A stretch of 64,000 nt of DNA, from positions 1,798,001 to 1,862,000 of the forward strand of contig NC_007498.2 in NCBI RefSeq assembly GCF_000012885.1, read 5' to 3'. Position 1 is the first letter of the stretch. The number at the start of each line of letters is the position of its first letter. The notes under the pieces were generated by a model. It searched no databases, was not told the origin of the DNA, and saw only the letters and a program-made list of their open reading frames with translations. A program made the translations under genes and the position numbers. Shown here one piece after another: positions 1 through 64,000 of this stretch. The stretch is from Syntrophotalea carbinolica DSM 2380. Lineage in GTDB: Bacteria; Desulfobacterota; Desulfuromonadia; Desulfuromonadales; Syntrophotaleaceae.

Positions 1-179
1 TCTCGGACGAGGAAGCAATCGATACAACACGAAAGCTCTCTCGGCAAGAGGGCCTGTTGGTGGGGACTTCATCCGGAGCCAATGTGTTTGCAGCTCTTCA
101 ATTCGATAATGGCCGGAATCGCGTGGTTACCGTCTTGCCTGACCGCGCGGAAAGGTATTTCAGCACAGCCTTAATTTAG
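1..179 (+). CDS. Cysteine synthase, C-terminal fragment (cut by window edge)
   Basis: Reading from base 3 in frame to the TAG at 177-179 gives about 58 residues ending in TVLPDRAERYFST. This matches the C-terminus of PLP-dependent O-acetylserine sulfhydrylases. The segment GLLVGTSSGAN is the conserved Gly/Ser-rich loop of that fold. The enzyme makes cysteine from O-acetylserine and sulfide in the cytoplasm. The start lies outside the window, so CysK versus CysM cannot be separated. Confidence 0.85.
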   Translation, partial: SDEEAIDTTRKLSRQEGLLVGTSSGANVFAALQFDNGRNRVVTVLPDRAERYFSTALI

Positions 180-216
180 ATTCTTCAAGCGGGGTGAGAA
201 TAAAGAGGAGAAAACT

Positions 217-1104
217 ATGGAAGAACATAGTGTCTTTTATGAGTTTTATAAAAATGCCGGATTTAAGGTGTACTCCTCGTCAAGTGGTGAATGGTGCGAA
301 CTTCAGCCGAAAATGCTGATGTCCATCCCATACCATTGCCTCATCAATCCCAAGCAGGAAGAAATGGATCATTTGCTGAATATTTCAGGGGCCTGGGGGC
401 TGCGATTTCCGACAGAGTTGGAAAATTACGGATTTTTCAGCAAATTGGAGGTTTGTGATCATGCCGGTTATGATCTTAAATATCTAAAGAAAAAGTTTCG
501 AAACCGGGTTTCGAAAGGAATGAAAAATTGCGAGATAAGATCTGTAAGCATTGAGGAATTAAGAAATCAGGGCTATAAATTAAACCTGCTTACTTTGAGA
601 CGTCAAAACAGAAATGATCCGAGGGCAAATCTGGAATACTGGCATAAAATATGCGCTAGTTTAGAGAAAGGTAACGGAGTAAATATTCTCGGTGCATACT
701 ACCAGGAACAACTGGCTGCGTATGTGGTTATTCTGGAAACGCCAACTATGACGGAGATGATTATTCAAAACTCTGATTCAAGACTGCTGAACTACTGTCC
801 GAATAATTTATTGACATATCATGTGACGCGGCATTACCTGACGGAAAAAAGTAACCCTGTCCCCATATGTTATGGTTTAGGTTCCCTTGAAGAAACCCCG
901 GAGTTGGATAGATATAAAATAGGAATGGGTTATGTAATGCAGCCAATTAAGCAACGTTTGTACTTTAGGAAAAAAATAAGAGCTTTTCTTCGACCATCAC
1001 TGATTTATCCTGGAGAATTTATCAATAAACATATTGTAAAGGGACGAAGCTATAAGCTGGATAAGAGCTGTGCCATGCTGAAGCGCTATCTGGAGCAGCA
1101 ATGA
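217..1104 (+). CDS. FemAB/GNAT-like acyltransferase of the polysaccharide cluster
   Basis: This is a 295-residue soluble protein. The start is ATG 217, with an AGAGGAG ribosome site just upstream. The middle of the protein (about residues 85-250) has the look of a FemAB/GNAT-type acyltransferase: a basic helix rich in Lys/Arg (LKKKFRNRVSKGMKN), then LGAYYQEQLAAYVVIL, a typical core beta-strand pair. Such proteins often sit in exopolysaccharide clusters and acylate sugars or peptides. It is followed after about 270 bp by the dehydratase gene at 1373. The family call is from overall pattern, and the substrate is unknown. Confidence 0.5.
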   Translation: MEEHSVFYEFYKNAGFKVYSSSSGEWCELQPKMLMSIPYHCLINPKQEEMDHLLNISGAWGLRFPTELENYGFFSKLEVCDHAGYDLKYLKKKFRNRVSKGMKNCEIRSVSIEELRNQGYKLNLLTLRRQNRNDPRANLEYWHKICASLEKGNGVNILGAYYQEQLAAYVVILETPTMTEMIIQNSDSRLLNYCPNNLLTYHVTRHYLTEKSNPVPICYGLGSLEETPELDRYKIGMGYVMQPIKQRLYFRKKIRAFLRPSLIYPGEFINKHIVKGRSYKLDKSCAMLKRYLEQQ

Positions 1105-1269
1105 ATTACCCACCCGGACCGCTGATTGCTTATCAATGCCCCTGTTCTGTTCATGCGCATCTATTACGAAACTTGCAAGAGAAGGTTGGATCAAGCTGAG
1201 CGTGCACTTTTCTCCTGCCCGCGCACCTATAAGGAACAATCCATGTGGCGAAGTTGAATATGACGAATG

Positions 1270-1297
1270 TTGACAACCCAAGTGGTCATGTTATCAA
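1270..1297 (+). promoter_or_regulatory. Possible sigma-70 promoter for the polysaccharide cluster
   Basis: TTGACA at 1270-1275 and TATCAA at 1292-1297 are separated by 16 bp. They lie about 75 bp upstream of the dehydratase start. The -10 box is only a fair match, so this is tentative. Confidence 0.3.
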
Positions 1298-1372
1298 TTA
1301 AATATACAGGAAAGCACAAAGGTTCATCTGTTGGGATTATCTCCCAACGCTATATTCCGGAAAGGGGGGGGC

Positions 1373-3316
1373 ATGCCAAAGGAGACTGCAGCAAGAACCC
1401 CCCGAAATCCGGTTTTCTATAACAGGGTCCGCAAAACCCTGATCCTCTTTTTTCATCTCCTGGTAGCATCCTTTTCACTGCTCCTTGCTTTCTCCCTACG
1501 TTACGATTTGCAGATCCCAACTGAATTATGGCCATCCATTCTGGAGATGCTGCCTGTCGTGTTGCTGTTGAAACTCGTGGTTTTTCGCACCATGGGGATG
1601 GCTGATGGTTGGTGGCGTTACGTTTCGATTCCGGATTTGCTGCAGATTTTAAAAGCCAATGTGGTGGCGTCTTTCGGGGTGGTGCTGTATGCCGTATTCA
1701 TCAGGGAAATGAATAACCTGCCGCGATCGGTCATTATTCTCGACTTTCTGGTTTGTTTCATGACCATGATCGGCGTGCGGGTTTTGGTCCGTATTCTCCG
1801 GGAGCAAAGGCGACAACTCACCAAAAGTTATCGTCGGAAGAAAAAAAGTGTTCTGGTCGTTGGTTCCGGCATTGTCGCCCAGACCATAGTGAGGGAAATG
1901 CGGGAGAATCCCAAAATGCTCAAGGCGGTACTGGGATTTATTGATCGCGACCAGGGACGCAAGGGGAAGGTTTTCAATGGCATACCGGTACTCGGAACCT
2001 TGGACGATATGGCCAAAATCTGCGGTAAAAATGATATCGATCTGATTATTGTTGCCGAGTCGTCGGTTCAGCCTAAGGAATTGCGAAATATTGTGGCGTT
2101 TTGCAAGGAAAACAAGATTGAATCGAAGATACTTCCGGCAATGGGGGATATCATTTCCGGTCAGGTATCTCTGCAACACTGTCGGGAAGTCCGTCTTGAA
2201 GATCTTTTGGGACGGCCACCGATTCGTTTGGATGTCGAGGAAATCAACAACTATCTGCATGGTAAACGTGTGTTGGTCACCGGCGCTGCCGGAAGTATCG
2301 GCAGTGAGATCTGTCGCCAGGTAGCTCAGTTCGGTCCGGGAAATCTGGTGATGTTCGAAAACGCAGAGACTCCGCTTTTCCACCTGGAAAACGAGCTGCG
2401 GGAAAAATTCCCCGGTTTATCGCTTATTCCCAGCCTCAGTGACATCCGGGATCAGACCCGCGTATCTCAGGTATTTAAAAAACACCGACCTCAGGTGGTT
2501 TTTCATGCCGCGGCTTACAAGCACGTACCTATGTCGGAAATCAATCCGGTTCAAGTGGTTAAAAATAACGTTCTGGGAACACGCAATATCATCGACGCCA
2601 GTTTCGATATCGGTGCGGAACACTTTGTTCTGATTTCCACCGACAAGGCGGTCAACCCGACCAATATCATGGGTACAACCAAGCGGGTTGCCGAGATGTA
2701 CGCTCAGAGTCTGCCGCGTAACGGTTCCACCAAGGCTACCACTGTTCGGTTCGGTAATGTGCTGGGCAGCCACGGCAGTGTCATTCCCATTTTCCGGGAG
2801 CAAATATTGAAAGGTGGCCCGGTTACCGTAACTCATCCGGAGATAACACGCTTTTTCATGACCATCCCGGAAGCCGTGCAGCTGGTACTCCAGGCGGGGT
2901 GCATGGGATACGGAGGGGAAATTTTCCTCCTCGATATGGGCGAACCGGTAAAAATCATCCGCCTGGCGGAAGAAATGATCCGTCTTTCAGGGCGAAGGCC
3001 TTATGAGGATATTGAAATCACCTTTACGGGGTTGCGGGCAGGTGAAAAGTTGTTTGAGGAGTTGCTGATCGACGGCGAAGGGATCAAGCCGACGGTACAT
3101 GAAAAAATCCGCGTACTGGAAGCGACCAGCTCTTCCTGCGGGTTGGTCAAGGAAGAAACCGAGTTGCTGTTCGAGGCGATCCGGCGCGGCGATCAGGTAG
3201 AACTTATCCGACTTCTTAAAAACATGGTGCCGGAATTCCACACAACTCAGAATTTGGTGCATTCGGAATCCAAGCCTGGAGAAGGGACAGGAAAGGGTAT
3301 TAATTTATCCAACTAA
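1373..3316 (+). CDS. Membrane nucleotide-sugar 4,6-dehydratase/epimerase (CapD/WbpM/PglF type)
   Basis: The protein has 647 residues from ATG 1373, chosen because a strong AAGGGGGGG site precedes it; a TTG at 1331 would add 14 residues. The N-terminal 130 residues hold about four membrane helices. A Rossmann-like domain begins near residue 160 (VLVVGSGIVAQTIV). An extended SDR domain begins near residue 300 (VTGAAGSIGSE), followed by YKHVPMSE, ISTDKAVNPTN and the catalytic-region MGTTKRVAE. Family members convert UDP-GlcNAc to 4-keto-6-deoxy sugars, the first step to modified amino-sugars of capsule or O-antigen. Length and domain order are full and normal. Confidence 0.9.
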   Translation: MPKETAARTPRNPVFYNRVRKTLILFFHLLVASFSLLLAFSLRYDLQIPTELWPSILEMLPVVLLLKLVVFRTMGMADGWWRYVSIPDLLQILKANVVASFGVVLYAVFIREMNNLPRSVIILDFLVCFMTMIGVRVLVRILREQRRQLTKSYRRKKKSVLVVGSGIVAQTIVREMRENPKMLKAVLGFIDRDQGRKGKVFNGIPVLGTLDDMAKICGKNDIDLIIVAESSVQPKELRNIVAFCKENKIESKILPAMGDIISGQVSLQHCREVRLEDLLGRPPIRLDVEEINNYLHGKRVLVTGAAGSIGSEICRQVAQFGPGNLVMFENAETPLFHLENELREKFPGLSLIPSLSDIRDQTRVSQVFKKHRPQVVFHAAAYKHVPMSEINPVQVVKNNVLGTRNIIDASFDIGAEHFVLISTDKAVNPTNIMGTTKRVAEMYAQSLPRNGSTKATTVRFGNVLGSHGSVIPIFREQILKGGPVTVTHPEITRFFMTIPEAVQLVLQAGCMGYGGEIFLLDMGEPVKIIRLAEEMIRLSGRRPYEDIEITFTGLRAGEKLFEELLIDGEGIKPTVHEKIRVLEATSSSCGLVKEETELLFEAIRRGDQVELIRLLKNMVPEFHTTQNLVHSESKPGEGTGKGINLSN

Positions 3317-3419
3317 GGTTTTTGAAATATATCGTGAAGCATCAATTCGGTGGGATGATTGCTTACATAAACGCTGGCTGTTGCAGGGGCAAATATTAAT
3401 TTAGAACCGGGAGAGTGCT

Positions 3420-4766
3420 ATGAAATGCAGAATGGTGTGGATTTTTATGTTGGTGTTTCTTGCTTGTCAACCGGCTTTGGCAGAGGAAAAGGTCGTTGAT
3501 ACAGGTGGGACGGAGGTAAGTACTGCTGTTGAAATGCCGGCTTTGGCTTACAGCGAAAGTCCTTTTGAACAGGGCACGACAACTAACAGGGTCGGCGAAA
3601 TCCTTGGATCGAAAACAGGATACGTTCATCCCTACCTGGGCATTGGAGAATATTTCACCGACAACTTATTCAGTACAGAGTCCAACCGCCAAAGCGATTT
3701 CTTTACCCGGATCACACCCGGCATATGGATGACGTTGCCGGCAAGCAAATATCCCATTCGTCAGCTTCGCACCCTCAATACCGCACCGGGAGGGCTGGCT
3801 TTGAGCCGTTTTCGGTCCAAGGGCAAATCGCGTCTTCAGGGCTATGCCAGTTACCAGGCGGATATTTTACGACACAGCCGATTCACATCGGAGGATCATG
3901 TCAATCAAAGGGCCGAGGGGTATTTCCGCTACAATTTCCGTGGCGGGTTATCTGTCGAATTGCTGGACATTTACGAATTGAATCACGACGCTTACAACAC
4001 CGGTTCCAGCAACACTCTGGATAAGTTCAAATCCAATCTTTTAAATGCGGTAATCAGTTATGAAATCAGTCCGAAGACTTCAATGGAAGCCGAGTATGGT
4101 TTTTATAACCTGAGCTATGATCAGACAAAAAACCAATTTCGCAATCGGGACGACCACAGTTTCATCTGGCGAGGATTTTACCGGTTCCTGCCCAAGACCT
4201 CCGCGCTGGTCGAATATAATTTCATCACCATCGACTACGATGACGCAGAACAGTCCGACAGTGATGAACACAGGGTTTATCTGGGCCTGCAGTGGGAACA
4301 GAGCCGTAAATCACGGTGGCGGGTGATGGCTGGTATGGGAGAGAAGGATTTTGCCCGTTCGGGGCGGGATGATGCCACCAATGTCTTGGCGGAGCTACAG
4401 TTTCTGCACCGGTTTACACCTAAGACCTATGCGGAACTGCGTGCTTCCCGAACCACCAATGAGACGGACAGTTTTGATACGGAATACACGGTCTCCCACA
4501 GGATTCTATTTCGTTACTACCAGCGTATTACAGCCAGACTTCTGGCATCGGTTATAGCGACCTACGGGAATACCAAATACAAAGGGGGATCAACGGCGAT
4601 CGATCGGGAAGATCACCGAGGGACGGTGGGATTCGATGTGAAATACACCCTGACCAACTGGTTGGCTGTGTCCGGCGGTTATACGTTTGTTAAACGCCAT
4701 TCAAATATCAAGACATCTGGTTACGACAAAAACAATGTCTATATCAACTTTATTTTTTCGCTTTAG
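3420..4766 (+). CDS. Outer-membrane beta-barrel protein of the polysaccharide cluster
   Basis: This 448-residue protein has a signal peptide (residues about 1-21, cleaved near ALA-EE). Its body is rich in alternating aromatic/polar strands, such as YFRYNFRGGLSVELLDIYEL and RGFYRFLPKTSALVEYNFI, and it ends in an aromatic-rich strand (VYINFIFSL) typical of barrel C-termini. It resembles the putative porin family (BBP2-like) that accompanies Wza/Wzc-type export genes. It probably sits in the outer membrane and helps secrete the polymer. The ribosome site GGGAGAG lies just upstream of ATG 3420. Confidence 0.75.
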   Translation: MKCRMVWIFMLVFLACQPALAEEKVVDTGGTEVSTAVEMPALAYSESPFEQGTTTNRVGEILGSKTGYVHPYLGIGEYFTDNLFSTESNRQSDFFTRITPGIWMTLPASKYPIRQLRTLNTAPGGLALSRFRSKGKSRLQGYASYQADILRHSRFTSEDHVNQRAEGYFRYNFRGGLSVELLDIYELNHDAYNTGSSNTLDKFKSNLLNAVISYEISPKTSMEAEYGFYNLSYDQTKNQFRNRDDHSFIWRGFYRFLPKTSALVEYNFITIDYDDAEQSDSDEHRVYLGLQWEQSRKSRWRVMAGMGEKDFARSGRDDATNVLAELQFLHRFTPKTYAELRASRTTNETDSFDTEYTVSHRILFRYYQRITARLLASVIATYGNTKYKGGSTAIDREDHRGTVGFDVKYTLTNWLAVSGGYTFVKRHSNIKTSGYDKNNVYINFIFSL

Positions 4767-4823
4767 CAAAACCATCCGGCGATTATGGTTGCATAAAACA
4801 TGCTAGCCAACAAGGAGATAGCC

Positions 4824-5630
4824 ATGACAAGGCAGATTTCCAGATTAGTTTTAATCTTGTTTTTGATCGTCCTGTTTGGACAATTTTCCTCAGCGGAAGA
4901 ATTGGATTACCGGGTAGGCGAAGGAGATGTCCTCAAGGTCATGGTATACGACAACCCTGACTTGGAAACAACCACCCGGGTCAGCGGCAAGGGGGTTATC
5001 CTGTTTCCCCTGGTTGGAGAAATAGCCATCGACGGCCTGTCCATATCCGAAGTGGCACAGAAAATTGCCTCCAAGCTGGCGCAGGGCTATATCCTCGATC
5101 CTCAGGTCTCGGTTTTTGTCGAGACATTCGGAAGTCAGAAAGCCACCATCATGGGCGAGGTGGTTGTGCCGGGGCTTTATGAATTGAGCGGAGCCACCAC
5201 GCTTATGGAGATGATTTCCAAAGCCGGGGGACTGACCGACGAGGCTGGTGATGTCGTAACTATCAGACGAAAAAATCCCGCGAATCCGGATCAGGATGAC
5301 ACCATTACGGTTAATCTTAAAAATCTTATGGAAAGAAATGGAACCAATGCAAAGCTTACGATCCGCGGTGGGGACAGTATATTCGTATCGAAGGCTGGTG
5401 TGTTTTATGTAACGGGGCAGGTAAATAAACCCGATGCCTATAAATTCGAGGCGGGCACCTCCGTTATAAAAGCCGTTACCATGGCCGGTGGATTTACCGA
5501 ACTGGCTTCCCAAAAAAGAATCCAGATCATTCGTCAGGTCAATGGCAGCGAGCGTGTTCTGGAAAAGGTTCCACTTCATACGCCTGTTAAACCGGATGAC
5601 GTTATTATGGTTCCTGAAAGTTTTTTCTGA
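4824..5630 (+). CDS. Polysaccharide export protein, Wza-like (Poly_export/SLBB)
   Basis: The protein has 268 residues from ATG 4824, which has AAGGAGATA at ideal spacing; an upstream in-frame ATG at 4800 lacks a good site. A signal peptide spans about residues 1-23 (ends SSAEE) and shows no obvious lipobox Cys. A polysaccharide export domain (YRVGEGDVLKVMVYDNPDLE) is followed by two SLBB-type repeats (PGLYELSGATTLMEMISKAG and VNKPDAYKFEAGTSVIKAV). It would form the periplasmic/outer-membrane export channel with the downstream co-polymerase. The gene order barrel, Wza, Wzc supports this. Confidence 0.85.
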   Translation: MTRQISRLVLILFLIVLFGQFSSAEELDYRVGEGDVLKVMVYDNPDLETTTRVSGKGVILFPLVGEIAIDGLSISEVAQKIASKLAQGYILDPQVSVFVETFGSQKATIMGEVVVPGLYELSGATTLMEMISKAGGLTDEAGDVVTIRRKNPANPDQDDTITVNLKNLMERNGTNAKLTIRGGDSIFVSKAGVFYVTGQVNKPDAYKFEAGTSVIKAVTMAGGFTELASQKRIQIIRQVNGSERVLEKVPLHTPVKPDDVIMVPESFF

Positions 5631-5689
5631 TCTCTCGCAGGTAAGAATTCTAGCGCTGAATGATCGATAGTCAGGAAGGTGATATCTCT

Positions 5690-7882
5690 ATGCTGATCAA
5701 AAATCAATCCCTTCATTTAAGAGACATTTTCAGGGTATTAAAAAAGCGCAGGAATGTTCTGGTCGGATTTTTCATAACCGTTTTTTCCGTGGTGTTGCTC
5801 TATACGTTTGCGTCCACACCTCTATACGAGGGCAGTACCAAAATCATGATCGAGAAAGCGGAAGGCGATAATCTGACCGGGCGATATGTCAGTAGAAGCA
5901 CCGATCCTGAGTTTTACGGAACCCAGTTTCAGTTGATTAAAAGTCGCGCCGTAGCGCGAAGGGTCGTAAAAACGTTGGGACTGGATAAAAATCCCGAAGC
6001 GTTTTACGGCAAGCATTCCGACCGCAACTCGTCTATAGGCACTATCCTGCCGAAGGTCAAAAGCTTTTTTATCAGCGTCGGCAACCTGTTTATGACCCGC
6101 GAGGCCCGACAAAACCGTCAGGAACAGGGACAACTGTCAGACGCAGAAAGAATTGCTATTGAGATCAGCGAAGAAATTCAGGTCCGTCCTGTTTTGGAAA
6201 GTCGCATAATCAACATTAATTTCTTTTCCCCGAATCCCGAGTTGGCAGCCCTTATCGCCAACACGACGGCAAAGGCCTATATCGAGGAGATCCTCGAAAT
6301 GAAGCTGGATTCTACGCGAAGACGGCTGGATTGGATGACGCAAAAGGCTGAAGCAGAGGCGATAAAACTCCAAGAGTCGGAACAGGCTCTGCAGGATTAT
6401 ATGAAAGCCAATAACCTGGTGACGATTGAGAACCGTATGACCGTCACTCCGGAAAGGCTGTCGGAAATCAATATACAGCTGTTGCGTGCCGAATCGCGGC
6501 GCAAGGAACTTCAGGCACTGTACAGTAAGGTCAGGTCCGTCGGCAGGAATTACCGGTCGGCCCAAACCATTGCTGCCATAGCTTCGGATCCGGCCCTGCA
6601 AGCTCTTCGTGCACAGATTGTGGAAACCGAAAAATCGATGATGGAGTTGGGAAACAAGTACGGTCCCAAACACCCGCTGATGGTTAAGACCCGTGGGGAT
6701 CTGCATGTCCTGCAGAGAAAGCGCAATCAGGAAATCGAGCGTATTGTTGAATCCATCAAAAACGAATACGAACTGGCGCTTTCCAATGAAAGAAGCCTCC
6801 GTCAAAAACTGGAAAACAGCAAAACGGAAGCCCTGGTCCTGAATGAAAAATTCATTCAATACGGACATCTGAAAAGAGTCATCGATACCAACCGGACTTT
6901 GTACGATGCTCTTTTGCTCAAACTGAAAGAACAAAGCATTACCGAAGAAACCCAACCGGTTAACCTCTGGCTGGTGGAAAAAGCTTCGGTACCTCTCGAA
7001 CCTGCCAAACCGTGGGTTGCCCTGAATCTTCAGATCGGTATTCTGCTCGGCGCCCTGGGCGGGATCGCGCTGGCGTTTTTCCTGGAATATCTGGACAATA
7101 CAATCAAGGATCCTGAGGATGTCGAAGCCGTGCTGGGTGTGCCTGTCATCGGTGTGGTCCAGCGCAAAAGGAATGCCGATCATCTGGAGAACATGGTTGT
7201 TACGGAGCCGCAGTCGGCTCTGGCGGAGAGTTTCCGAGGGATTCGAACGGCCATTCAGTTGTCTTTTCCGGATAATCCGCCCAAAAAAATTCTCATGACC
7301 AGTTCTGTCATGGGAGAGGGGAAAACAACCACCGCCGCCAATCTGGCTTTGAGTACATCGCAATCAAATCATCGGGTGTTGCTCATCGAGGGCGATCTTC
7401 GCAGGCCCCGTTTCCATAAAATTTTCAAAATCAGCAATGTCAAAGGCCTCAGTAATTACCTGGCCGGGGATGTGGATGCGCCGATTATGCATAAGGGACC
7501 GTTACCCCATATGGCGATTATACCGGCCGGCCCGATTCCTCCGAATCCCGCAGAGCTGTTGATTTCCAAACGTATGCAAGCCTTGTTGGAAACGGCCAGT
7601 CATGATTTCGACTTTATCATTTGTGACGCGCCCCCGCTTTTGCCCGTTGCCGATACGCGTATTCTGGGTCGATTGTTCGATGGTGTCATCCTGGTGAGCG
7701 ATGCCGGCCAGACGACTTTTGATCTTGTGGAACGATCCCTGAAAATGCTTCAGGATATCAACGCGCGGCTACTCGGTATGGTCATCAATCGTCACGACGC
7801 AGCCAAGAGCGGTTATTACCATCAAAGCTCGTATGATTATTACGAATCTCCAAAGTGTCAGACGCAAGGCAATAGGGATTAG
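5690..7882 (+). CDS. Wzc-like polysaccharide co-polymerase with cytoplasmic tyrosine kinase
   Basis: The start is taken at ATG 5690 (GGAAGGTGA upstream), giving 730 residues; ATG 5660 is also open. A Wzz domain with a first membrane helix lies near residues 25-45, followed by a long periplasmic coiled coil and a second helix near residues 445-465 (GILLGALGGIALAFFLEYL). The C-terminal BY-kinase domain has Walker A (GEGKTTTAAN), Walker A' (LLIEGDLRRPR) and Walker B (FDFIICDAPP). The C-terminus carries a tyrosine cluster (YYHQSSYDYYES), the autophosphorylation region of this family. It controls chain length and export, probably countered by the phosphatase encoded next. Confidence 0.92.
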   Translation: MLIKNQSLHLRDIFRVLKKRRNVLVGFFITVFSVVLLYTFASTPLYEGSTKIMIEKAEGDNLTGRYVSRSTDPEFYGTQFQLIKSRAVARRVVKTLGLDKNPEAFYGKHSDRNSSIGTILPKVKSFFISVGNLFMTREARQNRQEQGQLSDAERIAIEISEEIQVRPVLESRIININFFSPNPELAALIANTTAKAYIEEILEMKLDSTRRRLDWMTQKAEAEAIKLQESEQALQDYMKANNLVTIENRMTVTPERLSEINIQLLRAESRRKELQALYSKVRSVGRNYRSAQTIAAIASDPALQALRAQIVETEKSMMELGNKYGPKHPLMVKTRGDLHVLQRKRNQEIERIVESIKNEYELALSNERSLRQKLENSKTEALVLNEKFIQYGHLKRVIDTNRTLYDALLLKLKEQSITEETQPVNLWLVEKASVPLEPAKPWVALNLQIGILLGALGGIALAFFLEYLDNTIKDPEDVEAVLGVPVIGVVQRKRNADHLENMVVTEPQSALAESFRGIRTAIQLSFPDNPPKKILMTSSVMGEGKTTTAANLALSTSQSNHRVLLIEGDLRRPRFHKIFKISNVKGLSNYLAGDVDAPIMHKGPLPHMAIIPAGPIPPNPAELLISKRMQALLETASHDFDFIICDAPPLLPVADTRILGRLFDGVILVSDAGQTTFDLVERSLKMLQDINARLLGMVINRHDAAKSGYYHQSSYDYYESPKCQTQGNRD

Positions 7883-7959
7883 GACTTCGGATGCCGGTTC
7901 CTGCTTGTCGATGGAGTACGGTTCCCTGTATAGGTCGCCAGGAGGCTTAGTGCTTTCAT

Positions 7960-8667
7960 ATGATGGTTGATATTCATTGTCACATCTTGCCTGGAATAGA
8001 TGACGGGGCCGCAACACTGTCTGACTCCTTAAAGATGGCCCGTATCGCGGTGGAAGATGGTATCTCTCATATCGTCGCTACACCGCATATAAAAGGGGAT
8101 ATTCATTCACCGGAGTTTCTGGATGAGCGGGTTCGGCAATTCAGGGAAAAGTTACAAGGCAAGTCCGCTTCTCTGCAGATTCTGAGGGGGGCCGATGTCA
8201 GTTCCGTGTTGCCGCCTGAAGTGGCGGCTTGTTACACCATTAATAATGGCCCGTATTTTCTGCTGGAGTTTCCGCACAGTCATTTGCCGCGTAATGCAAA
8301 TGAAATCGTTTTCAAGATCCTGCTTGCCGGCCTCCGGCCTATCATCACCCATCCGGAACGGAATCCTTCGATGGTTCGCGATCCGGAATTGTTGTTTCGG
8401 TTGGTTGATGCGGGTTGTCTTGTGCAGGTGACGGCCGGCAGCCTGACCGGAAACTTTGGTGCCGATGCCAGGGATTGCGCGATTTATCTGCTGAAAAAAC
8501 ATTGCGTTCATTTTCTGGCTACGGATGCGCACTCTCCAACCCACCGTCGTCCCGTCCTTTCCCCAGCGGTTGAAGAAGCCGCGGCCATTATCGGGACATC
8601 CGCTGCGCTCGAATTGGTTACTACCAATCCATCTGCTGTTATTGCCGGGAGGCCTCTTGATGAATAG
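7960..8667 (+). CDS. PHP-family tyrosine-protein phosphatase (CpsB/YwqE type)
   Basis: This 235-residue metal-dependent phosphatase opens with the PHP motif MVDIHCHILPGIDDGA, has further metal ligands in ATPHIKGD and THPERN, and ends with FLATDAHSP. CpsB/YwqE enzymes remove phosphate from BY-kinases of capsule systems. Its place right after the kinase gene gives a plausible kinase/phosphatase pair. GGAGG at 7941 is rather far from ATG 7960, and the second ATG at 7963 is an equal choice. Its stop overlaps the next gene's start by 8 bp, so the two are probably translationally coupled. Confidence 0.88.
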   Translation: MMVDIHCHILPGIDDGAATLSDSLKMARIAVEDGISHIVATPHIKGDIHSPEFLDERVRQFREKLQGKSASLQILRGADVSSVLPPEVAACYTINNGPYFLLEFPHSHLPRNANEIVFKILLAGLRPIITHPERNPSMVRDPELLFRLVDAGCLVQVTAGSLTGNFGADARDCAIYLLKKHCVHFLATDAHSPTHRRPVLSPAVEEAAAIIGTSAALELVTTNPSAVIAGRPLDE

Positions 8668-10969
8668 GGTCGGTTTCGCTCTTCTTTTATTGATGTTTTC
8701 CTGGGCACCGTGCTCCGGGTTTTTTAATGTCTGGTGGTCCGACTTTTTTGTTTGCCTGTTTCCTTTCATCGCGCTGTTGCTGCTGATATATGAGCATCGG
8801 CATGATACTTCGGGTATTCGTCTTCCTGAAGGTTCCAACGCTCTTTTGGTCCTTGCAGTCTTCGGCCTGATCCAACTTGTACCGATCCCGCCGCAATTGC
8901 TGCGTCTTTTGTCTCCAAATGCCTGGGAGATCTATCAGCAAACCGTCGGTATATTGCAGGGGGAGAGCTGGTTGCCTCTGACCCTGGCCCCCAGGGCAAC
9001 GCTGGGTAGTCTTTTTCTCCTGATTGCCTGCTGGGCTGCTTATACCGTCACCGCCAATCTTCTGGCTCAACGCAAACAATTGAAAGTGGTGGCGGGGGTT
9101 CTCGCCTCTATTGGCGGGGGACTTGCCGGAGGTATTCTTGTTTTATGGGTTATGAATGCCGTTTTTGGGTTTCTCCCGAGTCGCAATGGCATTCAGCTGG
9201 TTCTTTCCCCCCAGCATGCGGCTATAGTGACAACCTTCATGCTGATGATTTGTCCATTGTCGCTGTCGCTTTTCCTGACGGACAGGCCTTCGGTTCGTTA
9301 CGGAACCTGGAAAGAGCGTTTGAGTGAATTTTTCGTCACTTTCGGGCAGCGTCGGTATTTTATTTACGGACTTCCGGCCATCGCAATCCCCCTGGCTGTG
9401 GCAACCTATTGGCGAGAAGGGTTGATGGTTCTTTTTATTGCCATTTTGTTGATGCTGATATTTTTAGGATTGCGCAGTCGTGGCCGTCGGGAAAGTCCGT
9501 ATTTGTTTATTTACCTGTTCATGATATTGATACTGGCCATTTCTTTACCATTGGCCGGTTCGGTTCAACCTGACCCGGTACGAACCGCTGCCGTGCAGGG
9601 AAAAGCATTCCCGGAGCCTCTTGTTTCCCGGCAGGTCGTCTCTGATTTTGCTTTAACCGGTGCGGGCTTCGGTTCTTTTTCCGCTATCAGTAAGCGTTAC
9701 AGACAGCCATCGGAACCCCATGTCACTCATGGCGCATCGGTTCAGCGTATCTTTCGTCTGGCAAGTCAATCGGGGCTGATCGGTTTCGGATTGGCGGGAT
9801 GGTTTTTATTTGTTTTTATCCGTCGGACCTTTCGCAAATGGTTGCAGCGACGACAGAAACTTTCCGTTTATCTGTATGCTGCAGGCATGGGAAGCCTATT
9901 TGTTTTTATCCTTGGTTACTTTTCAACCGGTGGGCTGAGTTTCAATGGTTTTTTCATACTGCTATTCATGTTCTTCGGCGTACTTGCTGCGGCTACGGAA
10001 TCTTCGGTACAAGCCACAGCTCCGGATAAACCTCATCGTTTAAGATGGGTGCTGACGAGTGCTTTAACCATTCTGGCTGTTTTATTGTCCGGCTATTTTT
10101 ACATCGGGGATCCGGTTGGACAAAAATTATATTCCGCAGCGCGGAATTCGGCCTCCGAGGCCACCGAAGCACGCGAAACTTCCCGTGACCTGATAGCGTT
10201 GGCTTCTTTTTTCGATCCTTTGAACCCCCGGTATCGGTATGTCCGGGGATATCAGGCCATGGATATGAATGACGAGCATGGCGCCCTGAAACATTTTGCC
10301 GACGGTATGCGTCTGGACCCTCTCGGCGGTCGATCCCTGTATGGGTTGGGACAGTACTTTTTCAACGCTGGAAATAGCGTTGTCGCAGAAAACCTGATCC
10401 TTGCCGCACTGGACAGCGACCCGTCATCGCGTGAGTTTCAGTCCGGTTATGTTGAGCAGTTGGTGAACACTCAAAAACAAACAGAGGCGCTGTCGTTGAT
10501 TCGTGGTTTTATAGAGTCGTCCCCCGAAGATACCCTGTTCTGGGTTCAGCAGGTAATCAATTATGGGATCGACGGTTCGCATAGATCTGAAATCCTTCCG
10601 GATCTTTCCAGAAGTCATCATGACTACGGCTTATATCTTATGCAACATGGTGATATCAACAAAGCGGATGGCGCTTTTCGCAAGGCGCTTGCATTGGCCA
10701 GACAGGAGCAGTATCCCGACAAGTCGATTTTTTTGCCCATGGCGCATTTTTTTGAACGGTATCAGGGATACGACGATGCCCTGGACACGCTGATGGTGGC
10801 AAGTTCCAAGTATCCCCAGGATCTCAATTTTCTGCTGGCGAAAGGGAGAATTTATCAGGAAATGGGTATTACCTTCAAGGCCCGGAAAGTGTACCAGGAC
10901 GTGCTTATTCTCAATCCGACTAACCAGGAAGCCCGACAAAGACTGAATCTGCTCGAGGGGGTACTGTAA
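8660..10969 (+). CDS. O-antigen ligase/polymerase-like membrane protein with TPR tail
   Basis: The start at ATG 8660 is preferred because GGGAGG precedes it and it overlaps the phosphatase stop; a longer reading frame back to 8525 would run far into that gene. The protein has 769 residues. About a dozen hydrophobic segments fill residues 1-510, with a Wzy_C-like part (GAGFGSFSAISKRYRQPSEP, then THGASVQRIFRLASQSGLIG). The last 250 residues look like tetratricopeptide repeats (ALKHFADGMRLDPLGGRSLY; KARKVYQDVLILNPTNQEAR). This architecture is known for polymerases or ligases in exopolysaccharide clusters. It closes the cluster within this window. Confidence 0.8.
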   Translation: MNRVGFALLLLMFSWAPCSGFFNVWWSDFFVCLFPFIALLLLIYEHRHDTSGIRLPEGSNALLVLAVFGLIQLVPIPPQLLRLLSPNAWEIYQQTVGILQGESWLPLTLAPRATLGSLFLLIACWAAYTVTANLLAQRKQLKVVAGVLASIGGGLAGGILVLWVMNAVFGFLPSRNGIQLVLSPQHAAIVTTFMLMICPLSLSLFLTDRPSVRYGTWKERLSEFFVTFGQRRYFIYGLPAIAIPLAVATYWREGLMVLFIAILLMLIFLGLRSRGRRESPYLFIYLFMILILAISLPLAGSVQPDPVRTAAVQGKAFPEPLVSRQVVSDFALTGAGFGSFSAISKRYRQPSEPHVTHGASVQRIFRLASQSGLIGFGLAGWFLFVFIRRTFRKWLQRRQKLSVYLYAAGMGSLFVFILGYFSTGGLSFNGFFILLFMFFGVLAAATESSVQATAPDKPHRLRWVLTSALTILAVLLSGYFYIGDPVGQKLYSAARNSASEATEARETSRDLIALASFFDPLNPRYRYVRGYQAMDMNDEHGALKHFADGMRLDPLGGRSLYGLGQYFFNAGNSVVAENLILAALDSDPSSREFQSGYVEQLVNTQKQTEALSLIRGFIESSPEDTLFWVQQVINYGIDGSHRSEILPDLSRSHHDYGLYLMQHGDINKADGAFRKALALARQEQYPDKSIFLPMAHFFERYQGYDDALDTLMVASSKYPQDLNFLLAKGRIYQEMGITFKARKVYQDVLILNPTNQEARQRLNLLEGVL

Positions 10970-11004
10970 AGTTCGAGATAGGATGAAGACTCTGCCGTTT
11001 GAGT

Positions 11005-11062
11005 CGCCTGCGGGTTATGACGGCATTTGCACAGGTCATCCGTCGTTGGCAATCCGCAGGCG
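11005..11062. terminator. Structured inverted repeat between convergent genes
   Basis: CGCCTGCGG (11005-11013) pairs with CCGCAGGCG (11054-11062). An inner ATGAC/GTCAT stem lies between them. A T5 run at 11073-11077 follows on the plus strand. It sits between the convergent polysaccharide and phosphofructokinase genes, so it is a likely transcription end, though the loop is long for a simple terminator. Confidence 0.4.
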
Positions 11063-11075
11063 TCTGTAGGCGTTT

Positions 11076-12272
11076 TTACATCTCGCTGGTCATGATAAAC
11101 ATGGGCTGGTCGCGGAAGGTTTCGTATTTTGGTCTGAGGCGTTCCGCGTTGTAATATTTGTCGACCGTCACAATTTTTTTGCGGCTGGATACGATATCGA
11201 TAGGGACATTGGCATAACAGCCGTTGCGCAATGCGATAAGCTGACCGGAACGGTTTTTCAGTATCAGATCCAGCGCCAAATTACCGTAGGCCATGGGGAC
11301 GATGGAATCGATGGCGTCCGGGTTGCCGCAGCGAACAAGGTATCCCAGGCGCTGGTTGACCACGTTGATGCGCTTCCCCTTGTTGAATTCGGGGGAGAGT
11401 TCTTTGAGCTGCGCGGCGACCTTGTCGCCGATCCCCCCCAACTTGCGGTGGCCATACTGATCTTTTTCCTGCCCTTCAAAGGACATTCCCGCTTCATCAA
11501 CCATCGTAGCACCTTCCGATACCAGCACCACCGCATAGCCGCTTGGGTGGTGGTTGCGATCCTCTACCAGCAATCGCGTCAAATGCCTCATGTCGAAGGG
11601 CTGTTCGGGGATGACACAACGGTCAGCTGCGCCGGCCATGGTCGGCAGCATGGCGGTAAAGCCCGCGTACCGGCCGAACACTTCGATCACCAGTAATCGT
11701 TCGTGGGAACCGGCGGTGGTACGCAGGGTATGAGTGAGTTCGATGGTGCGGGTCACGCAGGTGCTGAAACCGATGCAATAGTCGGTGCCGGGAACATCGT
11801 TATCCATGGTTTTCGGGATGCCCACGATGCGAATGCCTTCGCGATGGAGTCGTTCTGCGTAGCTCAGGGTGTCGTCGCCACCGATGGGAATAAGGTAATC
11901 GATGCCAATGGCTTCTATGGCATCCAAAACATGCGGTGTTACGTCATTGATGTCGTCATCGTATCGGGCGCGCAGATGCTGGGGTACGGCAGAACGGGGC
12001 AGGCGGGCGGGAAGGGTGCGGGACGTGTGTAAAAATGTGCCACCCGTACGGCCGGCACGATTGACCAAATCTTCGGTGAGAATCTGTACGTGAGCGCTGT
12101 TGTCGATCTGATTGTCGAGTTGATAGTCTACCAGTCCGCCCCAGCCCCGACGAATACCGACAACCCGGTAGCCTTCACGTAATGCGCGGAACGTAACTGC
12201 GCGGATGGCCGGATTCAATCCCGGGACATCTCCCCCGCCGGTAAGGATGCCGATGGTGCCGCGATAGCTCAT
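11076..12272 (-). CDS. 6-phosphofructokinase with PPi-type signature residues
   Basis: This 398-residue protein has an excellent GGAGGAGG site before ATG 12272. PFK motifs are in order: GILTGGGDVPGLN, PIGGDDTLSYA, VGIPKTMDNDVPGTD, EVFGRYAGF and RLGYLVRCGNPDAID. ATP-dependent enzymes usually have GGDGS and PGTIDND. Here Asp replaces the second-loop Gly (GGDD) and Lys stands in PKT, the pair generally linked to pyrophosphate use. It phosphorylates fructose 6-phosphate in glycolysis, and a PPi enzyme would be reversible. The gene is monocistronic as far as can be seen. The donor inference comes from residues only. Confidence 0.88.
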   Translation of the reverse strand: MSYRGTIGILTGGGDVPGLNPAIRAVTFRALREGYRVVGIRRGWGGLVDYQLDNQIDNSAHVQILTEDLVNRAGRTGGTFLHTSRTLPARLPRSAVPQHLRARYDDDINDVTPHVLDAIEAIGIDYLIPIGGDDTLSYAERLHREGIRIVGIPKTMDNDVPGTDYCIGFSTCVTRTIELTHTLRTTAGSHERLLVIEVFGRYAGFTAMLPTMAGAADRCVIPEQPFDMRHLTRLLVEDRNHHPSGYAVVLVSEGATMVDEAGMSFEGQEKDQYGHRKLGGIGDKVAAQLKELSPEFNKGKRINVVNQRLGYLVRCGNPDAIDSIVPMAYGNLALDLILKNRSGQLIALRNGCYANVPIDIVSSRKKIVTVDKYYNAERLRPKYETFRDQPMFIMTSEM

Positions 12273-12346
12273 ACGCCTCCTCCTTCTCCATGGTTATTGA
12301 ATACAGTGTTCGTGTATCGATTATAACCGAGCATTGGCGGGAGGCA

Positions 12347-12385
12347 AAAATCCGGCCTGCATAATGCGATGGCAGGCCGGATTTT
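12347..12385 (-). terminator. Rho-independent terminator of the small secreted-protein gene
   Basis: A perfect 14-bp stem (12347-12360 with 12372-12385) has an 11-nt loop. On the minus strand it is followed by a T-rich run. It lies just after the stop of the 12404-12871 gene, and on the plus strand the T4 end could also act weakly. Confidence 0.8.
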
Positions 12386-12403
12386 GAGATCTACGAAGTG
12401 GTG

Positions 12404-12871
12404 TTAGTGAAGATTCATGTTCCAGGCGAAGGACATCCCCGGCTGCGTCATTGCTATTCTGACCGAGTCGACCTTGCGACAGGTTTTGTGTCCAGCCGCC
12501 GCGTGACAGTTCTTCCTGTGTCTGGTGTTCTGGGGGTGGCAATGATTGTAAGAGCGTTTATTGTGTTTAGCCTGATAGATATTGCGGCTGGCGTGATTTT
12601 TCATGGCCTTCAAATGGCGCCGCTCCCATTTGTTCATTTTTCCATCGGCGCGGGCCTGGCGGGAAAAGCGTTTGATCCGACGTTGCTCGTGACGTAGTTT
12701 CCGTAGTTCCGGCCGGGTGATTTCGCCTGACCGAACCCCCTGGGTTATTCTTTGTTGCTGGTTGCGCTGCACCGGGTCATGCCGGTCGGCGGACCAGGCT
12801 GGAGAACCTATCAGGCAGGCGATACTTAATGTTGCAGCGGACAGGGTTAACGATAAAAGTTTTCTTTTCAT
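12404..12871 (-). CDS. Small secreted Lys/Arg/His-rich protein, function unknown
   Basis: This 155-residue protein has a clear signal peptide (residues 1-27, ending SPAWS-AD) and a strong AAAGGAG site before ATG 12871. The mature part is very basic. Around residues 40-95 it is helical, with repeated basic/acidic pairs and an EF-hand-like stretch (ARADGKMNKWERRHLKAM). The C-terminal third carries several Cys and His residues. Similar basic periplasmic proteins occur in other Desulfuromonadales as hypotheticals. It stands alone with its own terminator. No function is claimed. Confidence 0.7.
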   Translation of the reverse strand: MKRKLLSLTLSAATLSIACLIGSPAWSADRHDPVQRNQQQRITQGVRSGEITRPELRKLRHEQRRIKRFSRQARADGKMNKWERRHLKAMKNHASRNIYQAKHNKRSYNHCHPQNTRHRKNCHAAAGHKTCRKVDSVRIAMTQPGMSFAWNMNLH

Positions 12872-13148
12872 GATGTTTTCTCCTTTCTTTTGACAACATA
12901 GACGTAACTTTCTGTTTTAGGTTTACCTGGGACTTCAACTTTTTGGATTTAATGTCGGATGGTGTCTTTGCACGATATAACCAAACGCATCGGGGAAAGG
13001 TGTGAGTCTGGCCCTCGCACACGGCGATTGTCGCGGTGTTTTCATGTCGCCATGGCCTTTCAGAGATGCATAACGAAGTTTTGCAAGGGCACCTTGTTAA
13101 GAAAGCAGGAACTTTCATTCGGTGTTGCCAAAATCCAGGTGATTTGAT

Positions 13149-13439
13149 ATGTTTCGGCGACCGTGTGTGATGCAGCGGAACCCAGAATTGTCAGATGTTT
13201 ACCAAAAGGTGCTGTCGGTGAAAAGAATCCTTATTGATGAAGACTTTTGCAAAGGATGCGGGCTTTGTGCCGGGGCCTGTCCTAAAAAACTATTACGAAT
13301 CGGGAGCAAGCTTACCAAGCAGGGGTATCCCCTGGTTGAAATAAGTGAGGCAGATCAGGAAAATTGTATCTCCTGCGCGTTGTGTGCGCGGATTTGTCCT
13401 GACGTCGCCATTACGGTTATCAAGGCCGGTAAGTCATAA
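13149..13439 (+). CDS. korD: 2-oxoacid:ferredoxin oxidoreductase, delta (2[4Fe-4S] ferredoxin) subunit
   Basis: The protein has two ferredoxin motifs, CKGCGLCAGACPKK and CISCALCARICPDVA, the pattern for two [4Fe-4S] clusters. It passes electrons from the catalytic subunits to ferredoxin. ATG 13149 gives 96 residues (AGGTGA upstream). A GTG at 13218 would give a protein starting MKRILIDEDFCKGC, closer to homologues, so the start is uncertain. It is the first gene of a four-gene operon in the order delta, alpha, beta, gamma. The ATG-to-GTG stretch is not typical of the family. Confidence 0.88.
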   Translation: MFRRPCVMQRNPELSDVYQKVLSVKRILIDEDFCKGCGLCAGACPKKLLRIGSKLTKQGYPLVEISEADQENCISCALCARICPDVAITVIKAGKS

Positions 13440-13518
13440 ATTCGCAGGCCTCTACAGGCTCGCTAAAACAAGATCCCGATTTTCCTTATATGTGTTTCAA
13501 CACAGCCTGGAGGTTGTT

Positions 13519-14586
13519 TTGAAAAAACGTCTATTTGTCAAGGGTAATGAAGCGATAGCCATGGGAGCTATCGAGGCTGGCTGCCGTTATTATTTCGGTT
13601 ACCCCATCACTCCGCAGAACGATATCCCTGAATACATGTCGCGCGAAATGCCCCTGGTCGGCGGCACGTTTGTCCAGGCCGAGAGCGAAGTGGCTGCCAT
13701 CAATATGGTTCTCGGCGCCGGTGCCGCCGGAGGGCGCGTCATGACATCCTCCTCCGGGCCGGGCATTTCACTCAAGGCCGAGGGCATGTCTTTTATGGCC
13801 GGATCCGAAGTGCCTGCCGTTATAGTCAATATTCAGCGGCCCGGTCCCGGTCTGGGCGGGATCGATGTGTCGCAGGCCGATTACTTTCAGGCGGTCAAAG
13901 GGGCCGGACACGGGGGATACCATCTGATAGTGCTGGCGCCTCACTCGGTTCAGGAGCTTTACGATTTGACCATGCTGGCTTTCGATCTTTCCGACCGGTA
14001 TCGTATCCCCGCCATGATTCTCGGCGATGCCATGCTGGGGCAGATGAAAGAAGCGTTGGTGCCCAATTCCTACCGGGCTCCCGAGGATCTTCCGGCTAAA
14101 GACTGGGCTGTTACCGGCAAGAGAGGCCGAATCCGCAGCAACGCTGTAAAGTCTCTGTACCTTGGCGATGGTGAATTGGAGGCGCATAACTGGCATCTGC
14201 ATGCTAAATATGAACGGCTGAAAGAGCGGGAAATCCGTTTTGAAGCCACCGGCCTGGAGGATGCCGAATTGATTCTGACGGCATTCGGCGGGGCAGCGCG
14301 CATCGTCAAGACAGCTATCGCCATGGCGCGCAGGGAAGGACTTAAAGTCGGCCTGATCCGGCCGATCACGCTCTATCCTTTCCCGGCCGAAATTTATCGC
14401 AAGGCAACGGCCGAGACGCCCAAGGTACTGTGTGTGGAGTTGAATAACGGTCAGATGGTCGAAGACGTTCGGCTATCCGCCCATCCCGGTGCGGATATAC
14501 GTTTTTACGGACGGCCAGGGGGCACCGGTTCTCTGCCTAATCCTGAAGAAATCTTCGAACAGATCTGTAAGCACTATAAGGACTGA
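13519..14586 (+). CDS. korA: 2-oxoacid:ferredoxin oxidoreductase, alpha subunit (KorA/VorB type)
   Basis: The start is TTG 13519, five bases after GGAGGT; it gives a protein of 355 residues beginning KKRLFVKGNEAIAMGAIEAG. The N-terminal domain has the pyrimidine-binding signature (YPITPQNDIPEYMS, SSGPGISLKAEGMSFMAGSE). The C-terminal domain continues with EVPAVIVNIQRPGPGLGG and the transketolase-C-like GLIRPITLYPFP. With the beta subunit it oxidatively decarboxylates 2-oxoglutarate or branched 2-oxoacids to the acyl-CoA, reducing ferredoxin. The substrate cannot be fixed from sequence; VorB (2-oxoisovalerate) is a real alternative. Confidence 0.9.
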   Translation: MKKRLFVKGNEAIAMGAIEAGCRYYFGYPITPQNDIPEYMSREMPLVGGTFVQAESEVAAINMVLGAGAAGGRVMTSSSGPGISLKAEGMSFMAGSEVPAVIVNIQRPGPGLGGIDVSQADYFQAVKGAGHGGYHLIVLAPHSVQELYDLTMLAFDLSDRYRIPAMILGDAMLGQMKEALVPNSYRAPEDLPAKDWAVTGKRGRIRSNAVKSLYLGDGELEAHNWHLHAKYERLKEREIRFEATGLEDAELILTAFGGAARIVKTAIAMARREGLKVGLIRPITLYPFPAEIYRKATAETPKVLCVELNNGQMVEDVRLSAHPGADIRFYGRPGGTGSLPNPEEIFEQICKHYKD

Positions 14587-14588
14587 TC

Positions 14589-15347
14589 ATGGATTCTAAC
14601 GTTCAGACGGTTTTCCAGCGTCCCTCGGCATTGAAGGAAGTTCCCACTCATTATTGTGCCGGGTGTCATCATGGTACGGTGCATCGCCTGGTGGCGGAAG
14701 CTATCGACCTGCTCGATGTGCAACAGCAAACGGTAGGCATCGGCTCCGTCGGGTGCAGCGTTCTGCTGTACGACTATTTCGATATCGATGTCGTCGAGGC
14801 CCCTCACGGACGTGCTCCGGCCGTTGCTACCGGCGTGAAGCGCGTTCACCCGGACAATGTGGTTTTCACCTATCAGGGGGACGGGGATCTGGCCGCGATC
14901 GGAACCGCGGAAATCATTCACGCAGCCAATCGCGGGGAGCCGATTACCGTTATCTTTCTGAACAATACGACATACGGCATGACCGGCGGGCAGATGGCTC
15001 CGACCACATTGCCGGGGCAGGTTACGACGACCTCCCCCTATGGTCGCGATGTTGCGAAAGAGGGGCATCCGATCCGTGTGGCCGAATTGCTCGCCATGCT
15101 TGACGGTACCGGTTTTTCAGCGCGGGTGGCGGTGGATACGCCGAAACGTGCCATTGAGGCCGGTCGAACGATTCTCAAGGCTTTTGAAATGCAGGTAAAA
15201 AAACAGGGCTTTGCTTTTGTCGAGGTTCTGGGCGCCTGTCCGACCAACTGGGGAATGTCGCCCATCGATGCTAATGCCCGGGTCGGTAACGAGATGATGG
15301 ATTTTTTCCCGCTTGGCGTTTATAAGGACATCACGACCAAAGGGTAG
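14589..15347 (+). CDS. korB: 2-oxoacid:ferredoxin oxidoreductase, beta (TPP) subunit
   Basis: This 252-residue protein starts at ATG 14589, just after the alpha stop. It has the thiamine diphosphate motif GDGDLAAIGTAEIIHA, with NNTTYGMTGGQM 30 residues later. The N-terminal HYCAGCHHGTVH and GIGSVGCSVLLYDYF supply the cluster/TPP-region cysteines common in this family. It forms the active site with the alpha subunit. Position, size and motifs are all normal. Confidence 0.92.
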   Translation: MDSNVQTVFQRPSALKEVPTHYCAGCHHGTVHRLVAEAIDLLDVQQQTVGIGSVGCSVLLYDYFDIDVVEAPHGRAPAVATGVKRVHPDNVVFTYQGDGDLAAIGTAEIIHAANRGEPITVIFLNNTTYGMTGGQMAPTTLPGQVTTTSPYGRDVAKEGHPIRVAELLAMLDGTGFSARVAVDTPKRAIEAGRTILKAFEMQVKKQGFAFVEVLGACPTNWGMSPIDANARVGNEMMDFFPLGVYKDITTKG

Positions 15348-15400
15348 GGCGGTAGTGTTGTTCCTAAGCCTGAAACTGCTTGCGAAATGGACTTGACGTA

Positions 15401-15946
15401 ATGAGCGATAATGTTTTTATGGCCGGGTACGGCGGGCAAGGTATTTTGCTTGTCGGCAACCTGTTGGCGTGTGCTGCCATTCTTGAGGACAAGAATGCGA
15501 CCTATTTTCCTGCCTATGGCCCTGAAAAACGCGGCGGGGCGGCCACCTGTACCGTGATTGTCTCCGGGGAAGAAATAGGCTCTCCCGTTATCGGCCATCC
15601 GGGGACGGCCTTGTTGTTCAATCAACTCGCTATGGATAAGTATTTTGAGGGTATCGCATCGGGCGGTCTGTGCATCTATAACTCCTCTCTCGTCGAACAG
15701 GTGCCTCAGCATCGCTCCGATCTGCGGTTGCTTGGCGTTCCGGCCAATGAATTGGCAGCGGAAGTCGGCAACGCGCGCCTCGTTAATATGATTGTGATGG
15801 GCGCTTATGCAGAGCTGACCGGCGTCGTAAGTCTGGATAGTTTAAAATCGGGGCTCGACAAGATACTACCTGAACGCAACAAGCGATTTATCCCGGCCAA
15901 CAACCAGGCTCTGGATTGTGGCGCCGATTTTGCCCGCAAGGCATAG
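15401..15946 (+). CDS. korC: 2-oxoacid:ferredoxin oxidoreductase, gamma subunit
   Basis: The protein has 181 residues from ATG 15401 (MSDNVFMAGYGGQGILLVGN). The glycine-rich GYGGQGILL opening and PAYGPEKRGGAATCTVI are hallmark motifs of the gamma domain, which closes the CoA-binding site. It ends the korDABC operon; the 53-bp gap after korB holds only a weak ribosome site. Confidence 0.9.
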   Translation: MSDNVFMAGYGGQGILLVGNLLACAAILEDKNATYFPAYGPEKRGGAATCTVIVSGEEIGSPVIGHPGTALLFNQLAMDKYFEGIASGGLCIYNSSLVEQVPQHRSDLRLLGVPANELAAEVGNARLVNMIVMGAYAELTGVVSLDSLKSGLDKILPERNKRFIPANNQALDCGADFARKA

Positions 15947-15988
15947 GGGCTGCGCTCCGTTTTTACAGGAAGATAGGGTGTTAGACGC

Positions 15989-16405
15989 ATGACGCGGGTT
16001 GAGTTCGTTAAAATTAAACGCCCCGAAAAAGCAAAACACCTGTGTGAATTGGCCGAGCATTTTTTCACTCAGGGGCAACGGGTGTTGGTCATGGTTTGCG
16101 ACGATAATCAGGGGGTGACCCTCGACCGGTTCATGTGGACCTGGAAGAAGGGAGCCTTTATTCCGCATGTTTACGATAATGGGGCTGTGGATTGTCTTGA
16201 CGAACCGGTCATTATTGAGGTAGAAGAACGCAATCCGAACAATGCCGGGGTGCTCATTATGGGCAAGCCCTGTTCCTTGGATTTTATCCGCCAGTTCGAT
16301 CTGGTTATTGATTTTGCGGAGCTTTACGAGCCGCAGCTTAAGGTTGCCGCGAGGAAGCGGTATGCGCATTTTCGGGAGACCGGTTTTGAGGTTGCCATGC
16401 GTTAA
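15989..16405 (+). CDS. holC: DNA polymerase III chi subunit
   Basis: This 138-residue protein has the HolC pattern: LCELAEHFFTQGQRVLVMV, then DRFMWTWKKGAFIPHV, then LIMGKPCSLDFIRQFDLVIDFAE. Chi links the clamp-loader to single-strand binding protein at the replication fork. It lies 42 bp after korC and runs straight into rsmE. The sequence is close to family length (about 140-150 residues). Confidence 0.85.
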   Translation: MTRVEFVKIKRPEKAKHLCELAEHFFTQGQRVLVMVCDDNQGVTLDRFMWTWKKGAFIPHVYDNGAVDCLDEPVIIEVEERNPNNAGVLIMGKPCSLDFIRQFDLVIDFAELYEPQLKVAARKRYAHFRETGFEVAMR

Positions 16406-16427
16406 CAAGGGAGGGGCTCGGAGCGTT

Positions 16428-17141
16428 GTGCGGCTCGATTGCCCTGCCGTCGTTGAAAAGGAAATGGCCCTGCCGCCCGATGCGGTCAGGGCTTTGTCGT
16501 ATTGGTCGATTCGTCCCGGGGCTATTGTGACGGTTGTCGATAGCCAGGGTATCTGTTTCAGGGCGCGACTCGTCGATTCAAACAAGGTCGTGCCGTTTCA
16601 GCCGCTTGTATCGACATGTGTTCCGTCAAAGTCGCTGACACTTTATCAGGCACTGCCGGAAAAAGAGCGTTTCGAGCTGATTTTGCAAAAAAGTGTGGAA
16701 TTGGGTGTCCAACGCATAGTGCCGTTCGTATGTTCGCATTCCACAACGCTTGCAGAAAGGGATGCCGGGCAGCGTAAATCTCATCGCTGGCCCGAAGTCG
16801 TCCTGCGTGCGGCCAAACAGTGCCGCAGGGGGGATATCCCCGAGCTTGGTCCTGTCATGAGCTTCGATCAGGTTCTCGAAGAAGTGAGTATGTGGGATCT
16901 TAACCTCATGCTTTACGAGGGGGATGCGCAGGCGAGGCTGCATGACGCTTTTACGTCGAAAGATATCAGCAGCGCTTCGATAATAATAGGGCCCGAAGGA
17001 GGCTTTGCCCGGCATGAAGCACAACAGGCTTCCGACGCCGGGATTCTGACGGTAAGCCTCGGCCCACGGATTCTCCGTACGGAAACTGCCGCCATCGCCG
17101 GAGCAGCCCTCGTGCAGTTTATGTTGGGCGGTCTCGACTGA
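16428..17141 (+). CDS. rsmE: 16S rRNA m3U1498 methyltransferase
   Basis: The start is GTG 16428, with GGGAGGGG about a dozen bases upstream; it gives 237 residues. The N-terminal part is a PUA-like barrel. The C-terminal SPOUT methyltransferase has the RsmE signatures IIIGPEGGFARHEAQQA and LGPRILRTETAAIAG, the knotted AdoMet site. It methylates U1498 of 16S rRNA. It belongs to a run of RNA-modification genes with trmJ and rlmD. Confidence 0.92.
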   Translation: MRLDCPAVVEKEMALPPDAVRALSYWSIRPGAIVTVVDSQGICFRARLVDSNKVVPFQPLVSTCVPSKSLTLYQALPEKERFELILQKSVELGVQRIVPFVCSHSTTLAERDAGQRKSHRWPEVVLRAAKQCRRGDIPELGPVMSFDQVLEEVSMWDLNLMLYEGDAQARLHDAFTSKDISSASIIIGPEGGFARHEAQQASDAGILTVSLGPRILRTETAAIAGAALVQFMLGGLD

Positions 17142-17193
17142 CGGTGGCGGAAGATAGGTCATGCAATAGGGTAACAGGGGAAATGAGGTCATT

Positions 17194-17928
17194 ATGAATT
17201 TCGCTCATATCTGTGTGGTTCTCGTTGAACCCCAGGGGCCGCTTAATATAGGTTCCGTTTGTCGGGCCATGATGAATTTCGGGTTTTCCGATTTGCGTCT
17301 GGTAAACCCTGTGGCGGATCATTTGTGCGATGATGCCCGGCGTATGGCGGTCAAGGCGTCGGGGATTTTGGAAGGGGCGCGTCTGTTTCCCGATTTGCCC
17401 TCTGCGCTGGCGGATTGTAATCTTGCGTATGGCACAACGCGACGGTTTGGTAAATATCGCGAGGATTTTCTGCATCCGGACGATGCTGCCCGGGAATTCA
17501 TCCCCGCTACCCAGGGTGGCAGGGTAGCTTGGGTTTTTGGGCGGGAGGACAAAGGGCTGGAGACTTCGGAACTCGATCTCTGTCAGCGCTTTGTAACTAT
17601 TCCTACGGACGATGCCTGTCCTTCCATGAATCTGGCCCAGTCCGTATCGATCTGTCTTTACGAGACGTCGCGTGTTGCTGCGATAGCATGTGGCAAGACG
17701 GCGGGCAGGAAATCGACATCGTCCATAGCTACCCTGGAAGCCATGTACCGACACATGCGGGATACGCTTACCGATATCGGTTTTCTCGACCCTCAGAATC
17801 CGGATCATATTTTGCGCAGCTTCCGCAGGATTTTCGGCCGGGCCGGGCTCAATGATCGGGAGGTGCGTATCTTGAGAGGGCTCTGGAGTCGTCTGGACTG
17901 GCTCAACGGGCAGCGTCGGGAAGAGTGA
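17194..17928 (+). CDS. trmJ: tRNA (Cm32/Um32) 2'-O-methyltransferase
   Basis: This 244-residue SPOUT protein has motif 1 (VEPQGPLNIGSVCRAMMNFG), motif 2 (WVFGREDKGLETSEL) and motif 3 (IPTDDACPSMNLAQSVSICLYE), the set seen in TrmJ. It methylates the ribose of residue 32 in several tRNAs. The C-terminal helical extension is of normal length. Its stop overlaps the start of rlmD, suggesting coupling. Confidence 0.9.
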   Translation: MNFAHICVVLVEPQGPLNIGSVCRAMMNFGFSDLRLVNPVADHLCDDARRMAVKASGILEGARLFPDLPSALADCNLAYGTTRRFGKYREDFLHPDDAAREFIPATQGGRVAWVFGREDKGLETSELDLCQRFVTIPTDDACPSMNLAQSVSICLYETSRVAAIACGKTAGRKSTSSIATLEAMYRHMRDTLTDIGFLDPQNPDHILRSFRRIFGRAGLNDREVRILRGLWSRLDWLNGQRREE

Positions 17929-19232
17929 TGGCAAATATGTCCGATTATATAGACGACCTGCACATTGAGTCGCTTGCCTATGGCGGCAGCGGTGTCGGGC
18001 GCTATGCCGGAAAGGTGGTTTTTGTGCCCCTTACCGTGCCCGGCGACCACGTACAGTGCCGGATTGTGCGACAAAAAAAACGCTATATCGAAGCTCGGGC
18101 GGAGCGTGTCCTGGTGGCGTCCGAACATCGCATCGCACCGGCTTGTCCCGCCTTCGGGCAATGCGGCGGTTGTCAGTGGCTGCATCTGCCATACGCCGAG
18201 CAATGTCATTGGAAGGAGACGATTTTTCGAGACTTTCTGGTGCGCAAGCTCGACGTGGATTCCGAGCTTGTCCGGCCGATTGTGCCATCACCCCAGCAAT
18301 GGGGCTATCGCAGCCGGGTGCAGCTTAAGTGTCTGAATACGCCAAAAGGTTTTCTGGTCGGATTTTATCGCCGGGGAAGTCATTATGTCATACCGGTAGA
18401 CCATTGCCCCATTCTTCATCCGCTGCTGAATCAAGCCAAGGACCTGTTGCGGTCATGGATCGAAAATACGCGCTGGAGCCAGTTTGTTTCGCAGATCGAC
18501 CTGGCTGTCGATGACCAGGAGCGGGTGAGGGCTGTCGTTCATTGCCTGGCCAACGATGTGGATGACTTCGTGACTCACCTGAAGCCGGGTGCCCTGTCGG
18601 CGAATATGGGGCTTTTTGTTCAAACCGGTCGCAAGCATAATCTGCAACATGTGTGCGGGCCGGTGGAGTTGCTGATCGAGGTCGATACTCCGGAACTGCG
18701 ACTTGGGTACGGACCGGGTGGTTTCGCCCAGATCAACCTGCCGCAAAATCGAGCCATGGTGCGCGAGGTTGTCGGTACGTTGGTCAGCAATCCGCCGGGG
18801 AGGGTGTTGGATCTTTTCTGCGGTATGGGTAATTTCAGCCTGCCCGTTGCGCGTCTGGCGCAGGAGGTGGTAGGGGTGGAAGCTTATCTGCAAAGTATTG
18901 AAATGGCACGCCTCAATGCCCGTTTGAACGAGATAGAAAATGTTTCGTTCTTTGCCCGGGAAGCGTACGGTGCAGCCACGGAGTACGGTGCGGATGGTGC
19001 GATCGATCTGGTGATTATGGATCCGCCCAGGAGTGGCGCCTATGATGTGGCCCGCGAACTGGTGACCGTGCGTCCTGCAAGAATCCTGTATGTTTCGTGC
19101 GATCCCCCAACACTCGTCCGGGATCTGCTGCCGTTGCTGCACAACGGTTATCGGTTGGTGTGGTCACGCCCCTTCGACTTGTTCCCGCACACGCATCATA
19201 CCGAAAGCATTACCTTTCTGGAGAGAGTTTGA
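17928..19232 (+). CDS. rlmD: 23S rRNA m5U1939 methyltransferase (RlmD/RumA type)
   Basis: The protein has 434 residues from ATG 17928, which overlaps the trmJ TGA; GTG 17925 is one codon earlier. A TRAM domain spans residues about 5-60. A [4Fe-4S]-type cysteine cluster follows (CPAFGQCGGCQW). The methyltransferase motifs are VLDLFCGMGNFSLP, IMDPPRSGAYDV and the catalytic YVSCDPPTLVRDL. It methylates uridine in 23S rRNA; RlmC-type or TrmFO-like specificity cannot be excluded. Confidence 0.88.
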   Translation: MANMSDYIDDLHIESLAYGGSGVGRYAGKVVFVPLTVPGDHVQCRIVRQKKRYIEARAERVLVASEHRIAPACPAFGQCGGCQWLHLPYAEQCHWKETIFRDFLVRKLDVDSELVRPIVPSPQQWGYRSRVQLKCLNTPKGFLVGFYRRGSHYVIPVDHCPILHPLLNQAKDLLRSWIENTRWSQFVSQIDLAVDDQERVRAVVHCLANDVDDFVTHLKPGALSANMGLFVQTGRKHNLQHVCGPVELLIEVDTPELRLGYGPGGFAQINLPQNRAMVREVVGTLVSNPPGRVLDLFCGMGNFSLPVARLAQEVVGVEAYLQSIEMARLNARLNEIENVSFFAREAYGAATEYGADGAIDLVIMDPPRSGAYDVARELVTVRPARILYVSCDPPTLVRDLLPLLHNGYRLVWSRPFDLFPHTHHTESITFLERV

Positions 19233-19340
19233 GAGAGGCGGCCAGGAGTGAATCGGTCGTCTGGGAAAGGTTTGAATATAAAATCTTTCTTGCTTTATTC
19301 AATGCTTTATGGTAACAATCATATGTCAAATACGTTCACT

Positions 19341-19375
19341 ACGGAAAAGTGGGCTCTAAGCTCACTTTTTTTATT
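19341..19375 (+). ncRNA. rimP leader hairpin (cis-acting RNA)
   Basis: GTGGGC (19349-19354) and GCTCAC (19360-19365) form a 6-bp stem with loop TCTAA. It is flanked by A4 before and a T-rich run after, 25-30 bases before the rimP start. The form (A-run, GUGGGC hairpin, U-run) matches the described rimP leader motif, a conserved element before rimP in many Proteobacteria. It may attenuate transcription of the nusA/infB operon. Confidence 0.7.
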
Positions 19376-19399
19376 TCAAGCAGAGGAAAATTCGATCGC

Positions 19400-19888
19400 A
19401 TGACGCAACAGACCGTTCTGGATAAAATCCGTTCTCTCGTTCTGCCTGTTCTGGAAGAAAAGGGGCGCGAACTCGTTGACGTCGAATACAGACGGGAAGG
19501 ACAGGGCTGGATTCTGCGCTTGTACATTGATCAACCCGGCGGCGTGACTCTCGATGCCTGTGCCGAAGTCAGTCGGGAGGTTGGCGTGCTTCTCGAGGTT
19601 GAGGACCCCATTGATACCGCGTATAATCTGGAAGTTTCGTCACCCGGCCTCGATCGTCCTTTAACCAAGCTCGAAGACTACGAGCGGTTCGCCGGTCGAC
19701 TGGCCAAGGTGAAAAGTCGGGTCTCGATCGATGTCGATGGCAAGGGGCGCGGAAGAAAGACCTTTGTCGGCGTCCTTGCTGGTCTGTCCGAGGGTAAGGT
19801 TGTCCTCGAGCTTAAAGATAAAAACGGTTTCCGGATGGAAATTCCTTTTGAGGATATCGAAAAAGCCAATCTGGAAATTGAATTCTGA
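19400..19888 (+). CDS. rimP: Ribosome maturation factor RimP
   Basis: The protein has 162 residues from ATG 19400 (MTQQTVLDKIRSLVLPVLEE). RimP features are LVDVEYRREGQGWILRLYID, GVTLDACAEVSREV and the YNLEVSSPGLDRPL signature. It helps mature the 30S subunit. First gene of the operon rimP-nusA-ylxR-infB-ylxP-rbfA-nrnA-truB. The upstream hairpin is probably a cis-regulator. Confidence 0.95.
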   Translation: MTQQTVLDKIRSLVLPVLEEKGRELVDVEYRREGQGWILRLYIDQPGGVTLDACAEVSREVGVLLEVEDPIDTAYNLEVSSPGLDRPLTKLEDYERFAGRLAKVKSRVSIDVDGKGRGRKTFVGVLAGLSEGKVVLELKDKNGFRMEIPFEDIEKANLEIEF

Positions 19889-19978
19889 TTCAACGCCGCT
19901 AGCGGTCATCATTGGATGGTCGCCGCCTTCATGTTTTGTAGGAAGGGCGGATCTAAAAAAACATCGAGGGGGATTTGG

Positions 19979-21199
19979 ATGTTGGTAAATCTTAACCATA
20001 TCATCGAACAGGTTGTGAAAGAAAAGGGCATTGATCGGGGAGTTCTGGTCGAAGCCCTTGAGTCTGCCGTGCTTTCTGCAGCGAACAAAAAGTACCGCAA
20101 TACTCGCGATCTGGAAGCTCACTTCAACGACGGACTGGGGGAGGTTGAACTCTTTGAGTTCGTAACGGTTGTCGATGAGGTGGTTGACTCCTATAAGGAG
20201 ATCGATCTCGAGGAAGCCCGTGAAATCGATGAAGAAGTCGAGGTGGGCGACTCCCTGGGGATGAAGATAGAAAGCGGCAACTTCAGCCGCATCGCGGCCC
20301 AAACCGCCAAGCAAGTCATTATTCAGAAGGTGCGCGAAGCCGAGCGGGAAAAAATATACAATGAGTTCAAGGATCGTGTCGGCGAACTTGTTAACGGCAT
20401 CGTCCGCAGGTACGAGCGCGGTGATCTTATCGTCGATCTCGGCCTTGCCGAAGGGCTGTTGCCTCACCGGGAACAGGTGCCCAGGGAAAACTATCGTCAG
20501 GGGGATCGGGCACGCGTGCTTATCTCCGAGGTTAAAATCTCTACCAAGGGGCCGCAGATTATTCTGTCGCGAACCCATCCCGGGCTTGTGGCATCGCTTT
20601 TCCAGTTTGAGGTGCCCGAGATTGCCGAAGGTATCGTGGAGATCAAGGCCGTGGCCCGTGAGGCCGGTAGCCGCACCAAGATTGCAGTAGCCTCTTACGA
20701 TCCGGATGTTGACCCTGTCGGCGCCTGTGTCGGCATGCGGGGTTCTCGTGTGCAGAACGTGGTTTCCGAATTGCGGGGTGAAAAGATCGATATCGTTCCC
20801 TGGTCGCCTGACGTGGGACGCTTTGTATGTGCCTCTCTCGCGCCGGCTGAGGTCACCAGAATCTATCTCGACAACGATGAACAGGCCCTGGAAGTCATTG
20901 TGCCTGACGATCAGTTGTCTCTGGCCATTGGTAAAAAGGGTCAGAATGTCCGCTTGGCGGCTAGGTTGACCGGCTGGAATATCGATATCAAGAGCGAGAC
21001 ACGTGCCGCAGAGGCCGCCAAGGAGGCCCTTGGGGAGTCCGTGGCTGTTGAAGATGCCTCGTCTGAGGATGTGGCATCCGAGGACGCCACCGTACAGGAA
21101 TCACCGAGTGTAGATGCGGTGTTGGATGATGCTTCGGACGAAGTGACGGAGGTTTCAGATTCGAATGAAGAAGGATCGGTCGAAGAGCCGTCGGCCTGA
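19979..21199 (+). CDS. nusA: Transcription termination/antitermination factor NusA
   Basis: The protein has 406 residues from ATG 19979 (GAGGGGGA upstream). An N-terminal RNA-polymerase domain is followed by an S1 domain (VNGIVRRYERGDLIVDLG near residue 135) and two KH domains (VGACVGMRGSRVQNV and LSLAIGKKGQNVRLAA). It ends in an acidic, low-complexity tail of about 55 residues instead of the C-terminal acidic repeats of enteric NusA. Its 3' end overlaps ylxR by 35 bp. Confidence 0.96.
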   Translation: MLVNLNHIIEQVVKEKGIDRGVLVEALESAVLSAANKKYRNTRDLEAHFNDGLGEVELFEFVTVVDEVVDSYKEIDLEEAREIDEEVEVGDSLGMKIESGNFSRIAAQTAKQVIIQKVREAEREKIYNEFKDRVGELVNGIVRRYERGDLIVDLGLAEGLLPHREQVPRENYRQGDRARVLISEVKISTKGPQIILSRTHPGLVASLFQFEVPEIAEGIVEIKAVAREAGSRTKIAVASYDPDVDPVGACVGMRGSRVQNVVSELRGEKIDIVPWSPDVGRFVCASLAPAEVTRIYLDNDEQALEVIVPDDQLSLAIGKKGQNVRLAARLTGWNIDIKSETRAAEAAKEALGESVAVEDASSEDVASEDATVQESPSVDAVLDDASDEVTEVSDSNEEGSVEEPSA

Positions 21200-21803
21200 A
21201 CCTGGCAGCGTCGTTAAGTCCGGTCCTCAGCGAACCTGTGCCGGGTGCAGGAAGTCTCTTGACCAGGATCTTTTGGTACGGTATGTTCTCAGCCCGCAAG
21301 GTGAGATCGTCATCGATTATCGAAGAAAATTGCCAGGTCGCGGTGTTTATACCTGCTTCAATCACGAATGTGTTGACACCGCCGTAAAACGAGGCCAGCT
21401 GCAACGTTCATTAAGGGGCGGCCAGGTTGCTTCCACGGATGTATTGTGGCAAGCCCTTCAAGAGCAGGTTCGCGCTAAAGTATTGAGTTTAATCGGCATG
21501 GCGAGAAAAGCGGGGCAGGTCGTCTCCGGCACCCGTCAGGTCTTGTCCGAAATACGATCCGGAAAACACTTCGGATTACTTCTGCGGGCATCCGATCTTT
21601 CGCCTGCCATTGCCGATAAAGTAGATAAAACGGCCCGATGTAGCGGCATTCCGTGTTTTGCTCCGTTCGGTAAGGAGCACATGGGGCAGTTGCTTGGGAA
21701 ATCCGAACGCGGTGTCGTTGCGTTGAAAAGTGGTTCACTGGCCGTATCCGTTGTGGATGAACTGGAACGGCTGGATAAATTCGCGGGGGAGCTTAATGGG
21801 TAA
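21165..21803 (+). CDS. YlxR (DUF448) fused to an L7Ae-like ribosomal-protein domain
   Basis: This 212-residue protein has two parts. Residues 20-95 are YlxR-like ([39 protein letters not shown]). Residues 105-190 resemble the L7Ae/L30e RNA-binding fold ([19 protein letters not shown]). YlxR and L7Ae-like genes are separate neighbours in Firmicutes; fused forms are common in Deltaproteobacteria. Located between nusA and infB, overlapping both. It probably binds RNA or acts in nucleoid/translation control. Confidence 0.88.
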
Positions 21804-24639
21804 AAAAATACGAGTATATGAATTAGCACAAAAAATGGGTGTCGATAATAAAGTGTTGCTGGAAAAGCTCCACGAAGCCGGCATTGACGCAAAAAGCCAC
21901 ATGAGTGTCTTGAGTGAGGAAGATGTCGAGAAGCTTGATGAAGCACCCGCCAAGGTGGAACGCGTAGAAGAACGCCGCATTACCGCCGGCGTCATTCGGC
22001 GTCGTCGCAAAGAAGTCCCCCAGGAAGAGAAGGCGGCGCCCCCCGCAGCTGCCGAAGAACCTTCCTCTGTAGACACCGCTGTCGCCGAAGAAGCTCCCGC
22101 AGAAGAAGTGCAACCCGTCTCTGATCAACCGGAGATCGCTGTTGAGCCCCCCCCCGCGGGCAAACAGGAAGAGGTTGCAGCGCCTGCGCCGGAACCCAAG
22201 GCGGAGGAGCCGGTCGTAGAAGAAGTAATCGCGGAGCCTGCAGTGGAGGAAGTGGTCGAAGAGCCATCTGCTGTTGAGCAGGAAGAACATGTTGAGACAA
22301 CACCGGTCGCCGAAGAAGAGCCAAAGGTAGAGGAACAACCGTCCGTTGAAGCTGAAAGCAAGGCTGTTTCCGGGGAGCTCGAAGAATCAAAAACGGCCGA
22401 TCAATCAAAAGGGCAGTCGGAAGCGGCTGAAGTTTCGGTGACCAAGGAAAAACCCAAAGTAGAAAAAGCTACGGCTAATCGTGCCAAAATTCTCGGCCGC
22501 GTGGAGCTCTCCACGCTGACCTCGCCTCCCAAACGCCAGGAACGCGCTAAAAATGGCAAAGGACGCCCCGAACGTCCCAAGGGAGCAAAGCCTTCCGGCG
22601 GTCCGGCGCCTCGCGCTAAAGAAGCCGCACCCCAGGCGGCTGTGCCATTTGACGGCGGTCCGGCCCCTGATAAAGAGGTTCGCGGAGGCAAAAAGGGTAA
22701 AAAGGGCAAAGGCAATTCGTACGATAAGGATAAAGGCTTTGCCGACGGCGGTAAGGGGCGTCGTGCTCGCAGGCAGGTTTACGAGCCGGAACGCGATGAA
22801 CGTCGTATGCGTCGCGGTAAAAAGACTCCCAAGCCGCAAAAGAAAACTGAGGTTACCGTCTCCAAGGCGATCAAACGTATCATCCGCATCAGCGATGTCA
22901 TTACCGTCGGTGAACTGGCCAAGCGCATGGGGGTCAAGAGTAAGGACCTTATCACCGAACTTATGCGCCAGGGGCAAATGGTCACCATCAATCACCCCCT
23001 CGATTTCGAAACCGCTGCCATCCTCGCTTCCGAATTCAATTACGAAGTGGAAAACGTGGCTTTCGACGAAGAAAACCTGCTGGCGGATACTGCCGCTGTC
23101 ACCGAAGAAGGCGATAGTGAAGAAGGGTGCGTGCCCAGGCCGCCGGTCGTTACCATCATGGGCCATGTCGACCATGGTAAAACCAGTTTGCTGGATGCGA
23201 TTCGAGCCACCAATGTAACCGGCGGAGAGGCCGGCGGGATCACCCAGCATATCGGTGCCTACGACGTTAGTGTGGATGACAAGAAGATCACCTTCCTCGA
23301 TACGCCTGGTCACGAAGCCTTTACCTCCATGCGAGCCCGTGGAGCCAAAGTTACCGATATCGTTATTCTGGTTGTTGCTGCCGATGACGGTGTCATGCCG
23401 CAAACCAAGGAAGCCATCAACCATTCCAAGGCTGCCGGCGTTCCCATTATCGTGGCTGTCAACAAGATGGATAAGCCCGACGCCAATTCCGATCGCGTCA
23501 AGCAGGAACTCACCGAGTTCGAAATGATCCCGGAGGAATGGGGTGGCGATACCATCTTTGTCGAGGTGTCCGCTAAAAATCGCACCAATCTCGATTCTTT
23601 GCTGGAAATGGTTCTGCTTCAGGCAGAGGTTCTGGAACTTAAAGCCAATCCGAACAAGCGTGCAAAAGGTGCCATTGTAGAAGCGCGTCTCGATCGTGGA
23701 CGCGGTCCCGTAGCCACGGTTCTGGTGGAGGAAGGCACCTTGCGTATCGGCGATCCTATCGTTTCGGGTCTGCACTACGGTAAGGTTCGCACCATGACCA
23801 ACGATCGTGGGGAACGTCTGGAGGAAGCCGGACCGGCTTGCCCCGTCGAGGTCACAGGTCTTTCCGGAACGCCAACGGCTGGTGATTCTTTCCATGCTGT
23901 CGAGTCCGAAAAAGACGCCAAGGAAGTGGCCACCCACAGGCAACGCAAAGTCCGCGAGCAGGAATTGGCATCTACCAGCAAGATATCTTTGGAACAACTC
24001 TATGCCCGCATGCAGGAAGGCGAGGTTCAGGAGCTTAAAGTTATCATCAAGGCCGATGTTCAGGGGTCCGTGGAAGCCGTTCGCGATTCGCTGGTCAAGC
24101 TTTCCACCGATGCATGTCGACTGGTTGTCATTCATACCGCCGTCGGTGGTATCAATGAAAGCGATGTGTCTCTTGCCTCTGCTTCCGATGCCATCATTCT
24201 CGGCTTCAATGTGCGCGCCGAATCCAAGGCGGCAGCTCTTGCAGAAACAGAGGGCGTTGATATCCGCTTCTATAATGTCATTTATGATGCGGTAAATGAT
24301 ATCCGGGATGCTATGGAAGGCTTGCTTGCCCCGACGCTGAGAGAGAAACATCTCGGTAAGGTGGAAGTTCGTGAAACCTTCCATGTATCCAAAGTGGGGA
24401 CGATTGCCGGTTGTTACGTTACCGAAGGCAAGGTGCTGCGCAATGCGCAGGTGCGGTTGATCCGTGATCACGTTGTGATTTGGGAAGGTAAGCTTGCATC
24501 CTTGAAACGTTTTAAAGATGATGCCCGCGAAGTTCAGAATGGTTATGAATGCGGGTTGAGCCTTGAGAACTACAATGACATCAAGGTCGGCGATATTATC
24601 GAAGTCTTTGAAATGGAAGAGGTGAAAACCTCTCTCTGA
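21796..24639 (+). CDS. infB: Translation initiation factor IF-2
   Basis: The protein has 947 residues from ATG 21796 (GGGGGAG upstream), overlapping ylxR by 8 bp. IF2_N motifs occur twice ([20 protein letters not shown] and [18 protein letters not shown]). Between them is a long low-complexity region (residues about 60-350) rich in Glu, Pro, Ala, then Lys/Arg/Gly. The GTPase core has [18 protein letters not shown] and a G5 SAK. C-terminal domains II-IV are complete. It places initiator tRNA on the 30S subunit. Confidence 0.97.
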
Positions 24640-24656
24640 CAGGTTTGGGATCGATC

Positions 24657-24944
24657 ATGGTTGTCGGGGTTATGCAGGTTGAACTCTTTATCCATGGCGC
24701 CCAAAACCTTAAGGCCAAACGCGCTGTGGTCAAAAGCCTTATCGGGCGCTGCCGTGCGCGTTTTCCCGTCAGTTGCGCCGAGGTCGGACATCGCGATCTA
24801 TGGCAGAGGACGACGATCGGCTTCACCATAGTTGAAAAGGACGAAGCTTCTGCGGATCGAATCCTGCAGAAGGTGATTGTAGAACTCGAGCGATCATCGC
24901 TTGCCGAAATTATCCGGCAGGACATGGAACTCATACATTATTGA
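24657..24944 (+). CDS. YlxP (DUF503) family protein
   Basis: The protein has 95 residues from ATG 24657 (MVVGVMQVELFIHGAQNLKAKRAVVKSL). This opening is typical of DUF503, and the position between infB and rbfA is that of ylxP. A TTG at 24645 is four codons upstream. The ribosome site is weak. The role is unknown; a link to ribosome assembly is inferred from neighbours only. Confidence 0.88.
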   Translation: MVVGVMQVELFIHGAQNLKAKRAVVKSLIGRCRARFPVSCAEVGHRDLWQRTTIGFTIVEKDEASADRILQKVIVELERSSLAEIIRQDMELIHY

Positions 24945-24956
24945 CAGGTGTAGAAT

Positions 24957-25316
24957 TTGGATCATCCACGACCGCATCGCGTCGGCGAGCAATTGCAAAA
25001 GGAAATATCGGCCCTGTTGCTTAAGGGCCTTAAGGATCCACGCGTGGGATTCGTGACCATCACCGCTGTGAGCGTAACTCCCGACATGCATCTTGCGCGC
25101 GTTTATTACACCGTATACGGTGAAGAAGAGCAGCGCAAGGAAACGCAAAAGGGTCTGGAAAGTGCGACACCTTTTTTCCGTAGGGAGCTTGGCCGGCGTC
25201 TGCGCATGAGGTATGTACCCGACCTTGTATTTGAATTTGACAAGGCCCTCGAGTACGGAAACCGTATCGAAAGTCTGTTGCGACAACTGAATGAGGACAA
25301 ACCCAGCGATGATTAA
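24957..25316 (+). CDS. rbfA: Ribosome-binding factor A
   Basis: This 119-residue KH-type protein starts at TTG 24957 with AGGTG six bases upstream. The motifs [29 protein letters not shown] and the C-terminal [20 protein letters not shown], shown here in part, are standard for RbfA. It is needed for late 30S maturation and cold adaptation. The 3' end overlaps nrnA by 8 bp. Confidence 0.95.
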
Positions 25317-26265
25317 TGCGATCGTCCAATTGATCGGGGAGAGCCAGAGTTTTTTGGTGGCCTCCCATGCTCATCCGGATGGTGATGCTGTGGGTTCCAC
25401 CCTGGCTCTGGTCAGCTTTTTGCGCCAATTGGGGAAAAACGCCGTCGCATTTAATCTTGATGGCATACCTGAAGAGCTTTCGTTTTTGCCCGGCGCCGAC
25501 GAGGTGATCTGTCAGCCTGAAGCTTTGAGCTCGTACGATGTGGGTTTCATTCTTGACTCCGGCGAATTGGGGCGGGCGGGTGATTTCCTGCAAAATCATT
25601 GCTCGAAGCTGGTCAATGTGGATCACCATCCGCATTCCGAACCCTTTGGTGCCATAAATTATGTGGATGAGCAGGCTTGTGCCACAGGCGCGCTTATCTA
25701 TCGCATTATCCAAACGGCCGGCTACAGTATTTCACATGATGTTGCATTGTGTGTCTACACGGCCATTCTGTCCGACACCGGGTCGTTTCGCTATTCCAAT
25801 GCCAATCCCGAAGCTTTTCAGATCGCTTCGGCGCTGGTGGAAGTCGGGGTTTCGCCATGGTATGTGGCCGGGAATCTCTATGAAAGCAGGCCTGCCGAAC
25901 AGATAAAGCTTCTTTCCCATGTATTGGAAACCCTCACCGTTTCCTCCTGCGGGCGTTTCGGGTCGGTTATGGTTACGACCGGAATGTTGCAGGCAGCAGG
26001 CGCTCGTCCTGAGCATACAGACGGTCTTATCAATTATCCTCGTTCCATTCGAGGCGTTGAGGTTGCCTTGTTTTTCCGGCAAGTCGAAGATGATCTGTTT
26101 AAGGTCAGTTTCCGATCCAAAGGTAAGGTTGATGTGGGATCTCTTGCCCGTGAACTTGGGGGAGGAGGGCATCACAATGCCGCCGGAGCTACGGTTGCAG
26201 GTAGTATGGAACAAGTTCAAGAAGTTGTTTTCGACCGCCTGAACGCACTTCTTCCGCTCTGCTGA
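25309..26265 (+). CDS. nrnA: Bifunctional oligoribonuclease/pAp phosphatase (NrnA, DHH-DHHA1)
   Basis: The protein has 318 residues. ATG 25309 ([19 protein letters not shown]) is chosen over ATG 25291, which lacks a site; GAGGAC precedes it. The DHH motifs are [20 protein letters not shown] and [11 protein letters not shown]; the DHHA1 domain ends with [10 protein letters not shown]. It degrades nanoRNA and 3'-phosphoadenosine 5'-phosphate. Operon placement between rbfA and truB is as in Bacilli and Geobacter. Confidence 0.93.
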
Positions 26266-27185
26266 TGAACGGTATCCTTATTGTCGATAAGCCGCAGGGG
26301 ATGACCTCCCATGCTGTGGTAGGACGTATCAGGCGCCTGTTCGGTTTGCGTAAGGTCGGACATGCCGGTACCCTCGACCCTCTGGCTACCGGTGTCTTGG
26401 TAGTGGCCCTCGGTCAGGCTACCCGGATCCTTCAGTTCCTTATGCAGGAAAATAAGGTTTACCGCGCGTCGCTGGTTCTCGGCAAGACCACCGATACTCA
26501 GGATTCCGAAGGGCAGATTGTGGCTACCAGCGATCCGGGACACATCGATGCGCAGTCTGTAGCCGATGTCTGTCATAGCATGGTTGGCAGTTACGATCAG
26601 ATGCCTCCTATGTATTCGGCGCTGAAAAAGGATGGGGTGCCGCTATATAAACTCGCCAGGCAAGGTGTGGAGGTCAGCCGCAAACCCAGACGTATCACGA
26701 TTTTTGATCTGCAATTATTGGCTGTCGAGCCTCCGAATATCACCTTCGATGTGCATTGTTCGAAGGGGACTTATGTTCGTACTATCTGCCATGATATCGG
26801 TGTTAAACTCGGTTGCGGCGCACACTTGACAGCTCTGCGACGTCTGCGAAGCGCTCCTTTTGACGTCAAGGAAGCCGTCACCCTGGAAGCCATTGAATTG
26901 ATGGCTCCTGAGGATCGTCCGGAACTGCTTTTGTCGATTGCCGAAGCGCTTCGGGAATATCCGTCCCTGAATGTTTGCCCGGAGGGTATAAAACGTCTTG
27001 GTTACGGCATTCCTCCCACGGCGGATATGATAGCGGATACAATCGATTTCGAAGAGGGAACCCAGGTTTTACTTGTGGGTCCCGGGGGAGCGCTCGCCAT
27101 GGCGACATACGTGCCTTCGAGGGCGCGGGAAAGCCGTGGCGATTTTGAGTTGTTGCGGGTTTTTAATGATGGCGGTAGCTCTTAA
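26265..27185 (+). CDS. truB: tRNA pseudouridine-55 synthase
   Basis: This 306-residue protein starts at ATG 26265, whose A is the last base of the nrnA stop. Motifs: GILIVDKPQGMTSHAVV, then GHAGTLDPLATGVL with the catalytic Asp, then QMPPMYSALKKDGVPLYKLAR. A PUA-like C-terminus is present. It makes the universal pseudouridine 55 in the T-loop. Confidence 0.96.
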   Translation: MNGILIVDKPQGMTSHAVVGRIRRLFGLRKVGHAGTLDPLATGVLVVALGQATRILQFLMQENKVYRASLVLGKTTDTQDSEGQIVATSDPGHIDAQSVADVCHSMVGSYDQMPPMYSALKKDGVPLYKLARQGVEVSRKPRRITIFDLQLLAVEPPNITFDVHCSKGTYVRTICHDIGVKLGCGAHLTALRRLRSAPFDVKEAVTLEAIELMAPEDRPELLLSIAEALREYPSLNVCPEGIKRLGYGIPPTADMIADTIDFEEGTQVLLVGPGGALAMATYVPSRARESRGDFELLRVFNDGGSS

Positions 27186-27191
27186 TTGCGC

Positions 27192-27220
27192 TTTACACCA
27201 CCACGTAACTATGCTATTTA
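27192..27220 (+). promoter_or_regulatory. Probable sigma-70 promoter for rpsO
   Basis: TTTACA (27192-27197) and TATTTA (27215-27220) are 17 bp apart, 66 bp before the rpsO GTG. A perfect palindrome TTATAACGTTATAA follows at 27230-27243 and could be an extra -10-like or operator site. Confidence 0.45.
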
Positions 27221-27285
27221 AATTACGCTTTATAACGTTATAATAACCATTTAGGTTGAATTTCAACACGAAAGGAGGTGGCAAG

Positions 27286-27552
27286 GTGCTGGCCACTGAA
27301 AAAAAGCAGGAACTCATCGATCAGTATAAACGTCATGAGGGTGATACAGGTTCTCCTGAGGTACAGATTGCTCTGCTGTCAGAACGCATTACTTATCTGA
27401 CCGAGCATTTTCGGACTCATAAAAAAGACCATCACTCGCGTCGAGGTTTGCTGAAGATTGTCGGGCAGCGTAGACGTCTTTTGGATTATCTCAAAAGCAA
27501 CGATGTCGAACGTTACCGTGCAATCATAAAAAGTCTCGGTATCCGCAGGTAG
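27286..27552 (+). CDS. rpsO: 30S ribosomal protein S15
   Basis: The protein has 88 residues from GTG 27286, which follows a near-perfect AAAGGAGGTG. The S15 pattern is present: [51 protein letters not shown]. It binds 16S rRNA helix 22. In many bacteria S15 represses its own mRNA; the leader here was not examined beyond the palindrome. Confidence 0.96.
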
Positions 27553-27557
27553 TATAG

Positions 27558-27606
27558 GGCAGCACGCTTCCCGTCGATGTTGGGAGGCCTGCTGCCTGAG
27601 TTTTTT
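27558..27606 (+). terminator. Rho-independent terminator between rpsO and pnp
   Basis: GGCAGCA (27558-27564) pairs with TGCTGCC (27590-27596). An inner CTTCCC/GGGAGG stem is possible. T6 follows at 27601-27606. It lies 6 bp after the rpsO stop, so some read-through into pnp is likely, as in enteric bacteria. Confidence 0.75.
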
Positions 27607-27633
27607 GTATGCTATTGGAGGTTGTCCGGAGAG

Positions 27634-27664
27634 AACAGCCGATCCGCGTGGATGAGCGGCTGTT
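27634..27664 (+). promoter_or_regulatory. Leader hairpin upstream of pnp
   Basis: AACAGCCG (27634-27641) pairs with CGGCTGTT (27657-27664), with inner ATCC/GGAT and a GCGT loop, about 95 bases before the pnp start. There is no T-run, so it is not a terminator. In E. coli a pnp leader stem cut by RNase III lets PNPase repress itself; a similar role here is inference. Confidence 0.45.
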
Positions 27665-27756
27665 GTTTCAGGCCAGTCTCCTTTAGCCGTTTAAAGAGAA
27701 TGTTTTTGTGAGGTACTGAAGATTAAGGTTTAACCTCTCAAGCAAAGGAGCATAAT

Positions 27757-29856
27757 TTGGCTTATCAAAAAGTAGAATGTCAGTTCAATGGGCAGACACT
27801 TACCCTTGAAACCGGCAAAATGGCCCGTCAGGCCGATGGTGCCGTGGTTGTCAGCTTCGGCGGCACCAAAGTTCTGTGTACTGCCGTCAGTGCCAAGCAG
27901 ATGCGCGAAGGACAGAGCTTTTTCCCTCTTACCGTCAATTATCAGGAAAAATTTTATGCCGGTGGCAAAATTCCCGGCTCTTTCTTCCGCCGGGAACGTG
28001 GCGCCACTGAGCGCGAAACCCTGGTGTGTCGTCTGATCGACAGACCCTTGCGACCTCTTTTTCCTAAAGGATATATGTTTGAAACCCAGATCATGCCGAC
28101 TGTGATCTCGGTTGACGAACAGAACGATCCCGACACCTTGGCTATGGTCGGCGCTTCCGCTGCCATCGCCGTATCCGACATTCCCTTCGACGGGCCTGTT
28201 GCTGCCGTTCGTGTCGGTCGTGTCGAAGGTAATTTGATCGCCAATCCGACCATTGAGCAGCGAGCCGAAAGCGATATGGATATTATCGTTTCCGGTTCCC
28301 GCGATGCCATCATTATGGTCGAGGGCGAAACACGGTTTATCAGCGAGCAGGAAATGCTCGATGCGCTGTTCTTCGCTCATGAGGCGATTCAGCCTCTGAT
28401 CGATGTTCAGCTTGAACTGGTCAAAATCGCCGGTAAGGAAAAACGCGAATTTTCCGTGCCGGAAATCGATCCTGCGGTTGTGGAAAAGGTTGCGGAACTG
28501 GCAGAAACCCGTCTGTCCGAAGCTGTTAAAATCCGTACCAAGCAGGACCGTTATGCTGCTGTGGCAGAAATCAAAACGGAAATACTGGAAACCCTGGCCG
28601 CCGATTTTGAAGATCAGGAAGACGATATAAGCGAGGCTTTCGGCAATTTGCAAAAACGCCTTGTGCGTCAGATGGTCGCTCGCGACAAGGTCCGTATCGA
28701 TGGCCGCGACAAGAATACCATTCGTCCGATTACATGCGAAATCGGTCTGTTGCCCCGCGCCCATGGCAGTGCCTTGTTTACCCGGGGAGAAACGCAGGCG
28801 TTGGTGGCTGCAGCCCTTGGTACCTCCAAAGACGAGCAGCGCATGGACAATGTGCAGTCTATGGAATTTAAAAAATTCATGCTGCACTATAACTTTCCGC
28901 CGTTCTGCGTAGGCGAAACCAGCATGCGCCTGTTTCCCGGACGTCGTGAAATCGGCCATGGTATGCTTGCCGAGCGCTCTATTGCGCAGGTGTTGCCCAA
29001 CCACGATGACTTCCCCTATACGCTACGCGTTGTCTCCGATATCCTGGAGTCCAACGGCTCTTCTTCCATGGCCAGTGTCTGCGGTGCCTCTCTGGCGCTG
29101 ATGGATGCCGGTGTACCTGTCAGCGAAGCCGTTGCCGGTATCGCTATGGGGCTGATCAAAGAGGGCGATGATATCGTCGTTCTTTCGGATATCCTTGGCG
29201 ACGAAGACCACCTTGGCGATATGGACTTCAAGGTCACCGGTACCCGTGAAGGGATCACCGCTCTGCAGATGGATATCAAAATTAAAGGTGTCAGCAAGGA
29301 AATCATGCAGCAGGCACTGGAGCAGGCCAGGGAAGGTCGTCTTCACATTCTGGATAAAATGGCGGAAGCCATCACCGCTCCGCGGAGCGATCTGTCGCCC
29401 TACGCGCCGCGCATCACGACCATACAGGTTAAACCGGACCAGGTGCGTACCGTTATCGGACCGGGCGGGAAAAACGTTCGCGGAATTATCGAAGCAACGG
29501 GGTGCGCCATCGATATCGAAGATGATGGCCGTATCAACATCGCTTCGGCGGATGGGGATGCCTGCAAGGCCGCCATCAAAATGATCCGGAATCTCACTCA
29601 GGAGGCCGTTGTCGGCAAGCTTTATATGGCGACCGTCAAAAAGATCATGGAATTCGGTGCGTTTGTGGAGATTTTCCCCGGCACGGAAGGCCTGGTGCAT
29701 ATTTCCGAACTGGCCAAGGAACGTGTCAAAAAGGTCACCGATATTTTGCAGGAAGGTGATCAGGTTCTTGTTAAATGCCTGGATATCGACCGGCAAGGCA
29801 AGATCAAGTTGTCTCGTAAGGAAGCCTTGGGGCAATCCCTGCCGGAAGAAGGGTAA
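27757..29856 (+). CDS. pnp: Polyribonucleotide nucleotidyltransferase (PNPase)
   Basis: The protein has 699 residues from TTG 27757, seven bases after AAAGGAG. Two RNase PH domains (residues 10-220 and 310-550) are joined by a helical domain; [20 protein letters not shown] and [19 protein letters not shown] are typical. The KH domain has [13 protein letters not shown], and the S1 domain ends [21 protein letters not shown]. It degrades RNA 3' to 5' with phosphate in the degradosome. Full length. Confidence 0.97.
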
Positions 29857-29867
29857 GCCAAGGTATT

Positions 29868-31127
29868 ATGGTTCAAAAATCTGTCCTGGATAATGGCATC
29901 CGTATTATTACCGAACGCGTACCCGGAGCTTATTCGGCTACGGTAGGTTTTTGGGTCGAATGCGGGTCGCGCCACGAATCGTCTGAACAAAGCGGCGTGT
30001 CTCATTTTCTGGAACACATGCTGTTCAAAGGGACAGTTACCCGTAGCGCCCCGTCCATCGCCAAAGAAATAGATGCGGTGGGCGGGGCCCTCAATGCTTT
30101 TACCAGTTGCGAATATAGCTGTTACTACGCAAAGGTCGCAGGGCGCCACCTGTCCATGGCGGTGGATCTGCTTGCGGATATCATTCTTAATTCGGTATTC
30201 GATTTCGACGAACTGGAGAAAGAGCGGCGGGTTATTCTCCAGGAAATCCACATGCTCGAAGATTCGCCCGAGGAGTGCATTCATGAAATGTTTACGCACT
30301 CTTTCTGGCAGGAGCATCCCCTGGGCCGGCCTATCGCCGGATCGGTCCAATCGGTACAATCACTTGAACGCAGAGACCTCCTCGCGTATCTCGAAAAATT
30401 TTATTGTGGCAGCAATCTGATCATTTGCGTGGCCGGCGATGTTCAGCATGAAGATCTGGTTGAACAGATCTCCCGTCTTGCCGGCGACCTCCCTGTCGGT
30501 TGCAAAAGCGCCGCAGGTTCCCCACCTCTCACGCATTCAACGATTCAGGTAGCGCATAAAGACATTGAACAAGTTCATTTCTGTCTGGGGACCAGAGCGC
30601 CCGATCAACGTCACGGTCAGCGTTTCACCGGTAATATACTGAATACCATGCTCGGGGGCAGCATGAGCTCCCGACTGTTTCAGACCCTGCGCGAAGAACG
30701 CGGCATGGCATATTCCGTTTACAGTTATCTGACATCCCATTCGGATTCGGGTGCCTTGGTGGTCTATGCCGGAACCTCTGCTTCCGAAGTCCAACATGCC
30801 ATCAATATCGTGCTCAGGGAGTTGTCGCGTTTTCAGCACCATGAGGTGAATCCCGAGGAATTACAGGCGGCGAAGGAACTGATCAAAGGTCAGTTCATGC
30901 TTTCGCTGGAGAGTACCGAAAATCGTATGACACGGCTCGCCAAGAATGAAATCTATCTGGGGCACGTTCAGACTCCCGACGAGATTGTCGAACATGTGCA
31001 GCAGGTTACGGGTGAGGACATTCTGCAGTTAACGGGAAAATATCTGCGGGATGAACATCTGAACCTTCAAATGGTCGGCCCCATTACGGGAGAAGGTTTT
31101 CCTTCGGTCGATCTGACTCTTGGCTGA
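29868..31127 (+). CDS. M16 family zinc peptidase (processing-peptidase-like)
   Basis: This 419-residue protein has the inverted zinc motif HFLEHMLFKG (HxxEH) near residue 49 and the second Glu region RRVILQEIHMLEDSPEE. The C-terminal half (NTMLGGSMSSRLFQTLREERGMAYSVYS) is the conserved partner domain. Homologues next to pnp and dut are standard in Geobacter and Bacillus (YmxG). No signal peptide is seen, so it is probably cytoplasmic. Substrates unknown. Confidence 0.92.
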   Translation: MVQKSVLDNGIRIITERVPGAYSATVGFWVECGSRHESSEQSGVSHFLEHMLFKGTVTRSAPSIAKEIDAVGGALNAFTSCEYSCYYAKVAGRHLSMAVDLLADIILNSVFDFDELEKERRVILQEIHMLEDSPEECIHEMFTHSFWQEHPLGRPIAGSVQSVQSLERRDLLAYLEKFYCGSNLIICVAGDVQHEDLVEQISRLAGDLPVGCKSAAGSPPLTHSTIQVAHKDIEQVHFCLGTRAPDQRHGQRFTGNILNTMLGGSMSSRLFQTLREERGMAYSVYSYLTSHSDSGALVVYAGTSASEVQHAINIVLRELSRFQHHEVNPEELQAAKELIKGQFMLSLESTENRMTRLAKNEIYLGHVQTPDEIVEHVQQVTGEDILQLTGKYLRDEHLNLQMVGPITGEGFPSVDLTLG

Positions 31128-31169
31128 GTACCATAAACACTTCTAATCCAAAGCGTTTCTTGCATTTCC

Positions 31170-31613
31170 ATGAAAACCATTACAATTAAAGTTAAAAGAT
31201 TGCATTCAAAGGCAATGTTGCCAGCCTACATGAGTCCGCATGCCGCCGGTATGGATCTCTATGCGTGCCCGGATGGCGAAGTCGTGGTTAAACCCGGTTG
31301 CAGGACTATCGTCCCCACAGGTATCGCCCTGGCTATCCCTGTCGGATACGAAGGGCAGGTGCGACCGCGCTCGGGGCTCGCTCTGCATCACGGCGTTACC
31401 CTGGTCAATACGCCCGGCACCATCGATGCTGACTATCGCGGAGAATTGGGTATCATTATTATCAACCATGGCGATGAGGATTTTGTTGTGTCGCCCGGCG
31501 ATAGAATAGCTCAGTTGGTCATAGCCCCGGTTCATCGAGCCGTCCTTGAAACGGTTGAAGAACTGGACGAAACGGATCGCAATGAAGGTGGCTTCGGTCA
31601 TACCGGTTTTTAA
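31170..31613 (+). CDS. dut: dUTP diphosphatase
   Basis: This 147-residue trimer-type dUTPase shows all five motifs: [51 protein letters not shown] and the C-terminal EGGFGHTGF. It hydrolyses dUTP to dUMP and PPi, keeping uracil out of DNA. It lies 42 bp after the M16 peptidase gene. Confidence 0.96.
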
Positions 31614-31651
31614 CTTTCTTTCGGAGGAACACCAGAAAAGGGAGCCTTGCT

Positions 31652-32266
31652 ATGATACTTACCATTAATCCCGAAACGCCGCAAAAACGTCTGATCAGTC
31701 GCGTTGTGGAGTGCATCAAGCAGGGTGGAATCGTTGCATATCCCACGGATACCATTTACGGCCTGGGGTGCGATATCTTCAACCGCAAGGGCATTAAGAG
31801 GATTTACCAGATCAAGGAGCGTGTCCATCGTAAGCCTTTCTCCTTTATCTGCGCCGATCTCTCCGATGTAGCGAATTACGCACAGGTCAGTAATTTCGCT
31901 TTCAAAATTATGAAACGCTATCTTCCCGGCCCCTATACTTTCGTGCTCGAGGCGACTCGCGTGGTCCCGGATCTTTTGGTGACCAAGCAAAAAACCGTGG
32001 GTATCCGGATTCCCTCCAATCCTATTTCACTGGCTATCGTAAGGGAGTTGGGGCACCCCCTTGTAACCACCAGTGCCAACCTTTCCGGTGAAGAGCCCTG
32101 TTGCGATCCTTCCCTCATCGAGGAAGAACTGGGTAAGCAGATCAATATGGTCGTCGATGGCGGCATTATCAAGGGCGAGGCATCAACGGTCATCAGCCTG
32201 ATCGACGATAATATTGAAGTGCTACGCCAGGGAGCCGGGGATATCAGCTGGATTCATCAACTGTAA
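31652..32266 (+). CDS. Sua5/YciO/YrdC family protein
   Basis: This 204-residue protein has GGIVAYPTDTIYGLGCDIF, RKPFSFICADLSD and TSANLSGEEPC, the nucleotide and threonine site motifs of the YrdC fold. Members make threonylcarbamoyl-AMP for t6A tRNA modification (TsaC). YciO-type paralogues lack that role, and the short length fits either. CGGAGGAAC lies about 25 bases before the start; a nearer AAAGGGAG gives the likely site. Confidence 0.88.
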   Translation: MILTINPETPQKRLISRVVECIKQGGIVAYPTDTIYGLGCDIFNRKGIKRIYQIKERVHRKPFSFICADLSDVANYAQVSNFAFKIMKRYLPGPYTFVLEATRVVPDLLVTKQKTVGIRIPSNPISLAIVRELGHPLVTTSANLSGEEPCCDPSLIEEELGKQINMVVDGGIIKGEASTVISLIDDNIEVLRQGAGDISWIHQL

Positions 32267-32434
32267 TTCTCCGCGACCTTCAAACTTTCCCTCCAATGGA
32301 AGACTCGTTGTGTTGCAACTTGAGCTTCCTTTCGGTCCTTCTTGAAAAAACATGAGCTATCGGGTATAGTGCCGGCGGTTTATGTTAATTTTTACCTTCT
32401 GTTGTCTGCGGTTGATCGAGGGAGGACCATTTTC

Positions 32435-34123
32435 ATGCTGGATTTTTTCAATCAGGCTACCATCTTTGGACTCATGGGTGGCCTGGGACTGTTTTTGTTC
32501 GGCATGAAAATTATGTCGGAGGGGCTGCAAAAGGTCGCCGGCGACCGGATGCGCAAAATTCTTGCGGCCTTGACCAACAACCGGTTGATCGGAACCTTCG
32601 TCGGTCTGGCCGTTACGGCCATCATTCAGTCGTCCAGTGCTACGACTGTCATGGTTATCGGGTTCGTCAATGCCGGTTTGATGACCCTGGTGCAGGCTAT
32701 TGGCGTCGTTCTTGGTGCCAATATCGGAACAACCGTTACAGCGCAGCTTCTTGCGCTTAAAATTACCCATTTTGCATTGCCGGCCATCGGCATCGGTACC
32801 GGTCTCAAGCTTTTTGCCCGCAGCAAGAAATGGATCTACGGTGGGGAAATTCTGCTTGGCTTCGGTATTCTGTTTTTTGGCTTAGCCACCATGAAAGGGG
32901 CGTTTGATCCTCTCAAAGGCAGCACTGCCTTCCATGACTTTTTCCTTATGGTCGGCGACAACTATCTGCTGGCTATCGCTTCAGGAGCGTTGCTTACTAT
33001 TGCGGTGCAAAGCAGCAGTGCCACCATCGGCATTACCATGGCTCTGGCCAGCAGTGGGTTGCTTGCTTTCGATGTCAGCGTGGCCCTTATCTTAGGCGAA
33101 AACATCGGTACCACCATTACCGCCAATCTGGCTGCCATTGGAACCAACCTGGCCGCGCGACGTACCGCCTTGGCTCATCTACTGTTCAATGTTCTGGGAG
33201 TCCTGGTTATTCTTCTTATCTTCCCGGTGTTTTTGCACCTGGTCGACAGCCTGACGCCTGGCGACCCCAACTTCGTGATTCGCGGTACTGCGGATGCAGC
33301 TACCTTTGGCGCGGCCATTGGAGATAAACCCAATATTGCCTGGCATATCGCGAATGCGCACAGTCTTTTCAATATCGTCAATACTTTGCTCTTTCTACCC
33401 CTTATCGGGCTGCTGGCCAAACTCGCTTGCCTGATGCTACCCGGTAAGGATGAGATGATGGAATTTCATCTGAAATATATCGACAATCGCGTGCTCAATA
33501 CCCCGCCAATTGCTCTTGGCCAGGCACGTTCCGAAACCAAACGGATGGCCCATATCACCCTTGAAATGCTGGATGGAACCATGGCCTTTTTCCGTGACGG
33601 CAACGAAAAACATCTTACGGCGCTTGATAAACAAGAAGAAATCGTGGATCTGCTGCAAAAAGAGATCACAGATTTCCTTGTCAATCTATCCCAAAAATCC
33701 ATCACCCAGGACATGTCACGCGACGTAGCTTCCATGATGCATATTGTCAACGACCTCGAACGGGTAGGCGATCACTGCGAATCATTGTGGAAACTTGCAG
33801 GCAGACTCCGTGATTTGCGTCAGGCTCTGTCCCCCGTGGCTGTCCAGGAAATCGAAGAGCTTTCTCAAAAAACCAGGGACTTTCTGGCTTTTGTTATCGA
33901 TGCCTTCGATCGCGGAGATACCACCATAAAATCAAAATCGAGCTTTATGGTCGGGGTGGTGGACGATCTGGAAGACACCCTCAGGAACAATCACATTTCG
34001 CGACTGAATACAGGGGAATGTTCTGTCCAGCAGGGTCTCATTTATATCGATATGCTGCATGGTTTTTCCAAAATCGGCAGTCATGCCTTTAATGTCAGCA
34101 AAGCTGTCATCGGGGATAAATAA
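32435..34123 (+). CDS. Na+/phosphate cotransporter with PhoU-like tail
   Basis: The protein has 562 residues from ATG 32435, preceded by GGGAGGA; an in-frame TTG at 32342 would add 31 residues without a good site. Two inverted-repeat halves each carry the QSSSATT motif (IIQSSSATTVMVIG and AVQSSSATIGITMA). About ten membrane helices are followed by a helical PhoU-like cytoplasmic domain (residues about 340-560, MMHIVNDLERVGDHCESL). It imports phosphate with sodium. The ppx gene begins one base after its stop. Confidence 0.92.
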   Translation: MLDFFNQATIFGLMGGLGLFLFGMKIMSEGLQKVAGDRMRKILAALTNNRLIGTFVGLAVTAIIQSSSATTVMVIGFVNAGLMTLVQAIGVVLGANIGTTVTAQLLALKITHFALPAIGIGTGLKLFARSKKWIYGGEILLGFGILFFGLATMKGAFDPLKGSTAFHDFFLMVGDNYLLAIASGALLTIAVQSSSATIGITMALASSGLLAFDVSVALILGENIGTTITANLAAIGTNLAARRTALAHLLFNVLGVLVILLIFPVFLHLVDSLTPGDPNFVIRGTADAATFGAAIGDKPNIAWHIANAHSLFNIVNTLLFLPLIGLLAKLACLMLPGKDEMMEFHLKYIDNRVLNTPPIALGQARSETKRMAHITLEMLDGTMAFFRDGNEKHLTALDKQEEIVDLLQKEITDFLVNLSQKSITQDMSRDVASMMHIVNDLERVGDHCESLWKLAGRLRDLRQALSPVAVQEIEELSQKTRDFLAFVIDAFDRGDTTIKSKSSFMVGVVDDLEDTLRNNHISRLNTGECSVQQGLIYIDMLHGFSKIGSHAFNVSKAVIGDK

Positions 34124-34124
34124 C

Positions 34125-35051
34125 ATGCTGGCGGGGGTCGATGTCGGATCAAATACGGTGCGTCTCCTTTTGGGAGAGGTCTGCCACGGTATCATCAAGC
34201 CGGTTCGGTATGTACGCCATATTACGCGCCTGGCCGGAAACTATGATCCCCGTGTCGGTCTAGCCAGGCAAAGCATGGATCATACTTTCAACGCTTTGCT
34301 GGATCTGCAGAATATCATTGCACAAGCCGGCGTAGAGCAGGTACGCGTTGTCGGTACCGAGGCGCTGCGCCGTGCTCCCAATGCCGATGAATTCGTTAGC
34401 CGGGTGCAGGACCATGCAGGCATCCGACTGGAGATTATCGACGGCGAGGAAGAGGCGCGATTGAGTTGCGCCGGTATGATTGCCGCTCTCGCTCCGCCAC
34501 CGGAAAGCTGCCTGATGTTCGATATCGGCGGGGGCAGTACCGAATTGATTTTCAGCCATAAAGAGAAGGTTTTATTCAAAAAAAGCTATCCTCTTGGCGT
34601 TGTGGAACTGTGTGAAATGTATCCGGAGGACGTTGCACAGCAACGGTACATATCGAAAATTTTTTCACTTGCCGTTGCCGATCTGAAAAAATCCTCCCAC
34701 TTTGAGCACGCCATGGCTTCCGATACTCTGCTGGTCGGCACCGCCGGTACCGTAACATCGCTGGCAGCCATGAAATTGCGTATGATCGACTACGATGGTC
34801 TGCGCATCAATAATCAGGTTCTATTTCATGCGGAACTGACCGCGATGCTGAAATCTCTTTCTCCCATGTCTGTCGAACAACGGGAACAGTTGGCAGGACT
34901 CGAAAAGGGGAGGGGAGATCTTATCGTTCCGGGCCTTCGCATTACTCTGGCGCTGCTTGATGTTTTCGGGAAAAATATGACGAAGGTCAGTGATTTCGGT
35001 TTACTGGAGGGGGTCCTGTTGCAGATGGCTTCCCGGCAATTCGTTTCATGA
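34125..35051 (+). CDS. Ppx/GppA exopolyphosphatase family protein
   Basis: The protein has 308 residues from ATG 34125 (MLAGVDVGSNTVRLLLGE). ASKHA-fold signatures are DVGSNTVRL, MFDIGGGSTELIF and VGTAGTVTSLAAM. It lacks the C-terminal HD-type domain of E. coli Ppx, giving the short form that is common in anaerobes. It removes phosphate from polyP or pppGpp. Pairing with the phosphate transporter makes a phosphate storage role plausible. Confidence 0.9.
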   Translation: MLAGVDVGSNTVRLLLGEVCHGIIKPVRYVRHITRLAGNYDPRVGLARQSMDHTFNALLDLQNIIAQAGVEQVRVVGTEALRRAPNADEFVSRVQDHAGIRLEIIDGEEEARLSCAGMIAALAPPPESCLMFDIGGGSTELIFSHKEKVLFKKSYPLGVVELCEMYPEDVAQQRYISKIFSLAVADLKKSSHFEHAMASDTLLVGTAGTVTSLAAMKLRMIDYDGLRINNQVLFHAELTAMLKSLSPMSVEQREQLAGLEKGRGDLIVPGLRITLALLDVFGKNMTKVSDFGLLEGVLLQMASRQFVS

Positions 35052-35055
35052 GGAA

Positions 35056-35084
35056 TTGACAAGCCTAAGATGGTTCCCTATAGT
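35056..35084 (+). promoter_or_regulatory. Sigma-70 promoter of the ior operon
   Basis: A perfect TTGACA (35056-35061) and TATAGT (35079-35084) are 17 bp apart, about 69 bp before the iorA ATG. Confidence 0.75.
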
Positions 35085-35152
35085 CACTCTTGTTGTTCTA
35101 AAACATCATTTTGAATAAAAATCATAATATTGCAGACTGAAAAGGACCTAGC

Positions 35153-36919
35153 ATGAAACGCACCATGTTATCTGGAAACGAGGCGATTGCTCGAGGAGCT
35201 TTCGAGGCCGGCGTTAAGGTTGCTTCTGCTTACCCCGGTACTCCGAGCACCGAGATCCTTGAAAACATTACCCGGTATCCGACCGTCGATGCATCCTGGG
35301 CACCCAATGAAAAGGTGGCGCTCGAGGTCGGTATCGGAGCTTCCTTTGGCGGGGGTCGTGCACTTGTCGCTATGAAGCATGTAGGTGTGAATGTCGCAGC
35401 CGATCCGCTTTTTACGTTGTCGTATACGGGGGTCCGTGGCGGGCTGGTGCTGGTGACGGCCGATGATCCGGAACTGCATTCTTCACAGAATGAACAGGAC
35501 AACCGTAACTATGCCAAGTTTGCCAAAATGCCTATGTTCGAGCCGGCAGACAGCCAGGAAGCCCTTGATTTCACGCGTCTGGCACTGGAAGTCAGCGAGC
35601 AATTCGATACGCCTGTTTTTCTGCGTTCCACCACACGTATATCCCATTCCAAGTCGGTGGTTGAAATTGGCGAACCGGTAACCTCGCTGCCGGATACATC
35701 GATTAAAAAAGATCCCGCCAAATTCGTCATGCTACCCGGTAATGCCCGCAAACGACATGTGGTTATCGAAGATCGCCTGCACCGCATGGAGGAATGGGCC
35801 TGCCAGCAACCTTTTAACCGCATCGAGATCGGAGAGGGCAAAATCGGGGTTATAACCAGCGGCGTTTCTTATCTGTATGCCAAAGAGACTCTGCCGGAAG
35901 CGGATATTCTCAAACTCGGGATGGTGTACCCCTTGCCTAAACAGTTGATTCGGGATTTTGCCAGCCGTTACGATACCCTGTATGTGATCGAGGAACTGGA
36001 TCCGTTTATCGAAGAACAGGTTCGTGCCATGGGTATTGCGGTACATGGCAAAGATATCCTGCCCATCTGTGGCGAGCTCACCCCCGGACGCTTGAAAAAG
36101 GCTTTAACCGGGAAAGAAGACGTACCGTTTCATGCTCCCCAGGAACCTTTGCCCAACCGGCCGCCTAACATGTGCCCCGGTTGTCCTCACCGCAGTGTGT
36201 TTTTGACTCTTAATCGCCTCAAGGCATTTGTAACAGGCGACATAGGTTGCTATACCCTCGGTTTTATGGAACCCCTGTCGGCCATGGATACCTGCATTTG
36301 CATGGGCGCCAGTATCGGTAACGCTACCGGCATGGCCAAGGTACTCAATGCCGAGGAGGCCCAGCGCATTGTGGCGGTTATCGGGGATTCGACGTTCCTT
36401 CACACCGGGATTAACGGTCTGATGGATATGGTCTATAACAATTCCAAAGCAACCGTTCTCATTCTGGACAATCGTACTACTGCCATGACCGGTCGTCAGG
36501 AAAACCCCGGCTCCGGTTATACTCTGGCAGGCGATCCATCCTACCGCATTGATATTGAAGCGCTCTGCCGTAGCGTCGGGGTAAAGAATGTCACCGTGGT
36601 AGATCCCTACGATATCGATCATACGCGTACCGTGATCAAGGCCGAAATGGAGCGCCCGGAGGTTTCCGTGGTCATCGCCCGCCGTGCCTGTATGCTGGTT
36701 AAACGCGATCCTGTGAAGAGACAGGCTGCGCTTAAAGTGGACGCTGAAAAGTGTACCGGGTGCAAGGCCTGCCTTCAACTTGGATGCCCTGCCATCGAAT
36801 GGCAGCCTGACGCCGGGGACAAGGGGAAAGCCGTGATCAATCCCTTGTTATGCTGCGGCTGCGGTTTGTGCCCGCAGATGTGTCATTTTGATGCCATAGG
36901 AGGCCACAGTGAAGGATAA
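35153..36919 (+). CDS. iorA: Indolepyruvate ferredoxin oxidoreductase, alpha subunit
   Basis: This 588-residue protein begins MKRTMLSGNEAIARGAFEAG with AAAGGA upstream. The N-terminal half is the pyrimidine domain (SAYPGTPSTEI). The TPP domain has TGDIGCYTLG, then GDSTFLHTGINGLMDMVYN and NRTTAMTGRQENPG. The C-terminus carries two ferredoxin motifs, CTGCKACLQLGCP and CCGCGLCPQMCHF. It converts aryl-pyruvates to aryl-acetyl-CoA plus reduced ferredoxin in amino-acid fermentation. Confidence 0.95.
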   Translation: MKRTMLSGNEAIARGAFEAGVKVASAYPGTPSTEILENITRYPTVDASWAPNEKVALEVGIGASFGGGRALVAMKHVGVNVAADPLFTLSYTGVRGGLVLVTADDPELHSSQNEQDNRNYAKFAKMPMFEPADSQEALDFTRLALEVSEQFDTPVFLRSTTRISHSKSVVEIGEPVTSLPDTSIKKDPAKFVMLPGNARKRHVVIEDRLHRMEEWACQQPFNRIEIGEGKIGVITSGVSYLYAKETLPEADILKLGMVYPLPKQLIRDFASRYDTLYVIEELDPFIEEQVRAMGIAVHGKDILPICGELTPGRLKKALTGKEDVPFHAPQEPLPNRPPNMCPGCPHRSVFLTLNRLKAFVTGDIGCYTLGFMEPLSAMDTCICMGASIGNATGMAKVLNAEEAQRIVAVIGDSTFLHTGINGLMDMVYNNSKATVLILDNRTTAMTGRQENPGSGYTLAGDPSYRIDIEALCRSVGVKNVTVVDPYDIDHTRTVIKAEMERPEVSVVIARRACMLVKRDPVKRQAALKVDAEKCTGCKACLQLGCPAIEWQPDAGDKGKAVINPLLCCGCGLCPQMCHFDAIGGHSEG

Positions 36920-37502
36920 AGTAACCAACGTTCTTATCTCCGGAGTGGGCGGGCAGGGTATCCTGTTGGCCAGCGAAGTTCTTTCCGAGGTGCTTATGTT
37001 GGCCGGATACGATGTTAAAAAAAATGAAATTCATGGTATGGCACAGCGCGGTGGCAGTGTCGTGTCCCACATTCGTTTCGGCACCAAGGTATATTCCTCC
37101 ATCATCCCCGAGGGGGAAGGGGATATTCTGTTAGGCTTCGAGTTGCTCGAAACCTATCGTTATTTGCCCCTGCTACGCAAAGGTGCCAAGATTATAGTCA
37201 ATGATCTCAAGATCTTGCCGCCACCGGTTACTCTTGGAAAAGAGACTTACCCGGATAACGTTCAAGCAAAAATCCAACAGGCTTTCCCGGATACGTTGCT
37301 GGTAAAGGGCGCAGATCTGGCAAAGCAGGTCGGCAATCCGCGCACGGTCAATATGGCTTTACTGGGTGCCATGTCCGGTGCTTTGCCTATAGATAATCAA
37401 CTTTGGACTGATACGCTACGTTGCATGGTGCCCGAACGGTTCCTGGAGGCGAACCTCGAGGCCTTCACGTTGGGCAGCCGTGCCGCGCTCGCTTGCAGTT
37501 AA
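36909..37502 (+). CDS. iorB: Indolepyruvate ferredoxin oxidoreductase, beta subunit
   Basis: This 197-residue gamma-domain protein opens with [20 protein letters not shown] and has [20 protein letters not shown], both family hallmarks. It overlaps iorA by 11 bp, so translation is coupled. It forms the CoA-binding partner of IorA. Confidence 0.95.
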
Positions 37503-37518
37503 TAGGAGGCAGGTTATC

Positions 37519-38820
37519 ATGCTCTGGAACGAGGAATTTGAAACCCTTCCGCGTGAAGCCATAGAGTCGCTGCAACTTAAACGATTGCAACATACTCTGG
37601 AACGCGTTTACGCTACGGTGCCCTTTTATCGCAATGCCTTCCAAAAGGCGGGGGTAACACCCGATAAAATAAAATCGCTTGCGGATCTGCAGCGCCTGCC
37701 GTTCACCTTGAAACAGGACATGCGCGACAATTATCCTTACGGGCTCTTTGCCGTACCCCTGGAACGCATCGTGCGGATTCACGCGTCCTCCGGGACAACC
37801 GGCAAACCGACCGTGGTCGGTTATACCCGGCGCGATATCGAAATCTGGTCCGAGTTGATGGCCCGGTCATTCGGGGCCGCGGGCGTCGGACGCGGGGATG
37901 TCATTCATAATGCCTATGGTTATGGTCTTTTTACCGGGGGATTGGGAGCGCATTACGGTGCCGAAAAACTTGGCGCGGCGGTTATCCCCATGTCGGGTGG
38001 CAACAGCAAGAAACAGATCATGATTATGCAGGATTTCGGTTCCACGGTTTTGACCTGCACCCCGTCCTACAGTCTGTATCTTGCCGAGATCGCAGCCGAA
38101 CAAAATATCGACATCAAAAGTTTTCCCTTGCGAGTCGGTATCATGGGTGCGGAGCCCTGGAGTGAGTCGATCCGGAAGGAGATCGAGGAAAAGCTTAATA
38201 TCAAGGCCATCGATATTTACGGATTGTCCGAAATTCTCGGCCCCGGCGTGGCCATCGAATGCATTGAAGCGCAGCATGGCTTGCACATCTGGGAAGATCA
38301 TTTTATCGCCGAGATTATCAATCCCGATACCGGCGAGGTATTGCCACCGGGAGAGCAGGGCGAGTTGGTGATTACCACGATAACCAAGGAAGGCATCCCC
38401 ATGATCCGCTATCGGACAAGGGATATCACCCGGTTAATTGTGGAGCCGTGCTGTTGCGGACGTACGCACCGTCGTCTGGAACGCATGAGTGGCCGCAGCG
38501 ACGATATGCTCATCATTCGCGGGGTGAATGTTTTCCCCTCGCAGATTGAAAGCGTTCTGATGGGGATCGAAGGGGTTGAGCCTCATTATCAGCTGATCGT
38601 CAGTCGGGAGGAAAATCTCGATACGCTGGAAGTTCAGGTAGAAGTCAACGAGGGGACCTTTTCGGATGCCATCAAACCCCTTCAGGATCTGTCCAGCCGG
38701 ATACGCAAGGAAATTAAAGAACTTCTTGGCATTACATGCAAAGTTCGCCTGGTTGAGCCCAAAACCCTGGCGCGGTCAGAGGGAAAAGCCAAGCGCGTTA
38801 TTGATCAACGTCCCAAGTAA
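37519..38820 (+). CDS. paaK: Phenylacetate-CoA ligase family protein
   Basis: The protein has 433 residues from ATG 37519, preceded by AGGAGGC. AMP-binding motifs are [36 protein letters not shown] and [11 protein letters not shown]; FAAxxDEMLI-like [20 protein letters not shown] marks the C-terminal domain. PaaK makes phenylacetyl-CoA from phenylacetate, CoA and ATP. Next to iorAB it may activate aryl acids, or recover energy from aryl-CoA by working in reverse; direction is inference. Confidence 0.92.
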
Positions 38821-38850
38821 TCACCTATATCTTGAAGCATAGGAGGTCGC

Positions 38851-39282
38851 ATGAAGGTTCAGCAGATTTCCATTTTTATTGAAAATATCCCCGGTCGTCT
38901 TGCTGAGGTAACCACGGTGCTTGGGAAGTCGGGGGTCAATATCCGGGCCTTGTCCTTGGCAGATACTACCGATTTCGGCGTTTTGCGTCTCATCGTGGAC
39001 AAAATTGATTTGGCGAAGAAGGTTCTCGCCGAACATGAATTTACAGTCACCAAAACCGATGTCGTGGCGGTAGAGGTTCCCGATCGGCCTTTGGGGCTGG
39101 CGGAAATACTTAATCAGCTCGATATAGCCCAGATAACCGTCGAATACCTCTATGCATTCGTGGAACGCAGAGGGGAAAATGCCGTCATCATTTTCCGCTT
39201 CGACAATGCTGACGATGCCATTAAGGTGTTGCAGGATAACGGCATCAGAATTCTGTCGGGAGAAAATGTCTACAACGTCTAG
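38851..39282 (+). CDS. Tandem ACT-domain protein
   Basis: This 143-residue protein is made of two ACT domains: residues 1-68 ([20 protein letters not shown]) and 70-140 ([18 protein letters not shown]). ACT domains bind amino acids. It follows paaK by 30 bp with an AGGAGG site, a constant neighbour of iorAB-paaK in related genomes. It probably senses an aromatic amino acid, but no enzymatic domain is present. Confidence 0.88.
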
Positions 39283-39297
39283 CCGCTTTTGGTTAAC

Positions 39298-39333
39298 ACC
39301 CTGAAGTTCTTTGATTTTTAAGGGTTTTTTTTT
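39298..39333 (+). terminator. Probable terminator of the ior operon
   Basis: ACCCT (39298-39302) pairs with AGGGT (39321-39325), followed by a T9 run. The stem is short and the loop AT-rich, but the T-run and position after the last operon gene support it. Confidence 0.45.
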
Positions 39334-39356
39334 GGGGAAAAAGAAATAATTTTCCC

Positions 39357-39385
39357 TTGACAATTACTGTCGGATGCAGCATAAT
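39357..39385 (+). promoter_or_regulatory. Sigma-70 promoter of tRNA-Pro
   Basis: TTGACA (39357-39362) and CATAAT (39380-39385) are 17 bp apart and 18 bp before the tRNA. A GC-rich discriminator (CCGACC) follows, as in stringently controlled stable-RNA promoters. Confidence 0.8.
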
Positions 39386-39402
39386 CCGACCTCGTTGATT
39401 GA

Positions 39403-39479
<77 letters not shown>

Positions 39480-39506
39480 TTCAGCGACTTGCAAAAACAA
39501 GCACTT

Positions 39507-39534
39507 AGGCCACTCAGCAATGGGTGGCCTTTTT
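39507..39534 (+). terminator. Terminator of tRNA-Pro
   Basis: AGGCCAC (39507-39513) pairs with GTGGCCT (39524-39530), followed by T4, 28 bp after the tRNA. Confidence 0.8.
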
Positions 39535-40179
39535 GCGTTCTGGGTGATTACGTTTTCTGGTTGTCGTTCAGTTGCCCTTTGCATTAAACTCGTTTAAAAA
39601 AATATCCACGTCCGGAAAAAACGCTCGCAGGTTATGATCTCGAATTACATGGGGGGGGATTTTTCATCCTAAAAAATTGACCTCCATCTAGCAAAAGTCC
39701 GGGATCTGCGCGTCACCCCCGGCTTAACGGTCAGGAAGGCCCCTTAAGAATTTTGTATGGATACCTGGATGCAAAGGTGAGAATAATTCTTTACTGTTTA
39801 TTCCGTTCGAGGAGGATCCAATTGTTTTGCCTCAGTCGGAATTGGAATATCAGAGCTGTTGAGTTAGTGTGCTTGCGGCACGTAACGAGCATGAGCCCTG
39901 CCATAGTGGTGGGGCTTTTGTGTATCTGGGCAATTGGCTGTTCTTCCGGTTGGAGTTTCGTGAGTGGGCGGGCTTGGCGTTCTATGGTTGCGTTTGTGTT
40001 CCATTGGACACTTTTTCAGTAACAGTCGACGCTTCGATATACTGGTAGGCCGCTCGGTTCGCCATTCCCCACCGATTCCGGCAATAATCTTCAAACGTGC
40101 CTTGCCAAGCCGTATACATTATGGGAAAATTAAGCGGGTAACTCATTCGTTGCGATGGCCGACGCAGCGATCATGAAGG
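39535..40179. other. Gene-poor interval after tRNA-Pro
   Basis: About 645 bp with no protein that can be recognised on either strand. Short open frames exist (for example 39753-40022) but lack a convincing ribosome site or family pattern. A weak promoter-like pair (TTCAAA at 40090, TATACA at 40113, 17 bp apart) precedes the orphan terminator at 40180. Confidence 0.5.
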
Positions 40180-40205
40180 CCTCTGGCATGCCGCCGGAGG
40201 TTTTC
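40180..40205 (+). terminator. Orphan Rho-independent terminator
   Basis: CCTCTGGC (40180-40187) pairs with GCCGGAGG (40193-40200) around a 5-nt loop, then TTTT and, after CGTG, another T5. No gene ends just upstream on this strand, so it may end a small RNA. Confidence 0.5.
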
Positions 40206-40224
40206 GTGTTTTTACAGCATAAAG

Positions 40225-40260
40225 AAAGCCCCCTTGCCAACCATGACGCGGGGGCTTTTT
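40225..40260. terminator. Bidirectional terminator
   Basis: AAAGCCCCC (40225-40233) pairs with GGGGGCTTT (40250-40258). T-rich flanks exist on both strands. It lies just after the stop of the minus-strand gene at 40285. Confidence 0.75.
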
Positions 40261-40284
40261 CCTTTGTATTTTGACGTTTATCGA

Positions 40285-40686
40285 TTAAGCCGCCAAGGTT
40301 CGGGCCGTTAGATCCGGTTCCCTGGCAGCGGTACAGAGCGGACACATGGCATCTCCGTCGCAGATGCGGGCGGCAGGATTCCTATTCAGCAAGCTGTCGA
40401 CGATCAGCGGCAGCAGCACCACCAGGTCGGCACCGGGGATCTGGCAGTCTTCGACAATGTGAACCACGGCGGCGGAGAGATCAGAAACCATGCCGTCGAT
40501 CTCATGGAGATAATCAGCTTCGCGACAGGCGATGCAGTCCCCAGTTCGCAGGTAACGGCAATTACAACGCTTTTCGGCCAAGGCAACGGCAGTGATCTGG
40601 AGAAGGTCAGCTGGGGAAATGTCGGCATAAGCAGCGGCGGTAAAAAGGATATTTACAGTGGTGTGCATTTTGGATGGTGTTTCCAC
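40285..40686 (-). CDS. Cysteine-rich protein of unknown function
   Basis: The protein has 133 residues from GTG 40686, which has AAGGAG at good spacing; a second possible start is ATG 40668. Two cysteine groups stand out: CNCRYLRTGDCIACREAD in the middle and CDGDAMCPLC near the end. They could bind a metal or Fe-S cluster. Between them lies a hydrophobic helix-like stretch (IPGADLVVLLPLIVDSLL). No family recognised. It has a strong terminator downstream and a divergent small gene at 40913. Confidence 0.55.
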   Translation of the reverse strand: METPSKMHTTVNILFTAAAYADISPADLLQITAVALAEKRCNCRYLRTGDCIACREADYLHEIDGMVSDLSAAVVHIVEDCQIPGADLVVLLPLIVDSLLNRNPAARICDGDAMCPLCTAAREPDLTARTLAA

Positions 40687-40825
40687 GACAAGCTCCTTTT
40701 TGAAATGACAAGGGATACGAACCCTTCGCGATAAGGCTCGGAGTGGTATCCATAATCGCACCTCACTCCTCACACTATTTGTCTGTATAACAGGGCGTTT
40801 AATGTGGCTACGCAGGTAGCAAGCC

Positions 40826-40855
40826 TTGCCATTTTCATCATTTGATTTATATGTA
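40826..40855 (+). promoter_or_regulatory. Possible promoter for the 57-residue gene
   Basis: TTGCCA (40826-40831) and TATGTA (40850-40855) are 18 bp apart, about 58 bp before ATG 40913. Confidence 0.35.
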
Positions 40856-40912
40856 TAAAAGAGGATCGCGAATCCCGCCACGTAATCAGCGTTTTTAAGC
40901 AGGGAGGTATGT

Positions 40913-41086
40913 ATGGGAAAGTGCAAAGTTATTCCTTTTCGTCAACCCCGCCAGCAACGCAAACTTGGCCTGATTGAACGTTTACTCCTGAAATGCGGTC
41001 TGAAAGGCAGTCGTGCCGGCAAGAATGAGAGGACCGTTGTTCACGGTTTCGGCCCAGGTGCCATGCGAAGTACCCGAGGTAACTGA
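40913..41086 (+). CDS. Small basic protein (57 residues), function unknown
   Basis: ATG 40913 follows AGGGAGG at good spacing and a promoter-like pair. The product is short and basic: it opens MGKCKVIPFRQPRQQRKLG, has LIERLLLKCGLKGSRAGK in the middle and ends GAMRSTRGN. It has two cysteines and no membrane segment. The ribosome site and isolated position favour a real gene, but no homologue is known to me. Confidence 0.4.
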   Translation: MGKCKVIPFRQPRQQRKLGLIERLLLKCGLKGSRAGKNERTVVHGFGPGAMRSTRGN

Positions 41087-41153
41087 GTGACACAAGATTG
41101 AATTCCGCTGGTGCTCTTTGTGCAAACGGTTTTCCCATTCTAAGAAATAGTTT

Positions 41154-41181
41154 TTGCATTCGGTTAATCTGTGGTTATAAT
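41154..41181 (+). promoter_or_regulatory. Sigma-70 promoter of the flavodoxin-like gene
   Basis: TTGCAT (41154-41159) and a perfect TATAAT (41176-41181) are 16 bp apart, 45 bp before ATG 41227. Confidence 0.65.
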
Positions 41182-41226
41182 AATGAGTCCCATTCAACCT
41201 GATTTCCTACGCTTGAAGAGGAGACT

Positions 41227-41811
41227 ATGACCGCTGTTATCCTGTGCGATTGCTCTGAAGATGACTTGGGAGAATATATTCTGCTCAAGTGCCTATGCGA
41301 TGAGATTTCAGTGTCTCATGAGATCCAATGGGTAGATGTGGCCGCATTGAATATTGCCACCTGCAAAAAGTGCCACAGGTGCCGTCCGCATGGAGACTGT
41401 GTTCTGCCTGAAGATGATGCACACCGGGTTGGTCGTATGGTCTTTGCGGCCGATGCGCTGGTGGTAGGATTAAGTACGACTCCGGATGCCCTGGGTGGGA
41501 GGTTCGTTCACTTGCTCGAGCGCATTTCCGCATCTCTTAATTTTAAAAATAACAAAGGGGAAACCTGCCCTTGGCATCATGGCAGGTCGGCTGTTGTGGT
41601 GTGCTCGGAGAAAAAAACGCCTCATGCTTCTATAAACCAGGTAAGCAATCGCCCTGCGGATTGCTATCTGTTAAAAACTTTAAGTGCTGGCGGGTTTGAT
41701 TTGATCGGTCTGGTATCTTCTTATAATCATTATTCCACCTGCATTGACGATCTTCCTATAGAGAAAGCCCGTGCCTTGGGTCGAAGTTTGTCTAACGCTA
41801 AACCAATATAA
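41227..41811 (+). CDS. Flavodoxin-fold NAD(P)H-dependent oxidoreductase-like protein
   Basis: This 194-residue protein resembles the FMN reductase/flavodoxin superfamily: an N-terminal beta strand (TAVILCDCSEDD), the CKKCHRCRPHGDCVLPEDD cysteine motif common in iron-sulfur flavoprotein-like members, and ADALVVGLSTTPDALGGRFVHLLERI, where the flavin loop should be. The usual SPxY loop is altered to STTPD. It probably binds FMN and shuttles electrons. AAGAGGAG precedes the start. It stands alone with its own promoter. Confidence 0.65.
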   Translation: MTAVILCDCSEDDLGEYILLKCLCDEISVSHEIQWVDVAALNIATCKKCHRCRPHGDCVLPEDDAHRVGRMVFAADALVVGLSTTPDALGGRFVHLLERISASLNFKNNKGETCPWHHGRSAVVVCSEKKTPHASINQVSNRPADCYLLKTLSAGGFDLIGLVSSYNHYSTCIDDLPIEKARALGRSLSNAKPI

Positions 41812-42194
41812 CCCATCCTTGTTCTTATCGATCGTACATCTCATTCAAATTTTCTATCAAATTATGATGTCGAAAAGCCTTGGAAATCTTAGGCGAATGA
41901 TTTCAGCAGCGTTTTGCGGTATGGAAACTACCTGCGCGGGATCAAGCGACTATCGGTAGAAAATCTGCTTCTTGCTGTATTTGTCGGTATCGGTCTACTC
42001 TGGGGCTTTGGTATGGCGTGATGTAGACTTTCGAGCAACTATCCTGTTAGTTAGTACGAGCTCTAAAACACGAGACCCCCGCCCGTTTCAACAGGCGGGG
42101 GTCTCGTAGAGTAGAGGGGCAGAGAGCTTGCTTCTTTGTCTCTTGAATATACGATCTTATTGAAGGTCTTTAAAGCCTCACCGAGAAACCCTCC
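41812..42194. other. Intergenic region with a short membrane-protein-like remnant
   Basis: A 42-codon open stretch (41893-42021, plus) ends in a plausible membrane helix (NLLLAVFVGIGLLWGFGMA) but has no ribosome site and an in-frame stop just upstream. It may be the tail of a decayed gene. A large inverted repeat at 42070-42107 follows. Nothing else is seen. Confidence 0.4.
42070..42107 (-). terminator. 14-bp perfect inverted repeat, probable terminator of the aminotransferase gene
   Basis: Arms 42070-42083 and 42094-42107 pair perfectly around a 10-nt loop. On the minus strand the stem is followed by GTTTTAG, a short T-run. It lies about 90 bp after the aminotransferase stop. Confidence 0.6.
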
Positions 42195-43466
42195 TTACAA
42201 CTCAGAGAGAAACTGTTCCAGACGGTCGCAGCCACCAACCAGGCGCGGAAAGAGCCGTTCTGCCAGAACGTCGTTGATTTGCTCGAAACCGGGCCAGGCC
42301 TTCAGGGCGGCGGCTCCGTCGTAATCGACGCCGGCGACCCGTACTCCGAGCTCGGTTGCGCCCAGATAAAAATCGGATCCCGGCAATACTGCCACACGGG
42401 CCTGTTCGAGCAGTAGATCGCATAACTGGCGGCCAGTGAATATCCCCTGCTTGCGCAGAGCCTCGCGCTGATTCTGAAAATCGGGGAAGAGGTAAAACGC
42501 ACCTTCCGGACGCGGGCAGTTAAGCCCCATGCCGGTAAAACGCCGATGCAGATATTCGCACGCCCAGCGATGAATTTCATTGGTGCGTTGCACAAACGGT
42601 CGCACTGTTTCGAAATTGCCGTAGGCTTCAAGGGCGGCGTATTGGATTGGTGCGGAAACGGCGCTGAAGGTTTCGCTGATCACCGATTTGAGGGCTTCAA
42701 GCACCAGTTGTAGCCCGTGTGGAACCAGCATCACTCCGAGTCGGTAACCGCCGGCAGCAAAGGACTTGGACAGGCCGCCTGTTACGATGGTCCCTTCTGG
42801 ATAGTATTGGGCGATGCTGCAATGAGGCCGATCCGTGAAATTGAGCATGGCATAGATTTCATCGGAGATGACCACCACCTGATAGGCGCGGCAGATCGCG
42901 GCCATTTCTTCGATTTCGCTTTTACGATAGAAGGCGCCGGTAGGGTTGTTGGGGTTATTGAGTATAAGCAGCTTCTGGCACTGGCCGAGGCGGTTGCAGG
43001 CCCGATCGAGTTCTTCGGGTTGTAACCGGTAGCCGTTGTCGCGCCGGGTCGGGATGGGTACGATCTCTTTGCCTCGCAATGCCGCCTGAGGGCCGTAGCT
43101 GACCCAGCTTGGAGCCGGTACCAGGAGCGGTCCTTCCATGAGGTATATGGTCTGAAAAATCAGTTCTTTGCTACCGGGGCCGATGCAGACGTTTTCCGCC
43201 GCAAATTCATAACCGAACTCCTGTTGGTAAAAGCCGGCTACAGCCTGGCATAGCTCGGGCAAGCCTCGGGTCGGCAGGTAATCTTTTTTATCAACATTGG
43301 ACCGCAGGGCCTGCTGCAGCGGTTCAGGTACCGGAAAAGGAGACTGACCGAAGCCGAAATGAAACACTTCCTTGCCCTGGCGGCGCATCTCGAGGGCCTT
43401 GAGATTGATGGCCAGGGTGGCGGATTCCTTGAGGCTAAGCACCAACGGATTGAGGGCCGGATACAT
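42195..43466 (-). CDS. PLP-dependent aminotransferase, class I/II
   Basis: This 423-residue protein has a strong AAGGAGGAAC before ATG 43466. Fold type I features: NNPNNPTGAFYRKSEIEEM, VVISDEIYAMLNF, and the lysine loop TGGLSKSFAAGGYRLG, with the PLP Lys in SKSFA. A C-terminal ARVAVLPGSDFYLG and RVAGVDYDG complete the domain. It is similar to aspartate/aromatic aminotransferases; the substrate cannot be fixed. It could supply 2-oxoacids for the ior or kor enzymes, but it is not in their operons. Confidence 0.85.
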   Translation of the reverse strand: MYPALNPLVLSLKESATLAINLKALEMRRQGKEVFHFGFGQSPFPVPEPLQQALRSNVDKKDYLPTRGLPELCQAVAGFYQQEFGYEFAAENVCIGPGSKELIFQTIYLMEGPLLVPAPSWVSYGPQAALRGKEIVPIPTRRDNGYRLQPEELDRACNRLGQCQKLLILNNPNNPTGAFYRKSEIEEMAAICRAYQVVVISDEIYAMLNFTDRPHCSIAQYYPEGTIVTGGLSKSFAAGGYRLGVMLVPHGLQLVLEALKSVISETFSAVSAPIQYAALEAYGNFETVRPFVQRTNEIHRWACEYLHRRFTGMGLNCPRPEGAFYLFPDFQNQREALRKQGIFTGRQLCDLLLEQARVAVLPGSDFYLGATELGVRVAGVDYDGAAALKAWPGFEQINDVLAERLFPRLVGGCDRLEQFLSEL

Positions 43467-43485
43467 ATTGTTCCTCCTTCGTGAG

Positions 43486-43774
43486 TCAGGTTTTTAAGTC
43501 CCGTGCGCAGATGCTGCTCAACTGGATAGGGTTCGGATAGAGTTGCTCGGCCGGATAGGGCAGGCGGTATTTACGCACATAAGTAGTTCAGAAGTTTGAT
43601 CTGCACGTTCAAGGGGATCATGCCGTGCCGGTACTGGCTGAAAAGTTTCTGCACCTCCTGCTTTTCATCGATAGAAAACGGCCTCTTAAAGTAACCGGAA
43701 GTATTAACGAGATTGGCAATTTGGGAAGGTAAAAATCGCTTCGGGGAATTTTTCTTGCAAGCCTCTCCCGGCAC
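43486..43774 (-). pseudogene. Frameshifted remnant of a DUF1722 (YbgA-like) gene
   Basis: The minus strand first reads GYFKRPFSIDEKQEVQKLFS then QYRHGMIPLNVQIKLLNYL and stops at TAA (about 43573). In the next frame it continues RKYRLPYPAEQLYPNP to a TGA at 43486. Joined, the two pieces match the C-terminal DUF1722 pattern (YFK...L..L...Y..G.iPL.v...LL..y.rk...pYl..Q.Y..P). The N-terminal part of the protein is missing. So this is a truncated and frameshifted remnant lying just upstream of the aminotransferase gene. Confidence 0.6.
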
Positions 43775-44241
43775 CTTTCCGTTAAGTCAAGATTCGCCAA
43801 ATCTCATCGATTAGAGTCAATTGTAGCAAAACATTTTACCACCAAGAGCAAGTTTAAAAGATTGCTGCAGATTTCGTTTCGTCTGATTGGCGCTGAAAAT
43901 CAACGAATCGATATGGTCTCATCCTTAAAGAAGCACAGTTAATCGTGGGAGTCGGTAATATTCCGACATTGACGTGCTTACCAGTCCGCGTGGAACTCGT
44001 TCGAGAGGGCGCCCGTCATTCGAAGTAGTGATGTCTTATTAAGGAAAATACGGATTCCTCGTATCGTGTTAAATGCCCCATAGTTTCCTGGGCATCCGCC
44101 GATTTTGCTGTCCCTTTTCCTATTTTTTGGTAAAGGTTCGAAACGACTTTTCAGATAGATGTTAGAGTTGAAACGAGGGGGGGGGGAGGGCCTCAGAAAA
44201 AAGGAGGCCATTGCGGTGTTTAGCAAGGATATTAAAGGGGA
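43775..44241. other. Intergenic region before the ABC transporter genes
   Basis: About 465 bp without a supported gene. It contains a run of nine G residues near 44177 and a purine-rich stretch before the ABC gene. A minus-strand open frame (43978-44226) has no convincing family pattern. No promoter is clear enough to call. Confidence 0.45.
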
Positions 44242-45186
44242 ATGAAGTCAACTATTAAGGTTAAAGGTCTGACACGGAAGTTTGGCGACTTGGTCGCAGT
44301 GAACCGCGTAGAATTCGACGTTTATCAAGGCGAGATCTTCGGATTTCTGGGGCCAAACGGAGCCGGCAAAACGACAACTGTTCGCATGCTTACAGGCGTG
44401 ATCGATCCCACGGAGGGTACCGCAACCATACAGGGCCACGACATCCGTAAAGAGGGGGTGCTGTCCCGAGCGCACATCGCCGTCGTTCCCGAGGAGGCGA
44501 ATGTATACCGCGATCTTTCTGTCTGGGAGAATATCATGCTCATGGCAGAATTACACGGTGTTGCACGACATCAACGATTCCGGGAAGCTGCGCGTCTGCT
44601 TGACGAACTCGGACTGACGGAGCGAAAGAAACAGAAAGCCTGCGAACTCTCCAAAGGGCTTCGGCAAAGAGTAATGCTATGTGCCGCGTTGGTAACGAAT
44701 CCGGATATATTGTTTCTCGATGAACCTACTAGCGGACTGGACGTCCAAAGTGCGGGACTGATACGCCGTGTAGTTAGCGATTTGAACCGGAAGGGTCTTA
44801 CGGTATTCCTGACCACGCACAATATGAGTGAGGCCAGTGAGATGTGCACCCGTGTAGCGATTATCGACAAAGGAAACATTGTTGCCATAGACACACCGGA
44901 AAGACTGCGCAGTGCCATGAGCTCCCGTCAATTCGTTGAAGTGCGTTTTGGGGGGATCATGCCCGGGTATGAAGAGCTCGAATCGCTGCCGGGGGTCTCA
45001 CAGATTGATGCGAACAATGGGGTTTTTCGGTTGTACACCGAGTCGCCTGGCCACGTGCTGACCGAGGTCATCCGGCTGGCAGACAGGAGGGGGCTGGAAA
45101 TCCGGGATCTCTGCAACCGTAAGCCCAGTCTGGAGGATGTATTTCTACACTTTACGGGTGGGCAAAAGGAGAACCCTGTGCAATGA
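44242..45186 (+). CDS. ABC transporter ATP-binding protein (exporter type)
   Basis: This 314-residue protein has Walker A (GPNGAGKTTT), an atypical signature (LSKGLRQRV instead of LSGGQ), Walker B (ILFLDEPTSGLD) and an H-loop (FLTTHNMSE). About 90 residues beyond the ATPase form a regulatory domain as in DrrA/CcmA-type exporters. The start follows AAAGGGGA. Its end overlaps the permease gene by 4 bp, so the two form an exporter pair. Cargo unknown. Confidence 0.9.
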   Translation: MKSTIKVKGLTRKFGDLVAVNRVEFDVYQGEIFGFLGPNGAGKTTTVRMLTGVIDPTEGTATIQGHDIRKEGVLSRAHIAVVPEEANVYRDLSVWENIMLMAELHGVARHQRFREAARLLDELGLTERKKQKACELSKGLRQRVMLCAALVTNPDILFLDEPTSGLDVQSAGLIRRVVSDLNRKGLTVFLTTHNMSEASEMCTRVAIIDKGNIVAIDTPERLRSAMSSRQFVEVRFGGIMPGYEELESLPGVSQIDANNGVFRLYTESPGHVLTEVIRLADRRGLEIRDLCNRKPSLEDVFLHFTGGQKENPVQ

Positions 45187-45953
45187 CGGATCAAAGGGAG
45201 ACGGTTCAGCGTTGGCCACACCAGTTGCATGGTTCGCTGGTCATCCTTAAGAAGAATGCGCGACTGTACTATCTGAAGCCGCCGGTGCTTATCTTCGGGG
45301 TTCTTTTTCCAGTTTTTTTCTTTCTTGCGTTCAAGATGGGCCGTCCTATCGCGACAGGAAATATTGTTCCAGGCATGGTTGCTATGGCACTTTGGTTTAC
45401 TTCCAGCGCGGTCGGACCATTGGTAACTCCCTGGGAACGGAGCGGCAAGACTTATGAACGTCTGATATCAACGCCTGTTGCGCTGCCCGCGATACTGGCG
45501 GGAGACGTCATTAGCGGATTCATCTTCGGAGCCTGTTTTTCGGCAATTCCGGTTTTACTGGGGCTTGTTCTTACCGATGCCTCTGTCAGGAACATGTCGC
45601 TGCTTATTGCTGGAATCATCATATCTGCACTGAGCTTTGCTTCTTTAGGGGTGCTTCTGTCTTCATTCCCTGCAAGAACCCCCTCTAACACCATGCTGCT
45701 GTCGAACCTGGTGCGACTCCCGCTGCTTTTTGTGAGTGGAATATTTATACCGATTGCCAAGATGCCTGTTTGGGCCCGGTGGCTTGCACCGATTTCACCG
45801 TTATCCTATGCCAGTTCATTGATTCGCTCTGGTTTCGGGCAATCGGCGTATTTCCCCGTTTGGCTGAACTTCTTTATGCTGGTTTTGTTTACGGTGACAA
45901 TGTTTCTGGCGGCCTGCAAATTTCACAATATTTGGCGGGGGAAAGGTTTGTGA
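45183..45953 (+). CDS. ABC-2 type transporter permease
   Basis: This 256-residue protein has about six membrane helices (LIFGVLFPVFFFLAFKM, LLIAGIIISALSFASLGVLL, and others) and the ABC-2 motif region LVRLPLLFVSGIFIPIAKMP with WLAPISPLSYASSLIR. It pairs with the ATPase encoded just upstream, giving a two-gene exporter for a drug, lipid or sodium-type substrate. Confidence 0.88.
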   Translation: MTDQRETVQRWPHQLHGSLVILKKNARLYYLKPPVLIFGVLFPVFFFLAFKMGRPIATGNIVPGMVAMALWFTSSAVGPLVTPWERSGKTYERLISTPVALPAILAGDVISGFIFGACFSAIPVLLGLVLTDASVRNMSLLIAGIIISALSFASLGVLLSSFPARTPSNTMLLSNLVRLPLLFVSGIFIPIAKMPVWARWLAPISPLSYASSLIRSGFGQSAYFPVWLNFFMLVLFTVTMFLAACKFHNIWRGKGL

Positions 45954-46197
45954 AAGAATTCTTATGATTTCAAGTTTTACCGAAATGCACCTATCTGAAG
46001 TATCAGCAAGCGAGAGAAAATAAAAACTTCCGTGCGACAACGGATAATATGCGATTCGAGAACAAATGATGCCAAAACGCAGTAGATGCCAAGCAAAAAC
46101 TTGGTCACGCCTCGTCTATGTAACTACTAGAAGAACTATTCAAAAGAAACCATAACCTGTTACCTGCATCTTGCTAGCATTGGATAAGGAGTCTGAC

Positions 46198-46971
46198 ATG
46201 AAACAGTTGCTAAACTGGCGTATATTACTTGGATTATTCCTTCTGCTTTTGTCGGTATTTTTCTATGCCTTGCATTACTTGATATTTCATGATGCCCACC
46301 ACATTTTCATTTATTTGGTCGGAGATGTGGCTTTTGTTTTTATTGAAGTTTTGCTTGTTACAATGATCATCCATCACCTTCTTAACGAATGGGACAAACG
46401 GTCTAAACTTCAAAAATTGAACATGGTAATTGAAACATTCTTCAGTGAATTCGGTAAACCCTTAATAGCATATTTGTCAAGTGCCGATACAACGCTTCCC
46501 TCGATTCGCAACGCTGTTGTCATGGATTGCAACGAACAGGCCCCGGATTTTAAAGCAGCGAACGCTAAGATTTCGGGATATCGCGGCAACATAGATCTGG
46601 CGCAGGTGAATCTTGGCAACCTCGAGATGTTTCTACGCGACCGTCGGGGGTTCTTGGTCTCCCTTCTTCAAAATCCGAATCTTCTTGAACACGAGAGTTT
46701 TACGGAATCCCTTATGGCGGTGTTCCATATTACCGAAGAACTTGCCGCTCGAGACCTGACAGATCTCTCTGAAGAGGACCGGCAGCACACGAAGCAAGAT
46801 CTCGAACGCGCTTACGGCCTGCTTACTCAGCAGTGGGTAGCGTATATGGATTACATCCACAAACACTATCCATACTTCTTTGTTTTCGCGATGAATACAA
46901 ACCCATTTGATGCAGATGCTGCCTGGCTTGACCGATGGACCGGGAAAGTTCACGGCGAGAGTCCTGCCTAG
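46198..46971 (+). CDS. Membrane-anchored protein of unknown function
   Basis: The protein has 257 residues from ATG 46198, preceded by AAGGAG. Two membrane helices (residues about 6-29 and 37-63) are followed by a soluble helical region of roughly 190 residues rich in Glu, Asp and Lys (ESLMAVFHITEELAARDL). No catalytic motif is seen. It sits alone between the ABC exporter and the ArsB-like transporter. A sensor or scaffold role is possible but not shown. Confidence 0.6.
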   Translation: MKQLLNWRILLGLFLLLLSVFFYALHYLIFHDAHHIFIYLVGDVAFVFIEVLLVTMIIHHLLNEWDKRSKLQKLNMVIETFFSEFGKPLIAYLSSADTTLPSIRNAVVMDCNEQAPDFKAANAKISGYRGNIDLAQVNLGNLEMFLRDRRGFLVSLLQNPNLLEHESFTESLMAVFHITEELAARDLTDLSEEDRQHTKQDLERAYGLLTQQWVAYMDYIHKHYPYFFVFAMNTNPFDADAAWLDRWTGKVHGESPA

Positions 46972-47023
46972 GAGTCTGTCGGACTATCCACGATCCGGCT
47001 GCAAATTCGGCTGTTTGGCCTAT

Positions 47024-47080
47024 ATTTCAGCTCCTTTTCGACCCATAGTTACAACTAGGAACCTTCAAAGGAGCTGAAAT
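47024..47080. repeat. 14-bp inverted repeat, possible mobile-element remnant
   Basis: ATTTCAGCTCCTTT (47024-47037) and AAAGGAGCTGAAAT (47067-47080) are perfect inverted copies, 29 bp apart. The right copy is followed by a 17-codon frame starting MADIYKNKKLFLENRG. No transposase is intact here. Confidence 0.45.
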
Positions 47081-47198
47081 CTGATATGGCTGACATTTAC
47101 AAGAACAAAAAACTGTTCCTTGAAAACCGTGGTTATTAGGTCTGTCACGAAAAAGCGGGACCTGGCAGTTATGGTATCAAGCCGCCCGTTCAATGCAT

Positions 47199-48170
47199 TT
47201 ATCCCTCTGGGGCTAAACCGAAAATGCGGTCGGAAAATTTCACGTACCACGCTGCCGCCTGGACCTGAACGACATAGGCTAGGGCAATAATGATTGCGAT
47301 TTCCGCTCCGTTTTCCCTGAATACTGTCATGGCGATAGCCAGGGCGATGGACAGATTGCGCATAACGGTACCATAAATTAACGCGATGCCCTCACCACGG
47401 GAAAAAAACAATTTTCCGACCAAAGTGCTCAGAGCAAAGTTGATGAAATATAAAAGGGCCAGGGGGAAAAGGTAAATCAGCAACGTTCCCGGCTGTTGGA
47501 GAATACTGTCAGCTTTAAGCGCCATGGCTACAAAGACGATACCGAGCACGCCCAGAGTCGAGACCATGGGGAATCGTTTTTTAAGATCCCGCTGATAAAC
47601 TTCCCGACCGTATTTGCGAATCAATCCTTTTTGCGTCAAATAACCGAGTATCATTGGGACGAAAACGATCAGTGCTATCTGTTTGAAGACCTCCAATAGA
47701 GGAATTTCAATGACTGTACCCATCAGGGATTGGACGTATAAGGGCGTGGCAATGGAGCCAACCACCAAACCGATGACCGTCATCTTGATCGCAGCATTGA
47801 TGTCCCCTTTGGCAAAACCGGTCCAGGTGATGGTCATACCGCTGGTAGGCAACAGAGCGGCCAATAGCAGACCAAGAGCGATCAGTGGCCTGTCGGCAAA
47901 GAACCACTGCCCCAGTCCGTAGGCGATAAAAGGGATCAGCGCGAAGTTGATGGCCTGGGTCACAATCTGGCAACGCAGGCCAGTCGCGGAAAAGACCTTG
48001 TCAATTTGTAAGTTGACCATCATTGGATAAACCATGAGAAAAGTCAGGGGCACGATAGTACTTCTCAGGCTCGCCACCGGGAATAGGTAACCGGTTGCCA
48101 AACCGGCCAGCATCATGGCGGGGATTGTCCAGATAAGATTTCTTTGCAAATAGCCTAGGATCTTCCACAT
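47199..48170 (-). CDS. ArsB/ACR3-like arsenite or bile-acid-type transporter
   Basis: This 323-residue protein has about ten membrane helices and GGAGG before ATG 48170. Motifs of the BASS/ACR3 superfamily: TFLMVYPMMVNLQIDKVF, LLPTSGMTITWTGFAKGDIN and GTVMRNLSIALAIAMTVF. ACR3-type members export arsenite. No arsR or arsC gene is in view, so the substrate is not certain. It lies 169 bp downstream of the reductase gene on the same strand. Confidence 0.8.
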   Translation of the reverse strand: MWKILGYLQRNLIWTIPAMMLAGLATGYLFPVASLRSTIVPLTFLMVYPMMVNLQIDKVFSATGLRCQIVTQAINFALIPFIAYGLGQWFFADRPLIALGLLLAALLPTSGMTITWTGFAKGDINAAIKMTVIGLVVGSIATPLYVQSLMGTVIEIPLLEVFKQIALIVFVPMILGYLTQKGLIRKYGREVYQRDLKKRFPMVSTLGVLGIVFVAMALKADSILQQPGTLLIYLFPLALLYFINFALSTLVGKLFFSRGEGIALIYGTVMRNLSIALAIAMTVFRENGAEIAIIIALAYVVQVQAAAWYVKFSDRIFGLAPEG

Positions 48171-48339
48171 AGGGCCTCCAGAGGATGGCGGGTCTTATTG
48201 ATGGTTGCCCATACGAATTACCGTATGGGCAACCGTTGGAATCAGATCTTTTGACAATGGGATATAAATACGGGAAAGATGCCTCCCATGACACTTGTGC
48301 GGCATGACCGTAAATTTCAACGCTTACGGATTTTGAGAA

Positions 48340-50040
48340 CTATTTCTCCCGACCGAAAGGCCACGCCATTACGCCACCTTCAAGCACCTTGACGTTTTTC
48401 CAACCGTGGGCTTCAAGGAGTCTCTGAGCTTCGTAACCGCGCAAGGAAATTTTGCAGTAGCAAACGATTTCCTGATCTTTGTCTTGCGGAAGGTCTTGCA
48501 GTCGATTGCGCAGGTCTGAAATAGGAATCAAGGTTTCGCCGATACCGATGCGCATCATGTTGTATTCGTCTGGTGTCCTGACATCGAGGATAAAGGGAGT
48601 AGACTCGCTGTCAAGCAGCTTTTTCATTTCCAGAGAAGAGATGCCGTTCAGCCTGCCTTTCATCTTATTCTCCAGCAAGTGGGCAGAGGCGATGAAGTGG
48701 TCGATGGGGAGACTGAAAGGTGGTGCATAAGGCAGATCGGCATTGACCAGGTCGTGCACAGTCAGGTTGCCGAGTATGGCCATAGCGGCGGTTGCGATCT
48801 GTTTACTGACATCGCCGGGACCAACGCACTGAACGCCGAGGATCTTTCCTGTGCGACCATCTGCTACCAGTTTGGAGATCAGCAGCTTGGCGCCCATGAA
48901 CTCCGGCTTGTCAAGACTTGCGTTGATAACCGTGACGATGTTTTCGTATCCGGCCGCTTTTGCGTTAGCCTCGGACAGGCCCGTGGAGCCCGCGGAAAAA
49001 TCGAAAACCTTGCAGATGCCGGTATGGATGGTTCCGGGGAATTGAGCCGTGTTGCCGAGCACCACGTTTTCTCCGGTTACGCGGCCCTGTAAATTTGCCA
49101 GATCGCCGAAAGGGGCGCGGGTTCGAGCGCCGGTGATGCGATGGTTGATTTCCACGCAGTCACCGACAGCGTAAATATTGGGATCGGTAGTTTGCATGAA
49201 CGGATTGACCTCAATACCACCGGTAGGACCGATCTTGAGACCCGCCTCATCGGCCAATCGCGTGTTGGGTTGTACGCCAATGGCCATAACCGCCAGGTTG
49301 CAGGGTAATTCGGTACCGTTGGCCAGTTTTACGGCGGTTAGCTTTCCATCTTTGCCGATGAATTCGGCCACGCCGATATCCGTCAATACGTTGGCCGCCT
49401 TGCTCTTGACATGGTTTTCAAGAATTTTGGCCAGTTCCCAGTCAAGAAACATGAGAATCTGAGGTAACAGTTCCACAACCGTGATGTCTATCCCGGATAG
49501 CTGCAGGGCTTCACAGGTTTCTATACCGATCAGGCCGCCGCCGATGACCACTGCATTGGTGATGTCTTTATCGTCACGGATTTTACGCAAAAAGTCTGCA
49601 TCCTTCATTGATTGCAGCGTCGTAACCCCCTCCAGATCGATTCCAGGCAATGGGGGTTTGCGTGCTGTGGCTCCGGTAGCGATGACCAGCTTGTCGTAAG
49701 GCACCTGGTCAATGTCATTCGTTTCAAGGTTGCGGCAGGTGACCAATCGCTTTTCCCGGTCAATAGCGGTAACTTCGGTGCTGGTGCGGGCCGTAATACC
49801 CTTTGTATTCCAAAAGAAATCCGGATCCCGTACCTCTCCATAAGGGGTGCTCAACAACTGATTGCGGTCATTGAACACGCCACCGACGAAATAGGGGTAA
49901 CCGCAGGATGCCATCGACAGTTCCGGTGCCATCTGAATGATGGTTACCTCGGCATCCTGATCAAGGCGCTTGGCCCGGGCTGCTGTTTTGGGGCCCGCTG
50001 CGGAGCCACCGATTACTACAATGTGTTTCTTTTTATCCAT
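48340..50040 (-). CDS. FAD-dependent CoA-disulfide/polysulfide reductase with rhodanese domain
   Basis: The protein has 566 residues from ATG 50040 (GGAGG upstream). FAD site VVIGGSAAGPKTAARAKRL, redox Cys in MASCGYPYFVGG (the CoA-disulfide reductase Cys), NAD site AVVIGGGLIGIETCEAL, and a second flavin motif IYAVGDCVE. The last 100 residues are a rhodanese domain with the Cys loop IVCYCKISLRGYEA. Such fusions reduce CoA disulfide, CoA persulfide or polysulfide. It is divergent from the sigma-54 activator gene. Confidence 0.88.
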   Translation of the reverse strand: MDKKKHIVVIGGSAAGPKTAARAKRLDQDAEVTIIQMAPELSMASCGYPYFVGGVFNDRNQLLSTPYGEVRDPDFFWNTKGITARTSTEVTAIDREKRLVTCRNLETNDIDQVPYDKLVIATGATARKPPLPGIDLEGVTTLQSMKDADFLRKIRDDKDITNAVVIGGGLIGIETCEALQLSGIDITVVELLPQILMFLDWELAKILENHVKSKAANVLTDIGVAEFIGKDGKLTAVKLANGTELPCNLAVMAIGVQPNTRLADEAGLKIGPTGGIEVNPFMQTTDPNIYAVGDCVEINHRITGARTRAPFGDLANLQGRVTGENVVLGNTAQFPGTIHTGICKVFDFSAGSTGLSEANAKAAGYENIVTVINASLDKPEFMGAKLLISKLVADGRTGKILGVQCVGPGDVSKQIATAAMAILGNLTVHDLVNADLPYAPPFSLPIDHFIASAHLLENKMKGRLNGISSLEMKKLLDSESTPFILDVRTPDEYNMMRIGIGETLIPISDLRNRLQDLPQDKDQEIVCYCKISLRGYEAQRLLEAHGWKNVKVLEGGVMAWPFGREK

Positions 50041-50436
50041 GTTTAATCCTCCTATATGGAAAACGTTATATACGAAATAACAGATGCAAGATACACTTAG
50101 CAAGTTTTTTTTAGCCGCAAGATGTGTTCGCCTTATTGACTATGTTTGAATACCGTTGGTTGGATACGATTATTTTAATGTTGTTATATAGGTAGTTAGA
50201 TCACATTCCATGAGGTGGGTGTTGAGCTTTGCAGGAGTGGAATTTTTTCGATCCGATACAGAGAATTGCATAGCAAAGCGATGAGATGCCTCATCTCTTG
50301 CCCTAAATTGACCGGTGTGGGATGATAATCGAAATGACCCTGAGTTTTTATTCTGTTACCCTTTTCATTAGAAATAAAGGCCAGTGTTTTTATTTTACGC
50401 GCATAAACCGGATCGGATTTTTGGGAGTACATCGGG
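50041..50436. other. Divergent intergenic region between the reductase and the sigma-54 activator
   Basis: About 395 bp with no supported gene. It must hold the promoters of both divergent genes, but no strong sigma-70 or -24/-12 pair could be picked out by eye. It is AT-rich in the middle. Confidence 0.5.
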
Positions 50437-51831
50437 ATGAATAGTGAAAAGAAGCCTGGATACAAAATTCATACGATGACCGAAGCTATTCTGGAGAGCA
50501 TATCGGACGGGGTGTTCACCGTGGATATGGATTGGCGCGTTACCTCGTTTAATCGAGCCGCCGAAGAGATCACAGGCGTTTCGCGGCAAGAGGCAATCGG
50601 TCGCCGCTGTTCGGAAGTATTTCGTTCCAGTTTGTGCGGGACCGCCTGTGCACTCAGGCAAACCATGGAAGCCGATGAACCCATTATCGGTAAATCCGGG
50701 TACATCATCAACGCGGATGGCGACCGTATTCCCATCAGTATTTCCACGGCTGTTTTGCGTGATGCCGCCGGTAATGTCATAGGTGGCGCGGAAACCTTTC
50801 GCGATCTTTCTGAAATCGAGGCACTGCGTCAGGAACTCGGAGGTAAATTCCGGGTTGGCGATTTGACCAGCCGAAGTCCTCTCATGCAGCGTGTTTTCGA
50901 GGTTTTGCCCGCTATTGCCGCCAGTCCCAGTACGGTGCTGATCCTTGGAGAGACCGGCACCGGCAAGGAGTTGATGGCACGGACAATTCATTCTCTCAGC
51001 CCTCGCCACAAGGGACCCTTTATCGCGGTCAATTGCGGTGCGCTGCCCGATACGCTTCTGGAGTCGGAGTTGTTTGGCTACAAAGCCGGAGCTTTCACTG
51101 GCGCCAACAAGGATAAACCGGGCCGTTTTGCTTTGGCCAGGGGAGGGACCCTGTTTCTCGATGAAATCGGAGAGATAAGCCCCGCCCTCCAGATCAGGTT
51201 GTTGCGCGTGCTACAGGAACGCACATACGAGCCTCTCGGAGGGATCCGCTCCGAAAACGCCGATGTCAGGATTATCGTAGCGACTAACAAAGATCTTTCC
51301 AGCCAGGTTCGGCAAGGAATTTTCCGTGAAGATCTCTATTACCGGGTAAATGTGGTGCGTATCGAACTGCCCCCGCTGCACCGGCGAAAAGAAGATATCC
51401 CCTTTCTCGTAGAGCAGTTTATCGTCCAGTTCAATCGATTGCAGCAAAGATCCGTGAAGGGAATCACCGCGGAGGCATTGTCTCTGCTTATGGCCCACGA
51501 TTGGCCAGGCAACATTCGTGAACTGGAAAATATTGTCGAACGGGCTTTCATCCTTTGCAGCGACGGGGATATCGGCATTGAACATCTGCCCAAGGAGTTG
51601 ACAGGGCATGGGGCTGCATCGGATGCGCATACCGATACCGATATTAGATCCGCCCATGATATTCTCGACGTCCAGGCTATTCGATCCGCACTCGAACGAA
51701 ATTCTTTCAACCGACTGGCAGCAGCGAAGGAACTCGGCATCCACAAGACCACGCTTTTCCGTAAAATGAAGAAGCTGGGTATCCCACTTCCCGCGCAGGA
51801 TGGCCGCGCCAACCGGAAGAAACCACAGTAG
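50437..51831 (+). CDS. Sigma-54-dependent activator with PAS domain (ORP-type regulator)
   Basis: The protein has 464 residues. A PAS domain spans residues about 12-125 and contains three cysteines at about 58, 67 and 71 (CSEVFRSSLCGTACAL). The AAA+ domain has Walker A (GETGTGKE, about 171-178), the sigma-54 contact loop GAFTGA (about 218-223) and Walker B FLDEIGE. A Fis-type helix-turn-helix ends the protein (NRLAAAKELGIHKTTLFRKM). It probably switches on the operon that starts 191 bp later, whose promoter is of the -24/-12 type. The cysteines suggest redox or Fe-S sensing. Confidence 0.93.
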   Translation: MNSEKKPGYKIHTMTEAILESISDGVFTVDMDWRVTSFNRAAEEITGVSRQEAIGRRCSEVFRSSLCGTACALRQTMEADEPIIGKSGYIINADGDRIPISISTAVLRDAAGNVIGGAETFRDLSEIEALRQELGGKFRVGDLTSRSPLMQRVFEVLPAIAASPSTVLILGETGTGKELMARTIHSLSPRHKGPFIAVNCGALPDTLLESELFGYKAGAFTGANKDKPGRFALARGGTLFLDEIGEISPALQIRLLRVLQERTYEPLGGIRSENADVRIIVATNKDLSSQVRQGIFREDLYYRVNVVRIELPPLHRRKEDIPFLVEQFIVQFNRLQQRSVKGITAEALSLLMAHDWPGNIRELENIVERAFILCSDGDIGIEHLPKELTGHGAASDAHTDTDIRSAHDILDVQAIRSALERNSFNRLAAAKELGIHKTTLFRKMKKLGIPLPAQDGRANRKKPQ

Positions 51832-51858
51832 CCAACTTGCACCCCTTGCACTACCCCA

Positions 51859-51878
51859 GAGTAGCAAATTGTCTACTC
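51859..51878 (+). promoter_or_regulatory. Candidate enhancer (activator binding site)
   Basis: GAGTAG (51859-51864) and CTACTC (51873-51878) form an inverted repeat with 8 bp between. A further CTAC at 51851-51854 adds a third half-site. The center is about 95 bp upstream of the -24 box, right for a sigma-54 enhancer. Confidence 0.55.
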
Positions 51879-51961
51879 CACTCCCTTCAGAACAGCTTCC
51901 GACCAGAACATATATTCTTTATTATCAATAGGTTATGCGTTAACAAGTCGTGGGCCATATT

Positions 51962-51977
51962 TGGCACTGCACTTGCT
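51962..51977 (+). promoter_or_regulatory. Sigma-54 (-24/-12) promoter of the ORP-like operon
   Basis: TGGCAC (51962-51967), five bases, then TTGCT (51973-51977) matches the RpoN consensus TGGCAC-N5-TTGCW. It lies about 46 bp before ATG 52023, downstream of a sigma-54 activator gene. Confidence 0.85.
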
Positions 51978-52022
51978 CTATATATGGGTGTAAACGATGA
52001 CCAGCACCCAAGGGTTCTCATA

Positions 52023-52628
52023 ATGAAGATAGCATTTGCACATTGGGATAATCGCATCGCACCGGTTTTCGACACCGCTCACCAGATATACGTTGCCGAT
52101 ATCGAATCCGGAAATGTTGTCCGAGAGGCACAGGAAGCTCTGGCAGAAGGTCTGCCCGTCCGGAAGGTTCTTCGACTGGTTGAATTGGGTATCGGTACGT
52201 TGGTTTGTGGTGCGATTTCCAGGTCGATGTATGAGTTGATCAACGCTTACGGGATTCAGGTGATCCCTTTTGTTGCCGGTGATCTCGACGAGGTTATACG
52301 GTGCTGGCGTAGTGGCGATTTGGATAGTTGTTCCTTTAACATGCCAGGTTGCAACGGACGAGGAGGACGGCGATTCAGAATGATGCACGAGGGACAAAAG
52401 GAGGACGATACCATGAAACAGAGTGGACGTGGCATGGGTGCAGGCAGCGGGCGAGGGCAAGGCGGCCAAACTCCCGGGCGAGCCGGTCGCATGGGCGGCC
52501 CGAAAGCTGCCGGCCCTACGGGTTATTGCATTTGTCCGCAATGCGGGCAAAAAGAGCCTCATCAACGCGGGGTGCCTTGCGTGGAGCGCAAATGCCCCAA
52601 GTGCGGAAGCAATATGGCAAGGCAATAG
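52023..52628 (+). CDS. NifX/NifB-like Fe-Mo cofactor domain fused to a Gly-rich linker and zinc ribbon
   Basis: The protein has 201 residues from ATG 52023; the frame is open further upstream but the -24/-12 promoter lies inside that part. Residues 1-100 match the dinitrogenase iron-molybdenum cofactor domain (MKIAFAHWDNRIAPVFDTAH). A Gly/Arg linker (about 131-165) follows. The C-terminus has a zinc-ribbon set of cysteines (CPQCGQ ... CVERKCPKCGS). An internal ATG at 52413 with AAGGAGG may also give a 71-residue zinc-ribbon protein. First gene of the sigma-54 operon. Confidence 0.85.
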   Translation: MKIAFAHWDNRIAPVFDTAHQIYVADIESGNVVREAQEALAEGLPVRKVLRLVELGIGTLVCGAISRSMYELINAYGIQVIPFVAGDLDEVIRCWRSGDLDSCSFNMPGCNGRGGRRFRMMHEGQKEDDTMKQSGRGMGAGSGRGQGGQTPGRAGRMGGPKAAGPTGYCICPQCGQKEPHQRGVPCVERKCPKCGSNMARQ

Positions 52629-52658
52629 CCAACATCCTTCAAGAAAGGAGAAGTGGAT

Positions 52659-53006
52659 ATGCCGAGAGGAGATGGAACAGGACCGAGAGGAATGGGAGCA
52701 AGAACCGGACGAGCAGCGGGATTCTGCGCCGGATTTGAAATGCCGGGTTATGCCAATCCTGTTCAGGGATGGGGGTACGGCATGAGTTGCGGCAGGGGTC
52801 GCGGATGGCGCAACATGTTCCATGCTACCGGTCTGCCGGGTCGTGCGCGCTTCGCTGGTTATGGCGTCCCTTATGGCCCCACAGATCAACCCGATCAGGA
52901 CATGCAAAAGCAACTACTCAAGAGACAGGCTGAGGACCTGCAGGCGGAACTGGCGTTGATCAAGAAGCGCCTGGCCGAGGTTGAAAAGGAAACGGTAGCT
53001 GAATAA
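52659..53006 (+). CDS. DUF5320-like Gly/Met-rich protein
   Basis: The protein has 115 residues from ATG 52659 (AAAGGAG). It begins MPRGDGTGPRGMG, followed by TGRAAGFCAG, the pattern of DUF5320 proteins found beside NifX-like genes in anaerobes. The middle is Gly/Arg/Tyr-rich. The C-terminus (about 85-112) is a predicted coiled coil (LLKRQAEDLQAELALIKKRL). It may be a small scaffold or metal-binding partner. Function unknown. Confidence 0.8.
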   Translation: MPRGDGTGPRGMGARTGRAAGFCAGFEMPGYANPVQGWGYGMSCGRGRGWRNMFHATGLPGRARFAGYGVPYGPTDQPDQDMQKQLLKRQAEDLQAELALIKKRLAEVEKETVAE

Positions 53007-53161
53007 TTGCCGTTCAGAGCAAACAACGCCTGCTGCGCCGGTGTGAGCTCCAGCGCAGCAGTGGCGTTTGCGATCTTTCAAAAAGGCGATACCTGTTCAA
53101 GTGGCAACGGGTGAATACATCCAATTTTTTCCCAGTTTGGAGCACAATACAAAGGACCTAA

Positions 53162-53605
53162 ATGAAAAAAATTGCCATCATTATCTGTGCCCGTTACCGA
53201 GATTGCGGTGGGGGCAAATGTTTCCGGGCTTTGCGTGAACGTCATGGCGGTTTTTCTATGTATGCCACCGACGAGGCGATTGAAATTGTCGGATATGCCA
53301 GTTGCGGGGGCTGTCCGGGTGGAAACGTGGAATATGTTCCTGCCGAGTTTTTGAAAAATGGGTGTGACGTTGTCCATCTGGCAACCGGGTTGGTGGTAGG
53401 GTATCCACCTTGTCCTCATATAAAACAGTTTAAGGAATTCATCGAAAAACATTACGAATTGCCGGTTGTTATCGGGACCCATCCGATTCCATTGAAGTAT
53501 CTTGAAACCCACAACCGATTACCTTTCTGGGAACAGTCAGGCATGCAGGATCTCGCACCTCAGCTTATGGCGGAGACGTGCGACATCATGGAATCGTACA
53601 ATTAA
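53162..53605 (+). CDS. CGGC-domain metal-binding-like protein
   Basis: This 147-residue protein has MKKIAIIICARYRDCGGGKC at the start and the name-giving GYASCGGCPGGNVEYV motif. Other Cys/His (GYPPCPHIKQF, IGTHPIPLKY) are conserved in the CGGC family. The family is found in anaerobes and methanogens and is thought to bind metal; its role is not known. It lies within the sigma-54 operon. Confidence 0.85.
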   Translation: MKKIAIIICARYRDCGGGKCFRALRERHGGFSMYATDEAIEIVGYASCGGCPGGNVEYVPAEFLKNGCDVVHLATGLVVGYPPCPHIKQFKEFIEKHYELPVVIGTHPIPLKYLETHNRLPFWEQSGMQDLAPQLMAETCDIMESYN

Positions 53606-53627
53606 AGCAAACAGATAGGATAAAAAA

Positions 53628-53990
53628 ATGAAAATTGCATTCACAACATCGGGAAACGAACTCACAGCACCTCTGGATCCCCGTTTCGGTCGAGCCAGTA
53701 AATTTCTCATCTATGATCTGGAAAATGAAACATTCGAGATGGTCGACAACCAGCAGAATTTAAACGCGGCACAGGGAGCCGGTATTCAATCAGCGGGAAC
53801 AGTGACCAATTCCGGGGCCGAGGCTCTGGTCTCCGGTCACTGTGGTCCTAAAGCGTTTCGCGTTCTGATGGCGGCAGGGGTTAAGGTTTTTTATTCCGAA
53901 GCGGGTACCGTGGGCGAAGCGCTCGATGCATACAAACAGGGAAAACTCACAGAGTCCAATGCCGCAGATGTCGAAGGACATTGGGAATGA
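53628..53990 (+). CDS. NifX/MTH1175-like (orange-protein-type) cofactor-binding protein
   Basis: This 120-residue stand-alone dinitrogenase iron-molybdenum cofactor domain reads MKIAFTTSGNELTAPLDPRFGRASKF, with GAGIQSAGTVTNSGAEALVSGHCGPKAF. This pattern is that of MTH1175 and the Mo/Cu orange protein of Desulfovibrio. Such proteins bind a metal-sulfur cluster. It is followed by the MinD-type ATPase gene, as in ORP clusters. Confidence 0.9.
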   Translation: MKIAFTTSGNELTAPLDPRFGRASKFLIYDLENETFEMVDNQQNLNAAQGAGIQSAGTVTNSGAEALVSGHCGPKAFRVLMAAGVKVFYSEAGTVGEALDAYKQGKLTESNAADVEGHWE

Positions 53991-54084
53991 GATCTCTTGT
54001 GCCGACATTTCGCTTCCGGAATAGTTTCGGACTGCACCTTGCGGTTTCGGCTGGAATCCAGCAATGGGGCAAAGGAGGGGGCCG

Positions 54085-54933
54085 ATGATTATCACTGTGG
54101 CTTCGGGTAAAGGGGGAACCGGTAAAACGACGGTGTCCGTCAATCTGGCTCATATGCTCGGATCCAAAGTACAGCTATTGGACTGCGATGTGGAGGAGCC
54201 GAATGCCCATCTTTTTTTGCAGTCTGAACCGAAAGAGCAGACCGTGGTTACGATCCCTGTTCCGCAAATCAATGAGGGACTTTGTGAATGCTGCGGCGAG
54301 TGCGCCAAATTTTGCGAGTATCATGCCATTGTTTCTTTCGGCACGACGCCTCTTATTTTTCCCGAGATGTGTCACGGATGCGGCGGCTGCTCCATTGTCT
54401 GCCCTAAAAAAGCCATTGGCGAAATCGACAAGCGTATCGGTACCGTCGAGACTTCAGAGGTGGAAAACATCCTCCTGGTCCAAGGTCGGCTTGATATAGG
54501 GATGGCCATGGCTCCGCCCTTGATCCGTGCCGTAAAGAACCGCTTGCAACAGGGCCTTCCGGCGATTCTCGATGCACCGCCCGGGACCTCATGTCCGGTG
54601 ATCGCCACCTTGCAGGATACCGATTTCGCTATACTTGTTACGGAGCCAACGCCCTTCGGGCTCAACGATCTGAAGCTTGCCGTGGCTATGATGCAGGAAA
54701 TCGACATTCCTTTCGGGGTGGTTGTCAATCGGTTCGGGGTTGGCGACAATCGGGTACATGAATTCTGCAAAGAACAACAGATTCCGGTACTTTTGGAAAT
54801 TCCCGATGATAGACGGATTGCGGAAGCCTACTCCCGCGGAGAATTGATTGTTGATGCCTTGCCTGAATACCGGGAACTGTTTCAGGGACTGATCGAGAAA
54901 ACCATGCATCAGTTCAATACTCAGACCGCCTGA
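54085..54933 (+). CDS. MinD/Mrp-type ATPase with inserted ferredoxin domain (first copy)
   Basis: The protein has 282 residues from ATG 54085 (AAAGGAGGGG). Deviant Walker A: SGKGGTGKTT at residues 8-17. A ferredoxin-like insert (about 68-115) has CECCGECAKFC and CHGCGGCSIVCPKKAI. Then Walker B-like ILDAPPGTSCPVI and VTEPTPFGLNDL. Paired with the second copy at 56583, these ATPases occur in ORP complexes and may load Fe-S or metal clusters onto the NifX-like partners. Confidence 0.9.
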   Translation: MIITVASGKGGTGKTTVSVNLAHMLGSKVQLLDCDVEEPNAHLFLQSEPKEQTVVTIPVPQINEGLCECCGECAKFCEYHAIVSFGTTPLIFPEMCHGCGGCSIVCPKKAIGEIDKRIGTVETSEVENILLVQGRLDIGMAMAPPLIRAVKNRLQQGLPAILDAPPGTSCPVIATLQDTDFAILVTEPTPFGLNDLKLAVAMMQEIDIPFGVVVNRFGVGDNRVHEFCKEQQIPVLLEIPDDRRIAEAYSRGELIVDALPEYRELFQGLIEKTMHQFNTQTA

Positions 54934-54973
54934 AGGTTGTAATGAGCATTCGGAACAATCGTAGTGCGGTGAA

Positions 54974-55957
54974 ATGATGACAGCCAGCGATACTCAATAT
55001 GTCTATGGGCCTGTTCCGTCACGCCGACTGGGAATGAGCTTGGGGATCAACAATATACCGGCCAAGAGATGTACTTATTCCTGTGTTTACTGCCAAGTGG
55101 GTCGCATGACAAAGATGCAGAATGCCCGGCAGGCCTTCTATAAACCTGAAAAGCTGTTGCAGGGGGTTCACAACCGCCTGGAAAACACTCGAGTGGCTTC
55201 AGGATGCGTCGATTATCTCACCTTCGTGCCTGATGGAGAGCCCACCCTGGACAAGAACCTGGGCGAAGAAATTCACCTTTTGGAAAATCTGGATATCCCG
55301 ATTGGTGTCATCACGAACAGTTCTCTTCTGTGGCGTGAAGATGTGCGCAACGAGTTGGCGAAGGCCGATTGGGTTTCGGTAAAAATTGATACAGTTGATG
55401 AACTTATCTGGCGGAAGATAAACCGCCCACACAAGGCGCTCTGCTTGTCCCGAATATTGGATGGTATTCTTACTTTCAGCAGAAAGTTTACCGGCAAACT
55501 GGTCACCGAAACAATGCTTGTCAGGGGAGTCAATGATAATCCCGGATGTGTGCAAGGGGTCGCTGAATTTCTCCATAAGTTGCAGCCTTCTCTAAGCTAT
55601 ATAAGCGTTCCCACCCGTCCTCCGGCAGAGAAAGGGGTAGGTATCCCGAACGACCAGACCATTAACTGGACATATCAACTGTTTGCGGACAGATTGAAAC
55701 AGGTGGAGATTCTGATCGATTATGAAGGCGATGATTTTGCCTTTACCAGTGAGGTGGAAAAAGATCTTTTGGGCATAACCGCTGTGCATCCGATGAGATC
55801 ATCCGCTGTACGGATGCTCGTTTCCAGGGCTGGAGCTTCATGGGCTGTTGTAGACCGGTTGCTGGCCACAGGGAAACTCACGAAAACAACATACGATGGT
55901 CACACCTTTTATCTGAGAAAGTTTCCAAAGAAGGTGAGGGAATCTCATGACCGATAA
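54974..55957 (+). CDS. Radical SAM protein with C-terminal helical domain
   Basis: This 327-residue protein has the radical SAM motif CTYSCVYC near residue 33 (CxxxCxxC). GEPTLDKN and VKIDTVDE are the AdoMet and substrate strands typical of a MoaA-like barrel. About 75 C-terminal residues look like a small winged-helix-like domain. It overlaps the methyltransferase gene by 11 bp. In this context it might act on a cofactor or protein partner of the ORP-type system. The substrate is unknown. Confidence 0.85.
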   Translation: MMTASDTQYVYGPVPSRRLGMSLGINNIPAKRCTYSCVYCQVGRMTKMQNARQAFYKPEKLLQGVHNRLENTRVASGCVDYLTFVPDGEPTLDKNLGEEIHLLENLDIPIGVITNSSLLWREDVRNELAKADWVSVKIDTVDELIWRKINRPHKALCLSRILDGILTFSRKFTGKLVTETMLVRGVNDNPGCVQGVAEFLHKLQPSLSYISVPTRPPAEKGVGIPNDQTINWTYQLFADRLKQVEILIDYEGDDFAFTSEVEKDLLGITAVHPMRSSAVRMLVSRAGASWAVVDRLLATGKLTKTTYDGHTFYLRKFPKKVRESHDR

Positions 55958-56570
55958 CGGAAATAGTGGCAAACGCTATCTTGAAACCTGTCGAAGTGAA
56001 TTCTGGCAAAAGGTCTTCCGGTTGGAACTCGCTTACCTCGTCAAGCATCTCGAAGGATGCGGCGAAATCCTCAGTGTGGGATGTGGCCCGGCGATTCTTG
56101 AAGGAGAATTGACCAAGCTTGGTTTCAGTGTCACGGGGCTGGACATATCCCAAGAAGCATTGAGCTGCGCACCGGATAAAATCAGAACAGTGGTGGCACG
56201 GGCAGAGGATATGCCTTTCCCTGCCAATTCTTTTGATGCGGTAATTTATGTGGCCTCTTTGCAGTTTGTCGACAACTACCGAGAAGCGATTAAGAAAACA
56301 GCCGCCGTGTTGCGACCCAACGGCAAATTTATCGCCATGTTGCTGAACCCGGCGTCCATGTTTTTCAGGAAAAAAATGCAAGATCCCAGTTCTTATATGA
56401 CCAAAATCAAACATACGGATCTAAAAGCTGTGGAGGAAACGATTACAGCATTTTTCACAGTGCATACCGAATATTTTCTTCGCATTGATAACAACGAGGT
56501 TTCAACTGTCGCCAAAGAAGCCGACGCAGCCTTGTACATCATTTCAGGCACCAGGAACGCGCAGATATAG
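55947..56570 (+). CDS. Class I SAM-dependent methyltransferase
   Basis: This 207-residue protein has motif I (ILSVGCGPAILEGEL), motif II (VTGLDISQEAL) and motif IV (SFDAVIYVASLQFV), a Methyltransf_11-type fold. It starts inside the radical SAM gene, so the two are probably coupled. The substrate is unknown. It sits between the radical SAM and second ATPase genes. Confidence 0.85.
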   Translation: MTDNGNSGKRYLETCRSEFWQKVFRLELAYLVKHLEGCGEILSVGCGPAILEGELTKLGFSVTGLDISQEALSCAPDKIRTVVARAEDMPFPANSFDAVIYVASLQFVDNYREAIKKTAAVLRPNGKFIAMLLNPASMFFRKKMQDPSSYMTKIKHTDLKAVEETITAFFTVHTEYFLRIDNNEVSTVAKEADAALYIISGTRNAQI

Positions 56571-56582
56571 GGAGCGAAAGAA

Positions 56583-57458
56583 ATGCAGGAGTTGGTAATT
56601 ATCAGCGGTAAAGGTGGTACAGGAAAGACCAGTATAACAGCATCCTTCGCCATGCTTGCCGAACGCCCGGTCATCGCCGATTGTGATGTGGATGCTGCTG
56701 ATCTGCACCTGATTCTATCACCCTCGGTCAAATCAAGCCACGCATTCAGGGCCGGACATGAGGCTGTTATTCGCGCGGAAAAATGTAACGGTTGCGGCGC
56801 CTGCCTGGTCCATTGCCGTTTTTGCGCGGTTAAAAAAAGCGCCGAACAGACAGGGAAACCGATTTTTTCCATCGATCCCGTTGCCTGCGAGGGGTGTGGC
56901 GTCTGTGTGTACGTTTGTCCGGAACAGGCCATCGATTTTCCCGAGAGACTTTGTGGCGAATGGATGGTGTCAGATACCCGCTGCGGCCCCATGGTTCATG
57001 CCAGGCTGGGTATAGCCGCGGAAAATTCCGGCAAACTTGTTTCTACGGTTCGCCAGGAAGCCCGCCGACTTGCAAAAGAGAAGGATCACCCTTTAGTCAT
57101 TGTTGACGGCCCACCGGGGATTGGATGCCCGGTTATCGCGTCGGTGACTGGAGCGACTATGGTGCTGGCGGTTACGGAACCTACGGTATCCGGGGAACAC
57201 GATTTGGAGCGGGTTCTTTCCCTGACGCGGCATTTTCAGATTCCCACCGCGATCTGTGTGAATAAATGGGACATAAACCCTGAGATGACGGCCCGCATTG
57301 AGGATACTGCACGGCAGGCAGGCGCAAAGATTGCCGGCCGAATCCGTTACGACGGTTCGATCACCCAAGCCCAGATGGGCGAAAAGGCGGTAGTGGAAAC
57401 GGATGCTCCCTGTGTCGAGGATATCAAAGCCATCTGGAACAACCTTGGCTTTACATGA
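56583..57458 (+). CDS. MinD/Mrp-type ATPase with inserted ferredoxin domain (second copy)
   Basis: This 291-residue protein has deviant Walker A ISGKGGTGKTSITAS. The ferredoxin insert has CNGCGACLVHCRFCAV and CEGCGVCVYVCPEQAI. A Walker B-like IVDGPPGIGCPVI and VTEPTVSGEHDLE follow. It is a paralogue of the 54085 protein, and the two probably form the heteromeric ATPase of the ORP-like complex. The ribosome site AGGGAGCG lies close upstream. Confidence 0.9.
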   Translation: MQELVIISGKGGTGKTSITASFAMLAERPVIADCDVDAADLHLILSPSVKSSHAFRAGHEAVIRAEKCNGCGACLVHCRFCAVKKSAEQTGKPIFSIDPVACEGCGVCVYVCPEQAIDFPERLCGEWMVSDTRCGPMVHARLGIAAENSGKLVSTVRQEARRLAKEKDHPLVIVDGPPGIGCPVIASVTGATMVLAVTEPTVSGEHDLERVLSLTRHFQIPTAICVNKWDINPEMTARIEDTARQAGAKIAGRIRYDGSITQAQMGEKAVVETDAPCVEDIKAIWNNLGFT

Positions 57459-57597
57459 TTCTAAAGTTCTTGACCAACTGACTGTTTTGGGATCAATGTC
57501 ACCGGTTCTCCCTCATGTTGACTTGAAACGAATGCCGTTGTTGATATGGAGATGATGGACTGAGAGGAGCTAAATTTATGAAAGGTCGGAAACTTCA

Positions 57598-58434
57598 ATG
57601 CAAACCGCTGATGTAAAAATCACGATCCTTGTCGACAACCTGGTTGGTGAAGGTCTTATTGTCGAGCACGGCTTGTCGTTTTGGATAGAGACAAATGACC
57701 AGCGTATTTTATTTGACACAGGGCAGGGTGGTGCCCTCAAGAACAACGCATATGCTCTTGGTGTCGATTTGAGCAAAACGGATATGCTGGTTTTAAGCCA
57801 TGGACACTACGATCATACCGGCGGTCTGCCTTATGTTTTGCAACGGGCTCATAATGTTCACATTTATGGTCATCCCGGTATGGTTCAGCCGCGCTACAGC
57901 ATGAGCAATGGAACCTCCAAATCCATTCAAATGCCACGTAAATCCATGATGGCTATTGATAAATTACCTTCTAAACAACTTCACTGGGTTCAACAACCGA
58001 TTTTTCTGTCGGATAAAATCGGCCTGACCGGTCCGATACCCCGCGAGACAAGTTTTGAGGACCCGGGAGGTCCGTTTTACCTTAATCCCGAGGCGAAAAT
58101 CGCCGACCCTATTGATGATGATCTCGCGCTCTGGATTCGTAAGGACGATGAACTCATCGTTTGTGTTGGCTGTGCCCATGCAGGGTTGGTAAATACGCTG
58201 AACTACATCAGATCCCTGAATCATGGCCTGAGGATTCGGACTGTTATCGGCGGGTTTCATCTGCACAACGCCAATCGTCAACGTTTGGATGAAACCATAG
58301 CAGCTTTGCGGCAGCTGGATACGGATACGGTGGTTGCTTGTCACTGCACAGGTGAAACGGCTGTCGACTTGCTTCGTGAAAAGCTAGGTGATCGGGTGTC
58401 GACTGGGGTCGCGGGGATGACTTATCAGTTCTAG
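57598..58434 (+). CDS. Metallo-beta-lactamase-fold hydrolase
   Basis: This 278-residue protein has the MBL zinc motif LSHGHYDHTGG (HxHxDH), with VCVGCAHAGLVN and VIGGFHLH further on. It resembles the family annotated as dihydropterin ribofuranosylaminobenzene phosphate synthase-like, common in methanogens and anaerobes, but that activity cannot be assigned. A 139-bp gap separates it from the second ATPase gene; a weak ribosome site leaves the start uncertain. Confidence 0.82.
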   Translation: MQTADVKITILVDNLVGEGLIVEHGLSFWIETNDQRILFDTGQGGALKNNAYALGVDLSKTDMLVLSHGHYDHTGGLPYVLQRAHNVHIYGHPGMVQPRYSMSNGTSKSIQMPRKSMMAIDKLPSKQLHWVQQPIFLSDKIGLTGPIPRETSFEDPGGPFYLNPEAKIADPIDDDLALWIRKDDELIVCVGCAHAGLVNTLNYIRSLNHGLRIRTVIGGFHLHNANRQRLDETIAALRQLDTDTVVACHCTGETAVDLLREKLGDRVSTGVAGMTYQF

Positions 58435-58516
58435 GACAGGGGGAGAAATCCAACGACATCAGGAGGTTAACAACAAGGGCGGATTGGATGGATTCAAACC
58501 TGAAGGGAGGCTCGAT

Positions 58517-59560
58517 ATGGCTGACAAACAAAGCATTCTTGAAGCTATCAAGGTCGTTCAGGATCCGGAACTGAATAAGAGTCTTATCGATCTCGGCATG
58601 ATTCGAGACATTTTCGTAGAAAAAGGCTTGGTCAGACTATCCCTGGCGCTCACCACTTCCAAATGTCCCAAAAAAGAGGCCATCGTAGCGGAGATCAGGC
58701 AAGTACTGCAGAATCTGCCCGACGTTTCCAAAGTTGAGGTAAAACTGACGACTTTGACGAAGGAAGAACTTCGGAAACTTTTTCCAGAACATCCATTGGT
58801 CGGTCTGAACAGAGTACGTCATGTTTTGGCCGTGGCCAGCGGCAAGGGTGGGGTGGGCAAAACCACGGCAGCGGTGAACGTCGCCCTTGGTCTGGCAGCA
58901 AAGGGCAACCGGGTTGGCCTTCTCGATGCAGATGTCTACGGACCGAGTGTACCGGTCATGCTGGGACTCAATGATTCGCCGGACTGGGAAAATGGCATGA
59001 TGATTCCCGTGGAGAAATTCGGACTCAGGATCATGTCGTTAGGTATGATTACCGATAAGGGCAAGCCCGTTGTTTGGCGAGGACCGCTTGTATCCAAGGC
59101 GATCAGGCAATTGCTGGGGCAGGTTCTGTGGGGCGATCTGGACTATCTGGTGGTGGATCTTCCACCCGGCACCGGAGATCCCTCCATTACGGTGGCGCAA
59201 GCCATACCCGGTGCGACTGTCCTGATGGTTACCACGCCACAGGAAGTGGCTCTGGCCGATGTTCGCAGGTCTATAGACTTATTTAATAAATTCAACATTG
59301 GTATCCTTGGGTTGCTTGAAAATATGTCCTATTTCTTCTGCGGTCATAGCGAAAAACCGATTGAGATTTTTGGGCAGGGTGGGGGTGAAAAATTAAGTAA
59401 AGAGTTCGGACTACCGTTGTTAGGAAAGATTCCCATCGATTTGGAAATAGGAAAGGGCGGCGACTCTGGAGTGCCGCTGATGATATTGGCGCCTGATTCT
59501 GAAACCGGCAGGATATTTCAGAATATTGCAGAAAAAATCATGGGGGTTGTCAGGAACTGA
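58517..59560 (+). CDS. Mrp/NBP35-type Fe-S cluster carrier ATPase
   Basis: The protein has 347 residues from ATG 58517 (AAGGGAGG). The N-terminal MIP18-like domain (residues about 5-85, VVQDPELNKSLIDLGMIRDI) is followed by the ATPase core with ASGKGGVGKTT, DADVYGPSVP and VVDLPPGTGDPSI. No CxxC near the C-terminus is evident: CG in YFFCGHSEKP is the only such site. Mrp proteins carry and deliver [4Fe-4S] clusters. It ends the operon and is also found in Desulfovibrio ORP loci. Confidence 0.92.
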   Translation: MADKQSILEAIKVVQDPELNKSLIDLGMIRDIFVEKGLVRLSLALTTSKCPKKEAIVAEIRQVLQNLPDVSKVEVKLTTLTKEELRKLFPEHPLVGLNRVRHVLAVASGKGGVGKTTAAVNVALGLAAKGNRVGLLDADVYGPSVPVMLGLNDSPDWENGMMIPVEKFGLRIMSLGMITDKGKPVVWRGPLVSKAIRQLLGQVLWGDLDYLVVDLPPGTGDPSITVAQAIPGATVLMVTTPQEVALADVRRSIDLFNKFNIGILGLLENMSYFFCGHSEKPIEIFGQGGGEKLSKEFGLPLLGKIPIDLEIGKGGDSGVPLMILAPDSETGRIFQNIAEKIMGVVRN

Positions 59561-59785
59561 AGCGGGAATATGGGCACCATGCGAGTTCAAAATGAAAAAA
59601 TGAGACAATGGCCGCAGGGACCGGAACCGAACTAACCTCTTAAAATTCCGCTTTTTCTTGTTAAATAACGAGTGTGCCCCAAAACCCTTTTATCGATAGT
59701 GTCCTTTCTTCCAAAATAAACTTGAGAAGGACTGCGTAAATGATAAATTTAAAGAGTACGTGGGTAGAGAGGGGGTGACCAGAGG

Positions 59786-60022
59786 ATGAAAGTAAACGTA
59801 AAATGCTTCGCCAATCTGTCAAAAGAAGGAACGTGTGATTATCATGGCAGTACTCCTTGTGAGATTCCTGACAAGGGTACCGTAATGGATGTGGTTAAAA
59901 AACTCGATCTTAATGGGGATGATATTAAGATCATTTTTGTGAACCACAAGGAGGTCACCTTGGATAGCGTCTTAAAAGAGGGGGACCAAGTGGCGCTGTC
60001 ACCTAAAACGGGTGGTATGTAA
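59786..60022 (+). CDS. MoaD/ThiS-like small ubiquitin-fold protein
   Basis: This 78-residue protein has the beta-grasp pattern MKVNVKCFANLSKEG ... KGTVMDVVKKLDL ... IIFVNHKEV, ending LSPKTGGM. MoaD and ThiS end in a Gly-Gly that is adenylated by MoeB/ThiF. Here one Met follows the GG, so processing would be needed, or it is a tungstate/AOR-linked variant. No partner activation gene is near. AGAGG precedes ATG 59786. Confidence 0.8.
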   Translation: MKVNVKCFANLSKEGTCDYHGSTPCEIPDKGTVMDVVKKLDLNGDDIKIIFVNHKEVTLDSVLKEGDQVALSPKTGGM

Positions 60023-60079
60023 TCCTATCTTTGCTTGTCGTTAAATTGTCGTCGATCATAGGATCTGCTTGTTGGGAAA

Positions 60080-60106
60080 GGCACTCCAGTTTGAGTGTCT
60101 TTTTTT
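60080..60106 (+). terminator. Terminator of the MoaD-like gene
   Basis: GGCACTC (60080-60086) pairs with GAGTGTC (60093-60099) around CAGTTT, followed by T7. Confidence 0.75.
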
Positions 60107-60185
60107 GCACCCTGATTTTCAGTGAGTAGATAAAAAGCCTGGAAATAATAAAAAGGCGTAAGAAAATTACCCTCCAGGAGACAAT

Positions 60186-61217
60186 ATGATCGCGCTTTTT
60201 CGTGAAAGCCTAACTCACGCCATAATGATTACTGGCTTTGTCTTTGTCATGATGCTGGTGATCGAATATCTTAATGTGCTTACACAGGGAACATGGCAAC
60301 AAGGGTTGCGTGGCAGTCGCTGGCAACAATATCTGCTGGCTTCCTTGCTGGGGGCCATTCCTGGTTGTCTAGGGGCGTTCACTGTTGTCTCTCTTTTTTC
60401 TCATCGGGTTGTTTCGTTAGGGGCGGTGGTTGCTGCAATGATTGCCACTAGCGGTGACGAGTCATTTGTTATGTTGTCCATGATACCCGGCACGGCCCTT
60501 CTGATCTTTTTCGTCCTGTTTATAATAGGAATTGCCGCTGGGGTATTGACCGACTTCCTGTTCGGTAAAAAAGCAGCAAAATGGGCAGGAGCATGCCATG
60601 AACTTGACCTTCATGAGGAAGAGATCTGTCATTGCTTCCCCCGCGGCCACATCGCAGAACAATGGAGGCATTGTAGCCTTGCTCGGGGCGCGATGTCACT
60701 TGGCTTGTGTCTGTTCATATTTGGCCTGCTGAGCGGACAGTTAGGTCCCCGGGATTGGAACTGGATTAAAGGTAGTCTGTTTTTGACTTCTGGGATGGGC
60801 CTGTTCATTGTGTCCACAGTACCGGATCATTTCCTGGAGGAGCATCTTTGGGAACACCTGGCAAAGGTACACGTTCAACGCGTGTTTCTCTGGACTTTTG
60901 GGGCCCTGTTTCTCATGCATGTACTCGTGGATTACTTTCATTTTACGGGGTGGATGAGAGAGAACCAGTTGCTGTTATTGGCCATTGCTTGCCTTATCGG
61001 GTTGGTGCCGGAATCAGGCCCACATCTTGTGTTTCTTACACTGTTTACCCAAGGAGCTGTTCCTCTCAGTATTCTCATGGCTAGTTCCATTGTTCAAGAC
61101 GGACACGGCATGCTGCCTTTATTGGCCGATTCGCGTATGAACTTTCTCAGGATCAAAGCCATAAACTTTTCCGTAGGCCTTTTAATCGGCATTGTGGGTT
61201 ATATTATCGGATGGTGA
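60186..61217 (+). CDS. Putative manganese transporter (PF11449-like membrane protein)
   Basis: This 343-residue protein has about ten membrane helices. The start follows CCTCCAGGAG with ATG 60186. Segments such as LGAIPGCLGAFTVVSLFSHRV, MIATSGDESFVMLSMIPG and GLVPESGPHLVFLTLFTQGA are repeated-like halves typical of the family named putative manganese transporter. A loop in the middle has a His/Cys/Glu stretch (CHELDLHEEEICHCFPRGH) that may bind metal. The metal is not proven. Confidence 0.75.
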   Translation: MIALFRESLTHAIMITGFVFVMMLVIEYLNVLTQGTWQQGLRGSRWQQYLLASLLGAIPGCLGAFTVVSLFSHRVVSLGAVVAAMIATSGDESFVMLSMIPGTALLIFFVLFIIGIAAGVLTDFLFGKKAAKWAGACHELDLHEEEICHCFPRGHIAEQWRHCSLARGAMSLGLCLFIFGLLSGQLGPRDWNWIKGSLFLTSGMGLFIVSTVPDHFLEEHLWEHLAKVHVQRVFLWTFGALFLMHVLVDYFHFTGWMRENQLLLLAIACLIGLVPESGPHLVFLTLFTQGAVPLSILMASSIVQDGHGMLPLLADSRMNFLRIKAINFSVGLLIGIVGYIIGW

Positions 61218-61373
61218 TTTTGATAAAACAGGTAAATTACAGGATTTCGCAAAAGTAAGGTTAATGGGAACAACCCAGTTATTCAGGTCTCTAAGAGGGA
61301 AACTGAAGACGGCGGCCGTAAGCAACAGATGTATTTGCATGACAGTAAGAATTACTCAGAATGATGTGGGTTG

Positions 61374-62021
61374 CTAAAAATCTCTGTCCCGTTGATTCAT
61401 TTTTACCGTCAATTCGGCCAGCCCCGGGGTGAAGTTTTCTTTTTGAACAACGACATCGTCAGGAACAAGAAGATTTGCAGGGGTGAAATTCCAGATCCCT
61501 TTGATACCGGAAGCAACGAGAAAATCCGTTGTTTTTTGAGCCTTTTCGAACGGAACGGAAAGGATGGCCATGCGAACCTGAGTTCTTTGGAGCAGTTCAC
61601 CCAAACGTGTGGTCGGAAAAACAGGTACTCCGTGGAATACTTCTCCGAAAGGTTTCGGATTGTCGTCAAAGGCGGCCAAAATCTTAATCTCGGTTTCCAG
61701 AAATGCCCGGTTTTTAAGGAGGAAGGCCCCAATGTTTTCGATGCCAACCAGAAAGACATTAAAATCTTTCCCCCATCCCAAAAAATCCTCTATGCCCTTA
61801 ATGAGCTCCGTTACGGGGTAACCGATTCGCGGCACTCCACTGACCTGTGTCAACTCGAGATCTTTACGTACCAAGATCGGCTGAGCTTGGGTTTTTTCTG
61901 CAAGATAGACAGACGAAACATATTCTTCGCCACTTTCCGACAACTCACGGAGAATTTGAAGATAAGTGGGAAGACGCCTTACAGATGGCAGTTTTTCGAC
62001 CTTAAAAGGGGCTTTTTTCAT
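61374..62021 (-). CDS. rex: Rex-like redox-sensing repressor with altered nucleotide motif
   Basis: This 215-residue protein has an N-terminal winged helix (PSVRRLPTYLQILRELSESG, ending VRKDLELTQ) and a Rossmann domain. Rex proteins have GxGxxG (GAGNLG) there; this one has VFLVGIENIGAFLL, with Glu in place of the second Gly. IPDDVVVQKE-type C-terminal parts are present (LLVPDDVVVQKENF). It is located just downstream of the alcohol dehydrogenase region on the same strand. It probably represses fermentation genes, but NAD(H) sensing may be changed. Confidence 0.8.
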   Translation of the reverse strand: MKKAPFKVEKLPSVRRLPTYLQILRELSESGEEYVSSVYLAEKTQAQPILVRKDLELTQVSGVPRIGYPVTELIKGIEDFLGWGKDFNVFLVGIENIGAFLLKNRAFLETEIKILAAFDDNPKPFGEVFHGVPVFPTTRLGELLQRTQVRMAILSVPFEKAQKTTDFLVASGIKGIWNFTPANLLVPDDVVVQKENFTPGLAELTVKMNQRDRDF

Positions 62022-62376
62022 AAGGGTCTCTGACCTGCCTCCGGCTAATAGGTTATTGTAGGAGAGAACTCTGTCTGGGACTGTTCAAAAGGGAAATATT
62101 CGAAAATTGATTAAATATCAGGCAGTAAATTAGATTTAAATAGTTATTTGAGACAAACAATGCATTGAATATTGAACATTCATTTTATTTTGAGGCTATT
62201 GTACAATAATTTTTCATCGAGATAAAGGTCATGTTAGAGCTATTATCGCCGTTGCAGATTTCCAAAAACGGTTGCCGGTCATAAAACTCCTTCCTCCCTA
62301 ATGTTTTCAAATCCCTCAAAAAGAAAAAGCCCGACCAATGGCCGGGCTTTTCATTTTCCTGTAGGAAGTCGCTTAA
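62022..62376. other. Intergenic region upstream of the Rex-like gene
   Basis: About 355 bp, AT-rich, without a supported gene. It holds a 10-bp palindrome ATTGTACAAT (62198-62207) and a TGAAT/ATTCA inverted pair near 62165-62181, either of which could be an operator. It also holds the alcohol dehydrogenase terminator. Confidence 0.45.
62325..62351 (-). terminator. Terminator of the alcohol dehydrogenase gene
   Basis: AAAAGCCCG (62325-62333) pairs with CGGGCTTTT (62343-62351). On the minus strand the stem is followed by TTTTTC, 26 bp after the stop. Confidence 0.8.
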
Positions 62377-63549
62377 TTACATAGCGGCCTTATAGATGTC
62401 GATGACCTGGTCCAGCGTAGCAGTACGCGGATTGGTCAGCATACAGGCATCTTTCTGTGCATTTTCTGCCATGGTCTTAAGGTCTTCTTCTTTGACATTC
62501 AGCTCGGTCAGGCCGGCCGGGATGCCGATGGAAGCGGACAGTTCGCGAATGGCTTCGATGCCGGCGGCAGCAGCTTCGGTGACACTCAGACCCTCGGTGG
62601 GTACGCCCATGAAGTCGGCGATGTCAGCGAAGCGATCCGGGCAGGCGATCATGTTGTAGTCGCAAACGGCCGGCAACAGGATGGCGTTGCAGACACCGTG
62701 AGGCAGGTTGTAGAAACCGCCGAGCTGGTGAGCCATGGCGTGTACGTAGCCGAGAGAGGCGTTGTTGAACGCCATGCCGGCCAGGTACTGTGCGTAACAC
62801 ATGGCATCGCGAGCGGCGATGTTGGCGCCCAGGGCAACGGCAGGACGCAACCACTCGGCGATCAGACGGATGGCTTTTTCGGCGCAAGCGTCGGTGATCG
62901 GAGTAGCGATGGTGGAAACATAGGCTTCCACGGCGTGGGTCAGGGCGTCCATGCCGGTGGCTGCGGTCAGTGCGGGGGGCTTGCCCAGCATCAGAACGGG
63001 GTCGTCAACAGCGATCAGCGGAGTGCAGCGCCAGTCGACGATAGCCATTTTAACATGGGTTTCGAGGTTGGTGATGATGCAGAAGCGGGTCATTTCGGAA
63101 GCGGTACCCGCGGTGGTGTTGATCGCGATCAGGGGGGTCATGGGAACGGTGGATTTGTTCACACCCTCATAGTCGCGGATGTTGCCGCCGCCGGCAGTAA
63201 CCAGGCCAATACCTTTGGCGCAGTCATGGGAAGAACCGCCGCCCAGGGAAACGATGAAGTCACAGCCTTCGTCTTCGTAGACTTTTACGCCGTCGTGAAC
63301 GTTTTTGTCGGTGGGGTTAGGCTCAGCACCGGGGTAAATGACAACCTCAACACCAGCATCTTTGATGTAGCCGGCGATAGTGTCGGCTACACCCATCTTC
63401 ATCAGGCCGGCATCGGTAACGAGGAGAGCTTTTTTAGCGCCGAGTTCATTGGCTTTAGGGCCAACTTCCTTGGCGCAACCAGGACCCATCAGGGTAACGC
63501 TGGGGATGAAAAAGCCGTAGGTAGTTTCTGCGAGATTTACCACTGCCAT
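62377..63549 (-). CDS. Iron-containing alcohol dehydrogenase
   Basis: This 390-residue protein has an excellent AGGAGGA before ATG 63549. Class III motifs: FVSLGGGSSHDCAKGIGL-type NAD loop (shown in part), TTAGTASEMTRF, MDALTHAVEAYVST, and the metal-site histidines HAMAHQLGGFYNLPHG. It interconverts alcohols and aldehydes with NAD(H), the step expected in ethanol fermentation or oxidation. Codon use is strongly biased to a few GC-ending codons compared with its neighbours, suggesting high expression. Confidence 0.93.
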   Translation of the reverse strand: MAVVNLAETTYGFFIPSVTLMGPGCAKEVGPKANELGAKKALLVTDAGLMKMGVADTIAGYIKDAGVEVVIYPGAEPNPTDKNVHDGVKVYEDEGCDFIVSLGGGSSHDCAKGIGLVTAGGGNIRDYEGVNKSTVPMTPLIAINTTAGTASEMTRFCIITNLETHVKMAIVDWRCTPLIAVDDPVLMLGKPPALTAATGMDALTHAVEAYVSTIATPITDACAEKAIRLIAEWLRPAVALGANIAARDAMCYAQYLAGMAFNNASLGYVHAMAHQLGGFYNLPHGVCNAILLPAVCDYNMIACPDRFADIADFMGVPTEGLSVTEAAAAGIEAIRELSASIGIPAGLTELNVKEEDLKTMAENAQKDACMLTNPRTATLDQVIDIYKAAM

Positions 63550-63560
63550 TTTGAATCCTC

Positions 63561-63779
63561 CTAATCGAGCGTTGAGGATGAAGGAACCCTATTTATCTTC
63601 TGCGAGGTAGACCGTGGCCCTTCATCCAAAAGAGTGAATTCTCCTAGTGGATCATTAAAAAGATAAAATACTTGTGCCGTTTCTCCGGACAACTCAAAGC
63701 TCACAGGCGTTATGTAGCCCAGGGAACGTCGGCGCAAAGTGGATCGGTTCGTATCGTTTGTTGGCATGAACTGATCCAT
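63561..63779 (-). pseudogene. IS3-family transposase C-terminal remnant
   Basis: The 72-residue minus-strand frame contains TLRRRSLGYITPVSFE, matching the C-terminal end of IS3-type integrase transposases (RRRHSSLGYlSPveFE). The catalytic DDE part is missing, and the frame begins near a promoter-like TTGACA (63808 down to 63803). It lies 11 bp upstream of the alcohol dehydrogenase start on the same strand. So it is a decayed insertion sequence end, not a working gene. Confidence 0.5.
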
Positions 63780-63808
63780 CTTCTATCATTGGCAACTTTA
63801 CATGTCAA
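63780..63808 (-). promoter_or_regulatory. Possible promoter upstream of the IS remnant and adh
   Basis: On the minus strand TTGACA (63808-63803) is followed after 17 bp by TAGAAG (63785-63780). The -10 box is a weak match, so this is tentative. Confidence 0.35.
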
Positions 63809-64000
63809 GCCTTTAGATAAAAAAATATTCTTTTAAAATCTGCCACCTTTTTACGCGTATCACGAATCCCGTTTAGTGCGGTGGTTGTGAAAAATCGGTG
63901 ATCTGATGCTGCTTAAAATGTGCGGAAGAGATCTATCGATGACTCATGGAATTGACTATAAGGCTTTGTTTTTAGGTGGATAACAAGTAATAGCTAAAGT

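Follow-up and report, generated by a model that had tools for sequence, protein, structure and literature searches.

The closest described counterpart of the locus analyzed here is the orp system of Desulfovibrio vulgaris Hildenborough, in which OrpR (DVU2106), a one-component sigma-54 activator, is encoded adjoining its targets, as set out in excerpts of three papers (PMC3897727, PMC6345978, PMC4641369). Going by the same excerpts, the likeness to the window, by which we mean the whole 64-kb stretch of DNA analyzed, extends to the promoters, where palindromic activator sites are followed by an IHF site and then a -24/-12 element, and to the operons, which encode ORP (NifX-like), Fe-S ATPase and Mrp proteins. 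The orp promoters require IHF, according to an excerpt of PMC3897727. We consider it very probable that the operon in the window is likewise driven by its neighboring activator, acting through tandem sites, an IHF-induced bend and a sigma-54 promoter (Table 1).

Table 1. Features of the candidate circuit (positions within the window)
Feature	Position	Strand	Remarks
Activator gene, PAS + AAA+ + Fis-type HTH, 464 aa	50437..51831	+	Pfam
Putative operator copy 1, CAGTAGC-N6-GCACCCC	51826..51845	+	7/8 to GTnGC-N6-GCnAC; right arm degenerate
Putative operator copy 2, GAGTAGC-N6-TCTACTC	51859..51878	+	7/8; inverted repeat of the sequence-only reading
IHF-like site, TATCAATAGGTTA	51923..51935	+	Full match to WATCARNNNNTTR
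Sigma-54 promoter, TGGCAC-N5-TTGCT	51962..51977	+	Exact; predicted start near 51988
First operon gene, NifX/ORP-like (Nitro_FeMo-Co), Cys-rich C-terminus, 201 aa	52023..52628	+	
DUF5320 protein	52659..53006	+	
CGGC-domain protein	53162..53605	+	
Second NifX/ORP-like protein	53628..53990	+	
MinD/ParA-type ATPase, 4Fe-4S insert	54064..54933	+	
Radical SAM protein	54974..55957	+	
Methyltransferase	55947..56570	+	
Second MinD/ParA-type ATPase, 4Fe-4S insert	56583..57458	+	
Metallo-beta-lactamase-fold protein	57598..58434	+	Probably in operon
Mrp/NBP35-type iron-sulfur carrier (FeS_assembly_P + NUBPL P-loop)	58484..59560	+	Probably last gene

The promoter and the operon

Orthologues for comparison were mostly the best-scoring loci of searches of relatives, with further regions chosen by position. 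For the first set we assembled 46 regions (the window, L002-L017 and L083-L111) and removed 11 in which the NifX-like gene was not adjacent, the contig was cut or the sequence was a duplicate, leaving 35. A sequence-only reading of this DNA had placed a near-consensus -24/-12 promoter 46 bp ahead of the first operon gene, and this claim survives intact. TGGCAC (51962-51967) and TTGC (51973-51976) are exact, with the ATG of the first gene 46 nt downstream. When the 209 nt from the end of the activator gene to the first operon gene were shuffled 5000 times, a promoter score of 10/10 was reached 0 times. TGGCAC-N5-TTGC has this sole exact match within the window; the whole genome holds 19, compared with 2 for a reversed-pattern control. 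A promoter score of at least 8/10 is found in 35/35 orthologous regions, where shuffles average 2.2. The element, which has both its GG and its GC, is beyond chance. Among the 19 genomic sites, the tandem operator described below occurs at that of the window alone. At another of the 19, L125, a single 8/8 operator site lies at -156. The genome has one PF04552 (rpoN) match, at 222.8 bits.

A sigma-70 promoter, or transcription running on from the activator gene, might instead serve the operon, with the sigma-54 sequence a relict. Two weak sigma-70-like matches (9/12) on the + strand, at 51740-51767 and 51997-52024, speak for this, but the scanned stretch contains 3 promoter-like matches in total against 3.4 in shuffles, and it is the -24/-12 element that is conserved among orthologues; we regard this explanation as very unlikely and retain the sigma-54 promoter.

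The set of encoded proteins, taken together with the ORP link (excerpt of PMC6345978), suggests an iron-sulfur or metal cofactor role for the operon. Several smaller features accompany it. A 9-codon leader ORF (stop included) at 51997-52023 starts ~9 nt past the predicted transcript start and terminates on the first base of the operon ATG (TAATG); short ORFs likewise run over the operon ATG in L083, L084 and L086 (sequences read by eye), and L085 has ~160 additional bases between promoter and first gene relative to its close kin. A G+C-rich hairpin (53030-53061), a possible attenuator or processing site, lies between the DUF5320 and CGGC genes. On the other side, the activator gene adjoins a divergent gene (48340-50040) for a CoA-disulfide-reductase-like flavoprotein with a rhodanese domain, and such a gene adjoins the activator in L083 too.

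The tandem operator

The inverted repeat GAGTAG-N8-CTACTC, which the sequence-only reading had proposed as the enhancer, is present exactly as described and occurs once in the 3.67-Mb genome. By itself it is within chance: a perfect 6-bp repeat of some kind, spaced by 4-12 bp, arises in 627 of 2000 shuffles, and we abandoned any claim of significance for the repeat alone. Its significance derives from the comparative evidence of the orthologous regions. A pair of GTnGC-N6-GCnAC sites, with copies 31-34 bp apart just past or over the activator stop codon, is found in 28 of the 35 regions, against a chance mean of 0.005 regions and a maximum of 1 over 200 dinucleotide-shuffle rounds of the 35. 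Shuffling the region of the window 5000 times gave no such pair, and the window contains one. A second set, made up of the best 30 loci from the order of genome G098 together with L138, has the pair in 19/31 regions against 0 in shuffles. The best palindrome found de novo in this set is once more GTAGC-N6-GCTAC (9/31; shuffled best 2). Nine of the 11 removed regions were tested, and none has the pair; L007 has a single full site.

In the window, copy 1 (in full, CAGTAGC-caactt-GCACCCC) lies 33 bp upstream of copy 2, and the TAG stop codon of the activator gene (51829-51831) sits inside its GTAGC. The same coincidence of stop codon and half-site is seen in 34 of the 66 orthologues that have the tandem pair (92 examined). 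The right arm of copy 1 is degenerate in close relatives as well. A third half-site had been mentioned in the sequence-only reading with no place given; what we find is a second, degenerate copy of the whole site, beyond the segment which that reading covered. Where the pair exists, the operator-promoter distance is mostly 94-111 bp, while the 31-34 bp copy spacing belongs to the definition of the pair; in the window the center of copy 2 precedes the -12 element by ~106 bp. The distances form clusters (94-98, 104-111 and 117-122), but this indication of helical phasing is weak and we make no claim of it. The stretch upstream of the activator gene (50041-50436) has no operator site of at least 7/8. 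One activator subclade (L146, L147, L152, L153, L154, L157) is without a recognizable operator just past the gene, and some of its members have a longer distance to the NifX gene.

Lying on and directly past the stop codon, and able to form hairpins, the repeats could belong to the end of the activator gene, as terminator remnants or as an mRNA element, and be no operator at all. We judge this extremely unlikely: a terminator scan found no terminator-like site there on the + strand, the pair keeps its 31-34 bp spacing (by definition) and mostly lies 94-111 bp from the promoter, and the half-site tracks a residue of the activator's recognition helix, as set out below. We therefore continue to treat the repeats as a putative operator.

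The activator protein

The protein has GAFTGA at residue 218 in its AAA+ domain, C58-X8-C67-X3-C71 in its PAS domain and T438 in the recognition helix of its HTH. An AAA+ domain with GAFTGA coupled to a Fis-type HTH is the mark of a sigma-54 enhancer-binding protein (EBP), and by sequence the upstream activator sites lie at the ~100 bp typical of such a protein. The best solved structural relatives are ZraR (1ojl) and NifA (9qq6). In the structure model (mean pLDDT 83.5) the recognition helix spans residues 437-447, making residue 438 its second residue. No NCBIfam model among the best 25 of 35 exceeds its cut-off for the activator; the highest-scoring, PrdR, reaches 367.6 bits against a cut-off of 795.

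The three PAS cysteine columns are kept in 43, 43 and 44 of the first 44 rows, the losses being in the frameshifted L015, and C-X8-C-X3-C is present in the PAS domain of 69/69 and 54/54 further rows. This conservation is no more than suggestive of redox or Fe-S sensing through C58, C67 and C71. OrpR reportedly holds a redox-sensitive 4Fe-4S cluster in its PAS domain, according to a 2021 paper. In L015 the apparent frameshift runs across the PAS cysteine stretch of the activator, and operator and promoter are still recognizable.

Residue 438 and the middle base of the half-site

The operator could be read in 92 orthologues. Among these, residue 438 (alignment number 448; an offset of 10) predicts C in the middle of the half-site with 93.5% leave-one-out accuracy. 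It is the best of 474 columns scanned; the next-best reaches 79.3% and the baseline is 56.5%. The middle base is A or T in 122/126 half-sites with T438, and C in 61/92 with S438 and 10/13 with A438. Scored for the presence of any C, T438 goes without C in 32/34 cases of the first set and S/A438 with C in 22/22; the later set gives 16/16 and 16/20. The rule was derived from the first 50 rows, 48 of which agree, and was then met by new rows, the any-C coding of half-sites having been settled once these new rows had been seen. The test excludes 67 of the 159 tree rows as unusable. Among these 67 are 43 of the 135 rows that carry T438, S438 or A438, some of the 135 lying outside the window's clade; the 43 have no site of at least 7/8 in the first 195 nt. 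On the tree, residue 438 undergoes at least nine changes; the rows are related and yield only four independent pairs on well-supported branches, of which on average 3.6 agree, 0.4 show no difference and 0 are opposed (sign-test p 0.125).

That residue 438 tracks the middle base of the half-site ties the activator to the operator sites. This covariation, together with the conservation seen across dozens of orthologues, supports the earlier interpretation on three points: an enhancer placed between the activator gene and its target, a -24/-12 promoter, and sigma-54 control of the locus.

The IHF-like site and the proposed mechanism

When the 35 regions are aligned on their promoters, a common IHF-like sequence is found 39-43 nt upstream of the TGG. 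The mean score at this fixed place is 6.77/9, against 5.25 in shuffles (sd 0.09, max 5.54); 300 permuted consensi average 5.69 and all stay below it (max 6.60), and the reverse complement of the IHF consensus scores 6.11, at a different place. Exact matches number 2/35 (0.73 in shuffles) and matches with at most one mismatch 17/35 (11.7 in shuffles), so that numbers of matches do not decide the matter and it is position that sets the regions apart from shuffles. Judged by sequence, the window has the OrpR trait of an IHF-like site between operator and promoter, a placement in keeping with the IHF-dependent orp promoters (excerpt of PMC3897727). The genome encodes four HU/IHF-type proteins. This site, the copy of the operator over the stop codon and the paralogy with OrpR discussed below had all escaped the sequence-only reading.

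From this layout we infer activator binding, DNA looping, the use of IHF and the start site as follows. The activator would bind the two tandem sites, and two activator dimers so placed, 33 bp apart, would nucleate the AAA+ ring. IHF probably bends the intervening DNA at its site such that the ring meets sigma-54 RNA polymerase at the promoter. The ring would then open the polymerase complex, and transcription of the NifX/MinD/radical-SAM/Mrp operon would begin near position 51988.

Comparison with OrpR and other sigma-54 circuits

In a quick activator tree, made without bootstrap and with long branches, the window falls in a 68-row clade (SH-aLRT 93) and 17 OrpR-type rows form a separate one (94). 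The OrpR-type rows were recognized by the published orp2 IHF site (in L181) and GAFTDA, not by comparison with the DVU2106 protein itself. In L181 the orp2 IHF site stands 8 nt past the activator stop codon, ahead of the activator-adjacent promoter, and the activator has GAFTDA; of the 199 genomes in the order to which L181 belongs, 22 match the published 13-nt site. GAFTDA is present in 16/17 rows of the OrpR clade and D438 in 17/17. Some more distant window-like rows have GAFTDA as well, and we dropped it as a marker of the OrpR clade. The operators are also distinct: the window's tandem pair is found in 0/17 OrpR-clade regions, whereas GCGAA-N3-TTCGC at 9/10 or better (its spacer of 3 selected from 0-7) is found in 9/17 of these (shuffled 0.06) and in 0/66 window-clade regions. 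One genome, G275, carries both kinds of activator (L212, L213). Given the separate clade and the different operator, we reject the identification of the window activator as OrpR; on this sequence evidence the two are sister paralogues.

The window's own genome has a paralogous circuit (L112; activator gene at G000:C1:889173-890462), in which an activator with the same PAS C-X8-C-X3-C has a NifX gene, two MinD genes and an Mrp-like gene downstream, resembling the circuit in the window. This activator differs from the window's in having GAYTGA and half-sites GTTGC/GCAAC, with 47% identity between the two proteins; in the tree it joins the OrpR clade (SH-aLRT 91), its branch being long. The circuit lies in L112:4700-10600 and is the genome's second ORP-like one; its -24/-12 element is imperfect (TGGCACGGTATGTGAT). 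Since this paralogue stands ahead of a similar cluster and the genome has at least 16 EBP-like matches, the sigma-54 promoter in the window could be driven by another cellular activator, for instance the paralogue. We think this very unlikely, because it is residue 438 of the neighboring activator that covaries with the window operator, the OrpR clade has the other palindrome and none of the tandem pairs, and the paralogue's own region has GTTGC/GCAAC; the neighboring activator is the better candidate.

Although this kind of switch is known, the variant with its own operator, sister clade and residue-base link is without description in the literature searched. Among the papers listed, no title or abstract opening dealt with the window-clade circuit or a residue-base code, which is weak evidence of absence. 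A search for DUF5320 or sigma-54 gave no DUF5320 among the matches listed, and one for OrpR with iron-sulfur gave only an unrelated paper. Excerpts of the Pelobacter genome paper (PMC3543383) have no 'sigma-54' or 'RpoN', and those of PMC2725144, PMC12316311 and PMC7962754 do not describe the window-clade circuit.

For activators of anaerobic bacteria that had been unassigned, the analysis proposes an operator and a target operon, together with the hypothesis that one residue sets specificity. Through the link between residue and base, a sigma-54 activator is connected with its enhancer purely from sequence. Compared with known systems, the NtrC-like EBP circuits (ZraR, NifA, NtrC, FleQ) have AAA+ and Fis-type domains in common with the window activator but differ in sensor domain, operator and target. 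OrpR is closer, differing in its GAFTDA loop, where the window activator has GAFTGA, and in serving two divergent operons where the window has one co-directional operon. A wider possibility, for and against which we see the case as evenly balanced, is a large family of PAS (C-X8-C-X3-C) activators that would operate redox switches in parallel, controlling the paralogous ORP-like operons of anaerobes. Some genomes would have several such switches, and a residue-438 code would keep them insulated from one another, with T, S/A or D reading the half-site middle (GTA/TGC, GTCGC or GCGAA type, respectively). OrpR would be one branch of this family, and the Desulfovibrio orp system would then appear as a single branch of something wider.
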